Shown here: positions 1-33,337 of the stretch, one piece after another
Layout: each line of letters starts with the position of its first letter
Position numbering within the stretch: the first letter of the stretch is position 1
From: an uncultured Ruminococcus sp.
GTDB lineage: Bacteria > Bacillota > Clostridia > Oscillospirales > CAG-272
NCBI GenBank assembly: GCA_902778145.1
Contig: CACYWW010000037.1
Coordinates: forward strand, 1-33,337
Reading direction: 5' to 3'
Length of the DNA: 33,337 nt
Made by a program: the position numbers and the translations under genes
The notes under the pieces: model-generated
The model's database searches: none
What the model was told of the DNA's origin: nothing
Seen by the model: the letters and a program-made list of their open reading frames with translations, nothing else

Positions 1-15
1 AAGCCTCACGGCTTC

Positions 16-199
16 AGCTAAATTAAATTCGCCTGCAAGCTCGGCGAAGCCGAATTCAGCTCGCGGAGCGAATTTAGCTATGCGAAGCATAATTTAGCTG
101 GGCGAAGCCCAATTTAGCTCGCCGCAAGGCGAATTTAGCTTGCGGAGCGAATTTAGCCGGGCGAAGCCCAATTTAGCTCGCCGCAAGGCGAATTTAGCT
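16..199. repeat. Array of short palindromes joined by AATTTAGCT linkers (copy 1)
   Basis: Eight short palindromic units are separated by the 9-base linker AATTTAGCT or a one-base variant, giving a period of about 20-21 bases. The units are CGGCGAAGCCG (42-52), CGCGGAGCG (62-70), ATGCGAAGCAT (80-90), GGGCGAAGCCC (100-110), CGCCGCAAGGCG (120-131), TGCGGAGCG (141-149), GGGCGAAGCCC (159-169) and CGCCGCAAGGCG (179-190). The stems covary around a GAA, GGA or GCAA loop. The left end carries the inverted linker AGCTAAATT (16-24), so the array is bounded by inverted repeats. It ends one base before the rubrerythrin stop codon. The small hairpin AAGCC-TCAC-GGCTT at 1-14 may be a further unit, and the array may continue beyond the window edge. 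A second copy lies at 12883-13003. Confidence 0.93.
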
Positions 200-200
200 T

Positions 201-791
201 TCAGTTGTCAGGAAGTTCGGGCTTGACGTATCCCCGGACGGAGCCGCAGAGAGGGCAGACGGCGGGCGCCTCACAGCTTTCCTGCTCGTGCCCGCATCTT
301 GAGCATTTCCACTTGACCGGCGTCCCTCTTTTGTAGAGAGTGCCGTCGGTCAGCTGCTGCTTGATATTGTTGAGCTGCATCATGTGGCAGTGCTCGACCG
401 CGGCGACGAGCCCGAAAAGATCGGCGATCTCTGCAAATCCCTCGTCGCGCGCCTCTTTTTCATACTCCGCGTAGATCCTCACGCTTTCGTTGTATTCGAT
501 GTCCGCGGCAGATGACAGATCGGCCGTCAGCTCGCCCTTCTCCGTGAACGGATATCCCGCGTCGACCCTGAGATCCGGACAACCCTCCGGGCAAGCCTTC
601 ATTATCTCCCCGTAAAATCTCTTTGCGTGATACTGCTCGTTTTTGGCGATCTCGTCTATCGCGCATCCGATCTCATAAAGCCGGGCGTTGTCCGCCGTCT
701 CCTTCATCATCGCGTATCTTGCGTGATCCTGACATTCTCCGGCGTACGAATTGATCAGGTTTTTGTACGTTTTTGACTGTTTGAGTTCCAC
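201..791 (-). CDS. rbr: Rubrerythrin (non-haem diiron peroxidase)
   Basis: This 196-residue protein has the two-part rubrerythrin layout. An N-terminal ferritin-like four-helix diiron domain (about residues 1-150) carries the ExxH pairs E52/H55 and E133/H136 and an early ligand at E19. A C-terminal rubredoxin-like domain has C163, C166, C179 and C182 in two CxxC knuckles. The family reduces hydrogen peroxide in the cytoplasm of anaerobes, taking electrons from NAD(P)H through rubredoxin-type partners. The start is GTG at 789-791; upstream there is only a weak GGAAAA site, so the start is not firm. The gene stands alone, with its own promoter and the palindrome array immediately after its stop codon. 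Family assignment is secure. Confidence 0.95.
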   Translation of the reverse strand: MELKQSKTYKNLINSYAGECQDHARYAMMKETADNARLYEIGCAIDEIAKNEQYHAKRFYGEIMKACPEGCPDLRVDAGYPFTEKGELTADLSSAADIEYNESVRIYAEYEKEARDEGFAEIADLFGLVAAVEHCHMMQLNNIKQQLTDGTLYKRGTPVKWKCSRCGHEQESCEAPAVCPLCGSVRGYVKPELPDN

Positions 792-817
792 TTTTCCGTA
801 CCGTCCTTTCTTTTTTT

Positions 818-845
818 ATATTATTGCCGCAAAAACGGCGGTCAA
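818..845 (-). promoter_or_regulatory. Probable sigma-A promoter of the rubrerythrin gene
   Basis: On the minus strand TTGACC (840-845) is followed after 16 bases by TAATAT (818-823). The spacer holds a small inverted repeat, GCCG/CGGC around a run of T, which could be a regulator site or chance. The transcript would begin some 20 bases upstream of the GTG start codon. This is assigned by consensus only. Confidence 0.5.
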
Positions 846-926
846 AACAAATAAAAAAAGTACGCAAAAATAAATAAATTCAACCGCCGTTAACATCGGC
901 ATAACAATAAAGCTCCACTTGTAGAT

Positions 927-932
927 TATAAT
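927..932 (+). promoter_or_regulatory. Candidate -10 box upstream of holB
   Basis: A perfect TATAAT lies at 927-932 with no good -35 hexamer 16-18 bases upstream. If used, transcription would begin near 938-940. That would leave the ATG at 946 almost without a leader and favours the TTG start at 964, which has its own GAGG site. Confidence 0.35.
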
Positions 933-963
933 ATATTGATTTATTATGCGAGGTCTCTGTGCT

Positions 964-1968
964 TTGAAACGTTATAAACTCGATATCATCGGCTCCGGAC
1001 GGACAGTACAATACCTGATATCCGCGCTTGAGGGCGGATATCTGTCGCACGCCTATATTTTCGAGGGCGCGGACGGATCCGGCAGGCACACACTCGTCAA
1101 AGAGCTTCTGAAGGCCATGGCGTGTGAGAACGAAGACGCGCCGTGCGGCGTCTGCGGACCGTGTATGAAGATAGACGCGGGAGTCTGCGTGGACGTCCGG
1201 TATATAAGACCCGCGGAGGGGAAGACCGAGCTCACGGTCGATCTGATCAGATCGATATACGACACGGTCGGCATGAGCCCGTCCGAGCTCGATTTCAAAG
1301 CTTACGTTATAGAAAACGGCGAGAAGATGAATCCGAGCGCGCAGAACGCGTTCCTCAAGCTGCTTGAGGAGCCGCCCGGAGACGTCAGATTCTTCATCAT
1401 CACAAACGACGCGTCGAAGCTTCTGCCGACCGTCAGGTCCCGGGCTCTGATACTGAGGCTCGACAAGCTCGATAAAAAGCAGATGGAGCTTGTCCTCGAC
1501 CGCAATAACATAAGCGACAGCGTGAAGCGCAGGAAAGCGATAGCGCTGGCGGACGGCAGCGCCGGAGAGGCGATGAGGATCATCAGGGACGAGGCAAGCT
1601 CCGCAAAATACAGACAGGCGGCGGACGCCATGTCGGACATCCTGTTCCTGCCCGGCGGAAGCAAGCTCGCACTTATATCATGTGTTCAGAAAAACTGTAA
1701 AAAAACGGACGAGCTGTACAGCGCGGCGTCGCTCTTTCAGAGGGCTTTGCGCGATATAGCGGCGACCCGGCTCAACACGGGCGCCGGGATGATCTATTTC
1801 GGCAGCCCGGAGGACGCGGAGAAATACGCGATGAACGTTTCGGACAAGGCGTGCCTCGCCTGCCAGGACGTGACGGCGGAGCTTCTTTCGCAATCGGACG
1901 TGCCGCTCAATCCGCAGCTCGCCGCGACCGAATTCTGCTCCCGTTTATGGGACGCGCATCTTCTCTGA
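964..1968 (+). CDS. holB: DNA polymerase III delta-prime subunit
   Basis: This is the clamp-loader delta-prime subunit, 334 residues from the TTG start, of normal family length. The N-terminal AAA+ module has the SHAYIFEG strand and a degenerate P-loop, GADGSGRHT, in which Arg replaces the usual Lys, as expected for a subunit that does not hydrolyse ATP. A zinc-binding cluster follows (C-x6-C-x2-C-x2-C, about residues 54-67). The sensor region reads NAFLKLLEEPP, and the arginine-finger motif is SRA rather than the classic SRC. I prefer TTG at 964 because GAGG (950-953) is correctly spaced and the N-terminus then starts just before the conserved DIIG; ATG at 946 is in frame but lacks a ribosome site. 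It is the first gene of a long co-directional run and is followed by ricT, as in Bacillus. Confidence 0.9.
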   Translation: MKRYKLDIIGSGRTVQYLISALEGGYLSHAYIFEGADGSGRHTLVKELLKAMACENEDAPCGVCGPCMKIDAGVCVDVRYIRPAEGKTELTVDLIRSIYDTVGMSPSELDFKAYVIENGEKMNPSAQNAFLKLLEEPPGDVRFFIITNDASKLLPTVRSRALILRLDKLDKKQMELVLDRNNISDSVKRRKAIALADGSAGEAMRIIRDEASSAKYRQAADAMSDILFLPGGSKLALISCVQKNCKKTDELYSAASLFQRALRDIAATRLNTGAGMIYFGSPEDAEKYAMNVSDKACLACQDVTAELLSQSDVPLNPQLAATEFCSRLWDAHLL

Positions 1969-2007
1969 GACGCGCATAATCAGGCCTATAGGCGTTTGAA
2001 CTTCATA

Positions 2008-2064
2008 CGGAGGCGGTGACGTATGATTTATGAAACGCGGACGAAAAGTCCATCACCGCGGTGA
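2008..2064 (+). other. Possible 13-codon leader ORF and hairpin ahead of ricT
   Basis: In the 112-base gap between holB and ricT, CGGAGG (2008-2013) lies nine bases upstream of an ATG (2023) opening a 13-codon frame that ends in TGA at 2062-2064. GCGGTGA (2013-2019) can pair with TCACCGC (2053-2059). The same GCGGTGA recurs at 2058-2064, forming a 12-base palindrome next to the ricT ribosome site (GAAAGGA, 2063-2069). A translated leader could therefore affect ricT translation. This is a short frame and may be chance. Confidence 0.25.
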
Positions 2065-2080
2065 AAGGAAATAAAAAAAA

Positions 2081-3094
2081 GTGAACGACAGAAGACGTAA
2101 AAGACATACCCCGTTTATCCAGCGACAGGCGGTAGCCGCGGCTGAAACGGCGCCGGTAAAGAGACCGGCGTCGGAATATGAGGCGCCGCGCTTCATGCTT
2201 CCGGAAAGCTATCTCATCAAGCCCGAAGAAATGGAGGCGCCGGCCCGCGTCCGCATATGCGGCGTCCGTTTCAAGGACGGCGGGAAGGTGTACTTCTTCG
2301 ATCCGGACGGGCTGGAGATAAAGGCGGGGCAGAGCGTTATAGTCGAGACGGCGCGCGGGCTCGAATACGGCACCGCCGCGTACGACAACAAGGAAGTCTC
2401 GTCGGTCGAGATAATCACCCCTCTCAAAAAGGTGATCAGACTCGCGACGAACGAGGACGCGATCCACAAGAAGGACAACGACGCGAAGGAAAAGGAAGCG
2501 TTCCGCGTCTGTGAGGAGATGATCGCTCAGCACGGGCTTGAAATGAAGCTCGTCGAGGTCGAATGCACGTTCGATAATTCGAAGCTTTTGTTCTACTTCA
2601 CGTCGGAGTCGCGCGTCGACTTCCGCGACCTCGTGAAGGACCTCGCATCCGTTTTCAGAACGAGGATAGAGCTACGCCAGATCGGTATACGCGACGAGGC
2701 GAAGATGATCGGCGGACTCGGCGTCTGCGGAAGGCCTGTGTGCTGTCACACGTTCCTTGAGGATTTCGGACAGGTCTCGATAAAAATGGCAAAGGAGCAG
2801 AACCTTTCGCTCAATACCTCAAAGATCTCCGGAACGTGCGGAAGGCTCATGTGCTGTCTGCGCTACGAGCACGAGACGTACGAGGATGAGATCAGCAAGA
2901 CGCCGAAGGTCGACTCACTCGTGCGTACCGGGGACGGAGACGGCGTCGTCGTGGAGACCATGCCGCTGAGAGGTCTTGTGAAAGTACAGCTTTCGCAGAA
3001 CCCCGACGCCGCGCCGAAGGTCTACCAGCGCGATGACGTGAAGCTGATCGGATACGTCAAGAAGGAAGCAAGATCGCAGCCGAAACAACAATAA
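2081..3094 (+). CDS. ricT: RicT (YaaT), PSP1-domain Fe-S regulator of mRNA maturation
   Basis: This 337-residue protein contains the PSP1 C-terminal domain of the YaaT/RicT family. Six cysteines in the family's paired CxxxxCC pattern are visible at C216/C221/C222 and C253/C258/C259. In Bacillus, RicT with RicA (YmcA) and RicF (YlbF) forms an Fe-S complex that assists RNase Y in processing mRNAs and is needed for sporulation, competence and biofilm formation. The family is known from that work; the activity here is inferred. The N-terminal 45 residues are poorly conserved and basic. The start is GTG at 2081, with GAAAGGA (2063-2069) 11 bases upstream. The position just after holB matches the Bacillus order holB-yaaT. 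No ricA or ricF is in the window. Confidence 0.92.
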   Translation: MNDRRRKRHTPFIQRQAVAAAETAPVKRPASEYEAPRFMLPESYLIKPEEMEAPARVRICGVRFKDGGKVYFFDPDGLEIKAGQSVIVETARGLEYGTAAYDNKEVSSVEIITPLKKVIRLATNEDAIHKKDNDAKEKEAFRVCEEMIAQHGLEMKLVEVECTFDNSKLLFYFTSESRVDFRDLVKDLASVFRTRIELRQIGIRDEAKMIGGLGVCGRPVCCHTFLEDFGQVSIKMAKEQNLSLNTSKISGTCGRLMCCLRYEHETYEDEISKTPKVDSLVRTGDGDGVVVETMPLRGLVKVQLSQNPDAAPKVYQRDDVKLIGYVKKEARSQPKQQ

Positions 3095-3113
3095 ACGAAA
3101 GTGAGACGGTAAA

Positions 3114-3773
3114 ATGGCGGAGGGACACAGACAGAGACTCAAAAGCAGATTCCTGCAGAGCGGGCTCGACGGGTTCAATGAGATAAACACACTTGAGCTT
3201 TTGCTGTTTTATACCCTTCCGAGGCAGGATACGAATCCTACGGCTCACAAGCTTCTCGACAGGTTCGGAAGCTTTTCCGCGGTCCTTGACGCCGATTATG
3301 ACGAGCTCGTCAAGGTGGACGGTATATCCGAGCATACGGCGACGTTCCTGAAGCTCTTGCCGGAGGCGGCGAGATACTATCAGAGCAGCAAGCTGACGGA
3401 AAAGCTTCAGTTCGCCACGCTCGCGGACATAGGCGATTATCTTGTGAGAAAGTACGTCGGGATCCTGACGGAGACTGTCTTCATGCTCATGCTCGACAAC
3501 AAGCACTGCCTGCTCGGGTGCGAGAAGATACATGAAGGCTCCGTAAGCTCCGCCGCGGTCAGCATCAGGAGGATAGCGGAGACCGCGCTGAGAAAACGTG
3601 CCGCCGCGGTCGTCATAGCTCACAACCATCCGTCGGGTCTCGCTCTGCCGTCGCCCGACGATCTGAGGATCACAAGGACCTTCAAGGACGCCCTGAGCAC
3701 TCTTGAGATCGAATTCGTGGATCATTTCATAATAGCCGATAACAAATACTGCACCATCATGAACAAACTGTAA
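3114..3773 (+). CDS. radC: RadC-family JAMM/MPN+ protein
   Basis: This full-length RadC-type protein has 219 residues. A helix-hairpin-helix-like N-terminal part (about residues 40-80) precedes an MPN+/JAMM metalloprotease-like domain. The metal site shows E141, H170, H172 and D183 (HNHPSG followed by PSPDD). Although named for DNA repair, the family's biochemical role is unsettled, and the metal-site residues suggest a hydrolase. The gene begins 19 bases after ricT. Its stop codon overlaps the uvrB start by one base (TAATG), so the two are probably translationally coupled. Family membership is certain and function is not. Confidence 0.93.
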
Positions 3774-5749
3774 TGAACGACAGATTCAAATTAGTATCTG
3801 ATTACAAACCTACGGGAGACCAGCCGCGCGCCATATCCGAGCTCACCGAGGGCGTGCTCCGCGGAGACCGGATGCAGACGCTGCTCGGCGTCACCGGATC
3901 GGGCAAGACGTTCACGATGGCGAATATAATCGCCAATCTCAACCGTCCGACGCTCGTTCTGGCTCACAATAAAACGCTCGCCGCGCAGCTTTGCCTTGAA
4001 TTCCGTGAGTTTTTCCCGGAAAACGCGGTCGGTTATTTCGTATCCTATTACGATTACTATCAGCCGGAGGCGTATATCCCCGGCAAGGATCTTTACATAG
4101 AAAAGGACTCGCTCATAAACGATGAGATAGACAAGCTGCGCCACAGCGCGACGTCGTCTCTGTTCGAGCGGCGCGACGTTATAATCGTCTCGTCCGTCTC
4201 GTGCATATATTCGCTCGGCGACCCGGAGGAATACAGCGGGCTGATGGTCGCCATACGGCCGGGAATGCAGATAGACAGGAACGAATTCCTGCGCCGTCTC
4301 GTCGCCGTGAACTATGAACGCAACGATATCGATTTCGTCCGTGACAAGTTTCGCGTCCGCGGCGACACGGTCGAGGTCTTCCCGGCAAGCGAGGGAGAAA
4401 ACGCCCTGAGGGTCGAATTCTTCGGCGACGAGATAGACCGCATTTCCGAGATAAACGCGCTTACCGGCGCGGTGATCAGGCGCCTTTCGTACGCCGCGAT
4501 ATACCCGGCGAGCCACTACGCCGTATCGGACGACAAACGTCTTGCCGCGCTTGAACAGATACGCGACGAGATGGAGGAGAGAGTGGAGTTTTTCGAGGCG
4601 CAGGGAAAGCTCGTCGAAGCCCAGCGCATCAGGACGAGGACGGAATACGATCTCGAGATGATATCGGAGGTCGGCTACTGCTCCGGCGTTGAGAACTACT
4701 CGCGCGTGTTTTCCGGCAGGGCGCCGGGGTCCACGCCGTTCTGTCTGCTCGACTATTTTCCGAAGGATTACCTGCTTTTCGTAGACGAATCGCACGCGAC
4801 GCTGCCGCAGGTCCGCGGTATGAGCGCGGGTGACAGGGCGAGAAAGCAGAACCTCGTCGATTACGGCTTCCGCCTGCCGTCGGCGTTCGACAACAGACCG
4901 CTCGTTTTCGAAGAATTCGAGCAGAAGATAAACCAGGCGATATTCGTCTCGGCGACCCCGGGAGATTATGAAAAAGAGCATTCGGCGTCCATATCCGAAC
5001 AGCTCATACGGCCGACCGGACTCACCGACCCGGAGATCGAGATAAGACCGGTCGAAGGTCAGGTCGACGATCTGCTCGGCGAGATAAGGCAGCGGATCGA
5101 ACGCGGCGAACGCGTACTCGTCACTACGCTGACAACGAAAATGGCCGAGGATCTGACGGAATATATCCAAAGCCACGGGATCAAGGTACAGTATATCCAC
5201 CACGAGGTCGAGACGATGCAGAGGACCGAGATCCTCCGCGACCTGCGTCTCGGCGTTTACGACGTGCTCGTCGGCATCAACCTGCTGAGAGAGGGGCTCG
5301 ATCTGCCCGAGGTATCGCTCGTCGCGATACTTGACGCGGATAAGGAAGGACTTCTGAGGTCCGAGGTCTCGCTCATACAGACGATCGGACGCGCCGCGAG
5401 ACACGAGAGGGGCAAGGTCATAATGTACGCCGACACCGTGACGGGGTCGATGAAACGCGCGATCGACGAGACCGAGCGCAGACGTACTATACAGAAGAAA
5501 TACAACGAAGAGCACGGTATCACACCGCATACCGTCGTAAAGGCGGTGCGCGACGTTATCGAGATCGCCGAACGCGATACAGACAACAAGAAGAAGAGAA
5601 GGAGCCGCACGGTCGACAAGCCCGCGTCCGAGGAGGATCGCGGAAAACTCATAAACGAGCTGACCGCGAAGATGCGGCTCGCCGCAAAGGAGCTCCGCTT
5701 CGAGGAGGCGGCGGCTTACCGTGACAGGATAAGAGAACTGACAAAATGA
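3773..5749 (+). CDS. uvrB: UvrABC excinuclease subunit B
   Basis: UvrB of 658 residues, the normal length. It receives damaged DNA from UvrA, opens the helix and recruits UvrC in nucleotide excision repair. The Walker A motif GVTGSGKT is at residues 39-46. The beta-hairpin region begins with [12 protein letters not shown], helicase motif II is DESH, motif VI lies in [12 protein letters not shown], and the C-terminal UVR domain (about 620-655) ends in RIRELTK. Every expected motif is present. It overlaps radC by one base and rsmI by four bases (ATGA). Neither uvrA nor uvrC is in the window. Confidence 0.98.
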
Positions 5750-6627
5750 AAAACCTGAGCCCGAACGAATGGGAAAACAATGAACAGACAGAGCGAAACA
5801 GGGTCGAGCCTTCGACGCTTTATCTCGTCGCCACGCCGATCGGCAATCTCTCCGACATAACGTACAGAGCGGTCAAGGTCTTATCCGAGGTCGATTTCAT
5901 CGCCGCCGAGGATACGCGCAACACGCCGAAGCTCCTGTCGCGTTATGAAATAAAAAAACCGCTCGTCAGCTACTATGAGCACAATAAGCGCGAGCGCGGG
6001 GAGTATATAGCGTCAAGACTCGAGGCGGGGGAATCCTGCGCGCTCGTCACCGACGCGGGTACCCCGGCGATAAGCGACCCCGGCGAGGATCTCGTCGTCT
6101 TATGCCGTGAAAGAAATATAAAAGTCGTGAGCATACCCGGCGCCTGCGCCGCGATAACGGCACTGACTCTTTCCGGACTTCCGACAAGACGCTTCTGCTT
6201 CGAGGGCTTTCTCACGACGGTGAGAGGGCAGAGAAAACAGAGACTGCGCGAGCTTTCACGGGAGACGAGAACGCTCGTTATATACGAGGCGCCTCACAAG
6301 CTGAAGCTCACGCTCGAGGATCTTTACGAGGCTTTCGGCGACAGGCGCGTCGCGTTATGCCGCGAGCTGACCAAGCTGAACGAGGAGGCGAGGCTCATGA
6401 CGCTGTCGGAGGCCGTCGCTTACTATTCCGAAAACCAGCCGAGAGGCGAATTCGTTCTTGTGATCGAGGGCGCGGAGGAGGAGGCGCCCGTCGGCGCCGA
6501 TCTTCCGGTCGCCGAACACGTTCAGAAATACATAGACGCCGGAATGACGAAAATGGACGCCATAAAAGCCGCCGCGCGCGACAGGGGCGTCCCGAAATCC
6601 GAAGTATACGCGGAGATAAACAAATGA
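5746..6627 (+). CDS. rsmI: 16S rRNA (cytidine-1402-2'-O)-methyltransferase RsmI
   Basis: This 293-residue tetrapyrrole-methylase-fold enzyme uses SAM to 2'-O-methylate C1402 of 16S rRNA. Diagnostic motifs are [13 protein letters not shown] near the N-terminus, AAEDTRNT, the SAM-loop [11 protein letters not shown] and the central [12 protein letters not shown] small C-terminal helical domain follows (about 245-293). The ATG at 5746 overlaps the uvrB stop by four bases. Compared with relatives it carries about 20 extra polar residues before the first strand, and no better in-frame start is visible. RsmI genes lie near holB and yaaT in Bacillus too. It overlaps nagA by four bases. Confidence 0.96.
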
Positions 6628-7742
6628 GGATATATAACGCAAAAGTTTTTGACACGGAAAAAGTCTCTTTCTTCGACGGCGCCGTATCGTTTGACGGCGC
6701 GGTTATAACGGAGGTATCCGGAAACGACGGAAAGGGCGATATCGACGCGCACGGCGCGTACCTTATCCCGGGACTCATAGACGTGCACAGCCACGGACGC
6801 GGCGGCGTCGATTTCATGAACGCGTCGCCTGATGAGATAGAAAAAAGCCTGAAGCTTTATCTTAAGCACGGCGTGACGACCGTGTTCCCCTGCGTAATGA
6901 CGGCGCCGTACGACGATATCGTCAGGGCGATAGACAACATAAAGTCAACAAAAAGCGATATAAACATAGACGGCATCCACGTTGAGGGGCCGTACATTTC
7001 TCCGAAGCGCCCGGGATGCCACAATATCTCACAGCTCCGCCCGCTTTACTGCGACGAGGCGATGAAGCTCACCCGTCACATAGCTCCGCTCAAAGCGCAT
7101 TTTACCGTGGCGCCGGAGCTTGAGGGCGCGGAAATGTTCATAAAAACGCTCCTGAAATACGGCGCGACCGCCGGTATCGGTCACTCCGACGCGAAATACG
7201 CGGAGGCGACGAAGGCGCTCGGACTCGGCTGCGTGTCGTTCACGCATACGTTCAACGCCATGAGAGAGCTGAAGCACAGGGAGCCCGGAACCGTCGGCGC
7301 CGCGCTTTCCGGAAAAGCGTATGCCGAATTCATATGCGACCTCTTCCACGTCTCGGCGCCCGTGCTGGATATTTCATACCGTGCGCTCGGACGCGACAGA
7401 TTCGTGATCGTCTCCGATTCCATAGCCGCCGCCGATATGCCGGACGGCGAGTATTTCCTCTCCGGGATGCGTGTGAACGTCAGGGACGGCAGGGCGACAA
7501 ACGACGACGGAGCGATCGCCGGCTCCACTACGAACGTGTTCGACGAACTCAAAAATCTTCACAAAACGACAAACGCGCCGTTCGGCGACGTCGTCCTCGC
7601 GGCGACGGCGAATCCGGCGAAGCAGGTCGGTATATTCGGCGTGACCGGATCGATAGAGACCGGAAAACGCGCGGATCTTATTCTGACGGACGGTGAGAAC
7701 GTCATCCTGACCGTAAGCCGCGGAAAACCGATATCCGCCTGA
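6624..7742 (+). CDS. nagA: N-acetylglucosamine-6-phosphate deacetylase
   Basis: NagA of 372 residues removes acetate from GlcNAc-6-phosphate to give glucosamine-6-phosphate, in amino-sugar catabolism or cell-wall recycling. The amidohydrolase fold is clear: HSH (H55, H57) in GLIDVHSHGRGG, metal ligand E121 in HVEGPYISPKRPG, H187 in GHSDA, H208 in THTFNAM, H242, and the catalytic Asp D265 in IVSDS. The correct start is ATG 6624, overlapping the rsmI stop by four bases (ATGA) and following CGGAGA (6611-6616). A longer in-frame reading upstream only re-reads rsmI. NagA sits oddly among housekeeping genes. A possible downstream deaminase is the SIS protein at 26066. Confidence 0.96.
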   Translation: MRIYNAKVFDTEKVSFFDGAVSFDGAVITEVSGNDGKGDIDAHGAYLIPGLIDVHSHGRGGVDFMNASPDEIEKSLKLYLKHGVTTVFPCVMTAPYDDIVRAIDNIKSTKSDINIDGIHVEGPYISPKRPGCHNISQLRPLYCDEAMKLTRHIAPLKAHFTVAPELEGAEMFIKTLLKYGATAGIGHSDAKYAEATKALGLGCVSFTHTFNAMRELKHREPGTVGAALSGKAYAEFICDLFHVSAPVLDISYRALGRDRFVIVSDSIAAADMPDGEYFLSGMRVNVRDGRATNDDGAIAGSTTNVFDELKNLHKTTNAPFGDVVLAATANPAKQVGIFGVTGSIETGKRADLILTDGENVILTVSRGKPISA

Positions 7743-7790
7743 AATAAACCGGAAAAACCGTCAATAATACAAAAAAAACGGAGGAAATAA

Positions 7791-8663
7791 ATGACAGAAG
7801 GCGACGTCCGCGTAACGACGCCCGTGCGTGATACGGGCAAAAGAAAACTGAATTCTCACTTCAGATCGGAAGCGCGCCGCACGCTTTTCGCGGGGGACAA
7901 CTATTACAGATCTGTTTTGTCACACCTGATCTGCGGACTGTTTTCCGGCGGTGCGCTCTACCTTTCCTTCTACGCGCCGGACCTTATAAAGACCGTGTTC
8001 GGCGGATCTCTCGGCGAGGAGAGCACGGCGCTTCTTTCGGCCTCGGTCAACACCGTTCTGTATCTCGTATCGGCGTTTCTGTTCTTCGCTTTTTTCTCCG
8101 GTGTTTATCTCCTCGCCTCGGCAATGAAGGATGAACCGGATACGGCGGAGGGCGATCCGGATCCCGCGGATCTCTCGATGATGCTGAGACCGGTCGGATC
8201 ACACAGGAGCCTCAGCCGGACCGCCGGCGTGTTCATTATCCTTGCGGCGGAGCTCGCGCTCGCGGTGATACCCGCGGTATATGTGATAAGCCGCGTCTCA
8301 GGCACCGGGATCGACCCGCGTGCGGCGGCTGCCGTAAAGATCGTTTCCGTCATCGCGGCGTCGCTTTTATCGCTGTTTTTCATTATCCTTCTTGTTCCTA
8401 TGCCGTACGCCCTTGAGGCTGAACCGGATGCCGGCGTGCTCGAGCTTTACCGGAAAAGCGCGAAAGCCGCGGTCCGCGGAGCCTTCAGATGCGTACTCAT
8501 GTTATTATCGTTCATCCCTCACCTGATCCTTTCCGTACTGAGCTTCGGTGTGATGTTCTTTGCGTACACTCTGCCGTATATGACGCTCAGCATGGCAAAG
8601 CTCGGGGAGTATCTATACAATATCACATACTTTGAAAGGAAAAAAACCGATGAACAAGCCTAA
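7791..8663 (+). CDS. Polytopic membrane protein of unknown function
   Basis: I do not recognise this 290-residue protein. A basic, soluble N-terminus (about 1-40) precedes hydrophobic segments near residues 41-63, 87-110, 144-167, 180-205 and 232-263, so about five or six membrane passes are expected. An acidic cytoplasmic or external loop lies at 112-127, and the short charged tail ends KKTDEQA. There is no lipobox, no cleavable signal and no obvious catalytic motif. The ribosome site is a strong CGGAGG just upstream of the ATG. The last 14 bases overlap the metG start, so the gene belongs to the housekeeping operon. Its job there is unknown. Confidence 0.75.
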   Translation: MTEGDVRVTTPVRDTGKRKLNSHFRSEARRTLFAGDNYYRSVLSHLICGLFSGGALYLSFYAPDLIKTVFGGSLGEESTALLSASVNTVLYLVSAFLFFAFFSGVYLLASAMKDEPDTAEGDPDPADLSMMLRPVGSHRSLSRTAGVFIILAAELALAVIPAVYVISRVSGTGIDPRAAAAVKIVSVIAASLLSLFFIILLVPMPYALEAEPDAGVLELYRKSAKAAVRGAFRCVLMLLSFIPHLILSVLSFGVMFFAYTLPYMTLSMAKLGEYLYNITYFERKKTDEQA

Positions 8664-10581
8664 ATACTATATCACGACGGCGATACCGTACGCCTCGAGA
8701 AAGCCGCATATCGGCAATACCTACGACATAATCCTGGCGGACTGCTATAAAAGATACAAGCAACTCTGCGGTTACGACGCGTATCTGAGCACGGGGACCG
8801 ACGAACACGGTCAGAAGATCGAGGAATACGCCGCCGAAAACAACATGTCGCCGAAGGAATACGCGGATATGGTCTCGGGTCAGGTCAGACAGATCTGGGA
8901 CGACGTCGGCGCACAGTACGACGTTTTCATAAAGACGACGGACAAGCATCACGAAAAGGCCGCCGCAAATCTGTTCGATAAATTCCTGAAGCAGGGCGAT
9001 ATATACAAGAGCGAGTACGAGGGCTGGTACTGCGTCCCCGATGAGACGTTCCTCACCGACACACAGGTTGTCGACGGAAAGTGCCCCGAATGCGGACGTC
9101 CCGTCATACGCGCAAAGGAAGAGGCGTACTATTTCAGGATGAGCAAATACGCCGACGCGCTGCTCAGATATTACGAGGAAAATCCGGATTTCATAATCCC
9201 CGAGTCCCGTAAGAAAGAGATGATCAACAACTTTATCAAGCCCGGACTGCAGGATCTCTGCGTCACCAGAAGCTCGTTCAAATGGGGCATCCCCGTCAAA
9301 AACGACCCGAAGCACGTGCTCTACGTCTGGATGGACGCGCTTATAAACTACATAACCGCGCTCGGTTATGATCCCGAAAACGAAAAACAACCCGAGGCGT
9401 TCACGAAATACTGGCCCGCGGACGTCCATTTCATCGGAAAGGATATCCTCAGGTTCCACAGCATCTACTGGCCGATATTCCTGATGGCGGCGGGACTTCC
9501 CCTGCCGAAAAAGATATTCGCGCATCCGTGGCTGCTCTCCGGCGTCGATAAGATGTCGAAATCACGCGGCAACGTCATATACGCGGACGATCTCATAAAG
9601 ATATTCGGGCGCGACGGCTGCCGTTACTATTCGCTTGCCGAGATGCCGTTCTCATCCGACGGTACGATAACGTACGAAAACGTGATAAGCCGCTATAATT
9701 CCGATCTTGCGAATATCCTGGGCAACCTCGTGAAGCGTACCGAATCGATGACCGTCAAATACTTTGACGGCGTGATCCCGGCGCCCGGCGAGGAGACGGA
9801 GCTTGACCGCGATCTCAAGGAGACCGTCACGGGAGCCGTCGTGAAATATAAGGATCTCATGGAGAAATTCATGATATCTGACGCGCTGGACGCCGTTTTC
9901 ACCGCGCTCCGCCGCGCAAATAAATATATAGATGAGACGACCCCGTGGATCCTCGCAAAGACCGACGAGGGAAAAATCCGCCTCGCGACCGTTATGTATA
10001 ACCTTCTTGAAACGATACGCGTCTGCGCCGTGCTTCTGAAGCCGGCGATCCCCGACGCCGCTGAAAAGATCCTGTCCGCGCTCAACGAAAAGGGAGACGA
10101 TATCACCCGTGTCGAGACTTTCGGCGGGCTTGTCCCCGGCGGCAGGGTGACCGAGGGCGAAGCGCTCTTCTCACGCGTGGACGAGGCGAAGGTCATGGAA
10201 CAGGTAAACGCGGGCAAGGAAGAGGAAAAGAAGCCCGAAAAACCGGAGGGTGAGCCGGAGATAGAGTTCGACAGCTTCGTAAAGGTAGAGATGCGCACCG
10301 CCGAGATCCTTGAATGCGAGCCCGTGCCGAAGTCAAAGAAGCTTCTGAAGCTGAAGCTCGATCTCGGTTATGAGCAGAGACAGGTCCTCTCCGGCATCGC
10401 TCAGTATTACACCCCCGCCGACCTTATCGGCAAAAAGGTGATAGTCGTCGCAAACCTCAAGCCGAGGATGATGATGGGTTACGAATCGAAGGGCATGGTC
10501 CTCGCTTCGAGCGGAGAGGGCGACACGGTACGCGTCGTATTCCTTTCCCCGGATACGCCTAACGGACAGAGAATAAGCTGA
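8650..10581 (+). CDS. metG: Methionyl-tRNA synthetase with C-terminal tRNA-binding domain
   Basis: This 643-residue class I synthetase charges tRNA-Met. The HIGH-type motif is HIGN at residue 20, and KMSKS is at 301-305. The inserted zinc domain has C128, C145 and C148, with Asp131 where a fourth Cys often sits. An anticodon-binding helical region follows, then a charged Glu/Lys/Pro linker (about 517-535), then an EMAPII/Trbp111-like tRNA-binding domain from about 537 to the end. The ATG at 8650 has GAAAGGA nine bases upstream; an upstream in-frame TTG at 8632 would use that ribosome site as coding sequence, so I reject it. Its stop overlaps the tatD start (TGATG). Confidence 0.98.
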   Translation: MNKPKYYITTAIPYASRKPHIGNTYDIILADCYKRYKQLCGYDAYLSTGTDEHGQKIEEYAAENNMSPKEYADMVSGQVRQIWDDVGAQYDVFIKTTDKHHEKAAANLFDKFLKQGDIYKSEYEGWYCVPDETFLTDTQVVDGKCPECGRPVIRAKEEAYYFRMSKYADALLRYYEENPDFIIPESRKKEMINNFIKPGLQDLCVTRSSFKWGIPVKNDPKHVLYVWMDALINYITALGYDPENEKQPEAFTKYWPADVHFIGKDILRFHSIYWPIFLMAAGLPLPKKIFAHPWLLSGVDKMSKSRGNVIYADDLIKIFGRDGCRYYSLAEMPFSSDGTITYENVISRYNSDLANILGNLVKRTESMTVKYFDGVIPAPGEETELDRDLKETVTGAVVKYKDLMEKFMISDALDAVFTALRRANKYIDETTPWILAKTDEGKIRLATVMYNLLETIRVCAVLLKPAIPDAAEKILSALNEKGDDITRVETFGGLVPGGRVTEGEALFSRVDEAKVMEQVNAGKEEEKKPEKPEGEPEIEFDSFVKVEMRTAEILECEPVPKSKKLLKLKLDLGYEQRQVLSGIAQYYTPADLIGKKVIVVANLKPRMMMGYESKGMVLASSGEGDTVRVVFLSPDTPNGQRIS

Positions 10582-11345
10582 TGATATTCGATACTCACGC
10601 GCATTACGACGACGAGAAGTTCGACTGTGACCGTTATGACGTCATAGACGGACTTTTCGAAAACGGTGTTTCGGGGATTCTCAACTGTGCGACCTGCGTT
10701 GAGAATTTCGACGCCACGCTCGAGCTTTCGGAAAAATACGAAAGGGTGTACGCCGCGCTCGGTGTGCACCCCTCCGATTGTTACAGGTATAAGTCGCTTG
10801 AAGACGTCATGGACTTGCTTGCCGGCGATATAGAGAAAAACGACGTCAGGGCACTCGGTGAGATCGGGCTCGATTATCACTACGACTTTTCGCCGAAGGA
10901 CAAACAGCTTTTATACTTCGACGCTCAGCTTGAACTCGCGGAAAAGCTCGGGCTTCCCGCCGTCATACACGACAGGGAGGCGCACGGGGACGTTTTTGAG
11001 CGCCTGCGCCGTTTCAAAGGCACCGCGATCATCCACAGCTGCTCCGAGAGCGCGGAGACCGTGCGTCAGCTCTGCAGGAAGGGGCATTTCGTCTCGTTTT
11101 CCGGCTCCGTCACGTTCAAAAACGCAAGCTCTGTCAGGGAAGCGGCAAGGGCGGTGCCCGACGAGCTTCTCCTCGTCGAGACGGATTCGCCTTACATGGC
11201 GCCGGTCCCCGTCCGCGGGACCCGCAACGACAGCGGGAATATCCGCCATATACTGAAGGTCCTCGGAGAAGTCCGCGGCGCGGATCCCGGATATATCGAA
11301 ACGATCACACAAGATAACGCGATGAGGCTTTTCAAAGTCGTATGA
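10581..11345 (+). CDS. tatD: TatD-family metal-dependent nuclease
   Basis: TatD-type TIM-barrel hydrolase of 254 residues. The signature metal ligands are present: H6 and H8 in FDTHAHYDD, Glu in GEIGLDYH, His in VIHDRE, His in IIHSCSES, and Asp in VETDSPYMAP. The NDSGNI motif near the C-terminus is a variant of the usual family signature. Members are cytoplasmic DNases linked to DNA repair or clean-up; substrate here is inferred. The metG-tatD pairing is common in Bacillota. Its ATG overlaps the metG stop by one base. The 3' end overlaps the convergent aminotransferase gene by 14 bases. Confidence 0.95.
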   Translation: MIFDTHAHYDDEKFDCDRYDVIDGLFENGVSGILNCATCVENFDATLELSEKYERVYAALGVHPSDCYRYKSLEDVMDLLAGDIEKNDVRALGEIGLDYHYDFSPKDKQLLYFDAQLELAEKLGLPAVIHDREAHGDVFERLRRFKGTAIIHSCSESAETVRQLCRKGHFVSFSGSVTFKNASSVREAARAVPDELLLVETDSPYMAPVPVRGTRNDSGNIRHILKVLGEVRGADPGYIETITQDNAMRLFKVV

Positions 11346-12456
11346 CGTCTTTTATGACGTCACAGAAATATTCCGCCTCTTCCTCCGTGTTGAAGACCGA
11401 AAAGCTTATCCTTACCGCACCGGATCCGTCCGGTGCGGTATATTTATGCGCTCCCGGCGCACAGTGCATACCGGCGCGGGCGCAGATCCCGCGGCTGTCA
11501 AGCAGCGCGGCTGTCTCTTCGGGAGCCTTTCCGTCTATGTTGAAGCACAGCAGCGGACCGTATGAAGGACGGTAGAAGGTCACGCCGGAAACGCCCGAAA
11601 GAGAATCGAGTATCGCGGCGGAGATGCTCTCCTCATGAGCTCTTATCGCTGCGATCCCGGTCGATCTGACGAAATCGATGCCGGCGGAAAGCGCCGCGAT
11701 CGGCAGAAGCGGCAGAGTCCCCGCTTCAAATCTTTCCGGAAGCCGGTCCGGCATGTATGCCGTATACGGATCCGCGCCGGAGCCGCCGACGGTGAGAGGC
11801 GGATGCGATCTCACGTCATATCCCTCCGAAAACACCGTTATCCCGCACCCGGTCACACCGTACAGCCCCTTATGTGCCGGTGCGCAGAGGATATCGATGT
11901 TGTCGGTATCGACGTTTATATCGTATATCCCCGCCGCCTGCGCCGCGTCGACGATGAACACGGCGCCGTGCTCCCGGCAAAGAGCGCCGATCCGTCTGAT
12001 CGGCAAAACGGTCGGGAAGACGTTTGAAGCCCACGCGCACACAACGGCGGAAACGCCCAATAAAAGCCCCGCGCGGACCTGTTCGAGTATCGTTTCCTCA
12101 TCCGACAGCGAGTCAAAATACGAGATATCCGCCCCGGCTCTTATAAGCGGTCTTATCACGGAATTGTGCTCGGTCGTGCCGGTCATGACCTTCATCCCGT
12201 ATCTCACGGCGCCAGATATCGCCGCGTTGAGAGACTCCGTGCATCCGCCTGTGAAACAGACGAGGTGCGGTCCCTTCGCTCCGAAAAGCTCCGCTGCCTT
12301 CACCCTTGCGCGGTAGACGGTCTCCGCCGCCCTCATCGCCGCCGCGTGTCCGCCCCTGCCGGGATTGCCGTAAGGCTCACGGAAAAGACGCTTCACGGCT
12401 CCCTCCACGGCGCGCGGCTTCGGCCAGCTCGTGGCGGCGTTGTCAAAATAGATCAA
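11332..12456 (-). CDS. Class-V aminotransferase / cysteine desulfurase-like protein (EF2568 type)
   Basis: This 374-residue PLP enzyme has the fold of cysteine desulfurases and selenocysteine lyases. The N-terminus YFDNAATSWPKP is typical. H97 (TEHNS) stacks on PLP, K196 in APAHKG is the Schiff-base lysine, and C332 in RAGMHCAPG is the persulfide-forming cysteine. It most resembles the sub-family found beside DUF3343 proteins, thought to handle sulfur or selenium; that role is family inference. The start appears to be TTG (12454-12456), overlapping the DUF3343 stop by four bases, so translation is probably coupled. No iscU or sufU scaffold, selD or xdh gene is visible nearby. The gene converges on tatD. 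Confidence 0.9.
   Translation of the reverse strand: MIYFDNAATSWPKPRAVEGAVKRLFREPYGNPGRGGHAAAMRAAETVYRARVKAAELFGAKGPHLVCFTGGCTESLNAAISGAVRYGMKVMTGTTEHNSVIRPLIRAGADISYFDSLSDEETILEQVRAGLLLGVSAVVCAWASNVFPTVLPIRRIGALCREHGAVFIVDAAQAAGIYDINVDTDNIDILCAPAHKGLYGVTGCGITVFSEGYDVRSHPPLTVGGSGADPYTAYMPDRLPERFEAGTLPLLPIAALSAGIDFVRSTGIAAIRAHEESISAAILDSLSGVSGVTFYRPSYGPLLCFNIDGKAPEETAALLDSRGICARAGMHCAPGAHKYTAPDGSGAVRISFSVFNTEEEAEYFCDVIKDVIRL
11413..11440 (+). terminator. Perfect hairpin inside the convergent gene, possible terminator for the metG-tatD operon
   Basis: TACCGCACCGG (11413-11423) and CCGGTGCGGTA (11430-11440) form an 11-base-pair stem with a six-base loop, followed on the plus strand by TATTTATG. 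It starts 67 bases after the tatD stop, inside the coding sequence of the opposing aminotransferase, where it encodes the APDGSG stretch. The tract after the stem is only partly T-rich, so termination is inferred. Confidence 0.45.
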
Positions 12457-12665
12457 GGCTCGGTGAACGGTATCCCCGCGTTTCTCAATGCCTTCGCCGC
12501 GTCGCGTGCGTCTCTTTGATCGACGCTGACGCCGAACCTGCAGCCCTTCCGTGTCTCGCTGCCGTCAAGCCTTATCACATTCGATTTTATACCCGTATAT
12601 GAAAGCACGTCTCTCGCCTTATACGCGTAGGTCAGAGAAGACGTTGCAAAAAGATCTTTTTTCAT
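12453..12665 (-). CDS. DUF3343 protein, putative Se/S carrier-like
   Basis: This 70-residue protein begins MKKDLFATSS and resembles DUF3343 proteins, small putative sulfur or selenium carriers usually encoded next to a class-V aminotransferase. The motif SSLTYAYKARDVLSYTG and a central single cysteine (KGCRFGV) are visible; the cysteine is a candidate carrier residue. The ATG at 12663-12665 follows AAGGGTGAT, a reasonable ribosome site; the longer frame upstream runs into a hairpin region and is not supported. It overlaps the downstream aminotransferase by four bases. The function is a family-level proposal. Confidence 0.78.
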   Translation of the reverse strand: MKKDLFATSSLTYAYKARDVLSYTGIKSNVIRLDGSETRKGCRFGVSVDQRDARDAAKALRNAGIPFTEP

Positions 12666-12704
12666 TCTGATCACCCTTGAAGGATTGCGGTCTCCCGCAC
12701 CATC

Positions 12705-12734
12705 ATTATATGAACGGTAACGGACGGGCGACAA
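12705..12734 (-). promoter_or_regulatory. Probable promoter for the DUF3343-desulfurase pair
   Basis: On the minus strand TTGTCG (12729-12734) is followed after 18 bases by a perfect TATAAT (12705-12710). The transcript would start about 35 bases before the DUF3343 ATG. This matches the gap left by the upstream hairpin at 12770-12831. Confidence 0.55.
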
Positions 12735-12769
12735 AACAAAAAAAGGGCACAGGGAGAGGCTACGTAAAG

Positions 12770-12831
12770 AAGAAAATAACCCACTTTGACATCTTTCAAT
12801 CAGAGAAAGTGTCATAGTGGGTTATTTTCTT
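12770..12831. terminator. Long near-perfect hairpin, likely bidirectional terminator
   Basis: The two arms (12772-12797 and 12805-12829) are complementary over about 25 bases with one mismatch and one bulge. The outer part is GAAAATAACCCACT/AGTGGGTTATTTTC and the inner part CTTTC/GAAAG. Both outer edges are A/T-rich, so each strand ends in a T-rich run. It lies downstream of the minus-strand ylbJ and 67-residue genes and upstream of the DUF3343 promoter, a sensible place for a terminator. A very small inverted-repeat element is an alternative, but I see no target-site duplication. Confidence 0.6.
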
Positions 12832-12882
12832 TCAGCTTCAGCTTGTTCTAACCGCTTTGATATTAAGAATGATTATGAAAAC

Positions 12883-13003
12883 AGCTAAATTGCTCGCAGT
12901 CGCTCGCAGCTAAATTAAATTCGCCTATAAGCTCGGCGAAGCCGAATTTAGCTTGCGAAGCAAATTTAGCTGGGCGAAGCCCAATTTAGCTCGCCGCAAG
13001 GCG
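12883..13003. repeat. Array of short palindromes joined by AATTTAGCT linkers (copy 2)
   Basis: Second copy of the element at 16-199, in the same orientation. Inverted linkers AGCTAAATT occur at 12883-12891 and 12908-12916. Units CGGCGAAGCCG (12934-12944), TGCGAAGCA (12954-12962), GGGCGAAGCCC (12972-12982) and CGCCGCAAGGCG (12992-13003) are separated by AATTTAGCT. From 12907 to 12947 it matches 15-55 except for two bases (GC versus AT). The right end runs into the coding sequence of the 67-residue protein, and the last linker supplies that gene's TAA stop. Together with the hairpin at 12770-12831 it fills the roughly 320-base gap between the flanking genes. Confidence 0.92.
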
Positions 13004-13189
13004 AAGCATTTCGCCGTGCTCCGGCTTTTTCGGTATCCGGGGAACACGTTTCAGCGGGTCGTATATGAATTTTGAACATTTGTGACCGCTGCCGACTACC
13101 CCGCGCAGCTCGCACAGCATACGCTCCGGATCGTAACCCGGCGCCGCGTGTTCGCAGTAAAGACAGATCTTTTCATATTCCGCTTCCAT
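12986..13189 (-). CDS. Small cysteine-containing protein (67 aa), unknown function
   Basis: I do not recognise a named family. Four cysteines (C9, C12, C26, C38), the first two as CLYC, suggest a small zinc-binding or redox knuckle. The middle is rich in Gly, Lys and Pro, and the protein ends GEMLRLAAS. The ATG at 13187-13189 has AAAGGGG seven bases upstream. It lies 53 bases after ylbJ and may be co-transcribed. The last residues and the stop codon are encoded by the palindrome array, so the C-terminal tail probably arose by array insertion or expansion. The longer frame reaching back over ylbJ is an overlap artefact. Confidence 0.65.
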   Translation of the reverse strand: MEAEYEKICLYCEHAAPGYDPERMLCELRGVVGSGHKCSKFIYDPLKRVPRIPKKPEHGEMLRLAAS

Positions 13190-13242
13190 GATATGACCCC
13201 TTTGATTTGTTTGATATATTCTACCACCGTTTGGCGGAAAAG

Positions 13243-14160
13243 TCAAGAGAAAAAGATTGGATAAAGCAGGTAAACCGCGAAAAATGACGCCGCGGCCTGA
13301 AAGATCTTGCCCGTGACGTAATATCGCATCCGTATCCCGCACTCCGATACGGCAGCCGATACCTGTGACGCGACCGAAAGCCCCGAAAACGACACAAGCG
13401 AGCAGACGAGCGAGGCTGACAGCCGCGGATCGGAAACGGCGGACGCGAGGATGGCGGTGCCGGACGTTATCTCCGGTATCGCCGATAGGAACCCGCCGAG
13501 CGGAAGCGCGGACAGCGCCTTTGAAATCACGCGGAAAACTATGACGTTCGCGCATATGACGACGGCGCCGGACGCCCCCGCCGAGACCGATCGCGGGAGA
13601 GAGACGCGGTGCGGCGAGCCTTCTTTCACACAGACCGGGGATCCGGCTTTTTTTCTTATGATCAGCCCGAAGAGCACGGCGGAAAAGATCATGGAGAGAC
13701 AGCATAACACGCCGGCCCGCGCCGATCCGAGAAGTGACCCGACGTAAACCGCGGCGAAAGCCGGCGTCGCGTTGTTCGTATATGATATAAGCACCTCCGC
13801 TTCCGACCGTCCGATCCTTCCGGCGGAGCAAAGCTCCGACACCGCGTACGCGCCGGACGGATAGCCGCCGAAAAGCCCGAGTACGAAGATCCCGGCGCCG
13901 GTCTCCGATATCCCGAAAAGGCGTGACAACGGTCTGCCTGCGACTCGACCGACAGTCTCGCAGAACCCGGAGCAGACGAGGAGATCCGAGGCGACGGAGA
14001 AGGGCAGGACGGTCGTGAGTATCACGTCGCGGCAGATGATAAGCGCCTCCGCCGCCGCCTCCCGCGCCTCCGCCGCGAACACGACGAGCCACACCGCGAA
14101 CAGCAGCGCGAACAGTCCGTAAAAGACGCTGCCCGCGTTTTTAAGCCCTGTTTTTTCCAT
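13243..14160 (-). CDS. ylbJ: YlbJ-like sporulation integral membrane protein
   Basis: This 305-residue, strongly hydrophobic protein has the Gate/nucleoside-recognition architecture of YlbJ. Many membrane segments are visible, with the conserved FGGYPSGAYAVSEL region near residue 115, an SYTNNATPAF stretch and an NVIVFRVI helix. YlbJ is a sporulation membrane protein in Bacillus, made under sigma-E; the transported substrate is unknown. The ATG at 14158-14160 has a strong GGAGG six bases upstream. It is divergent from yqfC, another sporulation gene, across a 77-base gap, so the two may share regulation. Membership is likely; exact orthology is not tested. Confidence 0.85.
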   Translation of the reverse strand: MEKTGLKNAGSVFYGLFALLFAVWLVVFAAEAREAAAEALIICRDVILTTVLPFSVASDLLVCSGFCETVGRVAGRPLSRLFGISETGAGIFVLGLFGGYPSGAYAVSELCSAGRIGRSEAEVLISYTNNATPAFAAVYVGSLLGSARAGVLCCLSMIFSAVLFGLIIRKKAGSPVCVKEGSPHRVSLPRSVSAGASGAVVICANVIVFRVISKALSALPLGGFLSAIPEITSGTAILASAVSDPRLSASLVCSLVSFSGLSVASQVSAAVSECGIRMRYYVTGKIFQAAASFFAVYLLYPIFFS

Positions 14161-14237
14161 ACTGTCCTCCTGTCATACATTCGTCCCGGTCTTAATACTA
14201 TTTACCGGAGCGCGGTTTTATGAAACGGGAGGCGTTG

Positions 14238-14507
14238 ATGAGAGAAAAAAACATAAGGATCCCTCACGGGGAAGACCCGGGGATCTATCTTTTCGGCAGG
14301 CGGACGTTGATGATCGACGGCAGAGCTGAGCTGACGGATTATTCGGAGGAGACGGTTATATTCCGTCCGCGCACGGGAAAGGATCTCATCCGGATCGACG
14401 GGAAAAGACTGACGGTGAGCGCGTGCGGCAGCGCCGCCTCCGAGGTCAGGGGCAGGATAGACTCGGTGAAGTACATAAAGGAGCCGAAGGATGACCGGGT
14501 TGATTGA
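14238..14507 (+). CDS. yqfC: YqfC-family sporulation protein
   Basis: This 89-residue protein matches the short YqfC pattern: a single conserved domain with GRRTLMIDGRAELTDYSEE resembling the family's IENHRGLLTFSD region, and a hydrophobic C-terminal strand ending in DSVKYI. YqfC is of unknown biochemical role but is paired with YqfD in spore formers. The ATG at 14238 has GGGAGG (14227-14232) five bases upstream. An in-frame ATG at 14220 would add six residues and has a weaker GGAG at 14207, so it remains possible. It overlaps yqfD by 17 bases. Confidence 0.85.
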   Translation: MREKNIRIPHGEDPGIYLFGRRTLMIDGRAELTDYSEETVIFRPRTGKDLIRIDGKRLTVSACGSAASEVRGRIDSVKYIKEPKDDRVD

Positions 14508-15624
14508 CTATTTTGCGGGTTACGCGGTCATGCGTGAGCGTGAAGGATACAAAAACGCGGCGATCGCGCTTTTGCAGAGAAGAGGCATCGCGTTTTACGA
14601 TGTGCATGAAAAGGACGGCGCGACGTATTTCCGTATCAGGCGAAGGTATTTGTCTGAGCCCGGGCTTTCGCTTTGCGCGGAGACGGTATATGAAAAAGGC
14701 TTCATCCCGGATCTTCTGAAAAGCCTTAAACGCCCGGGGCTTTATATCGGCGCGCTCATATTCGCGGCGGGACTCGTGTTCTCGGATATGATCGTATGGG
14801 ACGTACGGTTCGTCTGCAACGGAAACGAGAACAGGCAGAGGATCGAGGCGGCGGCGGACAGATGCGGTATACGGTGCGGTGCGTTGAAGACTTCCGTCGA
14901 CCGACGCGCGGCTGAGGCGTTCATAATGGCGGGATGTCCCGACGTTTCTTACGTCAGGATCAACTATGAGGGAAACACAGCGGTCGTGGTGACGGACGAG
15001 CGGATCATACCGGCACCCGCGCATGACAGCGGAGCCGACCTCACGGCGTCGGAGGACGGATATATCCTGAGATACGAGACGTATTCCGGCAGGACCGTGT
15101 GCGAGAAGGGACAGACGGTGAAACGCGGCGACGTGCTGATAAGCGGCAGCTACGAGACGTTCCATCACGGGACGGCAAATACCGCCGCGCGCGGAAAGGT
15201 ATACGCGCTTGTCAGACGGAGCTTCGTTTGCGCCGTCCCTTTGACTGTTACCGAAAAAGAATATACGGGCAAGGAGACGGTGACGCACACGCTTTCTCTT
15301 TTTTCGCGTGAGCTCGGGAAAAAGCGGACAGCGCAAAAGGAAAACACGGACGTCATCACTGATGAGAGGGCTGTGACGGTGTTCGGCGCCGTTGAGCTTC
15401 CGTTGAGGATAAAAACGACGACGGAGCGGGAATACGTGAAAGTCAAAAGACAGGTGAAAGAAAACGAAGCGCGTGCGGAGCTTGAGGCGATGTGTGAAAA
15501 GCAGTACGCGGAGATCACCGCCGACGCGGTAAGGGTCGACGGATGTGAAAAAACCTACACGGTGGAGGACGGAAAATACAAGCTTTACTGCGAGATATGG
15601 CTCGTATGCAACATCGCGCGATAA
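14491..15624 (+). CDS. yqfD: Sporulation protein YqfD
   Basis: YqfD-family protein of 377 residues. A cytoplasmic N-terminal domain (about 1-80) precedes a single membrane helix at about 83-103. The extracytoplasmic region then begins WDVRFVCNGNENRQRIE and includes a barrel-sandwich-like part (ASEDGYILRYETYSG, VKRGDVLISG). The family is needed for efficient sporulation in Bacillus, probably on the mother-cell side. The ATG at 14491 has AAAGGAG upstream. Length and order (yqfC-yqfD-phoH) match the standard arrangement. The promoter at 15676 separates it from phoH. Confidence 0.93.
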   Translation: MTGLIDYFAGYAVMREREGYKNAAIALLQRRGIAFYDVHEKDGATYFRIRRRYLSEPGLSLCAETVYEKGFIPDLLKSLKRPGLYIGALIFAAGLVFSDMIVWDVRFVCNGNENRQRIEAAADRCGIRCGALKTSVDRRAAEAFIMAGCPDVSYVRINYEGNTAVVVTDERIIPAPAHDSGADLTASEDGYILRYETYSGRTVCEKGQTVKRGDVLISGSYETFHHGTANTAARGKVYALVRRSFVCAVPLTVTEKEYTGKETVTHTLSLFSRELGKKRTAQKENTDVITDERAVTVFGAVELPLRIKTTTEREYVKVKRQVKENEARAELEAMCEKQYAEITADAVRVDGCEKTYTVEDGKYKLYCEIWLVCNIAR

Positions 15625-15675
15625 AAAGATATAAGTACGATATATATATTTATTATAAATTTGTATTTTTTGCTC

Positions 15676-15705
15676 TTGACAAATCTCAAAACGATGTGTT
15701 ATAGT
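15676..15705 (+). promoter_or_regulatory. Sigma-A promoter of the phoH-ybeY-era-recO-mutS2 operon
   Basis: TTGACA (15676-15681), an 18-base spacer and TATAGT (15700-15705) lie in an A/T-rich gap after yqfD. The first start codon follows about 25 bases after the expected transcription start. This makes the phoH operon independent of yqfCD sporulation control. Confidence 0.75.
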
Positions 15706-15737
15706 AAACTCGGAATAATAATGTAGGTTGGTTTTCT

Positions 15738-16766
15738 ATGATCACAAAAACTGTACTGACTGATACGATAGACGAGGCGAGGAAGATATTCGGAGTCTGC
15801 AACTGCTACTCCGAAAGACTGGAGCAGACCTTCGGCGTCCGCATTTCCGACAAGGACACGGACAGGTCGGCGGGGCTCGCAATAGTGATCTCGGGCGAGG
15901 ACCCTGCGGCGGTCGAACGCGCCTATAACGCCGTATCGTCGCTCGTGCGCATCGCGAAGCTGAACGACGACATAACGGATCAGAACGTCGATTACGTCGT
16001 ATCGATGGTCGAGGACGGCAGGGAACAGGAGCTTTCATCGTACGACGACGAATGTATCTGCATAACGACGCGCGGCAAGCCCATAAAGGCGAAGACCGTG
16101 GGTCAGAAAAAATATATAGAAGCGATAAAAAAGAACACGATAGTCCTGGGAGTCGGTCCCGCGGGCACCGGCAAGACCTTCCTCGCCGTGGCGATGGCTA
16201 CGAAGGCGCTGCGCGCGAAGGAAGTGAACAGGATAATCCTCACGCGCCCCGCCGTCGAAGCAGGTGAAAAGCTCGGCTTTCTGCCGGGCGATCTTCAGAA
16301 CAAGATCGACCCGTATCTGCGCCCGCTTTACGACGCGCTGTATGAGATGCTCGGCGCGGAAACTTATCAGAAATACGTCGAAAAGGGGACGATAGAGATC
16401 GCGCCGCTCGCTTATATGAGAGGCCGCACACTCGACGATTCGTTTATCATCTTAGACGAGGCTCAGAACACGACGCCGGAGCAGATGAAAATGTTCCTCA
16501 CGCGCCTCGGCTTCAATTCAAAGGCGATAGTTACGGGCGACATCACGCAGACAGACCTTCCGTTCGGCAAGAAAAGCGGTCTGAAAGAGGCGATAAAGGT
16601 GCTTGACGGGATAGAGGATATAGCGGTGCACAGGTTCACGGAAAAGGACGTCGTCCGCCACAGGCTCGTCCAGAAGATAATCACCGCGTATGAGAAATAC
16701 GAGAGACAGCAGGAGACAAAAGCGGCGGAAAACGCCGTGCATAAAAGATATATAAGGAGCAAATGA
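15738..16766 (+). CDS. phoH: PhoH-family ATPase
   Basis: 342-residue PhoH/PhoL protein. The N-terminal domain (about 1-120) is followed by the P-loop ATPase domain with Walker A GPAGTGKT at 140-147, the conserved ILTRPAVEAGEKLGFLPGD block, Walker B IILDEAQN and the ITGD-type sensor VTGDITQTDLP. The family associates with YbeY in RNA metabolism, and an RNA helicase-like or nuclease-linked role is proposed. It is coupled to ybeY by a one-base overlap. The ribosome site is a weak TAGGT upstream of the ATG. Confidence 0.95.
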   Translation: MITKTVLTDTIDEARKIFGVCNCYSERLEQTFGVRISDKDTDRSAGLAIVISGEDPAAVERAYNAVSSLVRIAKLNDDITDQNVDYVVSMVEDGREQELSSYDDECICITTRGKPIKAKTVGQKKYIEAIKKNTIVLGVGPAGTGKTFLAVAMATKALRAKEVNRIILTRPAVEAGEKLGFLPGDLQNKIDPYLRPLYDALYEMLGAETYQKYVEKGTIEIAPLAYMRGRTLDDSFIILDEAQNTTPEQMKMFLTRLGFNSKAIVTGDITQTDLPFGKKSGLKEAIKVLDGIEDIAVHRFTEKDVVRHRLVQKIITAYEKYERQQETKAAENAVHKRYIRSK

Positions 16767-17242
16767 TGCACAGGATATACGTAAAAAACGAACAGGATAA
16801 GGAAGCGTACACCCCGGCGATGAGATCGTTCATCCAGGCGGCGATAAAAGAAACACTGAAATACGAGGAATTCGAGGATCAGTGCGAGGTCTCCGTCACG
16901 CTCACGGATAACGACGGGATCAGGAAGCTGAACGCGGAGTACCGTGATAAAGACAAGGAGACCGACGTTCTGTCATTCCCCCTGCTTGACGGAGAATACA
17001 CGGACGAGGACCTTGTCGACGGATTCCTTCCGCTCGGCGATATTGTCGTCAGCCTTGAAAAAGCCCGCGAGCAGGCGACGGAGCTCGGTCACGGCATAAA
17101 CGAGGAGGTCGCGTTCCTATGCATCCACTCGACCCTCCATCTTCTCGGCTACGATCATGAGACTTCGCCCGAGGATGAGGAAGACATGTTCTCCCGTCAG
17201 CGCGAGATAATGAAAAAATTCAGGAAACAGGACGATAAATAA
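16766..17242 (+). CDS. ybeY: Endoribonuclease / rRNA maturation factor YbeY
   Basis: Zinc-dependent YbeY of 158 residues. The HxxxHxxGYDH motif is intact (H121, H125, H131 from this start) and follows the family's LGDIVVSLEKA strand. It acts in 16S rRNA 3'-end maturation and ribosome quality control. Two successive ATGs exist at 16763 and 16766; AAGGAG (16754-16759) lies six bases before the second, better spaced than three before the first, so I use 16766. It overlaps era by one base. The dgkA and cdd genes that often lie between ybeY and era are absent. Confidence 0.96.
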   Translation: MHRIYVKNEQDKEAYTPAMRSFIQAAIKETLKYEEFEDQCEVSVTLTDNDGIRKLNAEYRDKDKETDVLSFPLLDGEYTDEDLVDGFLPLGDIVVSLEKAREQATELGHGINEEVAFLCIHSTLHLLGYDHETSPEDEEDMFSRQREIMKKFRKQDDK

Positions 17243-18138
17243 TGGATAACGAAAACAAAAAATGCGGCTTCGTCGCGATAATCGGCAGACCGAACGTCGG
17301 TAAATCAACGCTCCTCAACGCCATGCTGGGAGAAAAGATATCCATAGTGTCGAAAAAACCGCAGACGACGCGCACGTCGGTCACCGGTATCCTCACAAAG
17401 GACGATACACAGTATATTTTCATAGATACGCCCGGCATCCACAAGCCGCGCACCAGACTCGGCGACTATATGGTCAAAAACGCTTATACCTCCGTATCGG
17501 GCGCCGACGCCGTGCTTTTCGTGGTCGAGGCTGAGTGCAAGCCCAATCAGACCGAGCTTCAGATAATCGAAAAACTCAAAAACTCCGGTCTTCCCGTGTA
17601 TCTCATCATAAACAAGACGGATATTAAGAGCAAGGAAAAGCTCGGTCAGACGATACTCGATTATTCTCCTCTGATGGATTTCACCGACGTCATCCCGATC
17701 TCGGCGCTCAAAAACGAGGGTACTGATATAATACTTGACGAGGTCAAACGCCATTTCAGCGAACCGCGCTTCTTCTTCCCGGAGGATATGGTGACGGATC
17801 AGCCCGAGAGGATGATCGCGTCCGAGGTGATACGCGAGAAGATTCTCCGCCTCACCGACGACGAGATACCTCACGGTGTCGCCGTGACGATAGAGGACTT
17901 CAAGGAAAAGAAGGATCTCATCTCGATCAGAGCCGAGATCTTCTGTGAAAAAGCCTCGCACAAGGGCATAATAATCGGCAAGAACGGCGAGACGATCAAA
18001 AGGATCGGGACATACGCGCGCGAGGATCTTGAGAGCTTCTTCGGCTGCCGCGTGTTCATCGACCTGTGGGTCAAGGTAAAGAAAAACTGGCGAGACAGCG
18101 TGTCCGCCGCAAAGAATTTCGGATATTCCGAGGATTGA
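17242..18138 (+). CDS. era: Ribosome-assembly GTPase Era
   Basis: Era of 298 residues binds 16S rRNA near its 3' end and couples 30S assembly to growth. G1 GRPNVGKST is at 15-23, followed by G2 in the TTRTSVTGI stretch, DTPG (G3), NKTD (G4) and SALKNEG (G5). The C-terminal KH domain has GIIIGKNGETIKRIG and ends in the typical VKVKKNWRD. All motifs are present and the length is normal. It starts within the ybeY stop codon (TAATG) and ends one base before recO. Confidence 0.98.
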   Translation: MDNENKKCGFVAIIGRPNVGKSTLLNAMLGEKISIVSKKPQTTRTSVTGILTKDDTQYIFIDTPGIHKPRTRLGDYMVKNAYTSVSGADAVLFVVEAECKPNQTELQIIEKLKNSGLPVYLIINKTDIKSKEKLGQTILDYSPLMDFTDVIPISALKNEGTDIILDEVKRHFSEPRFFFPEDMVTDQPERMIASEVIREKILRLTDDEIPHGVAVTIEDFKEKKDLISIRAEIFCEKASHKGIIIGKNGETIKRIGTYAREDLESFFGCRVFIDLWVKVKKNWRDSVSAAKNFGYSED

Positions 18139-18139
18139 G

Positions 18140-18925
18140 ATGCTTACTCAGACAGACGGCCTCGTCGTAAATTCGACCGACAGCGGCGAAAGCGACAAGC
18201 TTCTGACTCTTATAACGGAGAGATACGGCAAGATGTTCGTATACGCGCGCGGCGGCAGGAGGCTGAACAGCAAATTCATGGCGGCCTCGCTCAAGTTCAC
18301 GTTCGGCGACTTTGTGATGGACAAGACGGACAAGCTCAACATCCTTCACGAGGCGACGCCGAAAAGATCGTTTTTCGGGCTTCAGAAGGACATAACGTCG
18401 CTTTGCCTCGCCGATTACATCTGCGAAGTGCTCGCCGATACGACGATGGAGAACGAACCGTCGGGCAAGGCTCTCCCGCTCGCGCTGAACTGCCTTTACG
18501 CGCTTTCGGAGAAGGGATACCCGCCGCAGGACGTGAAGACCGTGTTTGAGCTGCGGATGACCGAAGCTCTCGGACTCAATCCGGATCTTTCCTGCTGCTG
18601 CCGCTGCGGACGATCCGACAGGGAGTGGTATTACCTTGACGTGATGAACGGAGAGCTCATCTGTCACGACTGCGGAGTCCCGTCGGATGACGACCGCACG
18701 CGCGAGCTTACAGGCACAGCGCGGATAATGATACTCATGTCATCCGCCGAGGTCTACGCCGCCGACAGGGTGATCGGAGCGGACAAAAGCAGGATGTTCA
18801 GTCTGCCGAACGACAAGGCGCTGCGCCGCAAGCTCGGCGAAATGTCCGAGAAATACCTGATAAACCATCTCGAACACAATTACAAAACTCTTGATTTTTA
18901 TAAGGAAATGATCAAACTTGGCTGA
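18140..18925 (+). CDS. recO: DNA repair protein RecO
   Basis: RecO of 261 residues. The N-terminal OB fold (about 1-80) is followed by a helical domain with a zinc knuckle using cysteines from CCCRCG (152-156) and CHDCG (175-178). RecO works with RecR and RecF to load RecA onto single-stranded DNA coated by SSB. The ATG directly follows the era stop codon. The coding end overlaps the mutS2 start by 8 bases. The era-recO order is standard in Bacillota. Confidence 0.96.
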   Translation: MLTQTDGLVVNSTDSGESDKLLTLITERYGKMFVYARGGRRLNSKFMAASLKFTFGDFVMDKTDKLNILHEATPKRSFFGLQKDITSLCLADYICEVLADTTMENEPSGKALPLALNCLYALSEKGYPPQDVKTVFELRMTEALGLNPDLSCCCRCGRSDREWYYLDVMNGELICHDCGVPSDDDRTRELTGTARIMILMSSAEVYAADRVIGADKSRMFSLPNDKALRRKLGEMSEKYLINHLEHNYKTLDFYKEMIKLG

Positions 18926-21311
18926 TATGTACGAAAACACAAGATTTGAAAAAGCCCGGAAGACGCTTCAGTTCGACCGCATACTTGAAATGCTCGCCGA
19001 ATGCGCGACGACCGAAGGCGCGAAAAAACAGTGCCTTGAGACGGAGCCGTATGACAGCATCGCGAAAATAACGGCGCTGCAGAACGAAACGGCTGACGCC
19101 GCCCGGCTCTTCGTCAACAAGGGCGAACCGTCCTTCGGCTTCGTCCGCGACGTGACGCCGATGATCGAACGCGCCGAGAAAGGGGCGATGCTCTCCGCGC
19201 GGGAGCTGCTCGACTGCGCGAACGTCCTGCGAACGGTACGCGGCGTATCGGAATACTATAAGACAGACCGCAAATACGAGACGTGTCTTGACGAGGTATT
19301 TGAGCGTCTTATCCCGGACCGTGAGCTCGAAAGGCGGATAACCTCGGCGATCATAAGCGAGGATATGATAGCGGACGACGCAAGTCCCGCGCTTTCCGAG
19401 ATCAGGCGCAAGATACGCGCCGCAAACAACAAAATAAGAGAAACACTGCAGAAATACGTAACGGGCGAAGCCTACGCGAAATATCTGCAGGAGAACATAA
19501 TCACGTTAAGAAACGGAAGATACGTCATCCCGGTCAAGGCGGAGTATAAGAACGAGATCAAGGGCCTTGTCCACGATACGTCGTCCTCCGGCGCCACGCT
19601 GTTCATTGAGCCGGTTGCCGCGGTCGACGCGAACAACGAGCTCAAGGTGCTCGAGCGTGCCGAGTCGACCGAGATCGAAAAGATCTTATACGACTTTTCC
19701 GCACAGATAGCCGAAAGATCCGGCACGATCAGACTGAACTATCTCAATCTTATATATCTGTCGTACGCCTTCGCCCGCGGCAAGCTCGCGATCCGCATGG
19801 ACGCGGTCAGACCGGAATACACGGAAAAACGGCGCATTGTGCTCAACAAAGCGCGTCACCCCCTGCTCGATCCCGGGAAGGTCGTACCGATCGACGTGAC
19901 GCTCGGTGGAGAATGGGACACGCTCGTGATCACCGGTCCGAACACCGGCGGCAAGACCGTTTCCGAAAAGACGACGGGCCTTCTCGTGATGATGGCGCAG
20001 GCCGGGCTCCACATACCGTGCGCCGAGGGCAGCAGCCTTTGCGTGTTCGACGGTATAATGGCGGACATAGGCGACGAGCAGTCGATCGAACAGTCTCTGT
20101 CTACGTTCTCCGCGCATATGGTGAATATCGTAAGCATGCTCGAATCGGTGACAGATAAGACCCTTGTCATTTTCGACGAGCTCGGCGCCGGGACGGACCC
20201 GGTAGAGGGTGCGGCGCTCGCCGTCTCCATACTTGAAGAGGTGCGTGAAAAAGGCGCGCTCTGCATCGCGACGACGCACTACGCGGAGCTCAAAGCGTAC
20301 GCTGTCGAGACGCCGGGTGTCGTTAACGCCTCCTGCGAGTTCGATATAGACACTCTGCGCCCGACGTACAGGCTCATCATAGGCGCGCCGGGCAGATCGA
20401 ACGCTTTTGCGATAGCAGGACGTCTGGGGCTTCCCGCCCGTGTGATAGAGCGCGCGCAGTATTCCGTCAGCGGAGAGAGCAAGCGCTTTGAATCAGTGAT
20501 CTCAAAGCTCGAGGAGCAGAGAAACGCCATGACCGCCGCGCGTGAGGAGGCCGAAGCCGCCCGCGCCGAAGCGCTGAAATACCGCGAGCTCGCGAAGACC
20601 GCTGCCGAACAGGCGGAGGAGAAGGCGGAAAAAGAGATACAGAAGGCAAAGGATCAGGCGAGAAAGACCGTTGAATCCGCGCGTGCGTCCGCCGAATTCA
20701 TATACGCCGAGCTCGACCGCGCGAACAAGAAAAAGAGCCGTGAGGAAAGAGCCGCGTCGCTCGCCGCCTCAAGGCAGGACATAAGAGCGAAGCTCGACGA
20801 ATACGACAGCCTCGATCTTGAGGAACCGGACGACGGATATGTCCTCCCGAGAATACCGGATATCGGCGAGACCGTCTATATAAAGAAGCTCAAAACGAAC
20901 GCCGTCGTAAGATCGGCGCCCGATAAGAACGGGAACGTTTCGGTCGAATCGGGTATGCTCAAGATGAAGGTATCCCTGTCGGATATCCGCATAGGTGACG
21001 AATACACGAAGCGTAAAAGCGCGGTCAAAAAGGAAAAACCGCAGGTGAAGGAGAGCGCTCCCCGCACGATAAGCTCGGAGATCGACCTGCGCGGTATGAA
21101 CGGCGAGGAGGCTTGGGTCGTTACCGACCGCTATATCGACGACGCGATAATGTGCAGACTCGGTCAGATCAGCCTCATACACGGCAAGGGCACGGGCAAG
21201 CTCCGTGAACACCTGAGAAACATGCTCAAGCACGACAAGCGCGTGACCGGCTTCCGCGACGGAGTGTGGGGAGAGGGCGATACCGGCGTCACGGTCGTCA
21301 CATTAAAGTAA
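18918..21311 (+). CDS. mutS2: MutS2 with C-terminal Smr domain (MutS2/RqcU)
   Basis: 797-residue MutS2. A helical N-terminal half precedes the ABC-type ATPase (Walker A GPNTGGKT at 340-347; Walker B with DELGAGTDPVEG). A long charged coiled coil covers about 510-640. The C-terminal Smr endonuclease-like domain has EIDLRG and HGKGTGKLR. The family suppresses recombination and, in Bacillus, acts on collided ribosomes as RqcU. The TTG at 18918 is chosen because AAGGA (18902-18906) is 11 bases upstream; the in-frame ATG at 18927 would be too far. No terminator hairpin is visible after the stop. Confidence 0.96.
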   Translation: MADMYENTRFEKARKTLQFDRILEMLAECATTEGAKKQCLETEPYDSIAKITALQNETADAARLFVNKGEPSFGFVRDVTPMIERAEKGAMLSARELLDCANVLRTVRGVSEYYKTDRKYETCLDEVFERLIPDRELERRITSAIISEDMIADDASPALSEIRRKIRAANNKIRETLQKYVTGEAYAKYLQENIITLRNGRYVIPVKAEYKNEIKGLVHDTSSSGATLFIEPVAAVDANNELKVLERAESTEIEKILYDFSAQIAERSGTIRLNYLNLIYLSYAFARGKLAIRMDAVRPEYTEKRRIVLNKARHPLLDPGKVVPIDVTLGGEWDTLVITGPNTGGKTVSEKTTGLLVMMAQAGLHIPCAEGSSLCVFDGIMADIGDEQSIEQSLSTFSAHMVNIVSMLESVTDKTLVIFDELGAGTDPVEGAALAVSILEEVREKGALCIATTHYAELKAYAVETPGVVNASCEFDIDTLRPTYRLIIGAPGRSNAFAIAGRLGLPARVIERAQYSVSGESKRFESVISKLEEQRNAMTAAREEAEAARAEALKYRELAKTAAEQAEEKAEKEIQKAKDQARKTVESARASAEFIYAELDRANKKKSREERAASLAASRQDIRAKLDEYDSLDLEEPDDGYVLPRIPDIGETVYIKKLKTNAVVRSAPDKNGNVSVESGMLKMKVSLSDIRIGDEYTKRKSAVKKEKPQVKESAPRTISSEIDLRGMNGEEAWVVTDRYIDDAIMCRLGQISLIHGKGTGKLREHLRNMLKHDKRVTGFRDGVWGEGDTGVTVVTLK

Positions 21312-21369
21312 AGTCGCGTGTGAATTTGTAAAAAATTTCATCATAGGACTTTATTTATATAATTATGTT

Positions 21370-21378
21370 TGATATAAT
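21370..21378 (+). promoter_or_regulatory. Extended -10 promoter for the acidic protein gene
   Basis: TGATATAAT (21370-21378) is a perfect extended -10 element in a notably A/T-rich gap. The -35 region reads TTTATT and is poor, as is usual with extended -10 promoters. The transcript would begin near 21385, about 33 bases before the ATG. Confidence 0.6.
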
Positions 21379-21417
21379 CACAAATACAAACAGACATCGG
21401 AAAGGAATTTTTGATCC

Positions 21418-21840
21418 ATGGCAGTAGGAAGATTTTACGATGACATCGACACGATCATTAAAAATATGATCGAATACCTCGGGGTAGAGGAGGACGATTA
21501 TTTTGACGACCTGTTCGACGATGATGCGATCGAAGAAGAGGATGACGAACTGATAGACGACGAGGTCTGTACGATAGACGACGTCAATAAGTGCAGCGCC
21601 ATACTTGAGCGCTATATCGACGATCTGGTGGCGATCTCGAAAAAGCCCGACGACGAAAAGATAATGAAGGCGGTCGAGAATACGGTAAAGCGCCTCAACA
21701 AGCTGAATGAAGCGTGCGAGTGCGAGCTCATAGAATCGACGACGAGCGACGATATCTGCGATTTCATTCACAACGCCGCGGTAGAGGCGGGGCTTACCGA
21801 GATACCGGAAAACGTCTGTGACGAGTGGAGAGAATTTTAA
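21418..21840 (+). CDS. Highly acidic small protein of unknown function
   Basis: This 140-residue protein is not recognised. Residues 25-53 are almost wholly Asp/Glu (for example EEDDYFDDLFDDD and EEEDDELIDDE). The flanking parts look helical: an amphipathic start VGRFYDDIDTIIKNMIEYLG and a C-terminal half with Cys at about 100 and 102. It has no signal peptide or membrane helix, so it is cytoplasmic. It has its own promoter and ribosome site (AAAGGAA) and ends 31 bases before rhaB. An adaptor, nucleic-acid mimic or metal-binding role would be a guess. The GC content of the leader is lower than that of the neighbours. Confidence 0.75.
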   Translation: MAVGRFYDDIDTIIKNMIEYLGVEEDDYFDDLFDDDAIEEEDDELIDDEVCTIDDVNKCSAILERYIDDLVAISKKPDDEKIMKAVENTVKRLNKLNEACECELIESTTSDDICDFIHNAAVEAGLTEIPENVCDEWREF

Positions 21841-21871
21841 AAACGTAAAAATATATCGGAGGATTATGAAA

Positions 21872-23350
21872 ATGGCTGAACTGAAAATGCTTGCCATCGA
21901 CCTCGGCGCATCGAGCGGCAGAGGCATCATAGGCAGATTTGACGGAGAAAAGCTGACACTTGAAGAAAACCACCGCTTCGCAAGCGAGCCCGTGACGATC
22001 GCCGGCTCCTTCAACTGGGACATCATGCGGATATTCCATGAGATCAAGCTTGCGATAAACAAATGCGCCCTGTCCGAGGACAAGGACATAAAGAGCATCG
22101 GTATCGACACCTGGGGCGTCGACTACGGTCTCCTTGACAAAAAGGGCAAGCTGCTCACCAACCCCGTACATTACAGGGACGAGAGGACGCTCAACATCCA
22201 GCCCGAGGCTTTCAGAACCGTTCCCGCGGAAAAGCTCTACGGCACGACCGGCATACAGTTCATGGATTTCAATACCGTGTTCCAGCTCGTAGCCGAGCTG
22301 CGCGACAATCCCGAGCTTTGCGCCGCCGCCGATAAGCTCCTCTTCATACCCGACCTTCTGAACTACTTCCTGACCGGCGTCAAACAGACCGAATATTCGA
22401 TCGCGTCGACCGGCGCCCTCCTCGACGCCAGAACGAGAAACTGGGCGTGGGATATAATCGACGCCTACGGCATACCGAGAAAATGGTTCACCGACATCGT
22501 TATGCCCGGCAGCACCGTCGGACCGCTGCTCCCGTCGCTTCGCGACGAGCTCGGCGACATAAAGGCGAACGTCGTCAACGTCGCCGCGCATGATACGGCT
22601 TCCGCCGTCGTCGCCGTCCCCGCGAAGGGAGACGATTTCGTCTATATTTCGTCCGGCACCTGGTCGCTCATGGGCACCGAGATACCCGAGCCGATCATCA
22701 CGGACGCTTCATACAAGTACAACTTCACGAACGAGGGCGGATACGCCGGCAGCATCAGGTTCCTGAAGAACATCATGGGACTCTGGATCGAGCAGGAATC
22801 CCGCCGTCAGTGGAAGAGGGAAGGCAGGTCCTACACGTTCGACGAGCTGTCCGATATGGCTATGGCGTCGAAGCCCTGTCAGTCCCTCATCAACCCGGAC
22901 GATCCGGCGTTCGTCGCTCCCGGCAACATGCCGAAGAGGATCTGCGAATACTGTGAGAGAACGGGTCAGCACGTTCCCGAGAACGTCGGCGAGATCGTCC
23001 GTGCGATATTCGATTCGCTCGCGCTCAGATACAGATGGGCGGTCGAGGCGATAGACGATATGAAGGGCAAACGCACGCCGTTCATCAATATCGTCGGCGG
23101 CGGCTGCAAGGAAGCCCCGCTCTGCCAGCTCTGCGCGGACAGCTGCGACAGGCCTGTGTTCGCGGGACCCGTCGAGGGCACCGCGATCGGAAACCTCCTT
23201 GTCCAGGCTATCGCCGCGGGCGAGATCAAGGATCTGCATGAAGCCCGTCACGTTATCAGAAACAGCTTCGAGATCAAGGAGTATACCCCGAAGGGAAATA
23301 CCGATATGTGGGACGAGGCGTACGCCAGATTCCTGCAGCTCATTAAATGA
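21872..23350 (+). CDS. rhaB: Rhamnulokinase
   Basis: 492-residue FGGY-family kinase that phosphorylates L-rhamnulose at C1. LAIDLGASSGRG is the N-terminal phosphate motif. The sub-family-specific GIQFMDFNTVFQL block and the IDTWGVDYGLLD, YISSGTWSLMGTE and NIVGGGCKEAPLCQ segments place it with RhaB. CGGAGG (21857-21862) is nine bases before ATG 21872, better than three before ATG 21866. No rhaA or rhaD accompanies it. Its stop codon overlaps the first CapA gene by four bases (ATGA), an unusual coupling between a sugar kinase and a surface lipoprotein. Confidence 0.93.
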   Translation: MAELKMLAIDLGASSGRGIIGRFDGEKLTLEENHRFASEPVTIAGSFNWDIMRIFHEIKLAINKCALSEDKDIKSIGIDTWGVDYGLLDKKGKLLTNPVHYRDERTLNIQPEAFRTVPAEKLYGTTGIQFMDFNTVFQLVAELRDNPELCAAADKLLFIPDLLNYFLTGVKQTEYSIASTGALLDARTRNWAWDIIDAYGIPRKWFTDIVMPGSTVGPLLPSLRDELGDIKANVVNVAAHDTASAVVAVPAKGDDFVYISSGTWSLMGTEIPEPIITDASYKYNFTNEGGYAGSIRFLKNIMGLWIEQESRRQWKREGRSYTFDELSDMAMASKPCQSLINPDDPAFVAPGNMPKRICEYCERTGQHVPENVGEIVRAIFDSLALRYRWAVEAIDDMKGKRTPFINIVGGGCKEAPLCQLCADSCDRPVFAGPVEGTAIGNLLVQAIAAGEIKDLHEARHVIRNSFEIKEYTPKGNTDMWDEAYARFLQLIK

Positions 23351-24690
23351 AAGAATTGAAACGCTCCCGCCGCGGGATCCTGCGGCGGGCGGCGTCGGCT
23401 CTTGCCGCGGCGGCCATGCTCGCTCTTTCCGCCTGCGCGGGACCTGCAGACACACTGACGGACCCGGAAAGACCGATGCCCGAGACGACCGGCGCGGACA
23501 CCGTGACGCGTCCCGTCATAACGGCTCCGGACACGCTGCCGGTTCTTCAGTCCGGCGCCGATACGGACACCGTGACGGAGCCCGACGAGGAAACGACGGG
23601 TCGTGACGTCACAACGGCTCCGCCGGACGTATACGCGGAGCCGACCCGTCTGACCTTCATCGGCATGGGCGACAACATAATCTACGGCTCTACCTTCCGT
23701 CAATCCGATCTCGGAGGCGGGAAATACGACTTCAAGCCGAAATACAAGGGCGTAGCGTCTGTGATAAAAGACGCCGATGTCGCCTTTGTGAACCAGGAAA
23801 CGCCGATGTGCGGCGAGAAGTACGGTTATTACACGTATCCGCAGTTCAACACTCCGCAGGATATGGGGCGCGACCTTGTGACGCTCGGCTTCGACGTCAT
23901 CACGTTTGCGAACAACCATATGGCGGATATGGGCTATAACGGCAAAAAATGCGTATCCGACATGATCGACTTTACCGACACGCTCGACGCTTTCATCATC
24001 GGTCTTTACCGCGACCGCTCCGATTTCGAGAACATAAGGGTCTATGAAAAGGACGGCGTAAGGATCGCGTTCCTCGCTTACACATACGGCACCAACCTGT
24101 ATAAAAAACAGACGGAGCCGGAAAAGCTCACCGGCGTTTATCTGCCGGTATACGACGAGGAGACGATAGAACGTCAGGTAAAGGCGGCGAAGGAGATCTC
24201 TGATCTCGTCTTCGTCTCGATCCATTGGGGCGAGGAGGGAAGATTCAAGCCGACGGAGGAGCAGGAGCGCTACGCGCTTATGATGGCGGATCTCGGCGTT
24301 GACGTCATACTCGGTCACCATCCGCACGTCGTGCAGAAGATCGAATGGCTCCCGGGGCAGAACGGTCATAAAACGCTGTGCTACTACTCGCTCGGAAACG
24401 GCCTCAACGCTCAGGACGAGCTTAAGAACATGGTCGGCATAACCGCGAGCTTCGATATATACAAGGATAACTACGGAGCGCGGATCGAAAACGCGTCCTG
24501 CATACCGACGTTCGCCGTGCAGACTCCGAGATATAAGAATCAGAGACTCATACTGCTGTCCGATCTGACGGAGAGCATCTGCGAGGATCACCACTGCAAC
24601 GTGACCGACCAGAAGGTCACGGTCGAAAAAGCACGAAAAATAATAACAGACAATATATCGGCGGAATTTCTGCCGGATTATCTGAAATGA
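23347..24690 (+). CDS. CapA-family lipoprotein, metallophosphatase-like (paralogue 1)
   Basis: 447-residue CapA/PgsA-type protein of the poly-gamma-glutamate/capsule family. The N-terminus has SRRGILR followed by a hydrophobic stretch and the lipobox LSAC (Cys30), suggesting a lipoprotein, possibly with a Tat-like twin-arginine signal. A Thr/Pro/Asp-rich linker (about 35-95) leads to the domain, with GDN, NQET, FANNHMADMG, SIHWGEE and LGHHPHV in family order; the His/Asp/Glu residues form the two-metal site. It probably sits on the outer face of the membrane. It overlaps rhaB by four bases and is followed by a paralogue one base after its stop. The substrate is unknown. Confidence 0.9.
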   Translation: MKELKRSRRGILRRAASALAAAAMLALSACAGPADTLTDPERPMPETTGADTVTRPVITAPDTLPVLQSGADTDTVTEPDEETTGRDVTTAPPDVYAEPTRLTFIGMGDNIIYGSTFRQSDLGGGKYDFKPKYKGVASVIKDADVAFVNQETPMCGEKYGYYTYPQFNTPQDMGRDLVTLGFDVITFANNHMADMGYNGKKCVSDMIDFTDTLDAFIIGLYRDRSDFENIRVYEKDGVRIAFLAYTYGTNLYKKQTEPEKLTGVYLPVYDEETIERQVKAAKEISDLVFVSIHWGEEGRFKPTEEQERYALMMADLGVDVILGHHPHVVQKIEWLPGQNGHKTLCYYSLGNGLNAQDELKNMVGITASFDIYKDNYGARIENASCIPTFAVQTPRYKNQRLILLSDLTESICEDHHCNVTDQKVTVEKARKIITDNISAEFLPDYLK

Positions 24691-24691
24691 T

Positions 24692-26047
24692 ATGAAGAAA
24701 ACAAAGATCACGGCGCTCATACTCCTGCTTTCCGTCGTTCTGTGCGGATGCGCGGAAACGGGCGCGGAAACGGGCGCGGAAACGGGCGCCACGCGCCCGG
24801 TAGTCACGGCGCCTGAGCCTGAGACGCTGCCGCCGATAATAACGGCGGACGTTACGGAAGGCACGGGACCGGAACAGACGGCGGAAGACACAACTCAGAC
24901 ACAGACCGCGCCGACCCCGGACACGACCGTAACGGACGCACCCGGTACGACCTCGGCGGAGACGGAGCCTGTGGCGCAGCCGAAGGGCGACCGCGTATCG
25001 TTCTTGTTCTGCGGCGATAACCTGGCGCACGACGCCGTTATAAACAACGCGAAACGGTACGCCGAAGGAAAGGGAAACGAATACGATTTTCTCCCGATCT
25101 ATGAAGATGTTGCGCGGTATATAAAGTCCGCCGACGTCGCGGTCATAAATCAGGAATCGCAGATAGCGGGCGACGCGGCGAAAATAGGCGGATACCCGAG
25201 ATTCAACACCCCGTCTCAGATGGGAGACGATCTCATATCGCTCGGCTTCGACGTTATAACGACGGCGAACAACCACATGCTCGACAACGGCACGAAGGGG
25301 TTGAAGAACAGCATCGCCTACTGGAAGGACAAGCCCGTCCTCACCGTCGGCAGCTATAAGGACAAGACCGATTACGATACCGTCAGGGTACTTGAGAAAA
25401 ACGGCGTCAGATTCGCGTTTCTCGCGTATACCGAGATGACGAACAGCAACAGACGCGCAGAGGACGGATATATAACCCCGCTCCTTGACGCGGACGTCAT
25501 AAAGCGTCAGGTCGCGGCGGCGAAAAAAGTCGCCGACGTCGTAATCGTCCTTCCGCACTGGGGGGACGAGGATAACTTCGGCGTCACGTCGGCGCAGAAG
25601 AAATACGCAAAGCTTTTCGCCGAAGCAAACGTCGATATCGTCGTCGGTATGCACAGCCACGTTGCCGGAAAGATCGAATACATAGACCGTGCAGACGGCG
25701 GAAAAATGCTCTGCGCGTACTCTCTCGGAAACTTCGTGTCGACGATGGAATACGCAAGGAACCTCGTCGGACTGATGCTCAGTCTCGACGTCGTATACGA
25801 AAACGGAAAATACGTCTGCGAAAATGTAAAAGTCATCCCGACGGTGACGTATTTCGTTTATACGTCGTCCAAACGGCTCGAGGACAGGACTGATCTGCGC
25901 CTTTATCTGCTCTCCGATTTCACGGACGGACTTGCGGAAAAGCACGCGTATAACGAACATGAAAAAAACACCGTGAGACTTGACAAGCTGAAAAAATACG
26001 TCACAGACACGGTCGACGGAAAATTTTTACCTGACTATCTGAAATAA
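24692..26047 (+). CDS. CapA-family lipoprotein, metallophosphatase-like (paralogue 2)
   Basis: 451-residue tandem paralogue of the preceding protein. The signal peptide ends in the lipobox LCGC (Cys20), directly followed by three AETG repeats and a Thr/Pro-rich linker to about residue 100. The same catalytic blocks appear: GDN, NQES, TANNHMLDNG, LPHWGDE and GMHSHV. Both paralogues end in FLPDYLK, indicating a local duplication. The ATG follows the upstream stop by one base with no clear ribosome site, so translational coupling is likely. The family is tied to capsule or poly-gamma-glutamate synthesis; the role here is inferred to be in the envelope. Confidence 0.9.
   Translation: MKKTKITALILLLSVVLCGCAETGAETGAETGATRPVVTAPEPETLPPIITADVTEGTGPEQTAEDTTQTQTAPTPDTTVTDAPGTTSAETEPVAQPKGDRVSFLFCGDNLAHDAVINNAKRYAEGKGNEYDFLPIYEDVARYIKSADVAVINQESQIAGDAAKIGGYPRFNTPSQMGDDLISLGFDVITTANNHMLDNGTKGLKNSIAYWKDKPVLTVGSYKDKTDYDTVRVLEKNGVRFAFLAYTEMTNSNRRAEDGYITPLLDADVIKRQVAAAKKVADVVIVLPHWGDEDNFGVTSAQKKYAKLFAEANVDIVVGMHSHVAGKIEYIDRADGGKMLCAYSLGNFVSTMEYARNLVGLMLSLDVVYENGKYVCENVKVIPTVTYFVYTSSKRLEDRTDLRLYLLSDFTDGLAEKHAYNEHEKNTVRLDKLKKYVTDTVDGKFLPDYLK
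24752..24787 (+). repeat. Three tandem 12-base repeats in the second CapA gene
   Basis: GCGGAAACGGGC is repeated three times without change, encoding AETG three times immediately after the lipobox cysteine. Being a multiple of three, copy-number changes would keep the frame and merely lengthen the surface linker. Confidence 0.95.
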
Positions 26048-26065
26048 AACCGAAGGAGCTGTACT

Positions 26066-27103
26066 ATGTCGTTACTTTTGGATGAAATATGCGAACAGCC
26101 GCGCGTCCTGCGCGATCTGAGAAGCAGAAACGGAAGCATCCTCGCCGCGGTTGCGGAGGAATACCGTAAAAGAGATCTTCGCGGTATTTACTTCGCGGCG
26201 CGCGGAACGTCCGATCACGCGTGTGTTTACGCGCAGTATCTTTTCGGCATCACAGCCGGAATACCCTGCGCACTCGGCACACCGAGCGTGGTCACGAAAT
26301 ACGGAGCGGAGATCGATCTGAGATCCCATCTCGTCATCGGCGTGTCGCAGTCCGGCAAAGCCGAGGACGTGCTGTCGGTCCTCAGGATGGCGAACGCTCA
26401 GGGCGCTCTCACAGTCGCCGTTACGAACTACCCCGATTCCCCCATGGCGCGTGAGGCGAAATATAACCTCGACTGCTCGGCGGGAGAAGAGGTGAGCATC
26501 GCCGCGACGAAGACCTTCACGGCTCAGATGTTCATCCTCGCGCAGCTGTGCGCGGAGATGTCGCAGAACAAAGAGCTGAAAGAACAGCTTGAGAATGTCT
26601 GGGAGCGTGCCGCCGATCTTCTGAAGTACGCGCCCGCCGCTATGGAGGCGAAGGTACAGAGATACAGATATCTGACGAACGCGTTCATCCTCGGACGCGG
26701 ACTCGAATATCCGATCGCGCTCGAGGGAGCCCTCAAGATCCTTGAGACGAACCGGATAAAGATGAAGGGCGCTCCGGAATCCGACTTCTATCACGGACCG
26801 ATAGCGCAGGTGAAGGACGGTGATCTCGCCATCGTGATCTCCGGCAACGGACCGACGTACGACGACGATATCTCAATGATAGAGAAGCTGCACGGCCTCG
26901 GCGCCGAGGTGTTCGTCATAACGAACGACGAGGAGCTTTACAAGTCCGAGAAGTTCGGCATACTCACACCCGATACGGGACTTTATACGGCGCCTTTCAT
27001 GTTTGCGATCTGCGTTCAGCTTTTCGCATACGGACTGACGGTCGTACGCGGTATCGACCCGAACAGATCCGAAGTGCTGAACAAAATAACGATAACGAAA
27101 TAA
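26066..27103 (+). CDS. SIS-domain sugar isomerase, GlmS-isomerase / NagB-II-like
   Basis: 345-residue protein with two SIS domains, like the isomerase half of GlmS but without the glutaminase domain. The first domain has ARGTSDHA and SQSGKAEDVL, and the second RGLEYPIALEGALKILE and the HGPIAQV loop. Such stand-alone proteins include the GlcN-6-P deaminase type NagB-II, fructosamine-6-P deglycases and AgaS-like enzymes. With nagA at 6624, a GlcN-6-P deaminase is a reasonable guess. AAGGAG lies seven bases before the ATG. It follows the CapA pair in the same direction, 18 bases on. Confidence 0.85.
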   Translation: MSLLLDEICEQPRVLRDLRSRNGSILAAVAEEYRKRDLRGIYFAARGTSDHACVYAQYLFGITAGIPCALGTPSVVTKYGAEIDLRSHLVIGVSQSGKAEDVLSVLRMANAQGALTVAVTNYPDSPMAREAKYNLDCSAGEEVSIAATKTFTAQMFILAQLCAEMSQNKELKEQLENVWERAADLLKYAPAAMEAKVQRYRYLTNAFILGRGLEYPIALEGALKILETNRIKMKGAPESDFYHGPIAQVKDGDLAIVISGNGPTYDDDISMIEKLHGLGAEVFVITNDEELYKSEKFGILTPDTGLYTAPFMFAICVQLFAYGLTVVRGIDPNRSEVLNKITITK

Positions 27104-27112
27104 ACAAAGCTG

Positions 27113-27142
27113 CCGGGAGCGTGTGCGACGGTACGCTTCCGG
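27113..27142. other. Ten-base-pair hairpin between the SIS and PRPP-synthetase genes
   Basis: CCGGGAGCGT (27113-27122) pairs with ACGCTTCCGG (27133-27142) through ten pairs, one a G-T wobble, with a ten-base loop. No T-run follows on the plus strand, so it is not a classical terminator. It lies in the 71-base leader of the next gene and could stabilise or partition the transcript. Confidence 0.4.
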
Positions 27143-27174
27143 GAAAAATACATAACGTCGGGAAACGGGAAATC

Positions 27175-28296
27175 ATGAAGGACTTTTTTCACGGAGAACT
27201 TGAGATCATCGGACTTAAAGGCTGCAAGGACTTTGTAAGCCAGGTCGACAATTACATCTGCGACTGGCGCGGACACGAAAAGGAAACGTATGTGGTCGAA
27301 GCGGAGTGCCCGAGATTCGGAACGGGCGAGGCGAAGGGATTGATCCGCGAGACGCAGAGAGGCAAAGACGTATATATCATAGTGGACTGCTTCAACTACG
27401 GCCCCGAGACCGAATACAAGATGTACGGTCAGGTCAACCGTATGTCTCCTGACGACCATTTTTCCGATCTGAAGCGCGTCATCGCCGCTATCGGCGGTAA
27501 AGCGAGAAGGATCTCGGTCATCATGCCGATGCTTTACGAGGGCAGACAGCACAGACGTTCCGCGCGTGAATCGCTCGACTGCGCGCAGGCTCTGCACGAG
27601 CTCGTGAACATGGGCGTGTCGAACATAATCACCTTTGACGCTCACGACCCGAGAGTCGCGAACTCGATCCCGCTCGCCGGCTTCGACAACGTACAGGTGA
27701 CGTATCAGATGATCAAAGCGTTCGTGAAAAACGTACCCGACGGACAGCTCAAGGCCGGCAAGACGATGATGGTCTCCCCGGATGAGGGCGGTATGTCCCG
27801 CTGCATGTATTATTCATCCGTCCTCGGTCTCGAGCTCGGCATGTTCTACAAGCGCCGCAACTATACCGTGATAGTCAACGGCAGAAACCCGATAGAGGCG
27901 CATGAGTTCCTCGGCAACGACGTTTCCGGCAAGGACGTGATAATCGTCGACGATATGATCTCCTCCGGAGATTCCGTCATCGATATCGCGTATCAGCTGA
28001 AGGAGAGAGGTGCAAAGCGCATATTCGTCTTCGCTTCCTTCGGTCTGTTCTGCAACGGTCTCGCCACGATGGACAAGGCTTACGAGGACGGCGCGATCAC
28101 GAAGATATTCACCACCAATCTCATATACAGGACCCCGGAGCTGCTTTCCCGTGAGTGGTACTGCGAGGTCAATCTGTGCAAATACGTCGCGCTCATCATA
28201 GACACGCTCAACCACGATATGACGATAAGCGACCTCCTCAATCCCGTTACGAGGATCCACAACCTTCTTGAAAAAGTGAACAGAGCGGACAAATGA
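27175..28296 (+). CDS. prs: Divergent ribose-phosphate pyrophosphokinase (PRPP synthetase)
   Basis: 373-residue member of the PRPP synthetase fold, longer than the usual 310-320. The PRPP loop reads IIVDDMISSGDSV, and FDAHD corresponds to the usual DLH metal region. SPDEGGMSRC replaces the usual SPDxGGxxRA, and the ATP region has the unusual MPMLYEGRQHRR. It should make PRPP from ribose-5-phosphate and ATP for nucleotide synthesis, but the changed loops make specificity or regulation uncertain. ATG 27175 is preferred; the in-frame GTG at 27121 lies inside a hairpin. A small unknown gene follows after 19 bases. Confidence 0.85.
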   Translation: MKDFFHGELEIIGLKGCKDFVSQVDNYICDWRGHEKETYVVEAECPRFGTGEAKGLIRETQRGKDVYIIVDCFNYGPETEYKMYGQVNRMSPDDHFSDLKRVIAAIGGKARRISVIMPMLYEGRQHRRSARESLDCAQALHELVNMGVSNIITFDAHDPRVANSIPLAGFDNVQVTYQMIKAFVKNVPDGQLKAGKTMMVSPDEGGMSRCMYYSSVLGLELGMFYKRRNYTVIVNGRNPIEAHEFLGNDVSGKDVIIVDDMISSGDSVIDIAYQLKERGAKRIFVFASFGLFCNGLATMDKAYEDGAITKIFTTNLIYRTPELLSREWYCEVNLCKYVALIIDTLNHDMTISDLLNPVTRIHNLLEKVNRADK

Positions 28297-28315
28297 TCCG
28301 CCGGAAAGGAATAAA

Positions 28316-28606
28316 ATGAACGATAAACCGATCGTCAGCGGCAAGTACCTCATGTATCGCGGCAAGCCGCTCGTCAGAGAAAAGAACGTCATCTGCTACG
28401 GCAATATGAGCGACAAATACGTTCTTTTCATGGCGATAATGTCAGCGAAGACAGTCCGTGGGATATCCATCCCGGACAGAGTCATGATACAGATAATGCC
28501 CACCGATCCGACAGACAAGACCCCTCCGAAAAGCGCCGTGAAGCAGGGCTTTTTCGAGGCGTTCGATCTCGGCATGGTCTGGCTCGAGATGGCGAACAAG
28601 GAGTGA
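28316..28606 (+). CDS. Conserved-looking 96-residue protein of unknown function
   Basis: I do not recognise this protein. It is a compact, probably beta-rich polypeptide: MNDKPIVSGKYLMYRGKPLV, a central YVLFMAIMS strand, then IPDRVMIQIMPTD and a C-terminal helix ending WLEMANKE. It has no signal peptide or membrane helix. The ribosome site GGAAAGGA is strong. Its position between the PRPP synthetase and the PqqD-like gene, with 19- and 13-base gaps, suggests one transcript. Codon use resembles its neighbours. Confidence 0.75.
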   Translation: MNDKPIVSGKYLMYRGKPLVREKNVICYGNMSDKYVLFMAIMSAKTVRGISIPDRVMIQIMPTDPTDKTPPKSAVKQGFFEAFDLGMVWLEMANKE

Positions 28607-28619
28607 TAAGCGATCCTTT

Positions 28620-28883
28620 ATGAAGCTTAAAGAAGAATTTACGATAAGGGAATTCAACGGTACCGTTTACGCGGTACCGTCCGGTCCCGCGCCGGAACAC
28701 CGCGGTGAACCGGTGATACTGAACGATACCGGCAGGATCCTCTGGCAGAAGCTCCTGTCGGACACCGACGAGGCGTCGCTCGTCGACGCTCTGACCGACG
28801 CGTATGACGTCGATCGCGCCGTAGCCTGTGCGGACGTAGCCGCTTTTCTCGCCGAGCTCCGCGCGGCGGGCCTGACGGACTGA
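28620..28883 (+). CDS. PqqD-like / RiPP-recognition-element protein
   Basis: 87-residue PqqD-family protein. The diagnostic part is ILNDTGRILWQKL followed by a helix (SLVDALTDAYDVD) and ADVAAFLAELRAAGL, the winged-helix RRE pattern. In peptide-modifying pathways PqqD binds a precursor peptide and delivers it to a radical-SAM enzyme. No radical-SAM enzyme or clear precursor is in the window. The start has AAGGAGTGAT 12 bases upstream. It lies one base before a CpsB-type phosphatase gene. Firmicute PqqD-like proteins also occur in polysaccharide clusters; the partner here is unknown. Confidence 0.85.
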   Translation: MKLKEEFTIREFNGTVYAVPSGPAPEHRGEPVILNDTGRILWQKLLSDTDEASLVDALTDAYDVDRAVACADVAAFLAELRAAGLTD

Positions 28884-28884
28884 A

Positions 28885-29622
28885 ATGGCGGACGAACGCA
28901 TAAACATCGATTTCCACAGTCATATACTTCCCGGAATGGACGACGGGGCAACCGATACCGGCGTCTCCGCCGGTCAGCTCCGGCGGCTGAAGAAGCAGGG
29001 CGTTGAAAAGGTCTTCCTGACGTCGCATTTCGATTTCAGACGCGAAAGGCCGGGACATTTCGCAAAACGCCGCGAGAAAGCGTTTGAGGAGCTTATGGAG
29101 GTGTACGATCCGGAAACGATGCCGTGCCTTTTCCGCGGCGCGGAGATCTACATGGCGCGCGGCATAGAGGAATGCGATTATTCGGATCTGACGCTTGAGG
29201 GGACCGGATACGTACTGATAGAATTCCCGCGTGAGCCGTTCGGTACGTGGATGTTCGATCTAATCGAAACGCTCGTGTTCGAGCGCAAAATGAAGGTCAT
29301 GATCGCTCACGTGAACAGGGTCACGGCGGCGTATAAAAAGGATATATGCTCGTCGCTTTTCGACTACGGAGATCTTATATTCCAGATAAACTGCGAGGCG
29401 TTCCGCGGAATGTTTTCAAAGGATCCGTTCGCGGGGTACGCCGTAAACGATCTGAAATTCGTCCTCGGGACCGATACGCACGATCTCGGAAAACGCGCGC
29501 CGGATTTTGACGCGGCGCTGAAAAAGCTCGACGGTAAAAGGCTTTCGTATCTTTCCGATTCGATAGCCCGCACCACCGCCGCGCTCGATAAAAAAACGGA
29601 AAAATACATACACAGTATGTGA
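28885..29622 (+). CDS. CpsB/CapC-type PHP-domain phosphatase
   Basis: 245-residue PHP-fold protein resembling the manganese-dependent tyrosine phosphatases CpsB/YwqE. The first motif is DFHSHILPGMDDGA (H11, H13); others are SHFDFRRERPGH, FRGAEIY, AHVNR and LGTDTHD. In capsule systems these enzymes dephosphorylate the BY-kinase CpsD and tune polymer length. No BY-kinase is in the window. The gene begins one base after the PqqD-like gene, so the two are probably translationally coupled. Phosphatase activity is inferred from the family. Confidence 0.88.
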   Translation: MADERINIDFHSHILPGMDDGATDTGVSAGQLRRLKKQGVEKVFLTSHFDFRRERPGHFAKRREKAFEELMEVYDPETMPCLFRGAEIYMARGIEECDYSDLTLEGTGYVLIEFPREPFGTWMFDLIETLVFERKMKVMIAHVNRVTAAYKKDICSSLFDYGDLIFQINCEAFRGMFSKDPFAGYAVNDLKFVLGTDTHDLGKRAPDFDAALKKLDGKRLSYLSDSIARTTAALDKKTEKYIHSM

Positions 29623-29633
29623 TCGGAGTAATA

Positions 29634-30725
29634 ATGGATCTTACCGGTATATATAAAGTCTTCGGACTCACCGGCAAATGCGCCGGCTGCACCGTTTTAA
29701 AGAACGGAAATATAAACAAAACGTATAAAGTCGATTTTGAAGAAAACGGCAAAAACGTAAGCTATATAATACAGAGCATAAACACGTACGTGTTCAGAAA
29801 CCCGGAATACATAATGTCGAACATCCGCGGAGTAACGGCGCATATCGCCTCAAAACTCCCGCCCGAAAAACGCGAACGCGGCGTTCTTCATTTTCTTGAC
29901 AGCCGGGACGGGAAGAATTATTTCGTCGACGGCGACGGAAGCTTCTGGCGGGCATACGTTTTTGTCCCTGATTCCGTGACGTACGACACGTTCGACGACC
30001 CGGCGCTGCTCGAATCTGCGGGCGCCGCCTTCGGCAGATTTCAGCTCCAGCTTTCGGACTACGACGCCTCGACTCTGTTCGAAATAATCCCCGGGTTCCA
30101 CGATACGAAAAAACGGTACGAAAAGCTGACGGAGACGATAGAGCGCGACCCTGCAGGACGCGTCTCGTCGGTCGGACCGGAGATAGAGTTCCTCAAAAAG
30201 TACCGCGGCATGGCTGAGACGCTCGTCAACATGCTTGAAAAAGGCGAGCTTCCGCTCCGCGTGACCCATAACGACACGAAGGGAAACAACATCCTCTTCG
30301 ACAAGAACACGAAGAATACCCTCGCCGTGATAGATCTTGATACCGTAATGCCCGGACTTGTCGCGTATGACTACGGCGACGCGATCAGATTCGGAGCGAA
30401 CAGATCCGACGAGGACGAGCCGGATACGTCAAAGACCGGGCTCGATATGGTCAAATTCGAGGCCTTCACAAAAGGATTCGTTGAGATGATCCGCGACACG
30501 GCGACAAAGGCCGAGCTTGAAACGCTTTCTCTCGGCGCCATCACGATGACATTGGAGCTTGCCGTCAGATTTCTTGACGATTACCTCGACGGCGACAAAT
30601 ACTTCAAGCTGAATTATCCCGAGCACAACCTTGTGCGTACAAGGTGCCAGATAGCGCTTGCCGCGGATATGATCTCGAAGAAAGATCAGATGGATGAGAT
30701 CATCGCGAGGTACGCCGGGAACTGA
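29634..30725 (+). CDS. APH-fold sugar kinase, N-acetylhexosamine 1-kinase-like
   Basis: 363-residue phosphotransferase with a protein-kinase-like fold. The catalytic loop THNDTKGNNILFD (H212, D214, N219) and the metal motif IDLDTVMPGLVAYDYGDAIRFG closely follow the pattern of NahK, which phosphorylates GlcNAc or GalNAc at C1. Many databases would call it an aminoglycoside phosphotransferase, but the NDTK and DLDTVMPG forms favour a sugar kinase. ATG 29634 has CGGAG five bases upstream. It lies between the CpsB-type phosphatase and the LCP gene, so a role in supplying sugar-1-phosphate for surface polymers is possible. No lacto-N-biose phosphorylase is nearby. Confidence 0.83.
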   Translation: MDLTGIYKVFGLTGKCAGCTVLKNGNINKTYKVDFEENGKNVSYIIQSINTYVFRNPEYIMSNIRGVTAHIASKLPPEKRERGVLHFLDSRDGKNYFVDGDGSFWRAYVFVPDSVTYDTFDDPALLESAGAAFGRFQLQLSDYDASTLFEIIPGFHDTKKRYEKLTETIERDPAGRVSSVGPEIEFLKKYRGMAETLVNMLEKGELPLRVTHNDTKGNNILFDKNTKNTLAVIDLDTVMPGLVAYDYGDAIRFGANRSDEDEPDTSKTGLDMVKFEAFTKGFVEMIRDTATKAELETLSLGAITMTLELAVRFLDDYLDGDKYFKLNYPEHNLVRTRCQIALAADMISKKDQMDEIIARYAGN

Positions 30726-30747
30726 CCGTACAAAGGAGGTAAAACCT

Positions 30748-31971
30748 ATGGACGGAGAACAGATTGTAAATAAGAAAAAAAAGAAGATAAGATGGTGGCA
30801 GATACTTCTGATCGTCGTTGCCGTTATCGTAGTCCTCGCGGTGATCGCCGCGGCGGGCGTTTATATGTATCTGAGACATCTCGTCGGCAAATCGTATGAG
30901 ACGGATATCCCGATAGTGACGAGAGACGAGCCGTATACGATCGATGAAAGCGAGCTTGTCGATCCGCCGCACATCATAGAAACGCTCGACGAGCCCGGAA
31001 CAGACGACCCGGATGTGACGATTCCGTCGTCCGTGACGGAGCCGGAGGTGACGGAAACGGATACGGACGTCACGACCGATAATCCGGAAACGGATCCCCC
31101 TCAGACGACGACACCCGTAACAACGGTCAAAAAACCGACAGTCCCGGTCGAGCACGCCGGGGAATACGTCGGGAAGATACCGATCTACAAGGTGGACAGA
31201 AAATCGTCGGAGATCGAAAACATCCTCTTCGTCGGACGGGACGAGGGGTCGTACTACGGAAGAGCCGACTCGTCCATGATCATATCTTACAACTACACGA
31301 ACAACAAGCTTAAGATAGTCTCGCTTCTGCGCGACAGCTACGTACCGATCGAAGGTCATAACTGGAACAAGCTCGGGCACGCGCTTGCTTACGGCGGCAT
31401 GGGTCTTTATATCAATACCGTAAACTACGTTCTCGATATGGATATACAGAAATACGTCGTCGTTGACTTCGCCGGTATCAAGAAGATAGTCGACGCCGTG
31501 GGAGGCGTAGACATTGAGTTCAGTGAGGCGGAAGCGAACTACTATAAAGGCAAATGGGCAAACGTCAAGGTTGGAATGAACCATCTCAACGGTCAGCACG
31601 CCCTTATGTACGCCAGAAACAGAAGTCTCGCGGGGACTGATTTCGCCCGCGCCGAAAGGCAGAGAAAAGTGCTTCTCGCCGTATTCGACAAGCTGAAGGC
31701 GATGCCGGTAAACAGAGCCGTGAAGACCGTCGAAACGATGCTGCAGTACGTCAAGACGAACATACCGAGCAAGGAGATACTCGATCTTGCGTTCGGTGTT
31801 TTCACAAAGGGCGGAACGAACGGCATCTCAACGACGCAGATGCCCTTCAAGGGCACGTGGGATTACGCCTACGTCAAACCGCCGGGATATACCGGAAACA
31901 TGGCTGTAACGAAGATCGATATCCCCGCCAACCGCAAAGCCCTGTACGATTATCTGTATAACGGCGGCTGA
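30748..31971 (+). CDS. LytR-CpsA-Psr (LCP) family cell-wall glycopolymer ligase
   Basis: 407-residue protein with a basic N-terminus (KKKKKIRWW), one membrane helix at about 18-42, a Thr/Pro/Asp-rich extracellular linker (about 60-145) and an LCP domain from about 165. Family signatures include LLRDSYVPI, NTVNYVLDMDIQKYVVVDF, IVDAVGGVDIE, MNHLNGQHALMYARNRS and DFARAERQRKVL, whose arginines bind the lipid-linked pyrophosphate. LCP enzymes attach teichoic acid or capsule polymers to peptidoglycan. AAAGGAGGT lies seven bases before the ATG, the strongest ribosome site in the window. Confidence 0.93.
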   Translation: MDGEQIVNKKKKKIRWWQILLIVVAVIVVLAVIAAAGVYMYLRHLVGKSYETDIPIVTRDEPYTIDESELVDPPHIIETLDEPGTDDPDVTIPSSVTEPEVTETDTDVTTDNPETDPPQTTTPVTTVKKPTVPVEHAGEYVGKIPIYKVDRKSSEIENILFVGRDEGSYYGRADSSMIISYNYTNNKLKIVSLLRDSYVPIEGHNWNKLGHALAYGGMGLYINTVNYVLDMDIQKYVVVDFAGIKKIVDAVGGVDIEFSEAEANYYKGKWANVKVGMNHLNGQHALMYARNRSLAGTDFARAERQRKVLLAVFDKLKAMPVNRAVKTVETMLQYVKTNIPSKEILDLAFGVFTKGGTNGISTTQMPFKGTWDYAYVKPPGYTGNMAVTKIDIPANRKALYDYLYNGG

Positions 31972-31972
31972 T

Positions 31973-32320
31973 ATGGAAGACGGATATCTTGAAGGCGCTG
32001 TATGGTATTCCGAAAACGACGTTGCGAGCACGGACAGACACGGGATAACCCTTAAAAACGGGTATGTCATTGAATTCGATGAGTGCGTAAGGACGTGGAG
32101 CGAAGTCTACGGTATGCCGGAGAACATGAAATGCGTCGGCGACCGCGACATCACGGAAATGACTTTCATGTTCTTTACATTACCGCGTCCCGTTATTATC
32201 AGATTCCGTAAAGAGTCCCGGATACGCGAATTCTTCTCAAAACTCGGCGCGGAAAAGCGCTTTCACGGATTTCAGCGCAAAATCGTCGAACTCGGTTATA
32301 CCACGTTCGATCTCACATAA
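31973..32320 (+). CDS. Small protein of unknown function downstream of the LCP gene
   Basis: This 115-residue cytoplasmic-looking protein is not recognised. It begins MEDGYLEGAVWYSENDVAST, has a beta-rich middle (HGITLKNGYVIEF, MTFMFFTLPRPVIIRF) and ends with a helix and TTFDLT. The start follows the LCP stop by one base, so it is coupled to that gene. The bidirectional terminator just after it marks the operon end. A PH-like beta-barrel is possible but untested. Confidence 0.7.
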   Translation: MEDGYLEGAVWYSENDVASTDRHGITLKNGYVIEFDECVRTWSEVYGMPENMKCVGDRDITEMTFMFFTLPRPVIIRFRKESRIREFFSKLGAEKRFHGFQRKIVELGYTTFDLT

Positions 32321-32323
32321 AAC

Positions 32324-32355
32324 AAAAAAAGGAACGCACGGCGCGTTCCTTTTTT
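32324..32355. terminator. Bidirectional rho-independent terminator
   Basis: Seven As (32324-32330), stem GGAACGC (32331-32337), loop ACGGC, stem GCGTTCC (32343-32349) and six Ts (32350-32355). It ends the plus-strand envelope operon and, read on the other strand, the minus-strand membrane-protein gene. Confidence 0.93.
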
Positions 32356-32371
32356 GTATAACGGGAATAAT

Positions 32372-32893
32372 TCAAACGAGGAGAGCTCTGGATTTCCTGC
32401 GGAGCTCGGCTCTCTGTTCGTCGTTGCTGCTGTTCTTTGCGTATATTTCCGCCTCAAGCTTCTTGTTGGCTTTTGATTTGAAAACAGCTCCTGTGATGGC
32501 GCCGGCAGCGAGAAGCAGGCCAAAAATACCGCCGAAGACTGAGCCGTTTGAGAACATCGCGATACCGAATATGATAAGAACGATCGCGGCAATAACGAGT
32601 ATTTTCATGAGCTTTCCGAAATACGGCGTCTGATTATCGGGGACGGCGTCGTACTGTCCTTCAAGCTGTTTTATTGCCGCATAGTTCGGCATGTTCGTGT
32701 CCCGTTTGAAGAGAAGGTTTACATAATTCTCTTTTGTCGTAACACTGTAAAGAGTATCTCCCGATCTTTCAAGATGCGATTCTTTGCTGTTGATCTCCTG
32801 GCTGCTTACGAGGGTCCAGCCGAAATCCTGTCTGATCTCGGTTTGGGTCTGTTCATCACTCGGATGAACCTTGAACTTTTTGGTTTCTTCCAT
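32372..32893 (-). CDS. Two-helix membrane protein divergent from an XRE regulator
   Basis: 173-residue protein of unknown function. The N-terminal 95 residues are soluble and polar (EETKKFKVHPSDEQTQTE). Two hydrophobic helices at about 96-113 and 117-137 form a hairpin, followed by a charged coiled-coil-like tail (KSKANKKLEAEIYAKN). No signal peptide is visible, so both ends probably face the cytoplasm. The ATG has AAGGAG upstream. A near-consensus promoter and a palindromic operator lie immediately upstream, and a small XRE gene diverges from it. Composition is more A/T-rich than the core genes, hinting at recent acquisition. Confidence 0.8.
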   Translation of the reverse strand: MEETKKFKVHPSDEQTQTEIRQDFGWTLVSSQEINSKESHLERSGDTLYSVTTKENYVNLLFKRDTNMPNYAAIKQLEGQYDAVPDNQTPYFGKLMKILVIAAIVLIIFGIAMFSNGSVFGGIFGLLLAAGAITGAVFKSKANKKLEAEIYAKNSSNDEQRAELRRKSRALLV

Positions 32894-32918
32894 GCGTCTT
32901 TCTCCTTCTTTTTTAGAG

Positions 32919-32935
32919 TGTAACAAACTGTTACA
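32919..32935. promoter_or_regulatory. Palindromic operator TGTAACA-AAC-TGTTACA
   Basis: A perfect 7-base inverted repeat with a three-base centre. It covers the expected transcription start of the minus-strand gene and the -35 region of a plus-strand promoter candidate, the usual position for repression of both genes by an XRE regulator such as the one at 33018. Confidence 0.75.
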
Positions 32936-32940
32936 TTTTC

Positions 32941-32969
32941 ATTATAATAATGTGATACCATTTTGTCAA
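32941..32969 (-). promoter_or_regulatory. Near-consensus sigma-A promoter of the membrane-protein gene
   Basis: On the minus strand TTGACA (32964-32969), a 17-base spacer and TATAAT (32941-32946) match the sigma-A consensus exactly. The plus strand also reads TATAAT at 32943-32948 with GTAACA (32920-32925) 17 bases upstream, so a divergent promoter may overlap it. Confidence 0.85.
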
Positions 32970-33017
32970 GAGGTTTGTAAAAAAAAGTCACGTTATGGGA
33001 AAAGAAATACAGACAAA

Positions 33018-33221
33018 ATGAAAGGATTAAGAGAAATACGCAAGAAAAAAGGGTATAGCCAGCTTAAAGTTGCTATGGATCTTTCGATCAGCAGGGAAGC
33101 TTTGTCATACTATGAGAACGGAAAAAGAAGTCCTGACATTCAGATGTTGATCAGATTGTCAAAGTATTTCAATGTTTCGATCGATTATCTGATAACCGGA
33201 AAAGAATTCGGTCAGGAATAA
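33018..33221 (+). CDS. Small XRE-family helix-turn-helix regulator
   Basis: 67-residue protein that is almost wholly an XRE/Cro-C1 helix-turn-helix domain: LREIRKKKGYSQLKVAMDLS, the recognition-helix region ISREALSYYENGKRSP, and the closing LIRLSKYFNVSIDYLITG. There is no effector domain, so it probably acts as a constitutive or autoregulating dimer. The ATG at 33018 has only a weak purine-rich site upstream. The low GC content differs from the core genes. Its likely operator is the palindrome at 32919-32935, between it and the divergent membrane-protein gene. Confidence 0.9.
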   Translation: MKGLREIRKKKGYSQLKVAMDLSISREALSYYENGKRSPDIQMLIRLSKYFNVSIDYLITGKEFGQE

Positions 33222-33265
33222 AAAAAGGAGCGTTTTGCGCGTGGTGCTCTAAAGGACAGTCAATA

Positions 33266-33314
33266 AAAAACCGACTGAAGTAAGGAAAGCTTATCCTTGT
33301 TTCAGTCGGTTTTT
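33266..33314. terminator. Long hairpin terminator after the XRE gene
   Basis: AAAAACCGACTGAA plus GTAAGGA (33266-33286) pairs with TCCTTG plus TTTCAGTCGGTTTTT (33294-33314), a 21-base-pair stem with two G-T wobbles and a seven-base AAGCTTA loop. Terminal runs of A and T suit termination from either side. Confidence 0.88.
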
Positions 33315-33337
33315 GTCGCAGCTCGGCGCAAGCAGGA

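Follow-up and report, generated by a model that had tools for sequence, protein, structure and literature searches.

The array of mini-hairpins at the start of contig CACYWW010000037.1 (uncultured Ruminococcus sp.) probably forms the structured non-coding portion of a small mobile element belonging to the S23/intervening sequence (IVS) kind, linked copies of which lie inside host terminator loops in the window's genus. As we read the sequences, a hairpin-studded element of this kind outside rRNA would be new relative to the known rRNA IVSs.

In the window (the whole stretch of DNA analysed, 33,337 nt), eight mini-hairpins (42–52, 62–70, 80–90, 100–110, 120–131, 141–149, 159–169 and 179–190) alternate with AATTYAGCT linkers near the contig start, confirming the array with a fixed linker that had been described from the sequence and placing it at 42–198. 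AATTYAGC occurs eight times between 53 and 198, the first of them having C (AATTCAGC, 53–60), and in the hairpin at 141–149 (TGCGGAGCG) the outer pair is mismatched. The window contains 15 AATTYAGC where 1.93 are expected, and none of 100 shuffles reached 15, far in excess of chance. The feature does not, however, begin at position 16, as originally proposed: the contig starts inside the element, positions 1–15 are a hairpin of the opposite arm, and the array is one arm of something longer. Contig C57 begins with the same bases as the 1–15 hairpin, indicating that the assembly broke at the window start, and the element is the likely cause of several contig breaks in this assembly, because the start or end of this contig and of others falls within a copy. 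The sense of the element is taken as the minus strand, after the S23-carrying copies (orientation from locus L222). The first copy and its neighbouring gene are laid out as follows:

1–15, minus strand: right-arm hairpin AAGCCTCACGGCTTC, the complete form of which is found in L032 and L036
16–24, minus strand: inverted linker AGCTAAATT of the right arm, read from the sequence
25–52, minus strand: element centre between the inverted arms, including the first hairpin (CGGCGAAGCCG, 42–52); other copies have the same centre
53–199, minus strand: left arm, with eight AATTYAGCT linkers and seven mini-hairpins (62–70 to 179–190), from linker and unit positions
201–791, minus strand: rubrerythrin gene (PF02915, gene annotation), its stop codon abutting the array

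No terminator halves are visible around this copy, which abuts the rubrerythrin stop codon and may therefore be truncated or rearranged; situated at the 3′ end of the rubrerythrin gene, it may be either gene-free or truncated. Searching window positions 1–13500 against Rfam at gathering scores gave no match, and no exact copy of one unit pair from the array was found in viral contigs. A second copy is located at approximately 12751–13006 of the window:

12738–12748, no strand assigned: half of a host terminator (AAAAAAAGGGC) next to this copy, with GTGCCCTTTTTTT as the right-end flank; the matching half was not seen on the other side
12751–12836, minus strand: right end with the AATAACCCACT hairpin, from comparison with other copies
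12837–12882, minus strand: spacer, in the position of the S23 gene in contig C23, from comparison with that contig
12883–12916, minus strand: right arm, with two linkers and one hairpin, from linker positions
12917–12944, minus strand: centre, read from the sequence
12945–13006, minus strand: left arm with three linkers, without the left-end hairpin, from linker positions

Both copies adjoin the ends of protein genes and do not lie within rRNA, and neither has a PF05635 gene in or beside it. The second copy provides the last codons and, from a linker, the stop codon of a short minus-strand ORF (12986–13190).

Across the window's genome (G000), 73 linker-hairpin-linker units were identified at 22 places (by clustering of pattern matches) and none with the reversed control pattern, so that the repeat is dispersed well beyond the two copies in the window. 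Copies share one layout, which opens with an outer left hairpin (GCGGTGTACTTCG..). Next come the left arm, in which AGCTAAATT linkers alternate with hairpins, the centre, and the right arm, built likewise but with AATTTAGCT linkers; a spacer then leads to the right end, marked by the AATAACCCACT hairpin. Full copies have two inverted arms and fixed ends, each end bearing a hairpin in the window's genus, and either the spacer or a PF05635 gene plus further ORFs; the left and right ends differ and do not look like terminal inverted repeats. Many copies are cut by contig ends, L033 and L049 are without the left hairpin, and C12, C16 and C28 contain few units only, with the AATTCAGC variant. In L327, long arrays with a variant linker (AGCTAAATA) lie next to AATTTAGCT units. 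Pattern matches were found in 24 of 196 family genomes, 11 of them with at least four units. The remaining 13 have one unit or two, and some may match by chance; one further genome (G077) matched the reversed control only. The genomes with at least four units span several genera, with a constant linker and different hairpin stems. Among the matches listed from a scan of named genomes, many were from gut and rumen Clostridia, with scattered single hits elsewhere.

The hairpin form is conserved while the stem sequence is not. Ends that pair perfectly over 3 bp or more are present in 75 of 101 distinct spacers from the chosen loci, compared with a mean of 2.5 and a maximum of 7 over 200 rounds of shuffled spacers, and 44 distinct stems are represented. 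The compensatory stem changes claimed in the original prediction were upheld in part: the stems vary with the hairpin form kept, and paired replacement is seen in the homologous left-end hairpin (GCGGTGTAC..GTACACCGC in 17/18, with two loop versions, and GCGTTGTAC..GTACAACGC in 1/18), with further paired stem variants in L039, L041 and L313, but neighbouring units have unrelated stems, which is not strict covariation. The growth by unit copying proposed at the same time is borne out by an alternating two-unit repeat in L326. CCCC/GGGG-rich repeats with a GAGC..GCTC core, which look like hairpins nested in hairpin loops, are found in array hairpins or beside arrays at L088, L091, L225, L312 and L317.

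Dispersed hairpins with a constant foot, in inverted pairs and often at gene ends, are also typical of REP/BIME/REPIN sequences, and a REP/BIME-like element spread by a RAYT (Y1) transposase had been suggested. This origin is now highly improbable: no Y1_Tnp match was found in G000 (assembly 88% complete) when such an enzyme was sought, six of the 12 array genomes have one (four above cut-off), the stems vary, and the element has defined ends and is linked to S23.

In C23, two ORFs replace the spacer, the first encoding a 23S rRNA-intervening-sequence (S23) protein (PF05635/TIGR02436), with its gene lying between the array and the right end. S23 is a four-helix-bundle protein, and one solved structure (2rld) is related to the C23 S23 at E below 0.01. 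The locus of the C23 gene (L080) is cut by the contig start, with one linker visible, while L222 is a complete 1213-bp copy within terminator arms, again with the S23 gene between array and right end; its genes are S23 and a 148-aa ORF without a Pfam match, and include no recognised transposase. A PF05635 gene is found within or beside the element in C23, L219, L221, L222 and L223. At the genome level, PF05635 is present in 11 of the 12 array genomes (55 matches) and in 0/14 control genomes; the sole array genome without a match (G123) has 16 units. Gene-free copies are many and S23-bearing copies rarer, most copies in the window's genome being without an adjacent S23 gene. Across 13 viewed loci, with 10 proteins scanned, the ORFs that follow S23 vary (histidine phosphatase, GNAT, PQQ-like, transglutaminase-like and HNH, others giving no match) and, judged by position alone, are cargo. 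In L236 (1870–2781), an ORF with homing-endonuclease-associated repeats and an HNH domain lies directly after the S23 gene.

Linked copies in the window's genus are flanked by the two halves of one host intrinsic terminator, with the element inside the loop. For 11 linked copies the mean complement score of the flanks is 12.36, versus 6.86 for mismatched flanks (0/100,000 permutations); both ends were required in one locus, leaving 7 left-only and 8 right-only ends unusable, and L032 is an exception, with no matching terminator halves. The initial test with five linked copies gave 1/120 permutations, after which more copies were added and the end patterns widened. At the L045 site, an uninterrupted terminator is found in the same place in 3 of 11 relatives (G078, G346 and G347), with a stem sequence different from that of the occupied site, and the other relatives fail to align across it. 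The target palindrome of L040 has an unoccupied paralogue approximately 1 kb away, with no evident target duplication (one site only). The site of the family A copy in G123 (L319) corresponds to G000 contig C43 (L340), with a GTTATGA-linker array in terminator-like arms.

In other genera, arrays are often found behind a complete terminator. A same-strand tRNA gene is present no more than 700 nt upstream of the S23 gene in 22/45 family loci, representing 13 amino-acid types, versus 0/155 controls. Terminators abutting arrays have long outer stems ending at AGCTAAATT (median 10.75 in 12 rows versus 2.0 in 55 controls, p 2.7e-5; L223 and L096 in the former are near-duplicates, and two of the top controls represent a single palindrome read on either strand, namely the unoccupied paralogue of the L040 target). 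In L085, L086, L088–L091 and L263, these long outer stems extend into the end of the gene or the CCA of the tRNA, and their limit coincides exactly with the first linker. Copying of host 3′ ends by snap-back, considered as an explanation, gained no support from a gap-free test (1/9 versus 2/29).

Other S23 genes are preceded by arrays of the same design with different linkers, among those listed GTGAAGT, AATGAAG, AATGATG, GATGAAAT and AATTATGA. The most repeated 7-mer reaches at least six copies in 28/47 family S23 loci, the other 19 falling below this mark, and at least five in 36/47, while among 100 control genes these levels are reached by 3 (all beside known arrays) and 9, respectively. 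This control set replaced an earlier one of 463 genes, 42 of which reached six copies; that set was biased, because its loci had been picked for arrays. When each locus was compared with shuffles of its own flanks, the repeat level was reached by at most one of 60 shuffles in 59 of 83 S23 loci (some genes fetched twice; 3/86 dropped for short flanks). The exact-word test misses degenerate heptamers, and 23S and RNase P loci fail it despite plain flanking stems.

Linker groups, defined as loci sharing at least two array words (9 groups, 23/41 rows), fit the S23 tree, and host genus does not. The groups require eight changes on the tree, the fewest possible for nine states, with 15 the lowest of 300 shuffles, while host genus on the same 23 rows requires 11 (shuffled mean 11.9), and 7/9 groups span two or more genera. 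Clade A (L219, L221, L222, L223 and L080; support 98/99) includes five genera. Against a strict match, the labels GTGAATA and ATATCAT are each found in two separate parts of the tree.

This joint grouping of S23 phylogeny and linker words counts against a MITE-like element moved by some transposase targeting terminator palindromes, an element in which S23 and the remaining ORFs would be passengers. Defined ends, numerous gene-free copies and a target preference would all be expected of such an element, but the two ends are dissimilar instead of inverted repeats and L222, the sole complete gene-bearing copy read, has no recognised transposase (the search of array genomes for transposases covered Y1 only), making this origin unlikely. 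A reverse transcriptase was also rejected as the mobility enzyme: PF00078 is present in 6/12 array genomes (five above cut-off) and in 2/8 high-quality ones, and the sole example in G000 is apart from the array. This stand-alone reverse transcriptase (L031, 243–1502), the only one found in G000, is two genes from an array and is taken as a bystander because a hydrolase gene separates it from the L031 array. Avd, the accessory protein of diversity-generating retroelements, has a four-helix-bundle fold related to S23; unlike Avd, the arrays here have no linked reverse transcriptase.

Read in the direction of the linker, the 75 distinct hairpins have 22 GNA, 17 GNNA and 36 other loops, with none of the reverse class; d(GCGNAGC) mini-hairpins are unusually stable. 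Favoured loops make up 75/86 in the left arm and 27/65 in the right (copies not made unique). With the arms inverted, this places the favoured loops of the left and right arms on different strands of the same element, a hint that DNA strands, or RNA from each of the two, are recognised. On RNA folding of 18 chosen elements, between two and eight linkers in each pair with linkers of the opposite arm, and all 18 are more stable than 20 mononucleotide shuffles each (z −5.5 to −11.5). Such stability, together with the array being the S23 leader in many loci and the position of S23 genes behind tRNA terminators, would also suit a cis-acting RNA structure, with leader or 3′-UTR arrays bound by S23 or another protein, controlling RNA stability or S23 expression and spread by recombination, not insertion. 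That most copies in the window's genome are without an adjacent S23 gene, that insertions lie in terminator loops with empty sites elsewhere, and that the polarity of the loops goes with the strand of the linker in each inverted arm, and hence with opposite strands of one element, makes such a role distinctly unlikely as the explanation of these arrays.

For the preferred reading, a mobile element of the S23/IVS kind, we propose that an S23 oligomer would recognise the repeated linkers as a multivalent site. The arms would pair through their linkers in single-stranded DNA or RNA, with the mini-hairpins projecting, presumably as the mobile form, and this folded form may be placed into the loop of another hairpin. 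The host terminator would keep its stem, so that terminator function would survive and the insertion be tolerated, and gene-free copies could move in trans on S23 made elsewhere.

The element shares with 23S rRNA IVSs the S23 family, insertion in the loop of a host RNA hairpin and complementary ends (as seen for the 11 linked genus copies together, L032 excepted), as well as short repeats before the ORF. In the available part of one report, the Coxiella IVS has tandem heptamers before the S23 ORF that vary in number between strains, an earlier proposal that the ORF serves mobility is cited, S23 proteins are said to be without known function and IVS movement is described as unsettled (PMC4990558). 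Differences from 23S rRNA IVSs include the location outside rRNA, in terminators, for which reason the element is not an IVS in the strict sense, the 9-nt linkers spaced by mini-hairpins, the many gene-free copies and the further ORFs after S23. In its manner of working the element resembles an IVS, and it belongs with S23-linked elements, not with REP/RAYT. A limited search of open-licence papers found none joining S23 to terminators or to such arrays.

Beyond the family, PF05635 is present in 29 of 149 genomes sampled from the phylum (26 above cut-off), and many of these S23 genes adjoin short repeats (21/28 loci gave a reading). Six S23 loci, chosen by visual inspection, interrupt genes for structured RNAs: 23S rRNA in four cases, the setting already known for IVSs, and RNase P RNA in two (one genus). 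Degenerate heptamers form a flanking stem that could be measured in five of these loci, the model having missed L291. The RNase P RNA examples (L290 and L292, 1229–2003), each an S23 gene between heptamer stems, come from two different genomes within that genus. S23-like matches were also found in 26 plasmid records, eight of which were viewed: a single 7-mer is repeated 8 to 26 times in seven, but not in the Monoglobus plasmid (L305). The STRRs of cyanobacteria, described in the accessible text of PMC2670836 as 7-bp repeats of unknown function, are likewise short tandem words, and heptamer arrays lie on either side of S23 genes in cyanobacterial plasmids; STRRs are contiguous heptamer tandems, in contrast to the 9-nt linkers spaced by hairpins seen here. 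For heptameric repeats in Xanthomonas and Nostoc, the sections at hand of PMC4692102 do not name S23 and report in general no association with mobile elements. Published STRR sites may stem from S23 elements.

A wider class of S23 elements is strong in pattern and unproven in mechanism. Tentatively, and with appreciable doubt, S23 proteins might constitute, together with repeats specific to each of their clades, one widespread mobile-element class without a recognised transposase or reverse transcriptase. The repeats would be the present linker-hairpin arrays as well as the heptamers found in rRNA IVSs, in RNase P RNA insertions and on plasmids from several phyla. This class would insert into hairpin loops, with terminators and tRNA 3′ ends among the main targets, could carry other genes, and would have left STRRs and many orphan heptamer arrays as its remains. 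Since the arrays here combine an S23 protein with a repeated linker that matches it, a target for insertion and unoccupied sites, S23 function becomes directly testable. The association of S23 with repeats could explain heptamer repeats that have been reported without explanation, terminators and RNase P RNA are added to rRNA as insertion hosts, and the element may connect several long-standing puzzles over short repeats and interrupted RNA genes.
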